Assembly (NCBI GenBank): GCA_018825145.1 | Contig: JAHJFD010000032.1 | Coordinates: 1 to 47,608 of the forward strand | Length of the DNA stretch: 47,608 nucleotides | Origin: Patescibacteria group bacterium | GTDB lineage: Bacteria > Patescibacteriota > Gracilibacteria > UM-FILTER-43-11 | Direction of reading: 5' to 3' | In this document: positions 1 to 47,608 of the stretch, piece after piece | Numbering within the stretch: position 1 is the first letter of the stretch | How the letters are laid out: each line of letters opens with the position of its first letter | Notes under the pieces: generated by a model | Told to the model about the DNA's origin: nothing | Databases searched by the model: none | The model's input: the letters and a program-made list of their open reading frames with translations, nothing else | Translations under genes and position numbers: made by a program

Positions 1-1644
1 CTGAGTGGCTTCCGAAATGCTGGCGGCCATATCGTCGATCTGGAAATTCTGCTGTTCGCCTTTGAATATTTTAATGATATCGCCTCCTTTGCGCAGTATG
101 TAAATATTACCGTCGACAGCCATCGAAATGGTGTCGCTCAGATCGGCATCCAGATTGTAGGCGGTGGCGTTACTGTATTTGGATCTGGCACGACTGTATT
201 TGTAAATCTGGTTATCGGTTGGATTAAGAATGTATAGGTTGCGTCCGTAAGCGGTCATGTCCACCCCCGACTTCCAGGTTTCGTCGTCCGTTCCAACAAA
301 CTGGAACTGGCCGTCGTAGTATTCAATAATCCTGCCTGTTTTGGTCATCATGGCAATCACTCCCTGGTCTTCCATGGCGGTTCCGTCCACGACCACTTCC
401 GTCTGATCGATGGTACGGGGGTCAAGAACCTGGTCAAGAATCACTTCATAGAGGGCGTTGTATTCATAAACAAAGAAGTTGTCGTCCAGATCCACAAAAC
501 CCAGGGCTTCCACGCTTTCGCGTTTGCCGGAAAGGTCCACATAGGGCTTGATATTGCTCAGACGTTTGGTGTTATTAATGCTGTCCCTGGTTGCCTGCAC
601 TTTATCAAGCAATGCCAGGGCTTCGGATCTGAAATATTTGCTGTCCAGAATGGTTCTGGCGTCTTTTTCTACTTTGGTCAAAATGGCGTTTGCCGTTTCT
701 TTATCGTTAGCGTAGCCCTTGGTGTTGGCGACATGAAGATCCTGATTCATTGCTTCAATCCGAAGCTTGTATTCATCCCGGAGCTGAGAGTCATGGCGGC
801 TGTTCAAAAGAAAGCTGACGCTAAGAATCAGAATAAGAATTACGGCTCCGATAGCAATCAGTATGTTGTTTTTTTCTATCGGAAGTTTTCGGCCTCCGAT
901 CTTGGTTTTGCTTTGAATAAAACCGATAGCCTTTTCCCAGTACTTTCCGATTAAAGCAAGCAATTTTCCGCTTCTTCCGCTCTTGCTGGCGGTGACTCCC
1001 GCGCGGTGGGGCAGTTTTGTACTGATACAGGTGACTCCTATGCTCAATTCATTGTCGGAAAGTACGAGTTCACGAATAGCGTCCAGGGCTTCGGTAACCC
1101 CTTCGGAGCACATTTGCGCCAGCTGTGCATGGGTGGCAAGTCTTAAAAGTCTGGAAGTCGAAAAGAGTATTTTGTCCTCCGGCAGAAGCTCGCCGCTGGC
1201 GATATTAACAAAAAGGTCCTCCGATTTTCCGGACAGGCCTTCACTGATAAGAGATAGTTTGCCTTTGCGGATCAGATAAGCTTCGGCATCCAGACTTTGG
1301 GTCAAATGAAGTTCGTCGCCCGAGAAGACTGCGATAATAGCGCTGACACTGCCGACAGACTTGGGCCCTCTTTTTTCTTTGAGAGTCTTGTAGGTCAGAT
1401 TTACCTCTTTCAGGGCGTGTTCAAAGCGTTCATAAACGTCCACATCCAAATGGTCAAAAAAGACCTCATCCAATGTGTCGATCATGTCCTGCATGGTAGA
1501 GCGGGCGAATTTGGTGTCTCCCTCAATCTTAAAGGCCACCCAGAGCTGATCTTCGGTGCGGGGGCTTTTGAGTGTTTTTAGCTGAACAAAATGACTTGAG
1601 TCACGGGCGACTGAAAAAGTATCCGCAAGTATTTTGAATGACAT
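1..1644 (-). CDS. PP2C-like phosphatase domain protein with membrane helix and outer propeller (3' end beyond window)
   Basis: The frame is open from an ATG at 1644 to the left edge, giving 548 residues without a stop, so the C-terminus is missing. Residues 1-205 look like a PP2C/SpoIIE-type phosphatase fold: GSVSAIIAVF near 97-106, then a segment ending SDNELSIGVTCI. Residues 261-280 form one membrane helix (ILIAIGAVILILILSVSFLL). About 90 residues of charged helix follow, then beta-propeller-like repeats (FVDLDDNFFVYEY, MAVDGNIYILRK) predicted outside the cell. This layout is common in Patescibacteria. I could not confirm the metal-binding aspartates, so catalytic activity is uncertain; a pseudophosphatase is possible. 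It is divergent from hpf. Confidence 0.6.
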   Translation of the reverse strand, partial: MSFKILADTFSVARDSSHFVQLKTLKSPRTEDQLWVAFKIEGDTKFARSTMQDMIDTLDEVFFDHLDVDVYERFEHALKEVNLTYKTLKEKRGPKSVGSVSAIIAVFSGDELHLTQSLDAEAYLIRKGKLSLISEGLSGKSEDLFVNIASGELLPEDKILFSTSRLLRLATHAQLAQMCSEGVTEALDAIRELVLSDNELSIGVTCISTKLPHRAGVTASKSGRSGKLLALIGKYWEKAIGFIQSKTKIGGRKLPIEKNNILIAIGAVILILILSVSFLLNSRHDSQLRDEYKLRIEAMNQDLHVANTKGYANDKETANAILTKVEKDARTILDSKYFRSEALALLDKVQATRDSINNTKRLSNIKPYVDLSGKRESVEALGFVDLDDNFFVYEYNALYEVILDQVLDPRTIDQTEVVVDGTAMEDQGVIAMMTKTGRIIEYYDGQFQFVGTDDETWKSGVDMTAYGRNLYILNPTDNQIYKYSRARSKYSNATAYNLDADLSDTISMAVDGNIYILRKGGDIIKIFKGEQQNFQIDDMAASISEATQ

Positions 1645-1705
1645 TTTTCTTTTATTTTAAGTTACATACATTAATTTAGCACTTTTACCCCTTATTTTTC
1701 AAGCA

Positions 1706-1734
1706 TTTCCCATTAAAATAAAATTCAGTATAAT
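1706..1734 (+). promoter_or_regulatory. Probable hpf promoter
   Basis: TATAAT at 1729-1734 lies 26 bases before the hpf start. Seventeen bases upstream is a weak -35, TTTCCC at 1706-1711. The -10 is convincing; the -35 is only inferred from spacing. Confidence 0.4.
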
Positions 1735-1760
1735 AAGCCTGAACTTAAATCAAAACACTT

Positions 1761-2087
1761 ATGGAAATTAAGATTCTTACTCGTGACGTTTATCTTAGCG
1801 CGGAACGGGAAAAGGTTATCCGCGGTAAATTTGCAAAGCTGACAAGATTCGCGGACCGCATAGGAGATGAGTCCACGGAAATACGTGTGGATCTGGCGCA
1901 TGAAGAGTCCCGGAAAAAGGAAGATGCTTATATCTGTATTTTGACTTTGTTTGTACCGCAAGACACACTGCGTGCCGAGAGCCGCAGTAATTCGCTTGAA
2001 ACGGCCATCGACGATGTTCTTGAAAAAATTAAAGGACCCATTGAGTATTACAAGAACAAAACGCGTCATATTTCTGAAAGGGAATAA
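1761..2087 (+). CDS. hpf: Ribosome hibernation-promoting factor, short HPF/RaiA family
   Basis: This 108-residue protein has the HPF/YfiA form: an N-terminal beta strand MEIKILTRDVYLSA, a helix with KFAKLTRFADRIG, the strand STEIRVDLAHE, and a last helix SNSLETAIDDVLEKIKGPIE. Known members bind the 30S decoding region and silence ribosomes in stationary phase. The length fits the short form without the dimerising tail. The next gene starts directly after its stop codon, so the two are probably cotranscribed. The start at 1761 is well placed behind a TATAAT element. Confidence 0.85.
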   Translation: MEIKILTRDVYLSAEREKVIRGKFAKLTRFADRIGDESTEIRVDLAHEESRKKEDAYICILTLFVPQDTLRAESRSNSLETAIDDVLEKIKGPIEYYKNKTRHISERE

Positions 2088-3422
2088 ATGAAGAGCTCCA
2101 GCATAAAATCATGGGAGAAGCTCCTTTTGCTTTTGGCGTATGCGTCGCCTTTTGTTTTTCCGCTTTATCTGGTCCGTTTCAGTGTTTATGGCATTCCTTT
2201 TACGGTTCTGGAGAGTTTTTGTTATCTGTTTTTTGCGGTCTTTTTGCTGGCCGTTTTGCTGAAAACCCGGAAGATCCGATGGGAAAGGCCGGCCCGATGG
2301 TATTACCTTTCAGCTTTTGTTCTTTTTTTGGGGGCGACGCTGGGCGTAATCACGGCCCCGCATTACATTGCCCTTCCAAGCGGGGTTCTGATGGACAGTC
2401 AACAGGCGGCCCTGGGGGTCTGGAAGGGGTGGGTGGTGGCGCCGATGCTCTTCTTTTTTGTTTTTACGCAGGTGGTTGACAGCGGTGACAAACTGAAAAA
2501 ACTGCTTCTGAATTTTATTTATTCGGGTGCTTTGGTTGCTCTCCTAGCCTATGTCTGGGGCATTGTTGACGCCGGCTTTACCTATGATTTCAGGCTTTCC
2601 GGCTTCTTTGAGTCGGCCAATTATCTTTCACTTTATCTGGGGCCTCCGCTTCTTTTGGGGGTTTACTATCTGCTTCAGGAAAATTTTTTGCGCAGGCGCG
2701 AAGAGTTTTATAGCCTGGTTTCAGTGACGGTGATGGCACACGCTCTTTTTCTGACACAATCATACGCGGCTATAATCGGGGTTTTTGGCGCTTTGGGACT
2801 GTATATTCTGGTTCTGCTGGTCAGGTATAAGTTTGGCATGAAAAAGCTGGTGGCGGGATTAGCCGGACTGGTAATCCTGCTTTTGGCCATTATGATTAGC
2901 CAATGGAATTCCCCCAAGTTTCAGCAGTTTATGGACTTTGAAAACAGGTCCTCCAGCACTGTGCGGCTGGAAATATATGAGGTAGCCTCGGGACTCATCA
3001 GCGATTACCCGCTTACTGGCGTTGGGCCGGGGCTTTTTCAGGGCTACTATCAAACCAAAGGACCGGATATTTTAGGCAAGGCGCCGATGGAGTGGAATAT
3101 TCCTCATCCTCATAATATTTTTCTGGCCTTCTGGCTGAATGCAGGGATTCCGGGGTTACTGGCCTTACTGGCTTTTCTGATCCTCGCCCATGTCCGCCTG
3201 ACTTATCCGGTGATCGCGCTGTGGGGTATTGTCATTCACGGACTTTTTGACACGCCTTTCTGGAAGAATGATCTCTCCATGATCTTCTGGTTCGTTATTG
3301 GCGCGATTTTAATTCTGCAAACTTATGGAAGTTCTGCCCCTAAAAAGCCAGCGGCTCCAATCCGGAAGCGAGCTGGTATCCGCCGTAGTTCAAGCGCTCG
3401 AGCGCGCAAACTTAAAGCTTAG
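2088..3422 (+). CDS. O-antigen ligase / Wzy-type polytopic membrane protein
   Basis: The 444-residue protein has about ten to twelve hydrophobic segments. The Wzy_C (O-antigen ligase) hallmark lies in the second half: the region RSSSTVRLEIYEVASGLISD followed by GVGPGLF and HPHNIFLAFWLNAGIPGLL. Family members join polysaccharide chains to a lipid or protein acceptor on the outer face of the membrane; the acceptor is unknown here. The start abuts the hpf stop. The last 33 codons overlap cofE in another frame and encode a basic, low-complexity tail rich in R, K and S. Confidence 0.8.
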   Translation: MKSSSIKSWEKLLLLLAYASPFVFPLYLVRFSVYGIPFTVLESFCYLFFAVFLLAVLLKTRKIRWERPARWYYLSAFVLFLGATLGVITAPHYIALPSGVLMDSQQAALGVWKGWVVAPMLFFFVFTQVVDSGDKLKKLLLNFIYSGALVALLAYVWGIVDAGFTYDFRLSGFFESANYLSLYLGPPLLLGVYYLLQENFLRRREEFYSLVSVTVMAHALFLTQSYAAIIGVFGALGLYILVLLVRYKFGMKKLVAGLAGLVILLLAIMISQWNSPKFQQFMDFENRSSSTVRLEIYEVASGLISDYPLTGVGPGLFQGYYQTKGPDILGKAPMEWNIPHPHNIFLAFWLNAGIPGLLALLAFLILAHVRLTYPVIALWGIVIHGLFDTPFWKNDLSMIFWFVIGAILILQTYGSSAPKKPAAPIRKRAGIRRSSSARARKLKA

Positions 3423-4044
3423 GTCGGGAGATATTCTTGTGATCGCTTCCAAAGTTCTGGCTTACAGTCAGGGGCGTTTAAGGTCTGTAGCTTCCGATGA
3501 AGTCTTTCGTGAACTTATCCGATCTGAGGCGGACAGGGTGCTGGAAGAAGGTGACATGGTACTGACTATGAAAAACAAGGTGCTGATTCCGAATGCCGGC
3601 ATTGATCGCAGTAATGTGCCTGAGGGGCAGGCGGTTTTGTGGCCGGATGACCCTTTTGGATCGGCGGAGAATATTCGAAAGGAGCTGATGGACGAATTTG
3701 GTTTGGGTCAATTCGGTATCGTAATCAGCGACTCCCATTGCCAGCCCCTGCGCATGGGGACTTCGGGTATTGCCATCGGCTGGGCGGGAATAATGGGAGT
3801 GCGGGATGATCGTGGCGCGAAAGACTTGTATGGCAGGAAGATGGTTTATACTCAGGTGGCCGTGTCGGACAATCTGGCCAGCGCGGCGAATCTGGAAATG
3901 GGTGAAACGGATGCCAGTGTGCCTTTTGTCTTAATCCGGGACGCGAAAGTGTCTTACACCAATAAGCCAGCAAGCGCGGAGGATTATTTTATAAGTCCAG
4001 GGGAATGCTTATACAGAGGCCTATATAACGAGAAGATTAGTTGA
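3325..4044 (+). CDS. F420-0:gamma-glutamyl ligase-like protein (CofE family)
   Basis: The 239-residue protein matches the CofE fold. LRSGDILVIASKVLAYSQGR is the N-terminal nucleotide/metal region, FGIVISDSHCQPLR with GTSGIAIGWAGI is the conserved core, and DNLASAANLEMGET is the C-terminal signature. Archaeal CofE adds glutamate to F420-0. Many Patescibacteria carry this family without an F420 pathway, so the acceptor here is unknown. The ATG at 3325 lies inside the upstream gene, a 98-base overlap. No later start keeps the complete N-terminal strand, so I accept the overlap. Confidence 0.75.
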   Translation: MEVLPLKSQRLQSGSELVSAVVQALERANLKLRSGDILVIASKVLAYSQGRLRSVASDEVFRELIRSEADRVLEEGDMVLTMKNKVLIPNAGIDRSNVPEGQAVLWPDDPFGSAENIRKELMDEFGLGQFGIVISDSHCQPLRMGTSGIAIGWAGIMGVRDDRGAKDLYGRKMVYTQVAVSDNLASAANLEMGETDASVPFVLIRDAKVSYTNKPASAEDYFISPGECLYRGLYNEKIS

Positions 4045-4065
4045 TTTTTCTGCGCGTTTAGATTA

Positions 4066-4094
4066 TTGACTTTTGAGCTTTTTTGTTGTAAATT
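4066..4094 (+). promoter_or_regulatory. Promoter of the five-repeat protein gene
   Basis: TTGACT at 4066-4071, a 17-base spacer, and TAAATT at 4089-4094 form a good sigma-70 promoter. The TTG inside this -35 could be mistaken for an upstream start codon. The promoter reading supports translation from the ATG at 4126. Confidence 0.65.
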
Positions 4095-4125
4095 GTTTCC
4101 TTCGCAAAATTTAGTTTGTTTTATT

Positions 4126-5475
4126 ATGGAAAAAGTTGCCCTCATTTTGAACGAGGAAGACCTGATGCCTGAGATTTCAGATGAAACTGAAGTTGTAAAT
4201 GACAGCAGGAGTAAGTTGAAATTGATTGAATCTCCACCAACTTTTATTGAAGCTTTGGCGGCTCATGGAATTCATGATCGGGGTAGTCTGGTTGCTCTTA
4301 GAATAAACAATTTCAGAAAGATGGAATTCCCCCCTTATGGTCAGGGTGACGCATTTGCCAGTGCTGTTTTAGGGCAAAAAGCTTTGCGTACAAAAAAAGA
4401 TACTCTTCGGGATATCGCTAATGTGCTTGAACTACCTTTTGTGGTAGGAGAAAGGTTGGACAAATTCAGACAAGCGCTTTTGTCGTATGGGGTTAAAGAC
4501 AGAATTGGTCTTCTTGCCCTGGGTGTGTCTGCTTTTAACAAAAAAGATCATGACTTTCCGCCTTTTGGAAAAGGCCGTGCGTTTTATAGCGCCCTTTTTG
4601 GTTATTCTATTCCTTATTTTTGTGAAGATGATTTACATAAAGTGGCTGACGCGTTAAATTATCCTAAAATTTCACTTGCCGACTATAGGAATTCTCTGCG
4701 TCATTGTGGGATTTGGGACAGATCCGGTTTGATGCGCATGGGTCCAATTAAATTTTATGAAACTGAATTTAAGCCTTTTGGTAAAGGTTATGCTTTTGCC
4801 GGCGCGGTTCTGGGCAAAGTTATGTATAGTGTTAGTTCGTCCGATTTATATGAACTGGCTGAAAAATTGAATTTGCCTCAGATTTCCGCGACTCGCTTGC
4901 ATCAATTCAAGAAACTGTTTTTTGCCTGTGGAATTTATGATCGTAAAACAATACGAGTTATGCATCTGGCTGATATTGAAAAACTTCAGTTTCCGCCGTA
5001 TGGAAAAATAAAGGCTTTTGCGGCTGCTGTTTTAGATGAATCTGACCTGGAACTTAGTCGTGAGTTGCTTGATCGAATGGCGGTACGGCTAAAGTTACCT
5101 GAATATGCGGGTGGCGAAATTCCTGAGATACAGTATTTTGATATTCATCCTGGCCGATTCAGAGTGTCTGATTTGAGATTTGATGCCGAAAAACGTGAAG
5201 CAGCTCTGAGGCTTCTTGATTGTCATTCTATTTTTGAGAAAGCGGATATTCTGGAGAAAGGACCGGTTTGGTTTATGGTAAGAAATTTTGAAGATTTTGG
5301 CAGTGGCGCCGATTTTGTTTCGGTTATTTTGGAGCGTAATGTGGAGGAAATAACAATTGCTGATTTGGAGGAGCTTGCTGATAAACTTGAGTTTATTGAT
5401 TATGGGGAGTTTCACTATGAGGGGCAGGGATCAGATGATTCTCGTTTTCCATCGCACGATTTTTACGCAAAATAG
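4126..5475 (+). CDS. Unrecognised protein with five tandem ~70-residue repeats
   Basis: I do not recognise the family. The 449-residue protein starts with about 35 acidic residues and then carries five repeats at about residues 39-106, 111-181, 184-252, 257-325 and 358-426. The shared pattern is (H/C)GIxDRxxL, then about ten residues, F(P/K)P(F/Y)GKGxAFAxAVLG, then DLxxLAxxLxLP. The fifth copy is the most divergent (FEDFGSGADFVSVIL). A spacer of about 30 residues separates copies four and five. There is no signal peptide or membrane helix, so it is probably cytoplasmic. The regular helical repeats suggest a scaffold or nucleic-acid-binding role, which is only a guess. It has its own promoter and converges on pbpC with a 3-base gap. 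Confidence 0.75.
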   Translation: MEKVALILNEEDLMPEISDETEVVNDSRSKLKLIESPPTFIEALAAHGIHDRGSLVALRINNFRKMEFPPYGQGDAFASAVLGQKALRTKKDTLRDIANVLELPFVVGERLDKFRQALLSYGVKDRIGLLALGVSAFNKKDHDFPPFGKGRAFYSALFGYSIPYFCEDDLHKVADALNYPKISLADYRNSLRHCGIWDRSGLMRMGPIKFYETEFKPFGKGYAFAGAVLGKVMYSVSSSDLYELAEKLNLPQISATRLHQFKKLFFACGIYDRKTIRVMHLADIEKLQFPPYGKIKAFAAAVLDESDLELSRELLDRMAVRLKLPEYAGGEIPEIQYFDIHPGRFRVSDLRFDAEKREAALRLLDCHSIFEKADILEKGPVWFMVRNFEDFGSGADFVSVILERNVEEITIADLEELADKLEFIDYGEFHYEGQGSDDSRFPSHDFYAK

Positions 5476-5478
5476 GAG

Positions 5479-7809
5479 TTAGTTTATTTCCACTATTTCA
5501 ATTGAAATCTTTTTTTCTGCCGTTACTCCTTTGGCGATAATTTCGTGAAGGCCTTTTTTCGGTTGCCATTCCATGCGGAAGGAAGGGCGGGTGGCAGTGC
5601 CGATTTTTTGATCATCGATGTACCAGTCAATTTCTTCAATGTCATCGCTGGCGCTGGCAGAGAGAATGATTTTTTCGTTTTCGTCAGGAATCAAAGGGTC
5701 CAATAAAAAGGTTTCGCTCTGATTCGGTTTTTCGATGGTAAGCCAGCTTCCCGTTTTTTCTTTGCCTGGCAGGCACAGCGGAGAAAATTCGGCGGGAGGT
5801 GAAGGCCAGCCGTTTTCGCGGGCCCAGGTCTTAAGTTCTGGCGGGAATATGACGAAGATTTTTTCTTCCGTGAATTCTTTTGGGCAGTTTTCACCGGCCA
5901 GAAGGCTGTTGCGGGTATCGATCGCAACCGGAGTGTAAAGATCGTCGTAACTTTTTGGTTCCGTACCCTGTATAAACCATTCTTTCATCTTATGGGGGCA
6001 GTAGTCGGTTATGAGTTTTCCCGAAAGCGTGCAGATTTCTTTTTCGATGATCCCATCAGGTTTTTTGAATGAAGCTTTGGGCAAATTTCTCATGGCGGCG
6101 AGCATAGTTTCGTGAAAAATGGGGCCGGCGCCGGTGATACCGGAGGTTCCGCGCATGGGGCTGTTGTCGGCGTTTCCTACCCACACACCCATCACGCGTT
6201 CCGGCGTGAAACCAATTGTAATGTTGTCCCGCGAGTTACGGGTGGTGCCGGTTTTGGCGGCCACCGGAAAATCGAATTCTAAGGGGCCGCCTTCGCCGAA
6301 TTCGGGCAGGCGGGCAATATCGTCATCTAAAATATCCGTGATCAGCCAGGCGATTTTTTCATCCAGCAGGCGTTTGCCGTCGTCGGTTTTTTCATCCAGC
6401 AGAGTTCTGACCGGCAGGGTTTTTCCGCCGCGGGCCAGCATGCCGTAAGCCTGCGTGAGTTCCAAAAGCTTCACTTCCCCGTCGCCCAGAGTCAGGGCCA
6501 GCCCGTAGTGGTCGGGGGTCCTTGTCAGGGTGGTCAGACCGGCTTTTTGTAAAAAGTGAAGCAGGTTTTCGACCCCGACTTTCTCAAGCACTTTGACCGC
6601 GGGAATGTTATAGGAATTAGCCAGAGCTTCGCGGTAACGTACCAGGCCATGATATCCGTAATCGTAGTTTCGGGGAATGTATGGGTTTCCGTCCTGCGTG
6701 AAAAACTGTGTTTCGATGTCGGCAATCGTGGTGGCCGTTGTGGCACCGTTTTTTAAAGCCAGGGCGTAGGTAAAAGGCTTCAGCGCCGAGCCGGGTTGGC
6801 GGCTGGCAAGGGCAACGTTTACCGCACCGTCGTGCCCGCTGTCAAAATAATCAGCACTTCCCACCATGGTCAAAAGATCTCCGTTTTTGGCGTCCAGTAC
6901 CACCACGGCGGCCGAGCTCACATTCTTATCTTCCAGATTTTTCAGCTGTCTTTCCGCAATCCGCTCAATTTCCATCTGCAGGTCCAGGTCTAAGGTGGTT
7001 CGGATTTCGGTGTCATTGATATCTCCATATTTATCAATGATCCACATAACAAAATGAGGCGCTCTGATATCAATTTTTCCCGAACCAAGTCTGAGCGGCT
7101 CGTTTTTTAGCTCTTCTTTTTCATCTTCCGAAATCGGAAAGGCATCGATGACCCGTTCCTGTCTTTCTTTGGCTTTTTCAAAATTCCGGTAGGGGTCGTA
7201 ATTTGAGGGTGACTGAATCAGTCCCACCAAAAAGGCGCTTTCCGCCCGGGAGAGTTCAGCCACATTTTTTTCGAAAAAGGTTTGTGAAGCGGCCTGAATT
7301 CCGTAAGCCTGATGGCCAAAGTAAACGTTGTTCAAATAGGCTTCCAGTATTTCTTCTTTGCTCAGCCTGGTTTCCAGTTTGATGGCCAGCAGGGCTTCTT
7401 TGGCTTTATAAAGGTAATTTCTTTTTTCCGGTTTCAGGCGGCTTCTGACCAGTTGCTGCGTGATGGTGCTCCCTCCGGAAACAATTTTTTTGGCGCTATA
7501 ATTTTGCCAGGCGGCTCTGATGATGCTTTTGGGATTGATGCCAAAATGGCTGTAAAAATTTTTGTCTTCAATTGCGATGACCGCGTCGATAATATTTTTT
7601 GGGATTTTTTCGAATTCCAGAAAGTTCCGGGAACCGAAGTCGTTCTGCCTTTTTTCGTAAAGCAGTTTTCCGGTCCGGTCCAGAATCCGGACAGACCGGT
7701 TTTCAGTTCCGGTCTGCAGGGCATGGGGCAGTGGCCAGAGCAGATACAGGCCAAGGACGGCAACAGGAACCAACAGAAGCAGAAGCCATTTTTTCGAAAG
7801 TTTTTTCAC
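5479..7809 (-). CDS. pbpC: Penicillin-binding protein 1C, bifunctional peptidoglycan synthase
   Basis: This 776-residue protein begins with GTG at 7809 and an N-terminal membrane anchor (residues 8-25). The glycosyltransferase-51 domain has the catalytic EDKNFYSHFG at 81-90, GGSTITQQL near 112-120 and EAYLNNVYFG near 166-175. The transpeptidase domain has SALK at 341-344, SYN at 399-401 and KTGTT at 519-523. A BiPBP_C-type beta domain ends the protein. It would polymerise and crosslink cell wall outside the membrane. It begins two bases after the alpha-2-macroglobulin gene stops, the same pairing as yfhM-pbpC in proteobacteria. Confidence 0.93.
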   Translation of the reverse strand: MKKLSKKWLLLLLVPVAVLGLYLLWPLPHALQTGTENRSVRILDRTGKLLYEKRQNDFGSRNFLEFEKIPKNIIDAVIAIEDKNFYSHFGINPKSIIRAAWQNYSAKKIVSGGSTITQQLVRSRLKPEKRNYLYKAKEALLAIKLETRLSKEEILEAYLNNVYFGHQAYGIQAASQTFFEKNVAELSRAESAFLVGLIQSPSNYDPYRNFEKAKERQERVIDAFPISEDEKEELKNEPLRLGSGKIDIRAPHFVMWIIDKYGDINDTEIRTTLDLDLQMEIERIAERQLKNLEDKNVSSAAVVVLDAKNGDLLTMVGSADYFDSGHDGAVNVALASRQPGSALKPFTYALALKNGATTATTIADIETQFFTQDGNPYIPRNYDYGYHGLVRYREALANSYNIPAVKVLEKVGVENLLHFLQKAGLTTLTRTPDHYGLALTLGDGEVKLLELTQAYGMLARGGKTLPVRTLLDEKTDDGKRLLDEKIAWLITDILDDDIARLPEFGEGGPLEFDFPVAAKTGTTRNSRDNITIGFTPERVMGVWVGNADNSPMRGTSGITGAGPIFHETMLAAMRNLPKASFKKPDGIIEKEICTLSGKLITDYCPHKMKEWFIQGTEPKSYDDLYTPVAIDTRNSLLAGENCPKEFTEEKIFVIFPPELKTWARENGWPSPPAEFSPLCLPGKEKTGSWLTIEKPNQSETFLLDPLIPDENEKIILSASASDDIEEIDWYIDDQKIGTATRPSFRMEWQPKKGLHEIIAKGVTAEKKISIEIVEIN

Positions 7810-7811
7810 GC

Positions 7812-10800
7812 CTATTCTTTTATCTCAAACCAGTCGCCATCCGTCTGGCCAAAAGTTTCGGGGTAGTACATCTCCCAGGCGCGGGCCGGACGCTCGCGGA
7901 AGTTTCCGGCCGTAGTGGCACGGGTCAGATACTCGTATTCATATACACCGGCAGGCAGATAGTCGGCGAACAAAAAGACTTCATCATCACGGAATTCAGT
8001 GTGATTGAAGTACCAAATGGGATTCCACCACCAGTAATCGCCCTGATTGCTATCACCCTGATTCACTTCATCCTGCAAGTGTTGCTGAGAAGTCTGAAGC
8101 GTGAAATCAATCGGTTCAAAGCCGGCAGGAAGCGGGCTTGAAACAGCGACAAACTGACGGTCCTCCGGAACGGTGATGGTCAGCTTAGTTTTGTAGGTTC
8201 CCTGTACGTGGTAACCCTTTTCCATTTCATCCAACGGGGTAATCTTGCGGGTGATGCCGATTCCCTGATCCGTACTTTCAAGGTGATCCAGGGTCAAAAA
8301 GTAATCCATGCTGATGTCGTAGTAGAGTCTGCCTTCGCCAATTTTGCTCAGGGTCAGATCAACATAAGATTCCCGGTCTAAATCTTCGAAGGCTTTGACG
8401 ACTTCTTCTTTGGTCAGAATGTTTTCGGCATTAAAGTCATGAGCCAGCACTTCTTCATCATCCACTTTTACGCTGGCGGAATAATCGGCATTCAGTTCAC
8501 CGGTGTCCTTTAAAAACTCCGTTAGCGCAAACAAGCTGGCCACGGTTGATTGCGTGGTATCCCAGTGTCCCGCTTCACGTACATCCAGCATATTGCGGAC
8601 CAGTTTCGGAACCATATCATGATCCGGCATCAGGCGCACCATGGCCTGAAGGACCAGCGCGGTGGTGCGGTTATTGGTATTCATCGAGAAGCGCCAGTAG
8701 CCTTCGTTTTCTTCTTCAAAATGAGCGCCCCGGGCATCGATTTTCACCCGGTCGATAATCTCTTGCAGTATCGTCTTTCCTTTCGCGTTACTTTTACCAT
8801 AGGCCATGGCCAGATAAGCGCGGGCGAAAATCGGAAGTTCGTTTCGTTTGTCATAAAGGTTATTCAGCATGCTCAGGTCAGCCTGTTTGTTCTCGGAAAG
8901 AACGTACAGAATGTAGGCGCGGGTAGTCAGGTCGATTTTATTTTCCATGTCCTGATTTCTGAGCACGTTTTTCAGATAGTCGTTGGCCTGAAAGATTACG
9001 TTGGAATCGACCGCGTAACCGGCGTTTTTGGTCATATTCAAAGCGTAAACAATGTAGGCCGTCAGGTAGGGGTAGCTTTCTGCACTACCAGTCCAGTAAC
9101 CAAAGCCGCCATCACCGCGCTGGAAGTTATAAAGTTTTTCCAGTCCTCCGATCACGTTCTTTTCGAGTGTTGCATCGTCCACAATCTTGAAGGCATTAAA
9201 ATTCTGCAGGGTCTTCAGGGCGATGTTGGGCAGAAAGCCGGAAACTGTTTGTTCTGCGCATCCGTAGGGGAATCGGGCCAGATACTCAAGACCTTTTGGC
9301 AGGTAAGTGGCCAACGTGGGAGCAATGGCAGCGGTAATGGTTCCGCGTCTGGCTTCTTTGGAAGAAGGTACATAAATCTGTTCCGTCACTTTTTCTTCGG
9401 TCACCCCCGAAGTGGCGACGGACTGAGGCGTTCCGAATTCATAAACCGGAATGCTTTCGGTGATTTCGTCCACAGCGTCTTTGCCCTCGGCTTTAAAATG
9501 AAAACTAACCTGTGTGACCGGGCTAATGGTAACCGGAAAAATAACTTTCTCCATTCCATCGGATTTTATGGTGAGTCTTTTTTCAGATCCTTCCGTGGTC
9601 ACAAAACCTTCACCATCCAAAGTAATGGTGAAGTTCTGAGTTTTGTCCGTAAAATTGTGAACTGTTGCACCCACGTCAATCATGTCGCCTTCCACCGCAA
9701 AACGCGGGCGAAGCGGACGGACAATGGTTCTTTTGGTTTCTATGATCTCGTGCACGACGGCGCCGTATTGGTTATCTTTAGTGCTTCCAATGGCCAGTAA
9801 CTGCCATGTGGTCAGGTTGTCCGGAAGAGGAAAAGACAGTGTCGCATTACCGTTTTCATCTGTCAGCACATTCGGATTCCAGTAGGCGGTGTCTTTAAAG
9901 TCGCTTCGGGCTCTGGATTCTGCATCACCTCCGCCGCCCCCCTTGGAACCGGGCTTGAAGGCTTCGACCAGGTAAGTGAGCATCTGGGAGGTCTGGACGC
10001 CCAGCCCCCTTTCTTCATAAAAATTACGAATCAGGTCAGGTAACCGGAAGCCCAGAAGAGCCTGAACGCTAAGATCCACCACACCCAGCGATACTTCGGC
10101 CTGAACCGGACTTCCGGCAAAGTCGGTGGACTTTATACTAACGTTCACTGTTTCGCCGGGGCCGTATTTCTGTTTATCCGTTTCTACTTTCAGAGTGAGT
10201 TCTTTCTGCTTTGTTTCCACAAGCAGTTTGGCATAACCTATTTTGAAGGCCGGCATGCCGGTGTCTTTGCCTTCTTCGTCAAAGGTTTCTCCATCACGGG
10301 CTTTAACAATCACGGCGGACACGTAGGCGTTCGGAATCAGGTCGGCCGTAATCGGAATTTCGATAGGCTGGGCGTTGCTTTCCACGTCGATAACCTGGCG
10401 GCTGATAACGTTCTCTCTTTCAAGCGTTATCAAAGCCTTTACGCCTTTGCCCTGGTAAGGAGATTTTATCAGTAGCTTAGCGGTGTCACCCACTTTGTAT
10501 TCCGGTTTGTCGGCAATCACATCAAGGCGGTCGTTGTTGGAATGAGGCCAGTTGATATAAATGCTCGAAAAAGCATAAAGCGAGGTGCCTGCCTTTGCCG
10601 ACCTTCCCCCCGAATCTTTAGCTTCGGCGACAATCCGATAAGAACCTCCGCTATTGATGAGTATTTCCGCAGTGGCTTTGCCGTCTTTACCGGTGGTAAC
10701 TGTGGTGTTCCTGATGAAGGTGTCCTTGGGCTCGTTTTCATAATAAAAGTAGCCGTCGACATTTTTCTTTTTAATCGTATTCCATTCGCGGGAATATAAA

Positions 10801-13745
10801 CTGAGGATGACTTTTTCCGAGGCTCTGGTACTGCCATCCGGGTTGACGGTGACAACATTAACTCCCGCTTTATCACCGGGGCTGACCACATAGTCAGCCA
10901 TCTGAACGCCCACATACAGGTCGGCTTTGTGAATTGGAACGGTTTGATTATTGCTGACTACCTGGTTATTTGGATCAGTAATGTCGGCATATACGGTGAC
11001 CATCTGACTGGTACCCTTGTCATCCAGACTGACAGGGAAGCTGATTTTAAGATCACCGTTTTTGTCCAGCTTTCCTTCACCCTCGGTGACGCTTTCAGTT
11101 TCGGCCGCGCAATCCCACCAGCACCAGCTGTCTTCCAGGGCAAACGAATACCAGCCATCGGTGTAGCGGTTGAACCAGTAATCACTCATAACTGCATTCC
11201 AGCTGACATCCGCGTCACTCATGGGGGCGCCGAAATAATAATCTCCGTTGATCTCAAAACTTACCGTATCGCCCGAAAAGTAATCTTCTTTTTCGGGACT
11301 GACTTCGACCTTGTATTCAGGTTTTCGGTATTCCAGTACGTAAAAAGAGTGGTTACGGTAATTGTTTTCAACTTTGTCCTCCGGAAGCAGGGTGATGGAC
11401 ATTTCATATCGCCCCAAAGAGGCTTCGGCATCCAGCGGTAACTCGCCGGAAAAACTTCCGTATTCATTCAGGCTAAGGGTCTTATTGTAGATTTCGTTGT
11501 AGCTCGCGTCATAAATCGAAACTTTCGCGTCAAAGTTTTTGGGAACGCTGATGATGCCGTTTTTGTTGCGGACGCGGGTGAGACCTTTAAAATAAACTGT
11601 ATCTCCGGGGCGGTAGGCCTGACGTTCGGTATAAAGGTAGGCGTCCATTTCGTAATCACCCTGTTCCGGGCCGCGGAACGAATCACGCAGGCTAAAGTTC
11701 CATGGTTCCAGGCCGTTATTCCAGTTACTGCCCAAAAAGGTAAAGTCTCCGTCTTTGGTGGCGGTGACCCAGAACTCTGGACTCCATTCATTGTTGTTGC
11801 TCTGAAATTGTTTCAGGTCGATTTCGGTTTCAAAAAAGCCTTCACTATCCGTTTTACCCGTTAAAACTTTATTGCCTTTCAGGTTGTAAAAGACAATATC
11901 GGCCTCGGCGACCGGCGCCCCTGTCTGCATGCTGACCAGCCATACCAAAGCCTTGTTGCCTGAATATTTTAGGGTAATGGCGTTGTTGGTCAGGCTGAAA
12001 TATTGGTAGGTGATTATGGGCTGATTGTTTTCGTAAGTGGAAACATACTCAGGTGCCTGAACGCGCATGGCGTAAATGCCGGGAATCAGTTTACTGCCCT
12101 TTTCTTTCTCGATATCAAAATTTATTATTTCACTCACATCCAGCTGGTTGGCGGTTTTGAGGCTGAATTTCCGGTAGCCGATGTAGTTTTGTAAATTGGG
12201 GGTAAAGCGCCAGTTGTCTTTTTCGTTTTGACGAATCTGGATGAATTTTTCGAAGGGGACTCTGGCTACTTCCAAATCAATACGGCTTATGTTGACCGCT
12301 TCAAAAGGGTAAATAGGTGTCCGGTCTTTTTCGAAAATTCCGAACTCACCCTTGCTCAGGATTTCCAGATTCGGATCAAGGGCATCAGTGGTGAATTCCT
12401 GAGTATATGGTTCAATAAGCCCCTGACCGAATGAGTCTTTGACTTGATTGTTCAGAGTGAGTTTGTAAGCTGTGCCGGGCTTCAGGTTGGTGTAAATATA
12501 CAGTTCGCGATTGTCAGACCATTCACTGGTTTTAAGCTCCACTTCATCCCAGCCTTCCGGTGCCGGCTCAAGAGTGATATTGCCTTTCAGCGTTTCGTTG
12601 TCGACAGGATTACTGAATTCCATAAAAAGCCGTTCGTAGGCGTTTTCGAATTTGTTTATTTTAAGGTCACCCACGGTGGAAAAGTTCAGCACAAAATCCG
12701 CCATACTTCCCAGATCACCTTTGGCCCCTTTAATGTCTTTGCTCACCGTGACCTGATAAGCGCTGTTCAGGCTGAGTGGGTTAACGGGAACCACCATCAG
12801 TTTATTGCGGTTCTCCTGTTTTTTCTCGTCCACCTCGTCGTAGCCGTACTTTAAATCAAATGAGAGCTCGATGGGTTTGTCTTCTGTTATCTGACTGATT
12901 CTGATGTTATTGATGGCTTTTTCCAGTTCCATTTCCTGATTGAAACTCAGAGTTATTTCGGCTCCGGGGCCGTTAAAAGAGTAATAGTCGTAGGGGTCGG
13001 TGCCGATGACCTGAGGCCGCACGGTTTCAAAGTTCCATGAAAAATCCTCAAGCGTTTTGTCGCCGTTTATGGTGGTGATGCCTTTGGGCACACTCACCGT
13101 ATAAGTGGTGGCGGGTGTCAGTTTACTGCCGGGTGTTAATTCCACTGTTGTGGTTCCCAGCCAGCGCCATTCTCCGTTTATGGCAGGCGTGATGGTGACA
13201 GGCCAGATGTCGGGGTATTTTTTGGCTCCACTGCCCTGCACGGCCGAAAGAGGGATGATAGGACGGTCAAAGACCAAATGAATCTTGGAATCGGTATCGA
13301 TGCCGGTAGCGTCCGCTGACGGATAGTTTGAAGAAAGAATCGGCGGACCGGCGACGGTGAAGCGGTATTCCACATCTTTATTAAGCGGCTTCCCGCTGGC
13401 AAACTTTGCCTGACGATTGACTGCGAAAGTCAGTGTTTCACCTTTTTCCAAGTCTTCGGCGGGTTCGAAGACCATGGTGTTACCTTCCCATGTCGCTTCT
13501 CCGGCAATGGGCGCGTCCATATTTTCTTTCAGACTTTCGGTGTCCATCTTTTCGGGAAAAGTCATGCGAAGTGATGATGTTTCACTGACCTTCTGATGGC
13601 CTTCAAAGGTGATGCTTTCGGGCGCAGGCAGAATTCCGCCCCCTTTTTTCATCTGGCTAACAAGCAGGCCGGTAACAATTAATATGAGTAAAAGGCCCAG
13701 TATCAACTTCATATTACTGATACGGGAGTTCTTATTCTTTTCCAT
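7812..13745 (-). CDS. Bacterial alpha-2-macroglobulin-like protein with thioester motif
   Basis: A very long gene, 1977 residues. Residues 13-31 form an uncleaved N-terminal membrane anchor without a lipobox. Several Ig-like domains follow (Big_5 style, DPYDYYSFNGPGAEITLSF), then MG domains with YRPGDTVYFKGL and a bait-like stretch rich in glycine near SKGGGGGDAESR. The thioester site GCAEQT has its Cys at residue 1496. The family traps proteases that attack the envelope and works with PBP1C, encoded next in this operon. Length is somewhat above the E. coli YfhM protein (about 1650). The gene occupies one eighth of the window, a heavy investment for a small genome. Confidence 0.92.
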   Translation of the reverse strand: MEKNKNSRISNMKLILGLLLILIVTGLLVSQMKKGGGILPAPESITFEGHQKVSETSSLRMTFPEKMDTESLKENMDAPIAGEATWEGNTMVFEPAEDLEKGETLTFAVNRQAKFASGKPLNKDVEYRFTVAGPPILSSNYPSADATGIDTDSKIHLVFDRPIIPLSAVQGSGAKKYPDIWPVTITPAINGEWRWLGTTTVELTPGSKLTPATTYTVSVPKGITTINGDKTLEDFSWNFETVRPQVIGTDPYDYYSFNGPGAEITLSFNQEMELEKAINNIRISQITEDKPIELSFDLKYGYDEVDEKKQENRNKLMVVPVNPLSLNSAYQVTVSKDIKGAKGDLGSMADFVLNFSTVGDLKINKFENAYERLFMEFSNPVDNETLKGNITLEPAPEGWDEVELKTSEWSDNRELYIYTNLKPGTAYKLTLNNQVKDSFGQGLIEPYTQEFTTDALDPNLEILSKGEFGIFEKDRTPIYPFEAVNISRIDLEVARVPFEKFIQIRQNEKDNWRFTPNLQNYIGYRKFSLKTANQLDVSEIINFDIEKEKGSKLIPGIYAMRVQAPEYVSTYENNQPIITYQYFSLTNNAITLKYSGNKALVWLVSMQTGAPVAEADIVFYNLKGNKVLTGKTDSEGFFETEIDLKQFQSNNNEWSPEFWVTATKDGDFTFLGSNWNNGLEPWNFSLRDSFRGPEQGDYEMDAYLYTERQAYRPGDTVYFKGLTRVRNKNGIISVPKNFDAKVSIYDASYNEIYNKTLSLNEYGSFSGELPLDAEASLGRYEMSITLLPEDKVENNYRNHSFYVLEYRKPEYKVEVSPEKEDYFSGDTVSFEINGDYYFGAPMSDADVSWNAVMSDYWFNRYTDGWYSFALEDSWCWWDCAAETESVTEGEGKLDKNGDLKISFPVSLDDKGTSQMVTVYADITDPNNQVVSNNQTVPIHKADLYVGVQMADYVVSPGDKAGVNVVTVNPDGSTRASEKVILSLYSREWNTIKKKNVDGYFYYENEPKDTFIRNTTVTTGKDGKATAEILINSGGSYRIVAEAKDSGGRSAKAGTSLYAFSSIYINWPHSNNDRLDVIADKPEYKVGDTAKLLIKSPYQGKGVKALITLERENVISRQVIDVESNAQPIEIPITADLIPNAYVSAVIVKARDGETFDEEGKDTGMPAFKIGYAKLLVETKQKELTLKVETDKQKYGPGETVNVSIKSTDFAGSPVQAEVSLGVVDLSVQALLGFRLPDLIRNFYEERGLGVQTSQMLTYLVEAFKPGSKGGGGGDAESRARSDFKDTAYWNPNVLTDENGNATLSFPLPDNLTTWQLLAIGSTKDNQYGAVVHEIIETKRTIVRPLRPRFAVEGDMIDVGATVHNFTDKTQNFTITLDGEGFVTTEGSEKRLTIKSDGMEKVIFPVTISPVTQVSFHFKAEGKDAVDEITESIPVYEFGTPQSVATSGVTEEKVTEQIYVPSSKEARRGTITAAIAPTLATYLPKGLEYLARFPYGCAEQTVSGFLPNIALKTLQNFNAFKIVDDATLEKNVIGGLEKLYNFQRGDGGFGYWTGSAESYPYLTAYIVYALNMTKNAGYAVDSNVIFQANDYLKNVLRNQDMENKIDLTTRAYILYVLSENKQADLSMLNNLYDKRNELPIFARAYLAMAYGKSNAKGKTILQEIIDRVKIDARGAHFEEENEGYWRFSMNTNNRTTALVLQAMVRLMPDHDMVPKLVRNMLDVREAGHWDTTQSTVASLFALTEFLKDTGELNADYSASVKVDDEEVLAHDFNAENILTKEEVVKAFEDLDRESYVDLTLSKIGEGRLYYDISMDYFLTLDHLESTDQGIGITRKITPLDEMEKGYHVQGTYKTKLTITVPEDRQFVAVSSPLPAGFEPIDFTLQTSQQHLQDEVNQGDSNQGDYWWWNPIWYFNHTEFRDDEVFLFADYLPAGVYEYEYLTRATTAGNFRERPARAWEMYYPETFGQTDGDWFEIKE

Positions 13746-13773
13746 GGTATTTAAATTACAAAATGCTGACTGG

Positions 13774-13782
13774 ATTTTAGCA
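13774..13782 (-). promoter_or_regulatory. Possible promoter of the macroglobulin-pbpC operon
   Basis: On the minus strand an extended -10, TGCTAAAAT, lies about 30 bases before the ATG at 13745. No clear -35 is present at 17 bases, so this relies on the extended -10 alone. Confidence 0.35.
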
Positions 13783-13840
13783 AGTTTCGGATTGTTTGGT
13801 ATAGTATTATAGTACTGGAGTAAACTTTTTAAAACTGATA

Positions 13841-14446
13841 ATGATGTCGTACAAAATTGCCATACTGTCGTCCACTAATGGAACGAACCTACAATCTTTT
13901 ATCGATGCCCGTGATCGTGGAGAGCTGGAAGGCGTTGAAATCTGCTGTCTGATTACCGATAAGGCCATGTGCGGTGCTGCCGACAAGGCCCGGGCTGCGG
14001 GAATAAAAGTCTATTTTATTGACCCAAAGCCTGTGAGCCGGGAAACCTACGATCAGTCCATTGCTGACACCCTGGCTTTCTTTGATGTTGATCTGGTGGT
14101 GCTTGGCGGTTATATGAAAATCCTGGGGCCTGCTGTGGTGGAAAAATATCGAGGCAGGATTCTGAACGTTCATCCGAGTTTACTTCCAAAGTTTGCCGGC
14201 GGGATGAATTTAAGCGTCCATCAGGCAGTTCTGGACGCCGGTGAAACCGAAACCGGCATGACAATTCATCAGGTGACCGAAGTGGTGGACGGGGGCGAGG
14301 TTATTCTGCAGAAAAAAGTGGCGGTGGAACCGGGTGACACGGCCGAAAGTCTGAAAGATAAAGTGCAGGCACTTGAAAAAGAATGGTACCCCAAAGTGGT
14401 GAAAGCGCTGGCGGAAGGCAGGGATCCCAAAGAACTTATGTCTTAA
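13841..14446 (+). CDS. purN: Phosphoribosylglycinamide formyltransferase
   Basis: The 201-residue protein matches PurN. It has the N-terminal STNGTNLQSFID loop, the catalytic NVHPSLLPKFAG segment (Asn and His of the active site), and VTEVVDGGEVI carrying the catalytic Asp. It transfers a formyl group from 10-formyl-THF to GAR in purine synthesis. Two ATGs are adjacent at 13841 and 13844. No other purine synthesis gene is in the window, so it stands alone here. The FemAB-like gene follows after eight bases, probably on the same transcript. Confidence 0.88.
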   Translation: MMSYKIAILSSTNGTNLQSFIDARDRGELEGVEICCLITDKAMCGAADKARAAGIKVYFIDPKPVSRETYDQSIADTLAFFDVDLVVLGGYMKILGPAVVEKYRGRILNVHPSLLPKFAGGMNLSVHQAVLDAGETETGMTIHQVTEVVDGGEVILQKKVAVEPGDTAESLKDKVQALEKEWYPKVVKALAEGRDPKELMS

Positions 14447-14454
14447 GCCGGCTA

Positions 14455-15354
14455 ATGAAAGACTGGAAGGATTACAAATACAGGAGTCTTTGGCAGCATC
14501 CCTTCTGGGATACTTTTATGCAGTCTGTTGGCAGGCGAACCTGGCGATTCGGGAATGACGGCGCACGGGCTATTGTGGTCAAACACAGCATGCCACTAAA
14601 TCTTTGCTGGCTTGAAGTGCCAAGGGGCCCTCTTTTTGAAGATCAGGAATCCCTGCAGAAAATTCTTGAGGATATCCGGCATGCGGCTGAAGCGGAAAAA
14701 GCCGTTTTTATCCGCATGTCTTCATATCAATCTTTGCCACTGAATATTCCGGATACCGGATTTGACCGCCATCCGCAGACAAGCCTGGTCATCGATCTGA
14801 GCGTGAGCGAAGAAGAAATCCTGGCGCAGATGAAGCAAAAGGGGCGTTACAACATTAAAGTGGCCGAAAAGCACGATGTGAAAGTGGAAGTGAGTTCGGA
14901 TATCGAAACCTTTTATCATCTGCTCAAAAAAACCGGTGAACGCGATGATTTTGGGATTCATGAAAAAGAATATTATCAGAATCTCCTGGTTGCTATGGGG
15001 CAGAATGCCCAGCTTTTGGTGGCCCGTTACGAGGACCGCGTTGTGGCAGGCGGTATATTTGTGTATCTCGATGAGTGGGGGATTTATTATTACGGCGCTT
15101 CCGATAGCCACTACCGCAATGTGATGGCGCCCTACCTGTTACAGTGGGAAGCAATTAAAGAAGCCAAAAAACGAGGATGCAAGTATTATGACTTTCTGGG
15201 CATTGCTCCTGAAGGCGCGGTAAAGCACCCCTGGCTGGGTGTAACCGGGTTCAAAAAAAAGTTCGGGGGCGAGGTGGTCGCGTATCCGAAAGCGAAAGAT
15301 CTGGTTTTGAGGCCCTTTTGGTACTTCTTATACAAATTCGCGAAGAAGAAATAG
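14455..15354 (+). CDS. FemAB-like aminoacyltransferase (peptidoglycan bridge family)
   Basis: From the ATG at 14455 the protein has 299 residues. It shows the FemAB/GNAT (BioF2-like) pattern: ILAQMKQKGRYNIKVAEKHD is the typical central helix, RYEDRVVAGGIFVYLDEWGIYYYGA the GNAT core strand pair, and YLLQWEAIKEAKKRGCKYYDFLG the conserved C-terminal helix and strand. Family members add amino acids from aminoacyl-tRNA to the peptidoglycan stem peptide. A frame extension to 14383 would overlap purN and lacks family similarity, so I use 14455, eight bases after the purN stop. Confidence 0.8.
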   Translation: MKDWKDYKYRSLWQHPFWDTFMQSVGRRTWRFGNDGARAIVVKHSMPLNLCWLEVPRGPLFEDQESLQKILEDIRHAAEAEKAVFIRMSSYQSLPLNIPDTGFDRHPQTSLVIDLSVSEEEILAQMKQKGRYNIKVAEKHDVKVEVSSDIETFYHLLKKTGERDDFGIHEKEYYQNLLVAMGQNAQLLVARYEDRVVAGGIFVYLDEWGIYYYGASDSHYRNVMAPYLLQWEAIKEAKKRGCKYYDFLGIAPEGAVKHPWLGVTGFKKKFGGEVVAYPKAKDLVLRPFWYFLYKFAKKK

Positions 15355-15386
15355 CCTTTTAAACCTTCAGGTATATATTTCTAAAA

Positions 15387-15448
15387 GGTTATATGCGTAA
15401 TAGTAGGTGTATTACATATACAATCGTATATATGATTCGCATATAACC
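15387..15448. repeat. Perfect 11-base inverted repeat enclosing two further hairpins
   Basis: GGTTATATGCG at 15387-15397 pairs exactly with CGCATATAACC at 15438-15448. Inside are TAATA/TATTA (15398-15402 with 15410-15414) and ATATAC/GTATAT (15416-15421 with 15426-15431). The whole can fold as a three-way junction or cruciform. It sits between two convergent genes and has no T run, so it is not an ordinary terminator. Confidence 0.6.
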
Positions 15449-15466
15449 CAAAAGAAGTATGACGGG

Positions 15467-17041
15467 TTATACAAGAAAAATTGAAACCACTCCGGCAATT
15501 ATGCCGTAAATAAGCATAGGTATCACGGTTTTTTTGATGATCCTGCCTTCCACGTTCATCAGGCCGAGCACCGAGCAGACCGCGACGATATTGTTGATGC
15601 AGACCATATTACCCATAGCGCCGCCTACCGACTGAGCGGCCAAAATGGTGGTCAGGTTCAGGTTTAAACTGGTGGCGATGCCCTGCTGAATGCCGCCAAA
15701 AGTCAGATTGGAAACCGTGTTGGAACCCGAGAAGAAAGAGCCGAGACCACCCAGATAAGCGGAAAAGTACTGCCAGTAACCGCCTGTCAAATCCGCCAGT
15801 GAACGGCCGATCATCAGAGTCAGGGCTTTGTCTCCGTCGACCAGTAAAAGTTTCACAAAAACCAGCGCGGCCAAAAGCGCGATGATGGGTTTCTTCATCC
15901 GCTGCCAGGACTGCGACCAGGAATTTTTGATGACTTCGCCCTTACTACTGTAAATCAGAAAGGCGATGAAGCTGACAACAAAGAAAGGAATGATGGATGG
16001 CACATAAAGCAGGGCGTGGGAAAAATTGGTGCCGGTACCCAGAATATTTTTTAGCTGGAGCACCAGTGAAGAGCTGATCAGCAGGTCGGCAACCGGTTGC
16101 AGGCTCAGGCTGAGCGAGTGGGCGGAAGATGTGAGCAATGCCTTTAAGCCGATGGCCGGAATACGGGTAATCAAAAGCAGCAGCATGGTGCCCCACAGCG
16201 GGAAAGTGGCTTTGGTAATAGCGCTCAAAGAAATCTTATCGGCCCTGATTTTTTTCGTCTTTTCCAGTCCGATACCCATTTTGGCAATCCAGACGGAAAT
16301 GATCAGTCCTATGAAGCCGCCCACAATGGAAGGGAAGTCGTAACTGCTTTGCGCCAGTAAAACGTAAGGAATCACGCAGGCCAGAATGCTCAAATAAACG
16401 AAGAGCAGGTTTTTTCTGATTTCTTTAAAACTCACCACAAAACGCAAGGCAATAATCGGAATGACGAGGGCGGCTACTGTGTGTATGATGGCGGACTTGG
16501 CTCCGATTTCGATCAGCTGGGGGTCGGTGAGGCCTAGCTGGCCCAGCCCGAACCAGACCGGCGTGCCCACAGCGCCGAAAGTAACCGGCACCGAGTTCAT
16601 AATCAGGGTTAGCATGGCCACGCTTAGTGCCGGAAACCCGAGGCCCACCAGCAGGGGGGCGGCCAGCGCGGCCGGTGTGCCGAAGCCCGAAGCCCCTTCG
16701 ATCAAAAACGCGAAAGCCCAGCCTATAATCATGAGCTGGGCGACCTTGTTGTGTGTGATACCGTTGAGCCAGTTCCGCACCACCTGCATTCCGCCCGTGT
16801 TTTCCATGGTACGGAATAAAAAAATGGCACCCCATATCACCAGTATCGGCGTCCAGGCAGTCAGCAGACCGTCGATCAGAGTGGCGTTCATCAGTTTCAG
16901 ATCCGAACCGAAATACAGAATCTTAAGCAGGTAAAGTAAAATAGCAACCAGTGGAAGCGCCAGGTGGGACGGCATGGATCTTTTTTTCGTCATCAGCCAG
17001 ATCAGGATCGCGATGGGCGAAACAGCGATGATGGTGTTCAT
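15467..17041 (-). CDS. L-lactate permease family transporter
   Basis: The 524-residue polytopic protein has the LctP/LldP signatures IEGASGFGTPAALAAPLLVG, NSVPVTFGAVGTP near the first half, and FFSGSNTVSNLTFGG with AAQSVGGAMGNMVCINNIVAVCSV near the end. Known members are lactate/glycolate:proton symporters in the cytoplasmic membrane. About 12-14 hydrophobic segments are visible and the length is near the family norm (about 550). No lactate dehydrogenase or utilisation gene is beside it. A 25-base inverted repeat directly precedes the start codon. Confidence 0.9.
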   Translation of the reverse strand: MNTIIAVSPIAILIWLMTKKRSMPSHLALPLVAILLYLLKILYFGSDLKLMNATLIDGLLTAWTPILVIWGAIFLFRTMENTGGMQVVRNWLNGITHNKVAQLMIIGWAFAFLIEGASGFGTPAALAAPLLVGLGFPALSVAMLTLIMNSVPVTFGAVGTPVWFGLGQLGLTDPQLIEIGAKSAIIHTVAALVIPIIALRFVVSFKEIRKNLLFVYLSILACVIPYVLLAQSSYDFPSIVGGFIGLIISVWIAKMGIGLEKTKKIRADKISLSAITKATFPLWGTMLLLLITRIPAIGLKALLTSSAHSLSLSLQPVADLLISSSLVLQLKNILGTGTNFSHALLYVPSIIPFFVVSFIAFLIYSSKGEVIKNSWSQSWQRMKKPIIALLAALVFVKLLLVDGDKALTLMIGRSLADLTGGYWQYFSAYLGGLGSFFSGSNTVSNLTFGGIQQGIATSLNLNLTTILAAQSVGGAMGNMVCINNIVAVCSVLGLMNVEGRIIKKTVIPMLIYGIIAGVVSIFLV

Positions 17042-17066
17042 TTTGATTTGTATTATCTAAATCAAA
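17042..17066 (-). promoter_or_regulatory. Inverted repeat at the lactate permease start, candidate operator
   Basis: TTTGATTT (17042-17049) and AAATCAAA (17059-17066) form perfect 8-base arms with a 9-base spacer. They end one base before the lactate permease ATG. A repressor site or a leader hairpin could control this gene. The region also lies upstream of yjbQ on the other strand. Confidence 0.45.
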
Positions 17067-17093
17067 TCATACCATATATAATAGGCTTGTCTT

Positions 17094-17477
17094 ATGCACA
17101 TTTATCAACTTGAAACCAAAGGCAGGGATGCCATGATCAACATCGATCATCCGGTCCAGAAGGCGGTTGAGGATTTGGGAATCAAAGATGGCATCGTGAC
17201 CGTTTATTGTCCGCATTCCACGGCGGGCGTCACCATAAACGAAAGCGATGATCCGGCGGTTCAGAAAGACATTATTCGCCGCCTGAATGATCTGGTCCCC
17301 CTGAATCTTGAATACGGGCACGCGGAAGGTAATTCCGACGCGCATATTAAAGCCGCCCTTATCGGCAGTTCCGTTCAGGTGCCGGTAGTCAAAGGGCAGA
17401 TCCGGCTTGGGCGCTGGCAGGCCATTTACTTCTGCGAGTTCGACGGTCCCCGCAAGCGCGAAATCTGGATCAAATAG
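17094..17477 (+). CDS. yjbQ: YjbQ family protein (UPF0047, secondary thiamine-phosphate synthase fold)
   Basis: The 127-residue protein carries the UPF0047 core: VTVYCPHSTAGVTINESDDP, with a conserved His and Asp, and YGHAEGNSDAHIKAALIGSS. The ending QAIYFCEFDGPRKREIW is also typical. Some members have weak thiamine-phosphate synthase activity, but the physiological role is unsettled. A TATAAT at 17077-17082 lies just upstream. It ends two bases before higA, which comes from the other strand. Confidence 0.88.
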   Translation: MHIYQLETKGRDAMINIDHPVQKAVEDLGIKDGIVTVYCPHSTAGVTINESDDPAVQKDIIRRLNDLVPLNLEYGHAEGNSDAHIKAALIGSSVQVPVVKGQIRLGRWQAIYFCEFDGPRKREIWIK

Positions 17478-17479
17478 TT

Positions 17480-17782
17480 TTATACAGCAAACTGAAAACG
17501 GCGAACTTCTTTTTCCAGTCTGTCTTTTAATAAATCTTTCTGCAGTTCCAGATCATAATTAATTTGTAAGTTCAGCCATAGTTGAGCTGAGGTACCAAAA
17601 TATCTGGCGAGCCTGAGTGCGCTGTCGGCACTGATGGATCTTTTGCCCAATACAATTTCGTTTATTCGCCTAGGCGGTACACTGATATCTTTTGCCAGTC
17701 TGTATTGGCTTATGCCGTATGGCCTGAGGAATTCCTCTATTAAGATTTCGCCCGGATGAACTGGTTTAATTTTTTTTGTCAT
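17480..17782 (-). CDS. higA: HigA-family antitoxin
   Basis: The 100-residue protein has the HigA signature VHPGEILIEEFLRPYGISQY, followed by an XRE-type HTH (LAKDISVPPRRINEIVLGKR) and the dimer helix ALRLARYFGTSAQLWLNLQ. It should bind and neutralise HigB and repress the shared promoter. It follows higB with a 5-base gap, the toxin-first order typical of higBA. Confidence 0.92.
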   Translation of the reverse strand: MTKKIKPVHPGEILIEEFLRPYGISQYRLAKDISVPPRRINEIVLGKRSISADSALRLARYFGTSAQLWLNLQINYDLELQKDLLKDRLEKEVRRFQFAV

Positions 17783-17787
17783 ATTGA

Positions 17788-18069
17788 TTAATGGTAGTCA
17801 ATAATTTCAACATTGTAAGCGTCGCCATCTTTCCATTCGAAGCATATTCTCCATTGCTCATTGATTCTGATGCTGTACTGCCCTTTACGTTTTCCGGTAA
17901 GTTTTTTCAGTCTGTTTCCCGGAGGTAAAGACAGGTCTTTCAGACTGATGGCAGCATTAAGGTAGGTGAGTTTGATAAGGCCTGCTCTTTGGATGCTTCC
18001 CGGTAACTCGAATGATCCGGTTCTTCTGAAAAGTCTTTCGGTATCTTTGCATTTAAAGCTACGTATCAT
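17788..18069 (-). CDS. higB: HigB-family toxin, RelE-like mRNA interferase
   Basis: The 93-residue protein is a full-length HigB. It begins with MIRSFKCKDTERLFRR, has the central RAGLIKLTYLNAAISLKDL and the C-terminal core GQYSIRINEQWRICFEWKDG with DAYNVEIIDYH. Known members cut mRNA on the ribosome. Two promoters lie upstream: one with a symmetric operator and one with an SOS-box-like palindrome. Confidence 0.92.
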   Translation of the reverse strand: MIRSFKCKDTERLFRRTGSFELPGSIQRAGLIKLTYLNAAISLKDLSLPPGNRLKKLTGKRKGQYSIRINEQWRICFEWKDGDAYNVEIIDYH

Positions 18070-18084
18070 TTATGGTTCATTAAA

Positions 18085-18113
18085 ATAATAACGTGTCGCG
18101 TTATTAAAGTCAA
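18085..18113 (-). promoter_or_regulatory. higBA promoter with embedded operator
   Basis: On the minus strand, TTGACT (18108-18113), a 17-base spacer and TATTAT (18085-18090) form a near-consensus promoter. A palindrome AATAACG-TGTCG-CGTTATT (18087-18105) fills the spacer and touches the -10. Its place fits autorepression by HigA. Confidence 0.75.
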
Positions 18114-18140
18114 GTGTTTTTTGGCTTTTGCAACATCTTT

Positions 18141-18169
18141 AATATAGTGAACATATGTTCACTAGTCAA
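18141..18169 (-). promoter_or_regulatory. SOS-box-like promoter upstream of higBA
   Basis: On the minus strand, TTGACT (18164-18169), 17 bases and TATATT (18141-18146). The spacer contains the perfect 16-base palindrome GTGAACATATGTTCAC (18147-18162), which matches the Gram-positive-type LexA core GAACnnnnGTTC. It is one of four such promoters in the window. It would add DNA-damage control to higBA, upstream of the self-regulated promoter. Confidence 0.6.
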
Positions 18170-18189
18170 GAAATTGTCTGAAATGCCAT

Positions 18190-19485
18190 TTAAGGCCGTA
18201 GGCGGTTGATAAGCCTTGGGAAGGGAATTGTTTCGCGAATATGGTGAGTGCCGGTGATCCAGCCGGTGATCCTTTCGAGGCCGTAACCGAATCCGCTGTG
18301 AGGCACCGTGCCGTACTTGCGTAAATCCAGGTACCAGTCGAAGACTTTGGGATCAAGGCCGTGTTCCCCGATTCTTTTCAGCATGACTTCCAGATCGTCT
18401 TCACGCTGGGAGCCGCCGATTATTTCTCCGTAACCTTCCGGCGCAAGCAGATCACAGTTCAGACAAACAGCTTCGTTTTCCGGGTCGCGCTTCATGTAAA
18501 AAGCCTTCACCTCGGCCGGATATTTTTCCACAAAAATCGGCTGGTCATATTTTTGGGTCAGCAGGGTTTCGTCATCAGCGCCCAGGTCGTGATTTGGCTG
18601 AATGTCTGATCCCATTTCGCGTAATTCTTTTATGACTTCAGCGTGGGTTTTGCGGATAAAGGGCGCTTTGATCTTTTTCAGCGGTGCTATGTCGCGTTCC
18701 AGAATTTCCAGTTCTTTTAAATTCTTTTCGAGCACGCGTTTGAGGATATGCATAACTAGTTCCTCCTGAAACTTCATGTTCATTTCGTGGTCGCAGTAGG
18801 CCATCTCGGCGTCCATCATCCAGAACTCTGTTAAGTGCCGGCGGGTTTTACTTTTTTCAGCCCGGAACACGGGGCCGAAATCAAACACCCGTCCATGCGA
18901 CATAATGGCGGCTTCTAAATACAACTGACCGGACTGACTCAGGTAGGCGGTGTCTTCATCAAAATAATTTATTTCAAAAAGTTCGGTTGTCCCTTCACAG
19001 GCGTTGGGAGTTAAAATAGGGGAATCGATTTTGATAAAATCATTGCCTGCAAAGTATTCGTAGGTGGCGTTTATAATCGTATTGCGCACCCGCTGAATGG
19101 CCCACTGTTTTCCGGAGCGCAGCCAGAGGTGCCGGTTGTCCAGAAGGAATTCCGGGCCGTGTTCTTTTTTACTTATCGGGTATTCTTCAGCTGGAATCTG
19201 AAGAGGCTCGATTTTTTTGACGACCATTTCAAAAACGTCTTCGAGTTTGGGGTGTTTGTTGATGAGGCCGGTGACGCGCAACGAGGTTTCCATGGTGAGT
19301 TTTTCGGCCTGTTCCATGGATTCTTTTCCACTTTCATTTTCGGTCACAATGCCCTGCATAAAACCGGTACCGTCGCGGAGCTGAAGAAAATAAATCTTCC
19401 CGCTGCCACGGCGATTGTACATCCAGCCTTCCAGCGTAACTTCCTTACCCACAAAATCGCGGGCGTTTTTTATCTTAAAAGTCAT
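18190..19485 (-). CDS. asnS: Asparaginyl-tRNA synthetase
   Basis: The 431-residue protein is a class IIb synthetase. The N-terminal OB fold has VTLEGWMYNRRGSGKIYFLQLRDG. Motif 2 is FGPVFRAEKSKTRRHLTEFW, and motif 3 is GFGYGLERITGWITG, followed by the ending ETIPFPRLINRL typical of AsnRS rather than AspRS. It charges tRNA-Asn in the cytoplasm. Length matches the compact archaeal/bacterial AsnRS form. Confidence 0.93.
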   Translation of the reverse strand: MTFKIKNARDFVGKEVTLEGWMYNRRGSGKIYFLQLRDGTGFMQGIVTENESGKESMEQAEKLTMETSLRVTGLINKHPKLEDVFEMVVKKIEPLQIPAEEYPISKKEHGPEFLLDNRHLWLRSGKQWAIQRVRNTIINATYEYFAGNDFIKIDSPILTPNACEGTTELFEINYFDEDTAYLSQSGQLYLEAAIMSHGRVFDFGPVFRAEKSKTRRHLTEFWMMDAEMAYCDHEMNMKFQEELVMHILKRVLEKNLKELEILERDIAPLKKIKAPFIRKTHAEVIKELREMGSDIQPNHDLGADDETLLTQKYDQPIFVEKYPAEVKAFYMKRDPENEAVCLNCDLLAPEGYGEIIGGSQREDDLEVMLKRIGEHGLDPKVFDWYLDLRKYGTVPHSGFGYGLERITGWITGTHHIRETIPFPRLINRLRP

Positions 19486-19539
19486 AATGTTCCTTAATTA
19501 ACAGGGACATTATAAGCAAAGAGCCTCTTTGGGGGAAGT

Positions 19540-20244
19540 TTACTTTGTTAACTTGAAGCCGTCACTGATGGCATCTTTTTCATCGCAATAGCGCCTTTCG
19601 CCGGGCTGGTCGCCGGTGGTGCGTCCGCTGTAACCGGTGGTTTCCGGAAGGAAATAGACTTTTTCACCGGTGCTTTTTACTTCGGCTTTTATCGGGCCGC
19701 TGGTTTTACAGATCTTGGCCTGGGCCAGACTGGAGGCGATCATTAAAATGACTATCAGTACGATCGCGATGACCCAATATTTATGGGCGATCAGATAATC
19801 TTTGTATTTCTTGGGGGTCATCTTCCGTTCGAATTCGGCATCGATGTAATTCAGAGGCTGGATCTCAGGAATTTTCGTCGGTCCTTCTTTTTTGTATTCA
19901 TAGAAATAAACTTCGGTCTCTGTCATCAGTACGCCGTAAAGGGCCTGTACGGCCTGGCAGTCTTTATGGAACACTTCAATGTCTTCCGGCGTGATTTGGG
20001 GAGTGGCGCTGACGGTTTTTAAACCTATGACAATCAGGACTTCGCGTTTGGTCAGGTTGTCCAGAATGTGCAGGTCAAAACGTTTGGCTTCGGGCATTTT
20101 TTTAACCAGCGTACGTTTATGATCGATTAAAAAGTTCTCCTGAATTTTGTCTTTCAGAAAATCTTTGAATTCTTCGGGAGTGTTAAATCTCGCGTCGCCG
20201 ATCATCTCGGTCAGTTTCTTTTTGTTCAGGTTGTCTTCGAGCAT
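19540..20244 (-). CDS. Single-helix membrane protein with C-terminal sunset-type domain
   Basis: The 234-residue protein has a soluble N-terminal part of about 155 residues, mixed alpha/beta, not recognised. One membrane helix follows (YWVIAIVLIVILMIASSLA). The outer tail has VKSTGEKVYFLPETTGYSG with GERRYCDEKDAISDGFKL, which matches the small sunset domain found at the ends of many Patescibacteria membrane proteins. The N-terminus may hold a PD-(D/E)XK-like remnant (RFDLHILDNLTKREVLIVIG), but I cannot confirm it. It has its own promoter. Confidence 0.6.
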   Translation of the reverse strand: MLEDNLNKKKLTEMIGDARFNTPEEFKDFLKDKIQENFLIDHKRTLVKKMPEAKRFDLHILDNLTKREVLIVIGLKTVSATPQITPEDIEVFHKDCQAVQALYGVLMTETEVYFYEYKKEGPTKIPEIQPLNYIDAEFERKMTPKKYKDYLIAHKYWVIAIVLIVILMIASSLAQAKICKTSGPIKAEVKSTGEKVYFLPETTGYSGRTTGDQPGERRYCDEKDAISDGFKLTK

Positions 20245-20265
20245 TTTTTAATGATTAATCTGTAT

Positions 20266-20294
20266 ATTATATCATTTTTTAGAATTTTTTACAA
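20266..20294 (-). promoter_or_regulatory. Promoter of the sunset-domain gene
   Basis: Minus strand: TTGTAA (20289-20294), 17-base spacer, TATAAT (20266-20271), about 22 bases before the start codon. Confidence 0.6.
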
Positions 20295-20540
20295 GAATAT
20301 GATGACTCATGAATAACTTTGGGCAAACATACTTGTCAAAATCGGGGAAAATGAATCTGGGGCAGGGGTACCTTTTTGAGGGTATGGAATTCTGATTTAC
20401 ATCACAGGGTATGTAATGGTACCTATGAGGCACCGCTGATGTTAAACGTAAAAAAGTACTCTAAACGACATACCTCCTCCTTTGGTCTGCAAAATTTTCC
20501 GGAATGAGTATGCAAAATGCTTCGTCAGGTGGAAAAAACA
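20295..20540. other. Intergenic stretch without a clear gene
   Basis: No gene longer than a few codons was found. On the minus strand a perfect Shine-Dalgarno-like run, AAAGGAGGAGG near 20473-20483, stands two bases before an ATG at about 20471, but that frame stops after nine codons. Two GGTACC palindromes (20367-20372 and 20418-20423) flank paired GGGTATG words. Nothing else is evident. Confidence 0.4.
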
Positions 20541-21827
20541 TTAATTTAACTTTTTCCCTCCGACAAAAACCTGTTCGATCATTTCAGCAGTTCCGCGGTA
20601 AATCAGTTTAGAAAGAATCTGTTCCGGTTTCATGTAGAGGCTTTTTTGTCTCGCGGGATCGGCCTTCCGGTGGTCGATGACCAGAAAATCTGCCTGTTTG
20701 CCTGCTTCTAAACTGCCTGTCTGTTTTTCCATTGAAAGCACTTTGGCGCCGCCTAAAGTGGCCAGATAAAAAGCTTCCGGAAGAGTCATGGGCGGAGCCA
20801 TTTTCCCTTTCGAAAATACCGCAAGAAGTTTGGAATTTTCGATCGCTTCTTTCATCTCATTCAGCATCGACAGGCTGTAACCGCCCGCCACATCGGTGCC
20901 AAGACCCATGCAAAGGCCGGTCTGCCGGTAATGGCGGAAGGGCATAATACCGCTGGATAAAAACCGGTTCGAAGTGGGACAGTGAGAGATTTTGGTGCCG
21001 GTTTCCTTTATTCTTTTTTGCTCAGCTTCGCCCAAATATATGCAGTGGGCCATAATGGTTTTAGGCCCAAGAAGGCCTGCTTTATCGTAAACGTCGGTGT
21101 AATTCCGGTATTTTGGAAACAGCTTTTTGGTGAAGGCGATTTCCCCCAGATTCTCGGAAAGGTGGGTCTGAATATAAGCTCCTGTTTCTCTGGCCATTTT
21201 GCCCACGGCTTCCATCAGCTTAAAAGAACAGGTGATGGCAAACCGGGGCGTTAAAGCGTAGAACAGTCTGCCGCCATGTCCGTGCCATTTTTCAATGAGC
21301 TCCTGGCAGTCAGCCAGCGATTGCCGCGTGTTTTCCGTCAAATAGGCTGGGCTGTTCTGGTCCATCATCACCTTGCCGATCACGGCGCGCAGGCCGGCTT
21401 TTTTTGCCGCCTGAAAAGCGATGTCGGTGGCGGATTTATGAATGGTGGCGTAAGTCAGCGTCGTAGTTGTGCCGTTTTTTATAAGGTCGCCGAAAAAGAT
21501 TTTGGCGGATTTTTGAGCTTCCTCTTTTTTCGCGAACATCTTTTCGCGCGGGAAAGTGTAATTTTCAAGCCATGGCAGAAGGTCCTTGTCGCCGATCCCA
21601 GCGAACGCGTACTGTGGCAGGTGATTGTGAGTGTCCACAAAGCCCGGGCAGATCAGGCGGTCCGAATAATCAAAAAATTTGTACCCCTTGTACTTTCGTC
21701 GGGGGTCTTTTTTACCCACGTATTCCATCAGTCCTGTTTTAGACACGACCAGATAACCCGGATTTAAGACGGTCAGTGTATGCTCATTTTTGGGCGAAAA
21801 AATAAGGGCTTTATAAATCGCGTTCAT
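20541..21827 (-). CDS. guaD: Guanine deaminase
   Basis: The 428-residue amidohydrolase has the metal motif PGFVDTHNHLPQYAFAG and the region LPWLENYTFPREKMF, as in eukaryotic and bacterial guanine deaminases. Later metal ligands are visible in QTHLSENLGE, MAHCIYLGE and LGTDVAGG. The substrate-loop motif ALTPRFAITCS also matches. It would convert guanine to xanthine plus ammonia. It follows a cupin gene with a 10-base gap, so they form an operon. Purine salvage of this kind is uncommon in reduced Patescibacteria genomes. Confidence 0.9.
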   Translation of the reverse strand: MNAIYKALIFSPKNEHTLTVLNPGYLVVSKTGLMEYVGKKDPRRKYKGYKFFDYSDRLICPGFVDTHNHLPQYAFAGIGDKDLLPWLENYTFPREKMFAKKEEAQKSAKIFFGDLIKNGTTTTLTYATIHKSATDIAFQAAKKAGLRAVIGKVMMDQNSPAYLTENTRQSLADCQELIEKWHGHGGRLFYALTPRFAITCSFKLMEAVGKMARETGAYIQTHLSENLGEIAFTKKLFPKYRNYTDVYDKAGLLGPKTIMAHCIYLGEAEQKRIKETGTKISHCPTSNRFLSSGIMPFRHYRQTGLCMGLGTDVAGGYSLSMLNEMKEAIENSKLLAVFSKGKMAPPMTLPEAFYLATLGGAKVLSMEKQTGSLEAGKQADFLVIDHRKADPARQKSLYMKPEQILSKLIYRGTAEMIEQVFVGGKKLN

Positions 21828-21837
21828 ATTTTTTTGG

Positions 21838-22245
21838 TTAGCTTTCGGTTGTCATTCCGTCGAATTCTTCGTCATCGCTCTCCGCATCCTCTTTTGTCGC
21901 GTGTATGGTGCCGTCTTTGTGATGGGCCGGAGAATAAATGGTGTACATCTTCAGCTCATCGGTTTCGGACGTATTGATCACATTGTGCTGAGCGCCGGAT
22001 GGCACGATGATCGAAACACCGTCTTTCAGCTGGTATTCGTTGCCGTCTATTATGCACATTCCTTCTCCCGACTCAAAGCGGAAGAATTGGTCGTTTTCTT
22101 CATGCACCTCCATGCCGATTTCTTCACCGGGCTTCAGGCTCATCAACACGAGCTGGCAGTGTTTGGCCGAATAAAGCACCTTACGAAAGTTTGAATTTTC
22201 GAGAGTGTCTTTTTCGATATTTGCAAAAAAACCTTTCATATTCAT
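21838..22245 (-). CDS. Cupin-domain protein
   Basis: The 135-residue protein is a single small cupin. EIGMEVHEENDQFFRFESGEG fits cupin motif 1 and VPSGAQHNVINTSET motif 2. The ending YSPAHHKDGTIHATKEDAE is frequent in a conserved bacterial cupin group of unknown role. The metal-ligand pattern His/Glu/His is present, so it probably binds a metal. It is first gene of an operon with guaD. Confidence 0.8.
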   Translation of the reverse strand: MNMKGFFANIEKDTLENSNFRKVLYSAKHCQLVLMSLKPGEEIGMEVHEENDQFFRFESGEGMCIIDGNEYQLKDGVSIIVPSGAQHNVINTSETDELKMYTIYSPAHHKDGTIHATKEDAESDDEEFDGMTTES

Positions 22246-22294
22246 AGTTTGTTAGAGAATTACTCCTCTATTATACATGAAACGGGCGAAGGTA

Positions 22295-22846
22295 TTATTT
22301 CTTCTTTTTAGCCTCCTTTTTAACCGTCTTCTTCACAGCTTTTTTGGCAGCTTTTTTGGCCGGTGCCTCAACCACTTCTTTTGCCTCTTTCTTAGCTGGC
22401 TTTTCTGCAACTTCTTTCACCTCCTTTGCTTCCGGAGAAACAATTGGTGCCAGCATCTTTAAGATTTTGTCGAGTTTGTAGTCCAGTTTATTCAGCTGTT
22501 CTTTGAGCTCTGAATTGTCGGCTTTTGGCCTATCCTCAAATCGTGGGGCGGAATGTTCTCTTTTTGGTCTGGACATACCGCGTCCGCTGCCTTCGAAACA
22601 TTCGCTGCAAAAAACAGGCTTTTCGCCCGTAGGTTTAAACGGCACTTCACACTGATTTCCGCAGTCGGCGCAGGTAGCCCTGTGCATCTGGGGACGACCC
22701 CGATCACCACCACCAAAACCACCTCTGCCACCACCAAAACCACCTCTTCCGCCTCCACCGCCAAAACCACCCCTTCCACCGCCACCACCAAAACCACCTC
22801 TTCCGCCTCCGCTATCTCTGTTGTCTGATCTGTTATATTGACCCAT
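22295..22846 (-). CDS. RGG-rich protein with CxxC zinc ribbon and lysine/alanine tail
   Basis: The 183-residue protein has three parts. Residues about 12-50 are RGG/GGGRGGFGG repeats typical of RNA binding. Then a treble-clef-like ribbon, CADCGNQCEVPFKPTGEKP followed by FCSECF, gives two CxxC pairs. A short coiled coil (ELKEQLNKLDYKLDKILKML) precedes a highly basic KKAAKKAVKK tail. Similar CxxC proteins occur widely in Patescibacteria; their role is not established. RNA binding is inferred from composition. The glycine repeats are coded by a degenerate DNA minisatellite. Confidence 0.7.
   Translation of the reverse strand: MGQYNRSDNRDSGGGRGGFGGGGGRGGFGGGGGRGGFGGGRGGFGGGDRGRPQMHRATCADCGNQCEVPFKPTGEKPVFCSECFEGSGRGMSRPKREHSAPRFEDRPKADNSELKEQLNKLDYKLDKILKMLAPIVSPEAKEVKEVAEKPAKKEAKEVVEAPAKKAAKKAVKKTVKKEAKKKK
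22705..22812. repeat. Degenerate minisatellite coding for RGG repeats
   Basis: About 108 bases built from variants of CCACCAAAACCACCTCTTCC, all within the RGG gene and all keeping frame. Copy number may vary among strains. Confidence 0.6.
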
Positions 22847-22954
22847 AGTACTTTATTAGTTAGTAGGATGGAGTTTATGTCATATTCGGGAAAGTAGCAA
22901 GGCGGAATGATGACAGCTACAGGATAATAATAATTTCCTGGTTGTAGATGTTGG

Positions 22955-23269
22955 TTATTCTTTGACTATTTTTATGCCTCTTAGTCCAAGAATGAATGAT
23001 CCTATAATCAATACCTTTATAAGATAGTGACTATGAATATCCATGAAATCACTGGTCATAGGAGTAATTTTGCCCGCTAGCAGATGGGAAAGGATGCCTA
23101 TTGGCAAAGTGAAGAACAGCCAATTATGTTTTGGTATATCCAGCCTGATCTTACGAAATAGCCAGGATAGCAAGGGCGACAGCAAATACATTCCCAGAAA
23201 GGCCGCTACAAGATCAAAAATAGCGTAGCCACCAAAGCGAAATTGTCTAAGATATTCAATTGGAATCAT
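22955..23269 (-). CDS. Small membrane protein, unrecognised
   Basis: A 104-residue protein with three likely membrane helices (FDLVAAFLGMYLLSPLLSWLF; LFFTLPIGILSHLLAG; YLIKVLIIGSFILGL). No family was recognised. It starts 17 bases after the cold-shock gene, so it is probably cotranscribed with it. Confidence 0.6.
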   Translation of the reverse strand: MIPIEYLRQFRFGGYAIFDLVAAFLGMYLLSPLLSWLFRKIRLDIPKHNWLFFTLPIGILSHLLAGKITPMTSDFMDIHSHYLIKVLIIGSFILGLRGIKIVKE

Positions 23270-23286
23270 ATATCCAACTTATCAGC

Positions 23287-23484
23287 TTAGACGAGTGTAA
23301 CCTTGACTGCTTTTGGCCCCTTGTCGGAAGCCTCTTTTTCAAAGGTAACTTTGTCACCTTCGCGCAGATCGTTAAAATCAGCGTCGACAAGATCGTTTCT
23401 GTGAAAGAAAACGTCCTTGTCTTCTCCTTCCGGAGTAATAAAACCGAAGCCCTTTTCATTGAGCTTTTTAATGATACCTTCCAT
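23287..23484 (-). CDS. Cold-shock domain protein
   Basis: The 65-residue protein is a complete cold-shock domain. KGFGFITPEGEDKDVFFH carries both RNA-binding motifs (RNP1-like GFGFI and RNP2-like VFFH). The end is GPKAVKVTLV. It acts as an RNA chaperone. Its transcript has a leader of about 88 bases with a strong hairpin, as many cold-shock mRNAs do. Confidence 0.93.
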   Translation of the reverse strand: MEGIIKKLNEKGFGFITPEGEDKDVFFHRNDLVDADFNDLREGDKVTFEKEASDKGPKAVKVTLV

Positions 23485-23502
23485 AATAATAAAAGGTTAA
23501 AA

Positions 23503-23539
23503 AATAAATTCCGTTAAGCAATGTTTATTGGAATTTATT
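23503..23539 (-). promoter_or_regulatory. Leader hairpin of the cold-shock gene
   Basis: AATAAATTCC (23503-23512) and GGAATTTATT (23530-23539) form a perfect 10-base stem with a 17-base loop in the 5' leader. Its lower edge lies 18 bases before the start codon. An AU-rich stem here could act as a temperature-sensitive switch. Confidence 0.55.
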
Positions 23540-23578
23540 GTCTAAACCCTATAAAAATTTTCCTAATGGACTTGTCTG

Positions 23579-23606
23579 ATAATACAGTAAATTCTGAAAT
23601 AGTCAA
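23579..23606 (-). promoter_or_regulatory. Promoter of the cold-shock gene
   Basis: Minus strand: TTGACT (23601-23606), 16-base spacer, TATTAT (23579-23584). Transcription would start near 23572. Confidence 0.6.
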
Positions 23607-23641
23607 TGGGTAATGTTCACATAATGCTTTATTGGCTATAA

Positions 23642-23989
23642 TCAAATATATTTTTTGTAAGTTTCGCTGTACCTCTGCAATGCTTTTTCAACTACATCTT
23701 CTCCCAGTTCGTCTTTGACTTCTGCATAGATTTCTTTAGAAAGAAAGTACGTGGATAATTCATCTGAAGTTACTTTGATGGTGGCGGAACGCCGCTCATG
23801 CAGGAGTAATCCCATTTCGCCAAAGAAATCACCCGCTTCCAGCGTGGCAATGATCTCGCCGTCTCTCTCTACATCCACCTTTCCGGACTTGATGACGTAT
23901 AGTCCATCTACTTTGTCATTCTGCTGAAGGATAATATCGCCTTTTTTGAACTCCTTAGCTTCGAAGATTTTTGAAAGATCTGGATCCAT
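23642..23989 (-). CDS. Cyclic-nucleotide-binding domain protein
   Basis: From the ATG at 23989 the protein has 115 residues and is a lone cNMP-binding fold. FKKGDIILQQNDKVDGLYVIKSG is the entry, GDFFGEMGLLLHERRSATIKV the phosphate-binding cassette with the Gly-Glu and Arg expected for nucleotide binding. There is no HTH, so it is not a CRP-type regulator. A longer start at 24061 would overlap the upstream gene and adds no domain. It lies 23 bases after a small membrane protein and may act with it. Confidence 0.8.
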   Translation of the reverse strand: MDPDLSKIFEAKEFKKGDIILQQNDKVDGLYVIKSGKVDVERDGEIIATLEAGDFFGEMGLLLHERRSATIKVTSDELSTYFLSKEIYAEVKDELGEDVVEKALQRYSETYKKYI

Positions 23990-24012
23990 ATTGTTCTTAT
24001 ACTTATAATGCC

Positions 24013-24399
24013 TTAGGCAAGAAATCCTACGTAAGATAAATATGCTCCGCCAATAACCCATAGGCCACCAGCGAACTTTATCAAGTTCTTTGAGTAAAAG
24101 GATTGAACCAGGCCATCGAAAGCTTTAGGCATGACTGTCAGTAAAACTCCTTTTACAAGAAAGCCCAGGCCAATAAAGCTAACAAGCACTTCTGCCAGGT
24201 TACCCCACATGAAGTGTTTGGTGACAAGAACTACCCCAATGGCGATCATGCCCATATCGATAGACACTAAACTAAAGCTTTCTTTGCTAAAGTCCTTGAA
24301 GGCTTTTGCGTAGAAATTCTGATTTAGTAGAATTCCTAGGCCAGTGAGGCCAAGTACGGGCCCAAAGATTTGAGCCAAAAATAATGTCATTTCGTTCAT
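24013..24399 (-). CDS. Four-helix membrane protein, unrecognised
   Basis: A 128-residue hydrophobic protein with four membrane helices (LAQIFGPVLGLTGLGILL; MGMIAIGVVLVTKHFMW; VLVSFIGLGFLVKGVLL; FAGGLWVIGGAYLSYVGF). No family was recognised. It heads a likely two-gene operon with the cNMP-binding protein, suggesting a signalling or transport pair. Confidence 0.65.
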   Translation of the reverse strand: MNEMTLFLAQIFGPVLGLTGLGILLNQNFYAKAFKDFSKESFSLVSIDMGMIAIGVVLVTKHFMWGNLAEVLVSFIGLGFLVKGVLLTVMPKAFDGLVQSFYSKNLIKFAGGLWVIGGAYLSYVGFLA

Positions 24400-24500
24400 A
24401 TAAAAAAGATAATAGATTAATAAATTTTATTTTCACATAATCAGTATACACCAATTTGCTCTTCCATTTGTTGTTGGGTGGGGATTGATTTTTGATTGCT

Positions 24501-24546
24501 CAATATGTTTTTATAATATATAATTATATTATCTAATCATAATATT
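24501..24546 (+). promoter_or_regulatory. Promoter and palindrome before the MazF-type module
   Basis: TTGCTC, 17 bases and TATAAT precede the antitoxin start. A 12-base palindrome, ATATAATTATAT, overlaps the -10 and could bind the antitoxin. The region is extremely AT-rich, so symmetry may be partly chance. Confidence 0.4.
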
Positions 24547-24777
24547 ATGACGACTTCACTTGTTCTTACAGAACCCAACGCCCAATTTGTGACATCTGAG
24601 GCGCGAAGGAAGGAAATCACTAAGACACGTATTATCAATCAGGCTCTGGATATGTATCGCAAGTACAAACTTCGCAAGGATCTAATAGAAGGATTTAGCT
24701 CTCAGACGGATAAAGATGTAGCTGAGGCTATGTCTGATTTTGATGATTATTTACGAATTATTGATTCAGGAGAATGA
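24547..24777 (+). CDS. Putative antitoxin of a MazF/PemK-type module
   Basis: A 76-residue protein. The N-terminal half, TSLVLTEPNAQFVTSEARRK with ITKTRIINQALDMYRKYKLR, looks like a ribbon-helix-helix DNA-binding domain. The acidic C-terminal tail would wrap the toxin. Its stop overlaps the toxin start by four bases, so they are translationally coupled. Confidence 0.75.
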   Translation: MTTSLVLTEPNAQFVTSEARRKEITKTRIINQALDMYRKYKLRKDLIEGFSSQTDKDVAEAMSDFDDYLRIIDSGE

Positions 24778-25136
24778 AGCGAATCAAACAATTTGAAATT
24801 TATCAGGTAAATTTGGAGCCACGAAAAGGCTCTGAACAAGTAGGCAAGCGACCTTGCGTGGTTCTGCAGACGAATGCGGTAGGGCATATTGCACAGGTAT
24901 TCCTTGTAGCTCCACTTACGAGTAAGCAACTTGAAAAGGTCTATCCCTATCAGGTTCTGGTTAATCGCTCTAAGAGCAATGGATTGAAGTGTGATTCAAA
25001 GATTAAATTCGAACAACTTCGTATTATTGATCGAGTGCGCATAGGTAAGAAACTTGGTCAACTCGAAATCGACTACCAGCCAGCCGTCTTTCAGGCCATT
25101 GACGTCATGATCGATCGCTTCGGGGATTTTCGGTAG
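24774..25136 (+). CDS. MazF/PemK-family mRNA interferase toxin
   Basis: The 120-residue protein has the MazF SH3-like barrel: FEIYQVNLEPRKGSEQVGKRPCVVLQ at the N-terminus with the catalytic Arg in KRPCVVL, a central FLVAPLTS strand, and KFEQLRIIDRVRIGKKLGQL. Known members cut RNA at short specific sequences. It is paired with the overlapping antitoxin. Confidence 0.9.
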   Translation: MKRIKQFEIYQVNLEPRKGSEQVGKRPCVVLQTNAVGHIAQVFLVAPLTSKQLEKVYPYQVLVNRSKSNGLKCDSKIKFEQLRIIDRVRIGKKLGQLEIDYQPAVFQAIDVMIDRFGDFR

Positions 25137-25159
25137 CTACTTGTCCGGGGCTTAATTAG

Positions 25160-25186
25160 TGGAGAATGGTGTAGTAGTTGGACATG
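25160..25186 (-). pseudogene. 5' remnant of a Cas4-like nuclease gene
   Basis: Minus strand ATG at 25186 reads MSNYYTILH then stops. The functional nuclease gene at 28401 begins MSTYYTPLR, and the DNA around both starts is alike (GGTGTAGTAG at 25168 and 28384, then GGACATGG). This is therefore the truncated start of a second nuclease copy. Confidence 0.55.
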
Positions 25187-25204
25187 GATTTGTATTGTTT
25201 GGAT

Positions 25205-25296
25205 TTGACTTTGCGCACCTGTTTTGCTATCATTATTTCAGAAAAGGTGTTCGGCCGTGGTTCATATACCACACTTGGCGGAGCTCCTTTTTATTT
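25205..25296 (+). ncRNA. Candidate small RNA, copy A
   Basis: TTGACT (25205-25210), 17 bases and TATCAT (25228-25233), with TG before the -10, form a good promoter with no gene after it. The transcript from about 25240 can fold: AAAAGG (25242-25247) with CCTTTT (25286-25291), enclosing GTGGT/ACCAC (25257-25261, 25268-25272). It ends in a T run. Promoter and layout match copy B at 28430. A bidirectional terminator for the toxin gene is an alternative. Confidence 0.35.
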
Positions 25297-25570
25297 GTCC
25301 GGATAAGCAGACATAAATCTTTTTTTACCTGTCTTTTTATCTTCTTTGATTTGGACAAAGAACAGTTCGTTTTCTTTTGTGATGCCGGCAAAACGATGAA
25401 GAATTTCGGATGGATTGTTTGGATTTTCCTTTGATACAGGTTCAAAGTTGCTGTTTCCGCGTTGCTGTTTCCGCGGCAGACAGACCGGGGGCCAAGGATG
25501 CGATGCCTGCAACTAAAAGGCAGATACCTATGATAATCGGGGTGGCAACCTTTCTAATGAGAGATTTCAT
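25291..25570 (-). pseudogene. RHS-type secreted toxin fragment, signal peptide out of frame with toxin
   Basis: Translation from the ATG at 25570 gives a signal peptide (RKVATPIIIGICLLVAG, then SLAPGLSAAE) nearly identical to the RHS gene at 30320. It stops after 42 codons at 25442. In another frame, down to 25291, lies a toxin-like ending with PVSKENPNNPSEILHRF and ELFFVQIKEDK, and the final MSAYPDK. This resembles the C-terminus of small secreted nuclease domains (barnase/EndoU/colicin-RelE-like), an inference. Two copies of a 14-base repeat at 25447-25474 lie at the frame change. Either the gene is dead or the repeat switches it. Confidence 0.55.
25447..25474. repeat. Two exact tandem copies of a 14-base unit at a frame break
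   Basis: The unit GTTGCTGTTTCCGC is present at 25447-25460 and 25461-25474. It lies just after the signal-peptide codons on the minus strand. Each unit changes the frame by two; three copies (or none) would join the signal peptide to the toxin frame. Confidence 0.8.
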
Positions 25571-25627
25571 TACAAAGGCTGTTTAGGGAGAGTGATTATA
25601 TATAGGAATTGGCGAGTTGTCAAGATT
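25501..25627 (-). repeat. Duplicated promoter plus signal-peptide leader, copy A
   Basis: These 127 bases match 30251-30377 with about a dozen differences. The cassette carries a perfect sigma-70 promoter on the minus strand, TTGACA (25618-25623), 17 bases, TATAAT (25595-25600), a short leader, and the signal peptide start. Its outer edge also supplies the last codons (Lys-Ser-stop) of the upstream RelE-like gene, just as copy B does for a different gene. Confidence 0.85.
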
Positions 25628-25973
25628 TATGTGCTTTGAGATACTCCTGTAGCCGTGCAAAATCCTCGCGAGCCTTACTACTCTTGAAGTATAGCTCAAT
25701 GAATTCAATCAGCTCAATCTCCTTTGTTTCCTCGTGATAAGCGTAGATGACGCGAAGTGATGAGGTTGAGTTCTTCAGGTATTTGCAGGCGAGTCTGGCC
25801 TTTACGATGCTTAGGCTGGGGGAGTTGTGGAGTACAGCAAAATGCTTTCCTACCCCCAGTGGTTCTTTTGTCAGCAGTTTTTTGAGTCGTTCTAAATCCT
25901 CCGGAAGGCTTCGGAATTTTTTATTGAGTTTTTTGAAATCGTTTTCGAATTCTTTTGTTTCTCTAAAGTTCAT
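25620..25973 (-). CDS. RelE/HigB-like toxin paired with a Panacea antitoxin
   Basis: The 117-residue protein has a RelE/ParE-like layout: FENDFKKLNKKFRSLPEDLERLKKLL helices, then VKARLACKYLKNSTSSLRVIYAY (core strands with basic residues) and EIELIEFIELYFKS. Such toxins are ribosome-dependent mRNA cutters. It overlaps the end of the Panacea gene by 11 bases. The last codons are part of the duplicated leader cassette, so the C-terminus may have been altered by insertion. Confidence 0.75.
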   Translation of the reverse strand: MNFRETKEFENDFKKLNKKFRSLPEDLERLKKLLTKEPLGVGKHFAVLHNSPSLSIVKARLACKYLKNSTSSLRVIYAYHEETKEIELIEFIELYFKSSKAREDFARLQEYLKAHKS

Positions 25974-26754
25974 CAGGATAGTTTCTTACAGAGTGTTTTT
26001 CGTCGCGATAAAAAACCAATTCATAATCAAGTGATTCACCCATTTCATGGATCATCCAGGGGGTATCGTTATGTGAATAATCACTGAGTTCCTTGGCGTT
26101 CTTGTCGCTCAGGCGTGCCAGTACATCGTCAATGTGATTTATTTCCTGCGCGTTCAGCTTCTTTAAATCAGCTCTTCTTAAGGGGAGATATTTCTTTTGT
26201 TCGTATTGAAAATGCTTGCTTCGAACTGCCTCTATTTCACCATTCTTAATCATCTGCTCCACAATCTTTTTGAACTCCACAGGTGTTGGGCCGTATTTGT
26301 TTTTGATATAAGTGGCGCCGATCAACTGTTCCTCGAATTTCTCGTAGAAATCAAAATCGATGAAGTACAACAATTTGTAAATTACTGTTTCACCTACATT
26401 TGGCTTGGCACCCACTTTTTCCAGAACATACAGAAGGACTTCCCTGAACTTATCAAGGTTCTTCTGCGGTACACTGATGCGGATATCCGGTTTGTTCTTG
26501 TCGGCGACCTTTTTTGACTTTGGGAGTTCAACTGAATAGCTAGTTGCCTGGCTGCCGCCCTCGAAGAAAAAGGTAACTGGAACACCGAAGACCCCCGCCA
26601 TTTTCTGGATTTCCGGCGCGGTGGGTGGTCGCACACCCTTTTCAATCTGGATATAAGTTGGCCGGGCCATCTTGAGTTGATGAGCCATGTCAGCCTGAGA
26701 AATATCCCGCTTTGTACGAAGGTCTTTAATAAGCATATGGAGCTTTTTAGTCAT
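25963..26754 (-). CDS. HTH plus Panacea-domain (DUF4065/SocA-like) antitoxin
   Basis: The 263-residue protein starts with an XRE-type HTH (residues about 8-62; ISQADMAHQLKMARPTYIQIEKG). Residues about 125-235 fit the Panacea/DUF4065 domain: VIYKLLYFIDFDFYEKF, then IGATYIKNKYGPTPVEFKKI and a basic stretch before YLPLRRADL. Panacea domains are known antitoxins paired with many unrelated toxins. Here the partner is the overlapping RelE-like gene. The HTH should allow autoregulation. Confidence 0.85.
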   Translation of the reverse strand: MTKKLHMLIKDLRTKRDISQADMAHQLKMARPTYIQIEKGVRPPTAPEIQKMAGVFGVPVTFFFEGGSQATSYSVELPKSKKVADKNKPDIRISVPQKNLDKFREVLLYVLEKVGAKPNVGETVIYKLLYFIDFDFYEKFEEQLIGATYIKNKYGPTPVEFKKIVEQMIKNGEIEAVRSKHFQYEQKKYLPLRRADLKKLNAQEINHIDDVLARLSDKNAKELSDYSHNDTPWMIHEMGESLDYELVFYRDEKHSVRNYPDEL

Positions 26755-26788
26755 CTTTTTAGTTTTTATGGTTTATTTTGTTTACTTC

Positions 26789-26847
26789 ATTATACAGAAA
26801 GGCGATGATAACTGTCAATACATATTAGCCTGTCAGAATATTTGACA
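26789..26847 (-). promoter_or_regulatory. Promoter and TGTCA repeats before the Panacea module
   Basis: Minus strand: TTGACA (26813-26818), 18 bases, TATAAT (26789-26794). TGTCA (26831-26835) and TGACA (26843-26847) form an inverted pair just upstream, and TGTCA recurs in the -35. These may be the operator for the HTH antitoxin. Confidence 0.6.
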
Positions 26848-26920
26848 ATGTGGGTTTTCTTTATCATTGGACCTGTTCCAGTTTGGAACAAGTTACCTGC
26901 ATATCATCATGTGTCTGATA

Positions 26921-26989
26921 TTGACATTTCTCTTTAACCTATGTTAAAATTATTGTGTATTCTTTGAATATTTATTTAACATATGTTAA
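26921..26989 (+). promoter_or_regulatory. Promoter with two palindromic operators before the Fic module
   Basis: TTGACA (26921-26926), 18 bases and TAAAAT (26945-26950). The palindrome TTTAACCTATGTTAAA (26933-26948) covers the -10. A second, TTAACATATGTTAA (26976-26989), ends just before the antitoxin ATG. The pair suits autorepression by the HTH antitoxin. The core AACATATGTT resembles the SOS-box core but lacks the outer G and C. Confidence 0.7.
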
Positions 26990-26993
26990 TCTT

Positions 26994-27248
26994 ATGAAAG
27001 AATTCCTATCAACTGTAGAGGCTGCAGAGATTTTGGGTGTTAGCCGAGTCACTCTTTTTAACAAAATTAAATCCGGTGAAATAGAGGCTATTAAAGTTGG
27101 ACGTAATTACATCATTTCGCGTGATGTAATTATCAATTATTCCAAAAAAGGTGAATTGACAGATGCAAGGAAAAGGGAGATCGAAAAGGAGGTCGACAAG
27201 GTTATTAAAGAATATGGTGAGACTTTAGAATTACTTAAAGATAATTGA
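26994..27248 (+). CDS. Excisionase-type HTH antitoxin of a Fic/Doc module
   Basis: From the ATG at 26994 the protein has 84 residues. The first half is a MerR/Xis-like HTH (FLSTVEAAEILGVSRVTLFN then IKSGEIEAIKVGRNYIISR). The C-terminal helix RKREIEKEVDKVIKEYGETL probably contacts the toxin. An upstream in-frame start lies inside the operator, so I reject it. Its stop shares one base with the toxin start. Confidence 0.8.
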   Translation: MKEFLSTVEAAEILGVSRVTLFNKIKSGEIEAIKVGRNYIISRDVIINYSKKGELTDARKREIEKEVDKVIKEYGETLELLKDN

Positions 27249-27679
27249 TGATTAAGAAACTTAGCATCAATGAGGTAGAATTCTTGGCTCATACTCTTGC
27301 TCAGAAATTTCTGGCATGGGATGAGCCTATCCCCGCGTTTTCCACACGGTTTGAGAATAAGCTGGAGAGTTGTCTTGAAACGCCTTTTATTACTTATGGT
27401 GGCACAACGCTTTATCGGGGATTAGTGAACAAGGCGGCCATCCTATTCTATCTGCTTGTGAAGAATCACCCCTTCCAAAATGGCAATAAGCGTATTGCTG
27501 TTACGACCCTGCTCCTTTTTCTTATGAAGAATAAAAAGTGGATAAAGGTCGGCACTCAGGAATTCTATAATTTCGCGGTCTGGGTCGCTCAAAGCCCTCC
27601 TGAATTGAAAGAAGATACCGTTAAAGCGGTTGCCTCTTTTATTCGTCAGAACATGACTGAGGCGACTGCCTCCCGATAG
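27248..27679 (+). CDS. Fic/Doc-family toxin
   Basis: The 143-residue protein has the Fic core motif HPFQNGNKRIA, close to HxFx(D/N)GNxR, with Lys where AMPylating Fic proteins have Gly, as in Doc. Doc phosphorylates EF-Tu; other members transfer AMP. The upstream flap region FITYGGTTLYRGLVNKAAIL is also typical of Doc-type proteins. There is no inhibitory alpha helix in the toxin itself, which fits control by a separate antitoxin. Its 3' end overlaps the convergent nuclease gene by 34 bases. Confidence 0.87.
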   Translation: MIKKLSINEVEFLAHTLAQKFLAWDEPIPAFSTRFENKLESCLETPFITYGGTTLYRGLVNKAAILFYLLVKNHPFQNGNKRIAVTTLLLFLMKNKKWIKVGTQEFYNFAVWVAQSPPELKEDTVKAVASFIRQNMTEATASR

Positions 27680-28401
27680 GCGCAAGAGTCACAATCGGGA
27701 TCGCTCTTGGGAATTTTATTGCTATCCAGGCATTTTTTGATCTTTTTGAGGGTTGGTTCCACCCAGCTGTCATCCCCTTTGTAGGGAATCAGTCTGGTTT
27801 CGAATTCTAACTTGTTGCCGAAGGCAGGTTTATCGGTGTCGCCGTTGGCATAAACAAAGTAGGCGGTCTTATTTACCTTGAATCCATTCTGCCGAAGGAG
27901 CCATTGATAGATTTCACTCTGTCTCTTGTATCCATCCTGCCAATCTTTATCCAGCGCCGTGATTTCTTCGGCTTTGGAGGTGGCTTTGTAATCGGCCACG
28001 ATCAACTGCCCATCGGGCTTTACCCACACATCATCGACAGCTCCGGCAATTAAGAGGTTGGTCGGTTTGTGCAGGAACTGAATACCCTTAAAGTTCTCCC
28101 GCCATTCATCAATGTCTTTATGCTGAAAGGGGACCGCATCGATTTTATATTCCTGCATGAGCGGATGAGGTTTCTGCTCTGCCCGGTATTTGTCGAATTC
28201 CTTCTTAAACAGGGCATCCACCGCTGAGTTTAAGGTAAAAGGGAAGCCCGGGTGGGGATTGACCCCCAATCTGCGATCTAAATAGAAACACCGCGGACAT
28301 TTCACATAGTTCTCAATCTTGGATCGACTGAGTTTGAAGGGCTCTTTTGAGTTTGGGTCGTAGATGTTGCGGGTGCGGAGGGGGGTGTAGTAGGTGGACA
28401 T
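27646..28401 (-). CDS. PD-(D/E)XK nuclease with Cas4-like cysteine cluster
   Basis: The 251-residue protein starts with FKLSRSKIENYVKCPRCFYLDRRLG, the RecB/Cas4-type entry helix. The catalytic core is IAGAVDDVWVKPDGQLIVADYKATSK (Asp, then D-x-K). The last third has QSEIYQWLL (QxxxY motif) and DPDCDSCAYRE, which with the early CPRC could hold an iron-sulfur cluster. It is likely a DNA end-processing nuclease. No Cas genes or CRISPR array are nearby. A truncated copy of its start exists at 25186. Confidence 0.8.
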   Translation of the reverse strand: MSTYYTPLRTRNIYDPNSKEPFKLSRSKIENYVKCPRCFYLDRRLGVNPHPGFPFTLNSAVDALFKKEFDKYRAEQKPHPLMQEYKIDAVPFQHKDIDEWRENFKGIQFLHKPTNLLIAGAVDDVWVKPDGQLIVADYKATSKAEEITALDKDWQDGYKRQSEIYQWLLRQNGFKVNKTAYFVYANGDTDKPAFGNKLEFETRLIPYKGDDSWVEPTLKKIKKCLDSNKIPKSDPDCDSCAYREAVASVMF

Positions 28402-28429
28402 GGGTTATGGATTATTGATAGGTTTAAAT

Positions 28430-28523
28430 TTGACTTTACATTCCTGCTTTGCTAGACTTCACTCATCACGATGGTGAGCTACCTGAGGTGTCGGTGCCGA
28501 AAGGAATGCTCACCGTTTTTTTG
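28430..28523 (+). ncRNA. Candidate small RNA, copy B
   Basis: TTGACT (28430-28435), 17 bases and TAGACT (28453-28458) with an extended -10 TG precede a short segment with no coding potential. GGTGAGC (28473-28479) pairs with GCTCACC (28508-28514), directly followed by G and seven T, a good terminator. Inside the loop, ACCTGAGGT and TCGGTGCCGA can each form small hairpins. The predicted RNA is about 55 bases. It overlaps the 3' end of the NYN gene on the other strand. Confidence 0.4.
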
Positions 28524-29058
28524 TCTTTGTTTTTGCCTGCTTCTTTATTTTAACAATTTTAAGATGTTTTTTCTGTTGCTGTTTTCTGTAGTGGAGTTTA
28601 CCTAGGTGGTCGCTCACATAGAAGAAGTATTTTGTGTATTTGCGGAGCAATGAGGAATACTGCTTTTTGTTGGGAATTCCGATTTTAAGCAGCTTGTTTT
28701 GTTCTGCCAGGTATTTGACCAGACAATGAAAGTCTCCGTCACCTGAAACGATTACGGCTTTATCGAAGTTGTCATACTCAATCATACATCGCAGTACGAG
28801 TTCCGCATCACAGTTGCCCTTTATAACTCCATTTTTGTCGAGGGTGGGCTTGAAAATCAGGACATAGCCTGCGCTTTGGAGTGAGGCATACATCATTTCG
28901 TTACCGGTGACGTAGCCCATAAACAAGAAGGCCTTTTCTACTTTGTATTTATCCCGCAGAAAAATTCTGAACTTCTTGAAATCCAGCTTCTGCCCAAATT
29001 GCTGAATGGCCAGGTTAAGATTTTGACTGTCGATGAAGGCGTAATTTTTTCCAATCAT
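28510..29058 (-). CDS. NYN-domain ribonuclease-like protein
   Basis: The 182-residue protein fits the NYN/LabA (DUF88) fold. YAFIDSQNLNLAI has the first catalytic Asp, GNCDAELVLRCM the second, and AVIVSGDGDFHCLVKYL the last Asp pair, followed by IPNKKQYSSLLRKYTKYFFYV. A strongly basic tail (KKHLKIVKIKKQAKTKTKKR) may bind RNA. NYN proteins are PIN-like nucleases. Its promoter carries an SOS-box-like palindrome, so it may be a damage-induced RNase. Confidence 0.88.
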   Translation of the reverse strand: MIGKNYAFIDSQNLNLAIQQFGQKLDFKKFRIFLRDKYKVEKAFLFMGYVTGNEMMYASLQSAGYVLIFKPTLDKNGVIKGNCDAELVLRCMIEYDNFDKAVIVSGDGDFHCLVKYLAEQNKLLKIGIPNKKQYSSLLRKYTKYFFYVSDHLGKLHYRKQQQKKHLKIVKIKKQAKTKTKKR

Positions 29059-29066
29059 GCCTTCTT

Positions 29067-29095
29067 AGCATAGTGTACAAATGTTCACTGGTCAA
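29067..29095 (-). promoter_or_regulatory. SOS-box-like promoter of the NYN gene
   Basis: Minus strand: TTGACC (29090-29095), 17 bases, TATGCT (29067-29072). The spacer holds GTGTACAAATGTTCAC (29073-29088), one change from the palindromic consensus. The start codon follows within ten bases of the -10, so the leader is almost absent. Confidence 0.6.
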
Positions 29096-29103
29096 TAGAA
29101 AAG

Positions 29104-29424
29104 CTAGTAGAAGTTGCCGCTATAGCAGTTGACGCCGACGGCCATGATCACATGAGCAGCCAACAGGCCGTAAATCACGATTGGATTCTTTTTGTCTATC
29201 AAATAGCCGTAGGCGGGAAACTGAATTACGGCAATAATCAGGCTTAGGGCTGAAATTGATCCGGTTACGCTGGCTAATGCCATGGGGAAAGGGAAAAGGA
29301 GGTTGGCTGCAAGATAATCGCCATGACCATAGCCGCCTGACCAGAAGGCCAAAAGGAGTGCGAGTGGGGTGATTAGTGAAAGGATGATAAGAAAGCGATG
29401 TTTTTTCATAAGTGACTTATTCAT
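29104..29424 (-). CDS. Small membrane protein downstream of the RHS toxin, possible immunity protein
   Basis: A 106-residue protein with three membrane helices (FLIILSLITPLALLLAFW; MALASVTGSISALSLIIAVI; IVIYGLLAAHVIMAVG). It starts 22 bases after the RHS toxin domain on the same strand. Toxin-immunity order suggests immunity, but no family supports this; it could be an unrelated small membrane protein. Confidence 0.5.
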   Translation of the reverse strand: MNKSLMKKHRFLIILSLITPLALLLAFWSGGYGHGDYLAANLLFPFPMALASVTGSISALSLIIAVIQFPAYGYLIDKKNPIVIYGLLAAHVIMAVGVNCYSGNFY

Positions 29425-29445
29425 TTCATTTGTATTTTAAACTAC

Positions 29446-29949
29446 TTATCCGATTTCTGCATCGTCTTCCCTGTATTTTATCTTTTCGCCGACTTCCGAT
29501 ATCTGTTTAAGCTCAAGTTCAAGATAATCATGAACGTCACCTGAAATATTCTCCCAGATTTGATTGCTTTCATTGTTGCAGGCTTCAATTGCTTCATTAT
29601 TTGTGAGTCCAAGCTCCATTAAATTGAAGGTGCGAAGGTGAAAGAAGCTATTTTTTGCCATCTCCATTGCTTCTTGTACGGCCAGGTAGGTTTGATCGGG
29701 TTTATGTTCATCAAGCACATGACCAATTGTTGGCCCATAGCCTGCATGTGAATAGCTGTCTTGGAATGCATGCAGAAATGTGCCAATATCTTTGTGGCTT
29801 CTCGTATTCATTGCCTGACTATGTAGTTTTCCGAGCTGCTCTGGGGTGGCGAAGTGATACAACTGCCTTGTTTCGCGACTTGACCATGGGCCAGTCGCCG
29901 GATCACTGTCGGTCATCTGGTTATAAAATGCAATGCTGAAGGCATCCAA
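29446..29949 (-). CDS. RHS-type C-terminal domain, zinc phospholipase/nuclease-like, detached from its RHS core
   Basis: The 167-residue frame carries HFATPEQLGKLHSQA, TFLHAFQDSYSHAGYGP and GHVLDEHKPDQTYLA. The spaced His and Asp suggest the metal site of a zinc-dependent phospholipase C/S1-nuclease-like domain common at RHS ends. The frame stays open upstream to about 30034 (YLALNAGFSDLDAF), so the true domain started there. It lies two frames from the RHS core gene, which ends at 29985. It is probably an RHS toxin tip separated by a junction, translated poorly or not at all unless from 29949. Confidence 0.55.
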   Translation of the reverse strand: MDAFSIAFYNQMTDSDPATGPWSSRETRQLYHFATPEQLGKLHSQAMNTRSHKDIGTFLHAFQDSYSHAGYGPTIGHVLDEHKPDQTYLAVQEAMEMAKNSFFHLRTFNLMELGLTNNEAIEACNNESNQIWENISGDVHDYLELELKQISEVGEKIKYREDDAEIG

Positions 29950-29984
29950 ATCAGAAAAGCCAGCATTTAGCGCTAAATAGTTTG

Positions 29985-30320
29985 TTAGATGGCGGAATCG
30001 TAATAGCGGGCGCCGTAGTAATTCAGCCCCGTTTCATCGTCCAACTCCTTGCCCGTAAAGCCCTGGGCGGTGACGGGAGCTTCGGGGGTGGTCACTTCTG
30101 CACGTGCAGAACCGTACGGTAAATAGTCCCGCCTTTCCACCACATTACCGCTTTCATCCAAAACAACATCCACACTGCCAAGATGGTCGGTGAGAAGGTA
30201 ATAGGTGGTTTCATCGCCCTCCGCGGCGGACAGGTGTGGGGCTAGCAAAGTGATGCCTGCAACTAAAAGGCAGATGCCTATGATAATCGGGGTGGCAACC
30301 TTTCTAATGAAGTATTTCAT
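29985..30320 (-). CDS. Mini-RHS protein: signal peptide plus RHS core end, truncated
   Basis: The 111-residue protein has a signal peptide (residues 1-32, cleavage near LSA/AE), then TYYLLTDHLGSVDVVLDESG and the RHS core-end motif GLNYYGARYYDSAI. In complete RHS proteins this motif continues GRF and a toxin tip; here a stop follows DSAI at once. The toxin tip follows in another frame. It is cut exactly where RHS toxin tips are swapped. It shares promoter and leader with the remnant at 25570. Confidence 0.75.
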   Translation of the reverse strand: MKYFIRKVATPIIIGICLLVAGITLLAPHLSAAEGDETTYYLLTDHLGSVDVVLDESGNVVERRDYLPYGSARAEVTTPEAPVTAQGFTGKELDDETGLNYYGARYYDSAI

Positions 30321-30377
30321 TTAGAAGGCTGTTTAGGGATGGTGATTATATATAGGAATGGGGGAGTTGTCAAGATT
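30251..30377 (-). repeat. Duplicated promoter plus signal-peptide leader, copy B
   Basis: This copy matches 25501-25627. The promoter is TTGACA (30368-30373), 17 bases, TATAAT (30345-30350), a perfect consensus. It lies in the end of the upstream membrane-protein gene and provides its Lys-Ser-stop. Confidence 0.85.
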
Positions 30378-31011
30378 TTGGGTTTTGGTTCGCATGGTCC
30401 ACTAATTCCTTCACCTTAGCTTCGAGCAGCTCCACATTTTTAAGTAGTTGTGGATCGAGACCATTACTTATTACCTGACTTTTCAGTGTTATCAGCTTGT
30501 TTGTCAGCCATGCTGCGCCCACGAATACAAGGGTGAATGGTAGCCAGAAAGCCACCCAATCGAGTATCCAGAATAGGGGACTTAGTATTGTAAGGATAAT
30601 ACTTAATGACGCCTGATTAGCTGCTTGTATGATTTCACTGTTTTTTACTACAGTGAGTGCATTGGTAGTCATGTTAATCGTGTCGCTGAGAATGTGAATG
30701 AAGAGATTTCCATCTTTCTGGAATCTTGTGTTAGTTGGTCGCATTACGGCTTCATTGGCCTCAAGTTCGATTGTTGCTGTTTGGTCATATTTATAGCCAG
30801 TCAGTTCCCTGAAGTTTTGTTGCATTAGATACCCTGCCAGATAACCGGCCAGTGTCGCCGTGAGCACAATTATAACGGTTTTGACTAATACTTTTTTACT
30901 GAAGTTCTTGAAGCCACCAATCTTTTTCAGTTGGGGGTATTCAATCTTTTTGGTGGGTAGTACATTGGTTTCAGTTGTACTTTGTGAGTTCATGTTATTT
31001 TTCAAATTCAT
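30370..31011 (-). CDS. Membrane protein, unrecognised
   Basis: The 213-residue protein has one helix near residues 45-65 (VIIVLTATLAGYLAGYLM) and two near 135-180 (SIILTILSPLFWILDWVAFWL; FTLVFVGAAWL). A coiled-coil tail (KNVELLEAKVKELVDHANQ) ends it. No family was recognised. An alternative ATG is at 30993. It overlaps the upstream nuclease-like gene by 17 bases, so they are coupled. The last codons belong to the duplicated cassette. Confidence 0.6.
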   Translation of the reverse strand: MNLKNNMNSQSTTETNVLPTKKIEYPQLKKIGGFKNFSKKVLVKTVIIVLTATLAGYLAGYLMQQNFRELTGYKYDQTATIELEANEAVMRPTNTRFQKDGNLFIHILSDTINMTTNALTVVKNSEIIQAANQASLSIILTILSPLFWILDWVAFWLPFTLVFVGAAWLTNKLITLKSQVISNGLDPQLLKNVELLEAKVKELVDHANQNPKS

Positions 31012-31453
31012 TTAGCAATTCTAAATAGGCTTTTTGCCGCCCCTTCTTAACCCACTTCTCTGAGAGTTCGTTAATTCCACCCTCAAGTATCGTTTTACAG
31101 AGTGTACAATAGAACTTCTCAGGTGTTGCTAAAAATATCCATGGCTTTTTCCAGCGTTCAGATAGCTTTTTAGCTTTCTTCTTCAAATAATCCATGTTGA
31201 GCTTTCTTTGATACTTCACCTCAACAAGATAAATTTTTCGTTTATCGTTTGAAATAAGAACAAAGTCAGGTGTGTCAGCAATATTGTCTAAGATATCCCT
31301 TGCTGTTGAGTCTTGATACTGGGCAATAGTTGGCACTGTGTGCTCATAGCCAAAAGGGATGACAGTATAGTTGCCTTCCTCTCTCATCATTTGCTCAAAT
31401 ATGACTTCGGTAATGCGGCCTTTTATTAGGTCTCTAGAAAACTTGATGCTCAT
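30995..31453 (-). CDS. PD-(D/E)XK-like nuclease domain protein
   Basis: The 152-residue protein has GRITEVIFEQMMREEG (helix with Glu), then ADTPDFVLISNDKRKIYLVE followed by VKYQ. This gives Asp, then E-x-K, the PD-(D/E)XK core. The rest is helical and basic. Proteins of this type occur beside restriction and defence genes; the substrate is unknown. It is translationally coupled with the membrane protein downstream. Confidence 0.6.
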   Translation of the reverse strand: MSIKFSRDLIKGRITEVIFEQMMREEGNYTVIPFGYEHTVPTIAQYQDSTARDILDNIADTPDFVLISNDKRKIYLVEVKYQRKLNMDYLKKKAKKLSERWKKPWIFLATPEKFYCTLCKTILEGGINELSEKWVKKGRQKAYLELLNEFEK

Positions 31454-31470
31454 AGATCCTTTCGAGTTAA

Positions 31471-32031
31471 TTAGTCTAGGCTTTCACAGGCTATTCCATT
31501 TCCATCTCCATCAATGGAATGAATGTCACTGCCGACTTCTGCCCAGCAGTAATCATGTGCAGCTTGCGCTTCTGATTGGGTAGAAAAGTCAGAACAGTTG
31601 TAGGTATTCGAACTACATTCATAGGCACTTGGTGCAGCTTCATGTAATTCTTCTTCTGCATAAACTTGTTCGTTGTCTACGAAATGCTGGCCCTTTTCAA
31701 CTAGCTTACCGAGTGCCGGACAGAAATAGGAAGGTTCTTCGGCTTCTTTACAGAAGGTTTGGTATCGCGACTCCAAGAATCCAATCTTTTTGGTGATTCG
31801 TTCCAGTTCAGCATTGGTCAGATAATCTTTGACATCACTTCTACCGAGTACTTCTTTGGCGTGGACAAATTCCACCTTATTCCAAAAGCATCTGGCATCA
31901 GTCGTGTCAAAATCCCGACAGGCGATCTGATATCTGATTTGATAGTAGCTGATATTTGGCTCTGCTGCCCTGGTGTTCAGATAGGGGAAGAAGATTAGGA
32001 GGGCGGTGAGTCCTAAAAGTTGTTTTTTCAT
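31471..32031 (-). CDS. Secreted Excalibur-domain protein
   Basis: The 186-residue protein begins with a signal peptide (KKQLLGLTALLIFFPYLNTRA). The middle is helical with several Cys residues. The ending NCSDFSTQSEAQAAHDYC followed by HSIDGDGNGIACESLD is an Excalibur calcium-binding motif (DxDxDGxxCE). It is expected outside the cell. Its place among intracellular defence genes is odd and may reflect island assembly. Confidence 0.8.
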   Translation of the reverse strand: MKKQLLGLTALLIFFPYLNTRAAEPNISYYQIRYQIACRDFDTTDARCFWNKVEFVHAKEVLGRSDVKDYLTNAELERITKKIGFLESRYQTFCKEAEEPSYFCPALGKLVEKGQHFVDNEQVYAEEELHEAAPSAYECSSNTYNCSDFSTQSEAQAAHDYCWAEVGSDIHSIDGDGNGIACESLD

Positions 32032-32074
32032 GATTGTTTTGTTAATGTTTGCTGATCCTAAGCTATTAGTAATA

Positions 32075-32584
32075 TTATCGCACTTTTTTGTGTGGAAATA
32101 TCCTGGATAAATCCAGATTGCTCAGAACCTGACTGAACTCCCACTCGATTTCTTTCTGATCTTCGATTTTCTCAAGCCGCATTTTGTCTTCTTTAGTGTA
32201 GAGATAATTATACAAGTCCCCCGAGGCTTCCAGGATGTCACTCAGGTTGCTGTCTTCCAGGTCATCCAATGAAGAATGACCAAATTGCGCCATATACCGA
32301 TCTGTGAACATTTCGTTAAAAAGATACGGCACATCAAATATTCTCCGTCTTCTGGACGCGGCCGCCTTAAGCGATGAAATGCCATTATCAATCTGATAGT
32401 GAAAAATGGTGCATTCCTCACAGACAAATTTCGGATTAGCCGTATACGCGTCAATGGCTGAGCCGATTTTGACGTTTTTCCGTCTGCAGGCAGCGCAAGT
32501 AATGCCGGTGAATGCCGGTGTTCGCCTTCGTTCACTATATTTTAATTTGATGTCGGGCAGTATGGGTGTCTTTTTGTGTGGCAT
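32075..32584 (-). CDS. Small zinc-ribbon protein, unrecognised
   Basis: The 169-residue protein has CAACRRKNVKIGSAIDAYTA followed by CEEC, a four-Cys zinc ribbon (two CxxC pairs about 20 residues apart). The rest is helical and charged (RRRRIFDVPYLFNEMF). No family was recognised. It may bind DNA or act as an adaptor. It lies 19 bases after the upstream gene in the DUF488 gene row. Confidence 0.6.
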   Translation of the reverse strand: MPHKKTPILPDIKLKYSERRRTPAFTGITCAACRRKNVKIGSAIDAYTANPKFVCEECTIFHYQIDNGISSLKAAASRRRRIFDVPYLFNEMFTDRYMAQFGHSSLDDLEDSNLSDILEASGDLYNYLYTKEDKMRLEKIEDQKEIEWEFSQVLSNLDLSRIFPHKKVR

Positions 32585-32603
32585 AATATGAAACTAGTTA
32601 ATT

Positions 32604-32981
32604 CTATCCTATGCCCAGTAAATCCATTGCGTATTTGTGCATCTTCAGGATAGTTTTTTCAGTGTATTTCAGGTGTATTTTTGCCTCATTCATCACGTCT
32701 TCATCTGTATACTCTTTAGAAAAGGAACTTACAACATAACCCTGATTCTTACCCATGTATTTTGCGTGATCCAATAGTTGTTGAAGATGTTCGTCGTCGG
32801 TAAACGCCTTTTTAGCCGCCTTTACGATCCTGAAAGTCAATGGATTGATATTGGCTTCGACTTCAACCATGACCCGCGAAACACTGTCATCAAGAATTCG
32901 GGTTTGAATTTTAATATTTGCCTCCGAGTATGGTCCGTCAACACCCCATAGATCGAATAATTGTTGTTTAGATAGTTTCAT
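32604..32981 (-). CDS. Conserved-looking small protein, unrecognised
   Basis: A 125-residue soluble alpha/beta protein (FDLWGVDGPYSEANIKIQTR; MVEVEANINPLTFRIVKAAK). No motif or membrane helix was recognised. It lies between the DUF488 partner and a zinc-ribbon gene, all on the minus strand with small gaps, so it is probably part of the same transcript. Confidence 0.55.
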   Translation of the reverse strand: MKLSKQQLFDLWGVDGPYSEANIKIQTRILDDSVSRVMVEVEANINPLTFRIVKAAKKAFTDDEHLQQLLDHAKYMGKNQGYVVSSFSKEYTDEDVMNEAKIHLKYTEKTILKMHKYAMDLLGIG

Positions 32982-33040
32982 AATTCCTTTTGGCTGCTAA
33001 GTTCAGTTTATGTAGCGTTGAGTGTTTTGACAACTGAAGT

Positions 33041-33859
33041 TTAAAAGAGTTCCAACTGATCATCGGCTTTCGGATAAAATACACCAATGATAATAAAGGG
33101 GTTTTTGCCAACCAAGTGATGTTCACGGGTCGTTCCGAGAAAAAAGTGCGTATCTTTAGTTTTTGCGAAATTTTCAAAATATTTCTTTCTTACACTTTCA
33201 CAAGCCCTATCCTCATCGCCTTCATATCGCCCTAGTTCTTTCCAGTACAGTGCGCCTATCTCCCAATCTTCAATCATTAGTTTGCTTTTGGTGCCATTAA
33301 TATCCTCAAAAACGTATGAGAATTTAAATGGCAGTTTGTTGACCAGCTTAAATGGGTTATCCTTTTCTTTAAACAGATTCAGTTGTTCCGAGTTTTGCTC
33401 AATTTTCTTGAGTTTCTGCATATCCCATTCTCTTTCTACAGGCTCAGTAATAAACTCAATAATTTTTTTTGGTTTAAAAACAGCTAATGAAGTGTATTTG
33501 CTTTTATTCCTCGCATCAGCAATAAGCTGTGGCATGTTCTGATGTACATTCTTAAGTACGAGTTTCCGTCTGTCGCGCCACCTTCCGCTTTTGTCTGTTT
33601 CGATTTTTTCGCAAGGTTTAAGCGTATCTAGGTTGGGGCGATAAGTTTCGGGTCGGAAATCGGATTTATTCCTTTCCAATTCACATTCAATCCACTGGTA
33701 TTTCGCGTACTTTTTATCAAAGTAGAGCTTGCGGAAGGGTATAGGATAAATCCGTATCCAGGTACTGTCTTCTTTCATGCCGGCGGTACAGACCAGTTCG
33801 TCGTATTTGGTGGAAAGAGTGGGGTAGGTTTTTACAAGGATCAATAATCGTGTTTTCAT
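33041..33859 (-). CDS. DUF488-partner protein, unrecognised
   Basis: The 272-residue protein opens LLILVKTYPTLSTKYDELVC and then TWIRIYPIPFRKLYFDKKYAKYQW. The C-terminal part has FFLGTTREHHLVGKNPFIIIG. It overlaps the DUF488 gene by four bases. The TWIRIYPIPFR and FLGT blocks look conserved, as if for nucleic acid binding, but I do not know the function. Confidence 0.65.
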   Translation of the reverse strand: MKTRLLILVKTYPTLSTKYDELVCTAGMKEDSTWIRIYPIPFRKLYFDKKYAKYQWIECELERNKSDFRPETYRPNLDTLKPCEKIETDKSGRWRDRRKLVLKNVHQNMPQLIADARNKSKYTSLAVFKPKKIIEFITEPVEREWDMQKLKKIEQNSEQLNLFKEKDNPFKLVNKLPFKFSYVFEDINGTKSKLMIEDWEIGALYWKELGRYEGDEDRACESVRKKYFENFAKTKDTHFFLGTTREHHLVGKNPFIIIGVFYPKADDQLELF

Positions 33860-34737
33860 AAGTGCTCAATTTGGAATGCCCAATTCGGTTGTTTTTTTAT
33901 TTGTTTCACTATTTTATGACGATGGCAAAAGTTATGGTCGGCCTCAAAACAAGTGATGGCAATTCGCTTATCTTTTAGGAATACCTGATAAAGTATTTCA
34001 AGGCTCACCTTATTTGCAGGTAAGGTCTTTTTTTCATATTCCTTAAATAATTTTTCGTAGTCCGTTTTGTCTGCCAGGTTCTTTCTTTTGGCGGATTCAA
34101 TCCCAAGTTCCGGGAAATGGATGTAGCCAATACCTAGTTTTTTACAAGCATCTTCGAGCTGATTCCTGGAAAACCCATATTTCATGCTAATCGGATTCTT
34201 ACGTACATCACATAAAACACGGATATTATTTTCGACGAGTTGGTTTAAGTAATAATCAAATGTCTTTCCTTCATAGCCAATGGTAAAGAAGGCATATCCA
34301 TTCTGCGTTGGTTTATGCTTATTAACTTCAGCCAGTTCATCCTTACTGAGGCAATCAACAGCGATTTCACTTTTAATGGCGTAATAGGGATATTTTAAGT
34401 AAACATACCTTACCAGACTCTTGCCATTGAGCGATCCGCATTCCCGTTTGACTTTCATAACAGATACTTGATCATCCTGAGTTAGCTGAGAAATATAGTC
34501 TGTTTTATCACTAATCGACCAGTTGTCCATATTTTTAATCATGCCATAGCCAGTCATTGTTCTTTTGTCTGCATAGGATTGAAAGGAAAAACCGCCGAAT
34601 TTATAAGGCACAAAATCAAAGGCCGGGCTTACCTGCTCCCTTGTTAGCAAAAACAGGTATTTTTGGAAATCGGTGCCGTTCAGGCGACCACCAAATTCCT
34701 GTAGTAATGCCAATAAAATTTTTCTTCGGTAATACAT
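33856..34737 (-). CDS. SocA/Panacea-like N-terminus fused to DUF488
   Basis: The 293-residue protein has two parts. Residues 1-145 (LLALLQEFGGRLNGTDFQKY and FVPYKFGGFSFQSYADKRTM) resemble SocA/Panacea-type folds. Residues 150-285 are DUF488: FFTIGYEGKTFDYYLNQL, LCDVRKNPISMKYGFS, and ITCFEADHNFCHRH with its Cys/His end. DUF488 proteins often lie near defence genes but have no proven activity. It is the first gene after an SOS-box-like promoter and is coupled to the next gene. Confidence 0.8.
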   Translation of the reverse strand: MYYRRKILLALLQEFGGRLNGTDFQKYLFLLTREQVSPAFDFVPYKFGGFSFQSYADKRTMTGYGMIKNMDNWSISDKTDYISQLTQDDQVSVMKVKRECGSLNGKSLVRYVYLKYPYYAIKSEIAVDCLSKDELAEVNKHKPTQNGYAFFTIGYEGKTFDYYLNQLVENNIRVLCDVRKNPISMKYGFSRNQLEDACKKLGIGYIHFPELGIESAKRKNLADKTDYEKLFKEYEKKTLPANKVSLEILYQVFLKDKRIAITCFEADHNFCHRHKIVKQIKKQPNWAFQIEHL

Positions 34738-34755
34738 ATTTGTTATTGTGTTTTT

Positions 34756-34784
34756 ATCTTAGTAAACATTTGTTCACCCGTCAA
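34756..34784 (-). promoter_or_regulatory. SOS-box-like promoter of the DUF488 operon
   Basis: Minus strand: TTGACG (34779-34784), 17 bases, TAAGAT (34756-34761). The spacer holds GTAAACATTTGTTCAC (34762-34777), one change from the palindrome. It starts four bases after the stop of the small acidic gene. Confidence 0.6.
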
Positions 34785-34787
34785 GCA

Positions 34788-34937
34788 TTATCCATTGACA
34801 TCACCTAGATCATCCATGTCTAATTCGCCCTCTGTAACCAATTCCTGCAGCTCGTCGCTCAATGCCTTAAAAGCCTCGATATCTTCGGGTTCTAATTCGC
34901 CATCGGCCACTAATTGTAGGATTTCTTCGTCGTCCAT
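34788..34937 (-). CDS. Very acidic 49-residue protein
   Basis: An ATG at 34937 gives a 49-residue protein with 19 Asp/Glu and a single Lys. It holds two similar segments: LVADGELEPEDIEAF and LVTEGELDMDDL. It has no Arg or Cys. It follows the 131-residue gene by 37 bases, ahead of an SOS-box promoter. Such charge could mean a DNA mimic or an antitoxin-like partner, which is speculative. No clear ribosome-binding site is visible. Confidence 0.5.
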   Translation of the reverse strand: MDDEEILQLVADGELEPEDIEAFKALSDELQELVTEGELDMDDLGDVNG

Positions 34938-34974
34938 ATGGCTTAATTTTACTCTTTATAATAAAGTTAGTTAA

Positions 34975-35370
34975 TTATTCCTCGGTAAATAAGCCGGCAT
35001 GAATAGCGGTTAATACAGGCTCTTTCGTTTGGGATTCCCGGAGTTCCTGGCAGATGGACTCCAGTTTGCTGTGGTCTGCTTCGCCGGCGCCTATCATAAA
35101 ACCCGTGGATTTGGTCTTATAAAAGACAGCGACAAAGCCTTTGGCGTCACTCAGTTCCTTATTGCCGTTTATCCAGCTTCGGGCCATTTTTAAGGCTGTG
35201 GCGTAATCGGAGGGCAGCTGCCTTTCGGTATTATGGATCTCCAGATAGAGTATCCCGTCTTCATAACGCTGCAAATCCGAAGAAAGCCCCGCGCACATAC
35301 GGTACCACTTGTCGGCATGCCTGATATGCTCCTGTGAGAGCGCCTTCAATTCTGCTTCATTCATATTCAT
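34975..35370 (-). CDS. Small unrecognised protein downstream of the restriction gene
   Basis: From an ATG at 35370 the protein has 131 residues (an earlier in-frame ATG at 35394 lies in a palindrome). It is soluble, alpha/beta (LEIHNTERQLPSDYATALKM; KGFVAVFYKTKSTGFMIGAG). It may be part of the restriction-modification transcript or an independent gene. No family was recognised. Confidence 0.55.
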   Translation of the reverse strand: MNMNEAELKALSQEHIRHADKWYRMCAGLSSDLQRYEDGILYLEIHNTERQLPSDYATALKMARSWINGNKELSDAKGFVAVFYKTKSTGFMIGAGEADHSKLESICQELRESQTKEPVLTAIHAGLFTEE

Positions 35371-35392
35371 TTTATCTAATCTTGAAAAGGGC

Positions 35393-35408
35393 ATTCGCTG
35401 CGGCGAAT
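35393..35408. promoter_or_regulatory. 16-base palindrome upstream of the 131-residue gene
   Basis: ATTCGC-TGCG-GCGAAT forms perfect 6-base arms at 35393-35408. It covers the earlier ATG of the downstream gene and sits after the restriction gene. A regulatory site is possible. Confidence 0.35.
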
Positions 35409-35465
35409 TGCCGGCAGGTCATAGAGTCAAGGCTCTCACTGCACTCTTGATAAAAGAAAACGTGA

Positions 35466-36125
35466 TTATTTTATATTAGATGGGGGAGTTTGCAAATTGA
35501 GATTCTTGATTTTTTCCTCCGTTATCTTTTTGTTTGCCTCTATAACTTCTACTTGAGGTGGTTCGGTTATTGTGTAGCCTACCAGCTCAACGATCATTTG
35601 ATCAAATTCGGTTTCCGTTGCGATAATTACTTTATCCAATCCCAGCGTATCGCCTTTTTCAATTTTGGCTTTGAGATTTGCCGCTTCTTTCTTATCCAGC
35701 GTAATCAAATACGAAATACTTTTACGATGAACATTTTTGAGGGCCATTGCTTCCAAATCCGCTTGTTTATATCTTTCCCTAAGGCTTGTTTTTGCGCTTA
35801 AACAAATAGGTCCCTTTTCCAATGTGTAGAGCATCAGATCAAAACTAACATTCGGAACAAATGCGACATTGGCCTGTAGAAATAGGGGCAATAATCCTTC
35901 TTTGATGAAGAGAGTGGCGAGAAGATATTCAAATATCTCGCCATTGGAATTACCTGCCAGATTCTTTTTCTTGTCATACTCAACATAAGTGTCCCAACAT
36001 TTGGAAATGTATTCTGAGGGCACTTTGTATGGCAGCTCCAAGAAGTTTGGAAAAAGCTCCTCAAATATTTTCGCAGCTTGAGTATCTTTGCCTGATACGA
36101 TACCAATGTCGTGTAAAAGCCCCAT
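35466..36125 (-). CDS. Putative type II restriction endonuclease
   Basis: The 219-residue protein lies seven bases after the cytosine methyltransferase on the same strand. It has a PD-(D/E)XK-like arrangement: Glu64 in NGEIFEYLLA, Asp96 in VSFDLMLY and Ser110-Ala-Lys112 in LSAKTSLRERYKQADLEA, with the acidic residue of the E-x-K pair replaced by Ser as in several type II enzymes. The LRERYKQADLEA segment after the lysine resembles known restriction enzymes. The recognition site is unknown. Confidence 0.7.
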   Translation of the reverse strand: MGLLHDIGIVSGKDTQAAKIFEELFPNFLELPYKVPSEYISKCWDTYVEYDKKKNLAGNSNGEIFEYLLATLFIKEGLLPLFLQANVAFVPNVSFDLMLYTLEKGPICLSAKTSLRERYKQADLEAMALKNVHRKSISYLITLDKKEAANLKAKIEKGDTLGLDKVIIATETEFDQMIVELVGYTITEPPQVEVIEANKKITEEKIKNLNLQTPPSNIK

Positions 36126-36132
36126 AAAATTA

Positions 36133-37083
36133 TTAATGAAGTGGTGTAGGTGTTAGCTTTCTGGCATGTACTGCCATTTTGCTGATGTTTGAAGTGTGCG
36201 CGTTGAATTGAACGGTAGGGTTAAAGGATGTATCAAGAATTTTGATTATTTCGGCGCCGACAGCCTGAATTGCATTGACTGCGACACTATTACCCAGCTG
36301 TTTCATTGCTTCCACATTACTTACCGGAAAAACAAAATTGTCGGGAAAACCCTGCATTTTCTTGCCTTCATCAGGCGAAAGACGCTTTACTTTGCCGTCA
36401 ACAAGATAGGCATCCCAGTTCCGTCTATCGTTGATGCGGGAACCGCGACCGCCACAGCGTAGGGTGAAGCCGATCGTTCTGCTGCAATCACCACCCCAGA
36501 CATCGGACATCGTCATTTTCGTCTTAATCGGTGTCGGAAATTCGAAATCGATCTTCTTGTCTTTGAAACCAACCATAAACAGTCGGGGCCGTAATTGGGG
36601 TAAGCCGAAATCGGAAGCTCTCACAATCTGCCAGTGGAATGAATAACCAAGATCTTCCTCAATGACTTTTTTAATTGTGGCGAATGTTTCACCATTGTTG
36701 TGATTAAGGAGGCCCCTGACATTTTCGAGAAAGAATGCTTCAGGTTTCTTAATCCTAAGTATTTCAGCAATGTTGAAGAATAGTGTACCCCTGGTATCTG
36801 CGAATCCCTTTTTAAAACCCGCCTGACTGAATGGCTGACAAGGAAAACCGGCTGTCAAAATTTGAAAATCGGATATCTCAGTATCTATGTCCTTAATCGA
36901 ATTGATGTCACCATAGAACTTCTTTTTCCTGAACAGTTCGGGTGACATTTTTTTGAAGTTGCGCTCATAGGTCTTTCTGGCATGTTTGTCCCATTCACAA
37001 GCAAAAACGCATTCGGCACCCAGTCTGTGGAATGCCAGATGGAAGCCGCCGATGCCTGCGAATAGATCAATGAATTTGTACAT
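36133..37083 (-). CDS. DNA (cytosine-5-)-methyltransferase
   Basis: The 316-residue protein has the C5 motifs in order: FIDLFAGIGGFHLAF (SAM site), GFPCQPFSQAG with the catalytic Cys, ENVRGLL, LPQLRPRLFMVGF, a short target-recognition region around GFTLRCGGRGSRINDRRNWD, and QLGNSVAVNAI. With the next gene it forms a type II restriction-modification system; vsr upstream fits C5 methylation of DNA. Its promoter has an SOS-box-like palindrome. Confidence 0.95.
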   Translation of the reverse strand: MYKFIDLFAGIGGFHLAFHRLGAECVFACEWDKHARKTYERNFKKMSPELFRKKKFYGDINSIKDIDTEISDFQILTAGFPCQPFSQAGFKKGFADTRGTLFFNIAEILRIKKPEAFFLENVRGLLNHNNGETFATIKKVIEEDLGYSFHWQIVRASDFGLPQLRPRLFMVGFKDKKIDFEFPTPIKTKMTMSDVWGGDCSRTIGFTLRCGGRGSRINDRRNWDAYLVDGKVKRLSPDEGKKMQGFPDNFVFPVSNVEAMKQLGNSVAVNAIQAVGAEIIKILDTSFNPTVQFNAHTSNISKMAVHARKLTPTPLH

Positions 37084-37110
37084 GATTTATTTTTTTATCG
37101 AACTGGAATC

Positions 37111-37139
37111 AGTTTAGTGAACATTTGTTCACTGGTCAA
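37111..37139 (-). promoter_or_regulatory. SOS-box-like promoter of the methyltransferase
   Basis: Minus strand: TTGACC (37134-37139), 17 bases, TAAACT (37111-37116). The spacer holds GTGAACATTTGTTCAC (37117-37132). The vsr stop codon is inside the box, so vsr and methyltransferase are separated by this regulated promoter. Confidence 0.65.
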
Positions 37140-37533
37140 GAAGTTTTTTTAGTCGTTTGAAACACGAACCTATATTACATTTTATTTCGTGTTCCCAAAA
37201 GCGCAATGGTTCAATCCCCAAATCCTTCAACTTGATATCATTGTCCAGATCCCGTTCAACGTTGCTTCTGATTTTGGAATTCCAGAACTTCTTGTTGGTT
37301 TTGGGTGCCTTGTAGCATTCGGGGCATTGGTGCCAAAAGCAGCCGTCAATGAATACGGCCACCTTTTGAGGTCCGAAGTATATATCCGGTTTGCCTGGCA
37401 GGCTGGCATGGAGCCGGTAGCCCCGCAAGCCCTTTGACCAAATATACTGGCGGAAGTTTATCTCGAGCTGGGTATTTTTGCCCTTAACCTGGGACATGCA
37501 GTGACTCCGTTGCTGCTTGGTCATTCGGTCCAT
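37129..37533 (-). CDS. vsr: Very short patch repair (Vsr) endonuclease
   Basis: The 134-residue protein matches Vsr: MTKQQRSHCMSQVKGKNTQ at the start, LPGKPDIYFGPQKVAVFIDG with the catalytic Asp, CFWHQCPEC with the zinc-binding Cys/His, and NKKFWNSKIRSNVERD. Vsr nicks T:G mismatches left by deamination of 5-methylcytosine. It accompanies the adjacent C5 methyltransferase. It stands downstream of a CIRCE-like promoter. Confidence 0.95.
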   Translation of the reverse strand: MDRMTKQQRSHCMSQVKGKNTQLEINFRQYIWSKGLRGYRLHASLPGKPDIYFGPQKVAVFIDGCFWHQCPECYKAPKTNKKFWNSKIRSNVERDLDNDIKLKDLGIEPLRFWEHEIKCNIGSCFKRLKKLLDQ

Positions 37534-37832
37534 GGTGCTTTCTGGGTGAAGTTTGTGAGCGTTGTCACTATTCTAGCATGCCGCAAATACATAATTTATA
37601 TTTAACGGGCACAAAATATATTATGCTTATATTAATTAAGTAGAAAATTTCCTTGACATTTATTTAATTTTGAGGATGCTGTCATTGTAAAGAGTTTTAG
37701 CACTGTGTATTTTAGAGTGCTAAGTGGACAGCGTCAACTATTTATTGTTTCTTAGCAATAAGTTTTTATATATTTGGAGTTGGTTTAGCCAGAATTTGGG
37801 CGATAGCTGTGCATTTTGAAATGTGTCGCAGT
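37534..37832. other. Intergenic region with a CIRCE-like promoter
   Basis: About 300 bases between vsr and the DUF2779 gene, without a gene. It holds the CIRCE-like promoter (37697-37737) and an extended -10, TGCTAGAAT near 37571-37579, that could be a second vsr promoter. A 17-codon frame starts near 37685 on the minus strand without a ribosome-binding site, so I do not call it. Confidence 0.5.
37697..37737 (-). promoter_or_regulatory. CIRCE-like operator and promoter upstream of vsr
   Basis: TTAGCACTG (37697-37705), nine bases, GAGTGCTAA (37715-37723): 8 of 9 positions pair, matching the HrcA operator TTAGCACTC-N9-GAGTGCTAA. On the minus strand TTGACG (37732-37737), 17 bases and TAAAAT (37709-37714) put the -10 in the centre of the operator, as in the groES promoter here. 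The first gene downstream is vsr, after a leader of about 165 bases. Confidence 0.7.
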
Positions 37833-39242
37833 CTAATGCCCAAGCGTCTTCTCCATCTCCCCCAAAATCCTCACCATCCCAAACGTGTCCATTTTACAGT
37901 AGGCCAGCATCTTCTTTTCCATTGTTCCCCGTTCGGCGGGGGGTAGTTTGCCGCTAATCAGTTCCGGCCAGTACTCAAACGCGGTGGCGGTTTCGGTGAC
38001 CAGGCCTTCGTAGCTCAGTTCAGGGCACATCACCGGTAGGACGGCTTTGATGGACCACTTGCCCAAAAAGTCCGGATGCACGTAGGCACCCTTTTTAACC
38101 GGCTCGGCCAGATCCACCATCCGTTTGTTCACAGCATTGAAGAATTTGGCGTAAGCGGGCAGACGCTCGGCCATTTCGGAATTCCGGTCCTTTTCAAAAC
38201 CCATATTCCAGGCAATCACGCTCCCTTTGGGGCCTAGCTGTTTACTCAGTTTTGCGGCCAATGCCGGTACCGGGTCCACGGCCTTCAGTTCCAGGTGCTC
38301 ATAGTGGAGCGGTTTTTGACCGGGTTTTTTGATGACGTGGAGCGAGTACTGGAACGGCATCTGCTGGTACGGGCGGTAGCCGTCACACATGGGAATCGCC
38401 GAGCTGTAAGTCTCGTAGTCAAGGAAGTAAAGCGGGTAGACTAGCTTTTCAATCCACTTCGCAATAGCCTTCCGGTCAATCTGCGGTTTGTCCGTAAGGA
38501 CAGACTCGTAGAACTTCCTCTTGGAAGGGGTAATCATGCCGGCAGGCACGTCTTTCATATTGAGGATTCCCTTATCAAGCAGAATGTTCAGTTTCTTTTC
38601 ATTCAGGCCCGCGTCGTAGATGGACGGGGTGGGGACATTTTTCCAGCAGTAGGGGATGAGCGGGCAGGCGAAGGGCTTAGAGCATTGTTTCAGGATCCGC
38701 ACATCGGGTTCGGTTTTGAGTCTGAGGACTTTCAGGGCTTCCTCTATGCGCGCAGGCAGTTCCTCCATACGTTCTTCCACTTCTTCCGTCACGTCTTCGA
38801 TTTTCAGCAGTTTTTTGGGCTCGATGGGGCCATGACGCACGTACTTATTGTTCACCAGAATCAGACAGACCTTTTTCACGGTCAGACCGCTTTCCGTCAG
38901 GCACTGCTTCTGGAACACCACGTCGCTCAGGTGGTAATCTTTTACCTCGGTGGAACTTTTGACCTCGTAAAGTTCGACTTCTTTTGGGCTGGTGTACTTC
39001 AGAATGTCGCATCGGCATATAATGCCTTGCTTTGGGCTTTTGAAGGTAGGCTGAAAGACCGCCCCATCGCCTTTGGGGAACAGCTCGCAGGCGTATTTCT
39101 CCACCTCATAGCCCTCCTCAAATACTTTCTCCAAGCTTAGGTCGATGTCTTCCGGCAATAAATCCCTGCGATGCTTATACAGCCACAAGTATTTTCGGCA
39201 CTGGAGCAATTTGATGAAGTCGGATTTTGTGAGTATCAGCAT
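37833..39242 (-). CDS. DUF2779 nuclease: Cas4-like PD-(D/E)XK plus DEDD exonuclease-like domain
   Basis: The 469-residue protein has two nuclease-like domains. The N-terminal one has FIKLLQCRKYLWLY (Cys15), Asp79 in CRCDILKY, Glu93-Val-Lys95 in ELYEVKSSTE, and three more Cys (187, 193, 199), giving a Cas4-like iron-sulfur candidate. The C-terminal one is RNase H-like: Asp275 and Glu277 in FLDYETYS, the IAWNMGFEK block near 343-351, and Asp452 in YCKMDTFGM. Its ATG overlaps the STAS gene stop by one base, so it is the third gene of the MerR/ATPase operon. Function unknown; DNA or RNA processing is likely. Confidence 0.85.
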   Translation of the reverse strand: MLILTKSDFIKLLQCRKYLWLYKHRRDLLPEDIDLSLEKVFEEGYEVEKYACELFPKGDGAVFQPTFKSPKQGIICRCDILKYTSPKEVELYEVKSSTEVKDYHLSDVVFQKQCLTESGLTVKKVCLILVNNKYVRHGPIEPKKLLKIEDVTEEVEERMEELPARIEEALKVLRLKTEPDVRILKQCSKPFACPLIPYCWKNVPTPSIYDAGLNEKKLNILLDKGILNMKDVPAGMITPSKRKFYESVLTDKPQIDRKAIAKWIEKLVYPLYFLDYETYSSAIPMCDGYRPYQQMPFQYSLHVIKKPGQKPLHYEHLELKAVDPVPALAAKLSKQLGPKGSVIAWNMGFEKDRNSEMAERLPAYAKFFNAVNKRMVDLAEPVKKGAYVHPDFLGKWSIKAVLPVMCPELSYEGLVTETATAFEYWPELISGKLPPAERGTMEKKMLAYCKMDTFGMVRILGEMEKTLGH

Positions 39243-39535
39243 CAGCTTTTTCTGTTAAACTTCAGCTTATTTATTTCTTCCAGAAAGGTAATTGTCGCGT
39301 CAACAGATAGATTTTTTGTGTTAAATAGAATCACCTTATTGTCATACTCATTTGCCAGTGGCGTCAGAAATTCGTCTGCCCATGACGGTGAGAGCGATGA
39401 AACGCCTTCAAAATCAATTTCGATTGGCTCATTCGGTTTCATTTTTGTCAGCATGGTCTGAAAACCGCCATACGCGTCTTTGCCCGCTTGCCTTGAAGAA
39501 AGTGATGAGCCGAATTGTTTTAATTGAATATGCAT
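39242..39535 (-). CDS. STAS-like domain protein (DUF4325)
   Basis: The 97-residue protein matches DUF4325: RQAGKDAYGGFQTML, then PIEIDFEGVSSLSPSWADEF and FLTPLANEY. These proteins resemble SpoIIAA-type STAS domains and commonly pair with a GHKL ATPase. Here it lies 12 bases after the MerR/ATPase gene and is translationally coupled to the DUF2779 gene. Phosphorylation or binding by the ATPase is inferred from the anti-sigma pairs. Confidence 0.8.
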   Translation of the reverse strand: MHIQLKQFGSSLSSRQAGKDAYGGFQTMLTKMKPNEPIEIDFEGVSSLSPSWADEFLTPLANEYDNKVILFNTKNLSVDATITFLEEINKLKFNRKS

Positions 39536-39547
39536 TTTTGCGGTGTG

Positions 39548-40276
39548 TTAGAATTCTATGAGTGCTATACAGCCCCGAATGACAGAAGCGGTTGTTTTGA
39601 TGTTTTCCATTATTAAGGTTTCACCGGACTTCAGAATTAGTTGAGCGTTACCCGTCTGAAAAGTTAAGCTGAAATAACCATTTTCCACATTACGCTTAAC
39701 ATATTTTAGTCCGTTACCCCGTTTCTCCGGAGCTCTGCCAGTTATTACCTCGGTAAAAGCAATATTCAGCGCCTCGCTATGATCTTTTAGTCCGGGAATG
39801 ATTTGTTGCAGAGTTTTAAGTATGCCCAATCCCCGGTCGGCCAGCACAATTTTTCGTTCAGAAATGCTGTAATTAAAATAAATACCCGGAATATCCGGCC
39901 ATTTGCCTAAATTGTGATCAAAAGAATTGTTACCCATTTCTCCTGCAGAAGTTGAGATTAATGAATAGACTTCACCTACGCTTCTTTCAAGCAATTTCTC
40001 CATGACCGAGTTCCGGGCTTCGAATACAGGGCGGGTGGGACAATAAAATCCTTCATATGGTTCTTTGCCTTTTTCCATTGCCCAGAGTTTGGCATTCCAA
40101 AACAGGTCTTTTTCGAGGATTGGCTTAAGGGCATCCAAAGTATACCGCCGCTGGCCACCCTGGGTTCTTGTTGCCTGCAGTTTTCCGGCACGATCCCAGC
40201 GTCTTAGAGTTTCGATGGAAACACCCAGTATGCCGGCAGCTTCTCCGATGCTTAATTCCTGATAATTTTCAGACAT
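39548..40276 (-). CDS. MerR-type HTH fused to a GHKL (histidine-kinase-like) ATPase
   Basis: The 242-residue protein starts with a MerR/BldC-like HTH (residues 8-48; ILGVSIETLRRWDRAGKLQ and GGQRRYTLDAL). Residues 95-235 hold GHKL ATPase boxes: N box Glu113/Asn116/Asn117/His121 in AGEMGNNSFDHN, G1 box Asp147-x-Gly-x-Gly in LADRGLGIL, and G2 box RGNGL (186-190). No phosphoacceptor His domain is present. It is the first gene of an operon with a STAS-like protein and the DUF2779 nuclease. It probably binds the 21-base array upstream and changes state with ATP or its STAS partner. Confidence 0.85.
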   Translation of the reverse strand: MSENYQELSIGEAAGILGVSIETLRRWDRAGKLQATRTQGGQRRYTLDALKPILEKDLFWNAKLWAMEKGKEPYEGFYCPTRPVFEARNSVMEKLLERSVGEVYSLISTSAGEMGNNSFDHNLGKWPDIPGIYFNYSISERKIVLADRGLGILKTLQQIIPGLKDHSEALNIAFTEVITGRAPEKRGNGLKYVKRNVENGYFSLTFQTGNAQLILKSGETLIMENIKTTASVIRGCIALIEF

Positions 40277-40289
40277 GTTTATTATTACA

Positions 40290-40418
40290 ACCTACACATT
40301 TTTCATAAAAACCTATACATCTTTCAGAGTATAGTATACATCAATAAATGTCAAAAACCTACACATTTTTCATAAAAACCTACACATTTCGTATTATAAC
40401 CTATACATTCTTCACTTC
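40290..40418 (-). repeat. Array of 21-base operator repeats with an embedded promoter
   Basis: ACCTAyACATyTTTCATAAAA-type units start at 40290, 40311, 40357, 40378 and 40399, with a degenerate one at 40332. Spacing is exactly 21 bases except for a 25-base step between 40332 and 40357. A minus-strand TTGACA (40349-40354) with TACTCT 17 bases on lies at this irregular step. The array fills the gap between groEL and the MerR/ATPase gene. Its 21-base period puts sites on one face of the helix, suited to cooperative binding. Confidence 0.85.
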
Positions 40419-42095
40419 CTACATCATCCCCATCCCGCCCATCCCCGGCATACCTCCACCCATGCCCATCGGCATTTCGGATTCTTTCTTAGGGATCTCG
40501 GTTACTGCGGTTTCTGTCGTCAGGAACATGGCGGCAACGCTGGCGGCGTTCGTCAGGGCAGAGCGGGTGACCTTTTTGGGGTCAATTATTCCGGCCTTGA
40601 ACATGTCCACTAGTTGGTCAGCAGGCTTTGCCTTGATGTCTGTGGTGGCATCGTAACCAAAATTCTTGTGTGAACCCCAGGCTTTTTGCAGTTCAGCCTG
40701 AATCACGGCACCATCCACACCGGCGTTTTCAGCTATCTGATTGAGGGGATAGCTGAGAGCGCTTTTGACGATCTCGGCACCCAGTTGTTCTTCAGCAGAT
40801 TTGAATTTCTTTGGGTCAATGTGGTTGCTGGCCTGAAGCAGGGCGGCACCTCCTCCTATTACAATGCCTTCTTCCATGGCGGCACGGGTGGCAGAAAGGG
40901 CGTCTTCGATGCGGTGCTTCTTTTCTTTCAGTTCCACCTCGGTCGCGGCACCGACTTTGATGACGGCGACACCTCCGGTCAGTTTAGCCAAACGTTCAGC
41001 GAGTTTTTCCTTATCAAAATCAGACGTGGACTTCTCGATTTCATGCTTGATCTGAGTGACACGGCTCTGAATGGCGTCGGCATGACCTTTTCCTTCCACA
41101 ATGGTGGTGTTGTCTTTAGAAGACACGACTTTTCTTGCTCTTCCCAGGTCTTCCAGTGCGGCGGTTTCCAGCTTGAGGCCGACTTCGGAACTGATCACAC
41201 GGCCTCCGGTCAGAACAGCGATGTCCTGTAACATAGCTTTTCGGCGGTCACCAAAGCCGGGGGCTTTAATAGCCAGCGTGTTGAAGGTTCCTTTCAGTTT
41301 ATTCACAATCAGGGTAGCCAGCGCGTCGCCTTCAATGTCCTCGGCAATAATTACCAGGTTCTTTCGTCCGGCCTGCGCCATAGATTCAAGCAGGGGAAGG
41401 ATTTCCTGAATGCTCTGGATCTTGCTGTCGGTAATCAGAATGTGAGCATCGTCGTAACTGGCTTCCATACGGGCGCCGTCGGTAATCATGTAGGGCGAAA
41501 TGTAGCCGTTATCAAACTGCATTCCTTCCACCAAATCGATGGAAAGACCCATGGTCTGTCCTTCTTCGACCTGTACCACGCCGTCTCCGCCGACCTTTTC
41601 AAAGACTTCGGCAATCAGGGCACCGACTTCTTCGTTCTGAGCGGAAATCGTGGCGACCTGTTCCATCTCTTCCTTGGTGGTCACTTCCTTCTTCATCTTA
41701 TCCAGCTGGTCGATGACGATCTTTACGGCTGATTCGATGCCTTTTTTAAGAAGCATAGGGTTCACTTTGTTGGTGGTCAGGTGGTGCATGCCTTCTTTGA
41801 TGATGGCATGAGCCAGAACGGTGGCGGTGGTGGTTCCGTCTCCGGCCACGTCATTGGTCTTGTTGGCCACTTCCTTGACCAGTTGGGCACCCATGTTCTC
41901 GAATTTGTCTTCCAGTTCGATTTCGCGGGCAATGGATACACCGTCATTGGTAATGGTAGGAGCGCCGTAGGATTTATCCAGCAGGGCGTTGCGACCTTTA
42001 GGTCCCATGGTGACCTTAACGGCCATGGTCAGTTTCTCGATTCCATCAAGGAGTTTCTGCCTTGCGTCATCGCCGTGTAATAGTTGCTTAGCCAT
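40419..42095 (-). CDS. groEL: Chaperonin GroEL
   Basis: The 558-residue protein is a complete Hsp60: [32 protein letters not shown] (ATP site), and the GGM-rich C-terminal tail [16 protein letters not shown]. It follows groES after 37 bases. It is the second gene of a CIRCE-controlled operon. Confidence 0.98.
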
Positions 42096-42132
42096 AATAA
42101 ATAGAGTTATTTTTCTTAATTGATAGTTATTC

Positions 42133-42423
42133 TTACATCACAATTGCGCGGACGGAGGTCATTTCGACGATCTTATATTCCACGCCTTCGACTTTAACGT
42201 CTTCACCGGAGTATTGGCCATAAAGGACCTTGTCTCCCACTTTCATTTCAATCGGGAGCTCGGCGCCTTTGTCTGTAATATTGGTTTTGGACACCGCGAT
42301 TACTTCACCCTCTTTGGGTTTCTCTTTGTTGGCGGTATCAGGAATAACGATGCCGCTCCTGGTCACTTCTTCGGCCGCGAGGGGCTTGATGACCACGTAA
42401 CCGTTTAAAGGTTTAATCTTCAT
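42133..42423 (-). CDS. groES: Co-chaperonin GroES
   Basis: The 96-residue protein has the Hsp10 pattern: [14 protein letters not shown], a mobile loop [29 protein letters not shown] and the end TSVRAIVM. It caps GroEL. It is the first gene of the operon. Confidence 0.97.
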
Positions 42424-42447
42424 CTGTTTATCTGTTAACGATTAAAA

Positions 42448-42474
42448 TTAGCACTAACTATTATAGAGTGCTAA
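42448..42474 (-). promoter_or_regulatory. CIRCE operator and promoter of groES-groEL
   Basis: TTAGCACTA (42448-42456), nine bases, GAGTGCTAA (42466-42474). On the minus strand a TATAAT -10 lies in the centre, with a weak -35 TTGCTA 16 bases upstream. This is the HrcA-type control expected for groESL. The hrcA gene is not in the window. Confidence 0.85.
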
Positions 42475-42508
42475 GTTATTGTAGCAAAGAGGAAATTCGG
42501 GTCAAGAT

Positions 42509-44155
42509 TTATTTCACCAACACATACCCCTCCGTGCTCACCCCGTCCGTGAAGTAGTGTTTTACCCATGAGCCGGCTTCGAGTTTAGATAGCAGGGGCT
42601 GCAGGGCCTGAACATACTGATTGCTGGCGGTGAGTTTGTAGAAGTTTTCGAAGTTCATATAGGTCACTTCGTCGCTCACTTTGCTCAGGTTGGCCAGACT
42701 TTTTCTGAAAGAAGCGCTCTCCGAAAGAAGGTTGGTGCCTGTCAGATCGATCGTTTTAAGCAGGCGGTCTTTGCTATTGGTCATCATGATGATCTCATCC
42801 GTGGCGGCGTAACAGAAACCAGCCGATGTACCGGTTACCTCGATGCAGTTTACGATGTAACCATTCACCGTTTCTCCGGTACTTTCCAGTTTGCCGTCGT
42901 CGGGTACCAGCTCGCGGCTTTCGGTGCCGTCGGGCAGAGTCACCACTTCCACTTTAGGGGCGAATTTGGCGGCCAGGAATTTGAAGCCCCGGGCCAGTTT
43001 TTCCAGTTTTGCTTCGGCGAATTCACGGTTGTCGTGCGATAAAATCAAACTGATTTCACGGCCATTTTCGCCACTGCCCACACTCAGGGCGTATTCACCC
43101 TCAAAAAGCGGATAGATATCGTTTCGCAGATCAACCTGTTCCCCGAAAACTTCATTCGCCTGGGCGCGGACCATACCTTCCAGTATCACGCCGTAGGCCG
43201 GGTTCAGGTTTGAAATGGTTTCCAACGTGTTCAGCCACTCGGCTTCCAGGTTGGCGCCGCCAATATATATGGCCACGTTTTCTTCCGGAAGGTAGCCGGT
43301 CAGTTCGTAAGCAAACTTACCCTTACTTTCGCCGCGGTCGAGCGACAGCAAATCTTTGTTAAGGTTCAGGAAGGTATTGAAATGAAAACCCTCCTGATCC
43401 TGACGGACGGCCAGGGCAATGTGACGGATAGCGTGTTTCAGAGGCTCGACTATGCTGTTAATGGCAGGGTTGTCCGAAAAAGTCAGATTGCGGAAATCGA
43501 CATAGGCCAAAATCCAGCTTCTTCGTGGCAGATTGCCGACGGATTTTTCGTAGTTTTCATCATTCTGGAGCGTTTGTCCTTCCAGGTTGTCCAGCAGGGC
43601 AAGGGCATCCGGGCTTTGGCCGATTACCACATATTTTTTGATGAACCTGAAAGCAAAAGGCTGGCCCTGAGGGTAGTAGTAAACAGGATTCTCGCCTGCC
43701 GTTTTTATTAATTCTTCATTTGGCAGGGTCAGGCTTTCAAAGTAATTCAGGGCACTGCGTTTTGTCTTGGTTTTAATAAAGAGCAAGGGCTGATTCTGCA
43801 TGCTCTGTTCTTTGATCATGGCAAAAGCCAATCCGTCTCCTGCAAAGCTTTCCAGCATAGGTACCAAATTCACTCCGAAAGGCTGACCCAAGGACTCTGT
43901 CAGCTTCATCTGGTCTTCACCGGCTTCCAGTTTGGTCGGCAGTTTCAGGCTGTTTACTTCCACGTACATGATCGTGTTTTTGGCAGGAAGCAGTGTAGCC
44001 ACGGATGGCTGGGGCCAGTTCATATAGGCCAGGTTCAGCAAAAAACCGATCAGTGCGACGGCGCCAAGTCCGATCAGCCCAAGAAGCACCTGGTCGAGCT
44101 TCGACATCTTCTTCACTTGTTTCAGATGGAGCTTTTTAAGTATGTCTTTCTTCAT
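42509..44155 (-). CDS. DUF3352-domain membrane-anchored protein
   Basis: The 548-residue protein has one N-terminal membrane helix (residues about 24-46; VLLGLIGLGAVALIGFLLNL) and a long outer part. ATLLPAKNTIMYVEVNSL, then FAFRFIKKYVVIGQSPDAL with LLDNLEGQ and a second similar block (AATDEIIMMTNSKDRLL) fit DUF3352, a family common in Patescibacteria and cyanobacteria. No function is known. An extended -10 (TGCTAATAT) lies just upstream near 44180-44187. Confidence 0.8.
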   Translation of the reverse strand: MKKDILKKLHLKQVKKMSKLDQVLLGLIGLGAVALIGFLLNLAYMNWPQPSVATLLPAKNTIMYVEVNSLKLPTKLEAGEDQMKLTESLGQPFGVNLVPMLESFAGDGLAFAMIKEQSMQNQPLLFIKTKTKRSALNYFESLTLPNEELIKTAGENPVYYYPQGQPFAFRFIKKYVVIGQSPDALALLDNLEGQTLQNDENYEKSVGNLPRRSWILAYVDFRNLTFSDNPAINSIVEPLKHAIRHIALAVRQDQEGFHFNTFLNLNKDLLSLDRGESKGKFAYELTGYLPEENVAIYIGGANLEAEWLNTLETISNLNPAYGVILEGMVRAQANEVFGEQVDLRNDIYPLFEGEYALSVGSGENGREISLILSHDNREFAEAKLEKLARGFKFLAAKFAPKVEVVTLPDGTESRELVPDDGKLESTGETVNGYIVNCIEVTGTSAGFCYAATDEIIMMTNSKDRLLKTIDLTGTNLLSESASFRKSLANLSKVSDEVTYMNFENFYKLTASNQYVQALQPLLSKLEAGSWVKHYFTDGVSTEGYVLVK

Positions 44156-44179
44156 CGGCTTGTTTTTATGGCAACATTT

Positions 44180-44188
44180 ATATTAGCA
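44180..44188 (-). promoter_or_regulatory. Extended -10 promoter of the DUF3352 gene
   Basis: Minus strand TGCTAATAT at 44180-44188, about 25 bases before the ATG. A -35 is not evident. Confidence 0.45.
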
Positions 44189-44236
44189 CAAGTGGATGCT
44201 GTGTGCGAAGTTCTGCATGTCGCGTATTGTGTGCGC

Positions 44237-46465
44237 TTATTCGGTTTCAGTTTCCTTGCCGCATTGCTGGCACTTGGTCAGGTTTTTCTTTTCCTGTAAC
44301 TGGATTCCTCCGCAGACTGGGCATTTGTCGTCGACCGGTTTTTTCCAGGTGGCGAACTTGCAGGCCGGGTAACCTGTACAGCCATAAAAGATTTTTCCGC
44401 GTTTGGTTCTTTTTTCCACGATGTCACTGCCGCATTCCGGACATTTTACTTTCAGGGCGTGGGACAGCGGACGAGTGGTCTTGCATTTGGGGTAGCCCGA
44501 GCAGGCCAGGAATTCACCAAAACGGCCATTCTTCACGATCATTGGACTGCCGCACTTGTCGCATTTTTCATCCTTGAACTCCTTTTGAAGCTTTTCTTCC
44601 TTTTCCGCATCTTCTTTCATGGGGCGCGCGTTCTTGCATTCGGGGTACTTGGAACAAGACAGAAATTTGCCGTTCTTGCCGAGTTTTACGACCATGGGGG
44701 CGCCGCAGACGTCACATTTTTCATCCGTTTTTTCATGGATCACGTCGGATTTTTTTACTTCCTTCTTCTTTTTTTCGACCGTTTTTTCAAAAGGTTCATA
44801 AAATTCTTTGATGATTGGCTGCCACTGGGTTTTGCCTTCAGCAATGTCGTCCAGATTTTCTTCCATCCTGGCGGTAAACTGGTAGTCCACGATGTCAGGG
44901 AAATGTTTCACCAGAAAGTCATTCACGATCATGCCGATGTCCATTGGATAAAGTTTTTTGTCCGGCTTCTTTTCGATGTACCCGCGTGAAATGATCGTCG
45001 AAATGGTGGGTGCGTAAGTGGACGGCCTTCCTATACCTTCCGATTCCAGTTTTTTGACCAGGCTGGCTTCGGTGTACCTTGGCGGAGGCTGAGTGAATTT
45101 CTGTTCGGTGTTCACTTTTTTCAGGTTGCAGGTTTCGCCCTCCTTCATTTCGGGCAAAATCACTTCTTTTTGGGAAAGAGCCTCTTCCGCGTCGTCAGTT
45201 CCTTCCACGTAAGCCTTCATAAAGCCGGCTTTGCGGATCACTTCGCCTTTGGCTATCAGTTCATAATCGCCCGCCTTGATGATAGCGGTGGTCACGTCAA
45301 CCTCGGCGTCGGCCATCTGGCAGGCGATGGTGCGTTCCCAGATCAGTTTGTACAGTCGGTATTGTTTGGGATCCAGATGTGATTTTAAATCCTTTGGCGT
45401 TTTAGAAGGGTCGGTGGGGCGAATCGCTTCATGGGCCTCCTGAGCGCCGCGGGCTTTTTTAGTAAAGATCCGTGGCTTGCTTAGGGCGTATTCGGCGCCG
45501 TACAACCTGGTGATGATTTTAGGAACAGTCTTAAGGAATTCATATGACAAGTTATAGGAATCGGTACGCATGTAGGTTATAAGACCTGTGTGGTGCTGGC
45601 CGTGCTCCACGCCTTCGTAAAGTTGCTGGGCCACGACCATCGTCTGTTTGACCGAAAAACCAAGTTTGCGGCTGGCTTCCTGCTGTAGGGTGGAAGTGAT
45701 GAAGGGGGCTGTCGGACTTCTCTTGGTGAATTTCTTCTCGATTTTGGTGACCTCGTACTTTGCCTTGTTCAGGTCTTTCAGGACTTCGTCGGCTTTCTTC
45801 TTATTCTTCACTTCCGCCTTTTTACCTTTGATTTTGGAAAGATCGGCGTTGAAAGGGCCTTTTTTGACGCTCAGATCACAGTCGATCTTCCAGTATTCTT
45901 CCGTTTTGAAGGCTTCGATTTCACGTTCACGGTCGACGATCAGGCGCACGGCCACGGACTGCACGCGTCCGGCGGAAAGGCCGGCTCTAATTTTCGTCCA
46001 GAGCAGGGGAGAGAGTCTGTAACCCACCAGCCTGTCCAGAATACGGCGGGCTTGCTGTGCGTGAACCAGATTGATGTCGATGGCACGCGGGTTTTCGAGC
46101 GCTTTGAGTACGGCTGGTTTGGTAATTTCATGAAACGCGATCCGGCGGAACTGACCTTTTTTAAGGCCCAGCGCGTAAACCAGATGCCAGGCGATACTTT
46201 CTCCTTCGCGGTCCTCATCGGGCGCCAACCAGACAACTGTGTCGGGCGCTTTGTGCACCGCGTCTTTCAGATCCTTCACGATCTTTTTTTTGTCCGGAGA
46301 GATTTCGTACTGTGGGGCGAAATCGTGCTCGATGTCGATGGCCATGGTTTTTTTGGGAAGATCCCGAATATGTCCCATCGAGGCTTTGACAGCGTATTTG
46401 GCCCCAAGGAATTTTTTAAGAGTCTTGGCTTTAGCCGGTGACTCGACAATGATCAGATGATTCAT
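44237..46465 (-). CDS. topA: DNA topoisomerase I (type IA)
   Basis: The 742-residue enzyme has the Toprim start LIIVESPAKAKTLKKFLG, the metal motif Asp83-Glu-Asp85-Arg-Glu87, and the active Tyr298 in LITYMRTDS. The C-terminus has four zinc ribbons (CDVCGAP, CDKCGSP, CPECGSD and CPVCGG pairs, the last ending CQQCG). It relaxes negative supercoils. It lies 81 bases before the DUF3352 gene. Confidence 0.97.
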   Translation of the reverse strand: MNHLIIVESPAKAKTLKKFLGAKYAVKASMGHIRDLPKKTMAIDIEHDFAPQYEISPDKKKIVKDLKDAVHKAPDTVVWLAPDEDREGESIAWHLVYALGLKKGQFRRIAFHEITKPAVLKALENPRAIDINLVHAQQARRILDRLVGYRLSPLLWTKIRAGLSAGRVQSVAVRLIVDREREIEAFKTEEYWKIDCDLSVKKGPFNADLSKIKGKKAEVKNKKKADEVLKDLNKAKYEVTKIEKKFTKRSPTAPFITSTLQQEASRKLGFSVKQTMVVAQQLYEGVEHGQHHTGLITYMRTDSYNLSYEFLKTVPKIITRLYGAEYALSKPRIFTKKARGAQEAHEAIRPTDPSKTPKDLKSHLDPKQYRLYKLIWERTIACQMADAEVDVTTAIIKAGDYELIAKGEVIRKAGFMKAYVEGTDDAEEALSQKEVILPEMKEGETCNLKKVNTEQKFTQPPPRYTEASLVKKLESEGIGRPSTYAPTISTIISRGYIEKKPDKKLYPMDIGMIVNDFLVKHFPDIVDYQFTARMEENLDDIAEGKTQWQPIIKEFYEPFEKTVEKKKKEVKKSDVIHEKTDEKCDVCGAPMVVKLGKNGKFLSCSKYPECKNARPMKEDAEKEEKLQKEFKDEKCDKCGSPMIVKNGRFGEFLACSGYPKCKTTRPLSHALKVKCPECGSDIVEKRTKRGKIFYGCTGYPACKFATWKKPVDDKCPVCGGIQLQEKKNLTKCQQCGKETETE

Positions 46466-46498
46466 AAAAAGAAGAATATTTTTTGATTTGCATGCTTA

Positions 46499-46528
46499 CC
46501 TATACAGGAGCCGATGGAAGAGTGTCAA
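46499..46528 (-). promoter_or_regulatory. Probable topA promoter
   Basis: Minus strand: TTGACA (46523-46528), 18 bases, TATAGG (46499-46504), about 34 bases before the ATG. Confidence 0.5.
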
Positions 46529-46771
46529 ACGATATTCAAATTGAAGATTAAAAATTAAGAATCAACAATCAAAAATCAAAATTCAAAATGCTATACCTAT
46601 ATATAGGGCCCGTTTCTTACTTTATTTAAGCCAATTATTACAAAATCAATATATTTTTGACATGAAAATTTTTCTTTAGTCAAATTTGAATGAAATGGCT
46701 AAAAAAAGCGGTTATTTCTGTATAAAAAATGTCTTCATAGTACTTTTTTCGCTTATTTAAGGGGAAAACCC
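46529..46771. other. AT-rich intergenic region between topA and HU
   Basis: No gene is seen. Near 46545-46590 the plus strand repeats short words such as AATCAAAA and ATTCAAAA several times. Nothing else stands out except the HU promoter beyond it. Confidence 0.5.
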
Positions 46772-46801
46772 TTGATTTGTGCTCCTGCGGGGCATTATAC
46801 T
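46772..46801 (+). promoter_or_regulatory. Promoter of the HU gene
   Basis: TTGATT (46772-46777) and TTATAC after 17 bases or TATACT after 18 (46795-46801). The TTG here is part of the -35, not a start codon; translation starts at 46835. Confidence 0.65.
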
Positions 46802-46834
46802 GGCTTCAGAATTTACTTCATAATTTATTTCAAC

Positions 46835-47110
46835 ATGACTAAACAAGATTTAGTTGCTGCTGTAGCTTCTACTGCTGGTGTTAGCAAAAGAGTTGCCGGC
46901 GATGCTCTCGAAGCAGTTCTTGACTCTGTTACCAAAGAGCTCAAGAAAGGAAAGAATGTAACCATTACCGGTTTCGGTACTTTCCGTATTAGCAAAAGGG
47001 CTGCCCGCACTGGTGTAAACCCACGCAACCCTTCTCAGAAAATCAAGATCCCAGCTATGAACGTTCCCGCTTTCAAGGCTGGAAAATCTCTTAAGGATGC
47101 TGTTCGCTAA
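46835..47110 (+). CDS. HU-family DNA-binding protein
   Basis: The 91-residue protein fits HU/IHF: TKQDLVAAVASTAGVSKRVA helices, KNVTITGFGTFRISKRAART (the strand and signature), RNPSQKIKIPA at the DNA-binding arm, and FKAGKSLKDAV. It compacts and bends DNA. A good terminator follows. Confidence 0.97.
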   Translation: MTKQDLVAAVASTAGVSKRVAGDALEAVLDSVTKELKKGKNVTITGFGTFRISKRAARTGVNPRNPSQKIKIPAMNVPAFKAGKSLKDAVR

Positions 47111-47131
47111 TTTTTAGCCTGCAAACTAAGA

Positions 47132-47161
47132 ACCCCTTCGTGTACAACGGAGGGGTTTTTT
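47132..47161 (+). terminator. Terminator after HU
   Basis: CCCCTTCGT and ACGGAGGGG form a stem at 47133-47155 with a short loop, followed by a run of T to about 47161. Confidence 0.9.
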
Positions 47162-47162
47162 G

Positions 47163-47191
47163 TTGCCAGTAAAAATGTCATGCTTTATGAT
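47163..47191 (+). promoter_or_regulatory. Thioredoxin promoter
   Basis: TTGCCA (47163-47168), 17 bases, TATGAT (47186-47191). It starts right after the HU terminator. Confidence 0.55.
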
Positions 47192-47224
47192 GAGACACGC
47201 TACTATTTTTTAAATAAAAAAATT

Positions 47225-47548
47225 ATGGAAGCTCTTACCATTACTGACGCAAATTTTAAGGAGAAAGTTCTGGATATAAAAGACAAACCTGTTCTTGTTG
47301 ATTTCTGGGCGCCCTGGTGCGGACCATGCCAGATGCAGGGGCCGATTATTGATGAGCTGGCCTCTGAAATCGGTGACAAGGCCGTTATAGGCAAGGTCAA
47401 TGTGGATGATAGTCAGGAGGCCGCCGGAAAGTATGGCATTATGAGTATTCCCGCCCTGATTATTTTTAAAGATGGCGAAGCGGTTGAAAATATGGTCGGA
47501 GTTCATCACAAAGATGATCTGCTGAAAATCATCGCGAAACATTCCTGA
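47225..47548 (+). CDS. trxA: Thioredoxin
   Basis: From the ATG at 47225 the protein has 107 residues. VLVDFWAPWCGPCQMQGPII has the WCGPC active site and YGIMSIPALIIFKDGE the cis-proline loop. It reduces disulfides in the cytoplasm. A longer start at 47180 lies in the promoter and is rejected. A terminator follows. Confidence 0.97.
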   Translation: MEALTITDANFKEKVLDIKDKPVLVDFWAPWCGPCQMQGPIIDELASEIGDKAVIGKVNVDDSQEAAGKYGIMSIPALIIFKDGEAVENMVGVHHKDDLLKIIAKHS

Positions 47549-47573
47549 TCGCTTTGCGGTAAGGGACTTAAGG

Positions 47574-47595
47574 GCGTGAAAAATCACGCTTTTTT
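47574..47595 (+). terminator. Terminator after thioredoxin
   Basis: GCGTG (47574-47578) and CACGC (47585-47589) form a stem with a 6-base loop, followed by six T. Confidence 0.85.
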
Positions 47596-47608
47596 GTTGC
47601 GGTCAAGA

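Follow-up and report, generated by a model that had tools for sequence, protein, structure and literature searches.

A CIRCE element, the operator of HrcA, stands in front of the mismatch endonuclease gene vsr in a 47,608-nucleotide stretch (the window) of a Patescibacteria group genome (G000; 1.16 Mb, 93% complete), and we think it somewhat probable that a captured HrcA promoter of the dnaK/clp type now drives vsr and subjects it to HrcA control. The CIRCE heat-shock switch is usually placed in front of protein-folding genes. Chaperone targets are what defines the class I heat-shock regulon, and the gene behind this copy is vsr; Pfam scans of a subset of open frames found no chaperone gene downstream of the element or elsewhere in the surrounding island. 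Coordinates are collected in the table.

Features of the vsr locus and its surroundings, in window coordinates
Feature	Position	Strand	Remarks
groES CIRCE (comparison)	42448..42474	.	window pattern search; only other window match at up to 3 mismatches
groES-groEL	40419..42423	-	
DUF2779 / Cas4-like nuclease gene	37833..39242	-	upstream of CIRCE
-35 hexamer TTGACG	37732..37737	-	begins 14 nt ahead of CIRCE
CIRCE (HrcA operator)	37697..37723	.	17/18 arm bases
-10 hexamer TAAAAT	37709..37714	-	within CIRCE spacer
Leader, CIRCE to vsr	37534..37696	-	searches for chaperone remnants and Rfam families negative; fold ordinary (z 0.14)
Extended -10 TGCTAGAAT lacking a -35, possible second promoter of vsr	37570..37578	-	motif match
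vsr, mismatch endonuclease	37129..37533	-	Pfam PF03852; TIGR00632 over cut-off
LexA/SOS box GTGAACAAATGTTCAC	37117..37132	.	predicted; between -35 TTGACC (37139-37134) and -10 TAAACT (37116-37111), methylase promoter
C5 cytosine methyltransferase	36133..37083	-	PF00145; TIGR00675
Probable restriction endonuclease, BsaWI-like	35466..36125	-	22.4 bits vs Pfam cut-off 26.2
SOS box (predicted)	34762..34777	.	24 nt ahead of PDC-M19A/B candidate defence genes
PDC-M19A/B candidate defence genes	33041-34737		
SOS box (predicted)	29073..29088	.	14 nt ahead of NYN-domain gene
SOS box (predicted)	18147-18162		before likely HigBA-type toxin-antitoxin pair (by reading)

The element, TTAGCACTGTGTATTTTAGAGTGCTAA, forms the inverted repeat TTAGCACTC-N9-GAGTGCTAA with a single mismatch among the 18 defined bases of the consensus; its arms and changed base are written TTAGCACT[G]TGTATTTTAGAGTGCTAA. 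The sequence-only reading had proposed a CIRCE-like operator here, one arm base off the consensus, and this was borne out. One hundred dinucleotide shuffles of the window, searched at up to three mismatches, gave a mean of 0.00 CIRCE matches against two in the real sequence (vsr and groES), and across 39 genomes the pattern at up to two mismatches matched 100 times forward and 3 times with the reversed control pattern. Of the 84 CIRCEs assigned to chaperone or hrcA genes, 5 carry the same change, G to C in the second arm, which should thus be tolerable. A chance palindrome without HrcA function would account for the base that departs from the consensus, but the shuffles, the reversed control and a -35 and -10 correctly placed relative to the repeat make such a coincidence extremely improbable. 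By its sequence the element is a genuine HrcA operator, and we infer that HrcA binds it. An assembly error in the contig is conceivable.

The genome encodes, on contig C31, an HrcA of 235 amino acids, recognised by Pfam PF01628 over the cut-off, with a DNA-binding domain (PF03444) scoring just under its own (19.9 bits, cut-off 21). At no more than one mismatch it holds four CIRCEs, in front of dnaK, a clp gene, groES and vsr. A fifth, with three mismatches, overlaps the start of hrcA; the reversed control yielded two matches in this genome at three mismatches, so that only the first four are safe alone.

The vsr operator overlaps a sigma-70 promoter directed towards vsr: on the minus strand, TTGACG (37737-37732)-17-TAAAAT (37714-37709) scores highest among the promoter-like sites between 37100 and 37900, with 10 of 12 bases matching. 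To place this arrangement among others, downstream genes were assigned for 89 distinct CIRCE sites, a non-random sample of loci from pattern and BLAST searches. Eighty-four lay ahead of dnaK, groES/groEL, clpB/clpC or hrcA, the ClpC and ClpB labels being those of the best tblastn reference and not separating the two; the other five were the vsr site, a clpP gene (by reading), two contig-end sites adjoining grpE, and a site in genome G016 described below. At dnaK/clp CIRCEs, TTGAC occurred 12-17 nt upstream in 54 of 57 cases in the direction of the gene and in none of the 57 in reverse, and TANNNT followed the first arm directly in 54 of 57 cases in the direction of the gene and in 4 of 57 in reverse. 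The corresponding counts at groES CIRCEs were 2/21 and 6/21. The vsr CIRCE conforms to the dnaK/clp layout towards vsr, not in reverse. Thus, the earlier claim that operator and promoter overlap just as they do at groES is correct as to the overlap but not as to the likeness. In this genome, moreover, groES has an additional -10 (TACAAT) immediately upstream of its CIRCE.

From the operator to the vsr start codon (ATG at 37533) the distance is 163 nt. Neither a terminator nor another gene of at least 80 amino acids was found in this interval; Rfam at the gathering threshold returned no match to the leader, which folded no better than its shuffles. A leader of about 165 bases had been taken as a possible trace of a lost gene, but this is a weak sign: at 8 of the 84 chaperone or hrcA CIRCEs the recognised chaperone gene starts more than 163 nt away, with groES or another gene possibly intervening in some. 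The leader also contains the extended -10 TGCTAGAAT 36 nt ahead of the ATG, which could render the CIRCE promoter dispensable. If vsr were driven from there, or by read-through from the DUF2779 gene, after which no terminator was found, the CIRCE would be irrelevant to it. No -35 accompanies this -10, the motif is absent from the promoter-like sites listed for the region, and a complete and stronger promoter lies on the CIRCE, all of which makes this explanation quite unlikely.

The gene so placed is an intact vsr whose profile match exceeds the curated cut-off, and its neighbours are those of a defence locus. On the minus strand the order runs groES, groEL, a MerR-type regulator, a STAS-like gene, DUF2779, CIRCE, vsr, C5 methylase and BsaWI-like nuclease, with the PDC-M19A/B candidate defence pair among the genes beyond. 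The locus may be one of type II restriction-modification, the methylase being certain and the match of the adjacent nuclease falling below its cut-off. In the sister genome G001 (groEL 92% identical) the gene immediately after groEL is of the Fic/Doc kind and the island is absent. Because the window homolog of that Fic/Doc gene (by reading) is found only at 27245-27679, some 12 kb of G000, from about 28.4 to 40.4 kb, is on this comparison extra DNA, a defence-type island. An island borne by a tRNA gene was considered and rejected, the window containing no tRNA. Short direct repeats (AACCTACACATTTTTCATAAA-like, with 21-nt spacing) occupy 40268-40429, just past groEL at the island border.

A repeat scan of the window revealed a palindrome of another kind at 37114-37140, 34759-34785 and 29070-29096. 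At the first of these it lies within a promoter 33 nt ahead of the methylase start that overlaps the end of vsr. With GTGAACANNTGTTCAC as the pattern and up to two mismatches allowed, 19 sites were found in G000 against 1 in the control, and in every one of the 18 family genomes real sites outnumbered those of the control. One site stands 36 nt upstream of recA (PF00154) in G000, and another precedes a gene for an S24 peptidase (LexA-like) in G004, to which genes of G015 and G002 appear similar by reading; the loci of the 19 sites in G000 itself showed no lexA gene. We take the palindrome as the LexA box of the clade. In the window such boxes front accessory and defence genes, namely the methylase, the PDC-M19A/B pair, the NYN-domain gene and the likely HigBA-type pair.

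The closest ortholog of the locus, in G009, has a vsr 78% and a methylase 83% identical to ours, followed by a nuclease of the HpaII family in place of the BsaWI-like one, and it bears an SOS box with two mismatches at the same position of the vsr-methylase junction; a second vsr of G009 has a one-mismatch box directly in front. The methylase and nuclease of G000 thus appear to have their own LexA/SOS-box promoter, by prediction, and only vsr lies directly behind the CIRCE. This makes it less likely that, as the sequence-only reading had it, HrcA governs the restriction locus as a whole. What stands of that proposal is the vsr part, for which there are a real operator and promoter aimed at the gene and an HrcA encoded in the genome. 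Read-through from the CIRCE promoter into the methylase and nuclease genes is possible, since no terminator was found.

We then compared relatives. In the 18 genomes of the family, 45 of all 49 CIRCEs (up to two mismatches) precede chaperone or hrcA genes and two, next to grpE, are truncated where the contig stops, which leaves two exceptions, the vsr site and one in G016. The latter (G016:C87:10743-10769; L095:2244-2270) has a promoter of canonical -35/-10 form, TTGATT-16-TATTAT, and a gene start about 10 nt beyond. Apart from vsr, its gene is the sole target of a CIRCE in the family that is no chaperone or hrcA gene; it encodes 323 amino acids with a weak zinc-ribbon match, a weak PADLOC match to TIR (E 5.6e-4) and no NCBIfam match.

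Among 353 genomes of the class, 24 carry vsr (E <=1e-10), 28 genes in all including that of G000. None of the other 27 has a dnaK/clp-type CIRCE ahead of it, two of them (in G012 and G189) having almost no upstream DNA in their contigs. A CIRCE-like site at up to four mismatches within 1.5 kb was found at one of the 27, in G192, with three mismatches and 70 nt upstream. It belongs to a divergent hrcA (vsr-hrcA locus L480:5998-6499) and, by reading, shows no -35/-10 layout towards vsr, and is thus probably an HrcA autoregulation site with vsr on its other side. A further 80 genome-contig and 80 viral-contig vsr loci (789 kb), kept from an alignment-based search after a single-protein search of genome and viral contigs had given nothing, held no CIRCE at up to four mismatches. 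A conserved CIRCE-vsr pair elsewhere was therefore rejected (0 of 27 and 0 of 160). As the pair occurs in a single genome, conservation cannot argue for its function.

In G009 neither an operator nor a chaperone gene stands in front of the orthologous vsr; a three-mismatch site lies about 2.1 kb downstream of the first vsr, with no chaperone nearby. G000 and G009 share no DNA upstream of vsr, and both retain the vsr-methylase junction together with an SOS box in it, the pattern expected if the promoter side had been swapped. A chaperone gene between operator and vsr in relatives, the finding that the sequence-only reading had named as counting against itself, was not found in that form: G009 lacks both operator and chaperone, and G001 lacks the island.

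The main alternative is that the element is a relic of a lost or displaced chaperone of the dnaK/clp type, a promoter that still fires towards vsr but whose control of it is incidental and unselected. Its confinement to one genome and its dnaK/clp-type promoter are what such a relic would show, as is the presence of vsr within a few kilobases of dnaK in two family members: a vsr of G015 is preceded, at a distance of about 3.6 kb, by dnaK with its CIRCE on the same strand, the two being separated by a gene on the other strand, and in G003 dnaK is about 2.8 kb away on the opposite strand. With the hrcA of G192 these make 3 of the 27 other vsr genes that have an HrcA-regulon gene within flanks of up to 6 kb, too few for a claim of a hot spot. 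Against a relic, searches of 37534-37832 with GroES, GroEL, DnaK, ClpB, ClpC, HrcA and GrpE gave a best E value of 0.63, all matches being short, and adding Hsp20 gave nothing at E <=1, so that a chaperone lost from between operator and vsr was rejected. In addition, the dnaK, clp and groES genes of the genome are intact elsewhere, each with its CIRCE, and CIRCE is absent from 15 of 15 hsp20 loci of the family, which leaves no known fourth chaperone target to have been lost. We therefore hold a relic to be possible but rather doubtful. Even so, it would remain a clear case of promoter capture within a defence island.

On the preferred reading, capture of the promoter by vsr, the operator, the promoter with its orientation, HrcA and the SOS box are read from the DNA, and from them we infer binding, induction, read-through and the capture itself. 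An HrcA-repressed sigma-70 promoter of the dnaK/clp type would have come to lie before vsr while the defence island was assembled beside groESL. HrcA bound to the CIRCE would cover the -10 and block transcription; titration of GroEL by unfolded protein, in heat or other proteotoxic stress, would release HrcA and yield a vsr transcript with a leader of about 169 nt. The methylase and nuclease would be expressed from the LexA-repressed promoter at the vsr-methylase junction, maybe with extra read-through. Heat speeds the deamination of 5-methylcytosine, which creates T:G mismatches that Vsr repairs. A possible benefit of linking vsr to heat would be the repair of these mismatches.

If vsr answers to HrcA, protein-folding stress would switch a nuclease that repairs 5-methylcytosine damage, and DNA damage would switch the adjoining methylase-nuclease pair; the HrcA regulon would then extend beyond chaperones to genome defence and repair. 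A broader reading, which we regard as unlikely, is that in these bacteria defence genes have come under HrcA on more than one occasion, coupling restriction-type defence to chaperonin status. Overload of GroEL, through heat or conceivably through phage proteins, would make HrcA let go of its operators, freeing vsr in G000, the zinc-ribbon/TIR-like gene in G016 and possibly vsr in G192, and LexA would free the methylase and nuclease on DNA damage. If this were true, two stress signals would be read by one locus. The locus is a concrete place to ask whether chaperonin load serves as an alarm for defence genes.

Class I regulation of dnaK, groESL and clp by HrcA and CIRCE shares with the vsr locus the operator, the sigma-70 overlap, HrcA and the dnaK/clp promoter layout, and differs in its targets: here the gene behind the operator encodes neither a chaperone nor a protease but a mismatch endonuclease, and it belongs to a probable restriction-modification locus (for HrcA and CIRCE background, see PMC10602874). 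CIRCE at non-chaperone genes is already known: the Waddlia effector wcw_0502, with HrcA occupancy by ChIP-qPCR (PMC12038028), and predicted HrcA targets of Lactobacillus plantarum, lp_1268 (an integrase) and lp_1880 (PMC3842655). These have the operator in common with vsr but differ in the genes, and HrcA control of vsr is a prediction from sequence. Caulobacter vsrA (PMC12907096) is SOS-linked and has a LexA box inside the gene. It is likewise a stress-regulated vsr tied to a cytosine methylase with a LexA site in the locus, whereas the predicted box of G000 is at the methylase and its vsr has an HrcA operator. The hsd genes of Streptococcus thermophilus rise on heat shock, and the paper mentions only two CIRCEs, at dnaK and groESL (PMC3192767), so that HrcA is not the direct cause there; restriction genes and heat shock are common to both cases, and the predicted direct HrcA control of vsr sets them apart. 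A restriction controller also binds a clpB promoter that carries a CIRCE, as described in PMC5282649. The literature searched, which left most subscription journals outside its reach, did not describe HrcA as a regulator of vsr or of any restriction locus.

Several observations on CIRCE and groEL were made in passing. Viral contigs (L375, L384, L396, L402, L406, L417, L429, L449 and others) carry exact CIRCEs about 28 nt before genes that by reading resemble those for small heat-shock proteins. Many exact CIRCEs in other viral contigs have no clear promoter layout or chaperone gene, and a GroES match lay downstream of only 8 of 87 viral-contig CIRCEs (80 loci). The sister genome G002 (95% complete) has no groEL match, although family members have groEL. 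In one viral contig three exact CIRCEs stand in tandem, 49 nt apart (L399:5424-5548). Elsewhere (L124:1501-2054) dnaK is preceded by a pair of exact CIRCEs with about 500 nt between them, the first followed by a small gene of about 110 amino acids.
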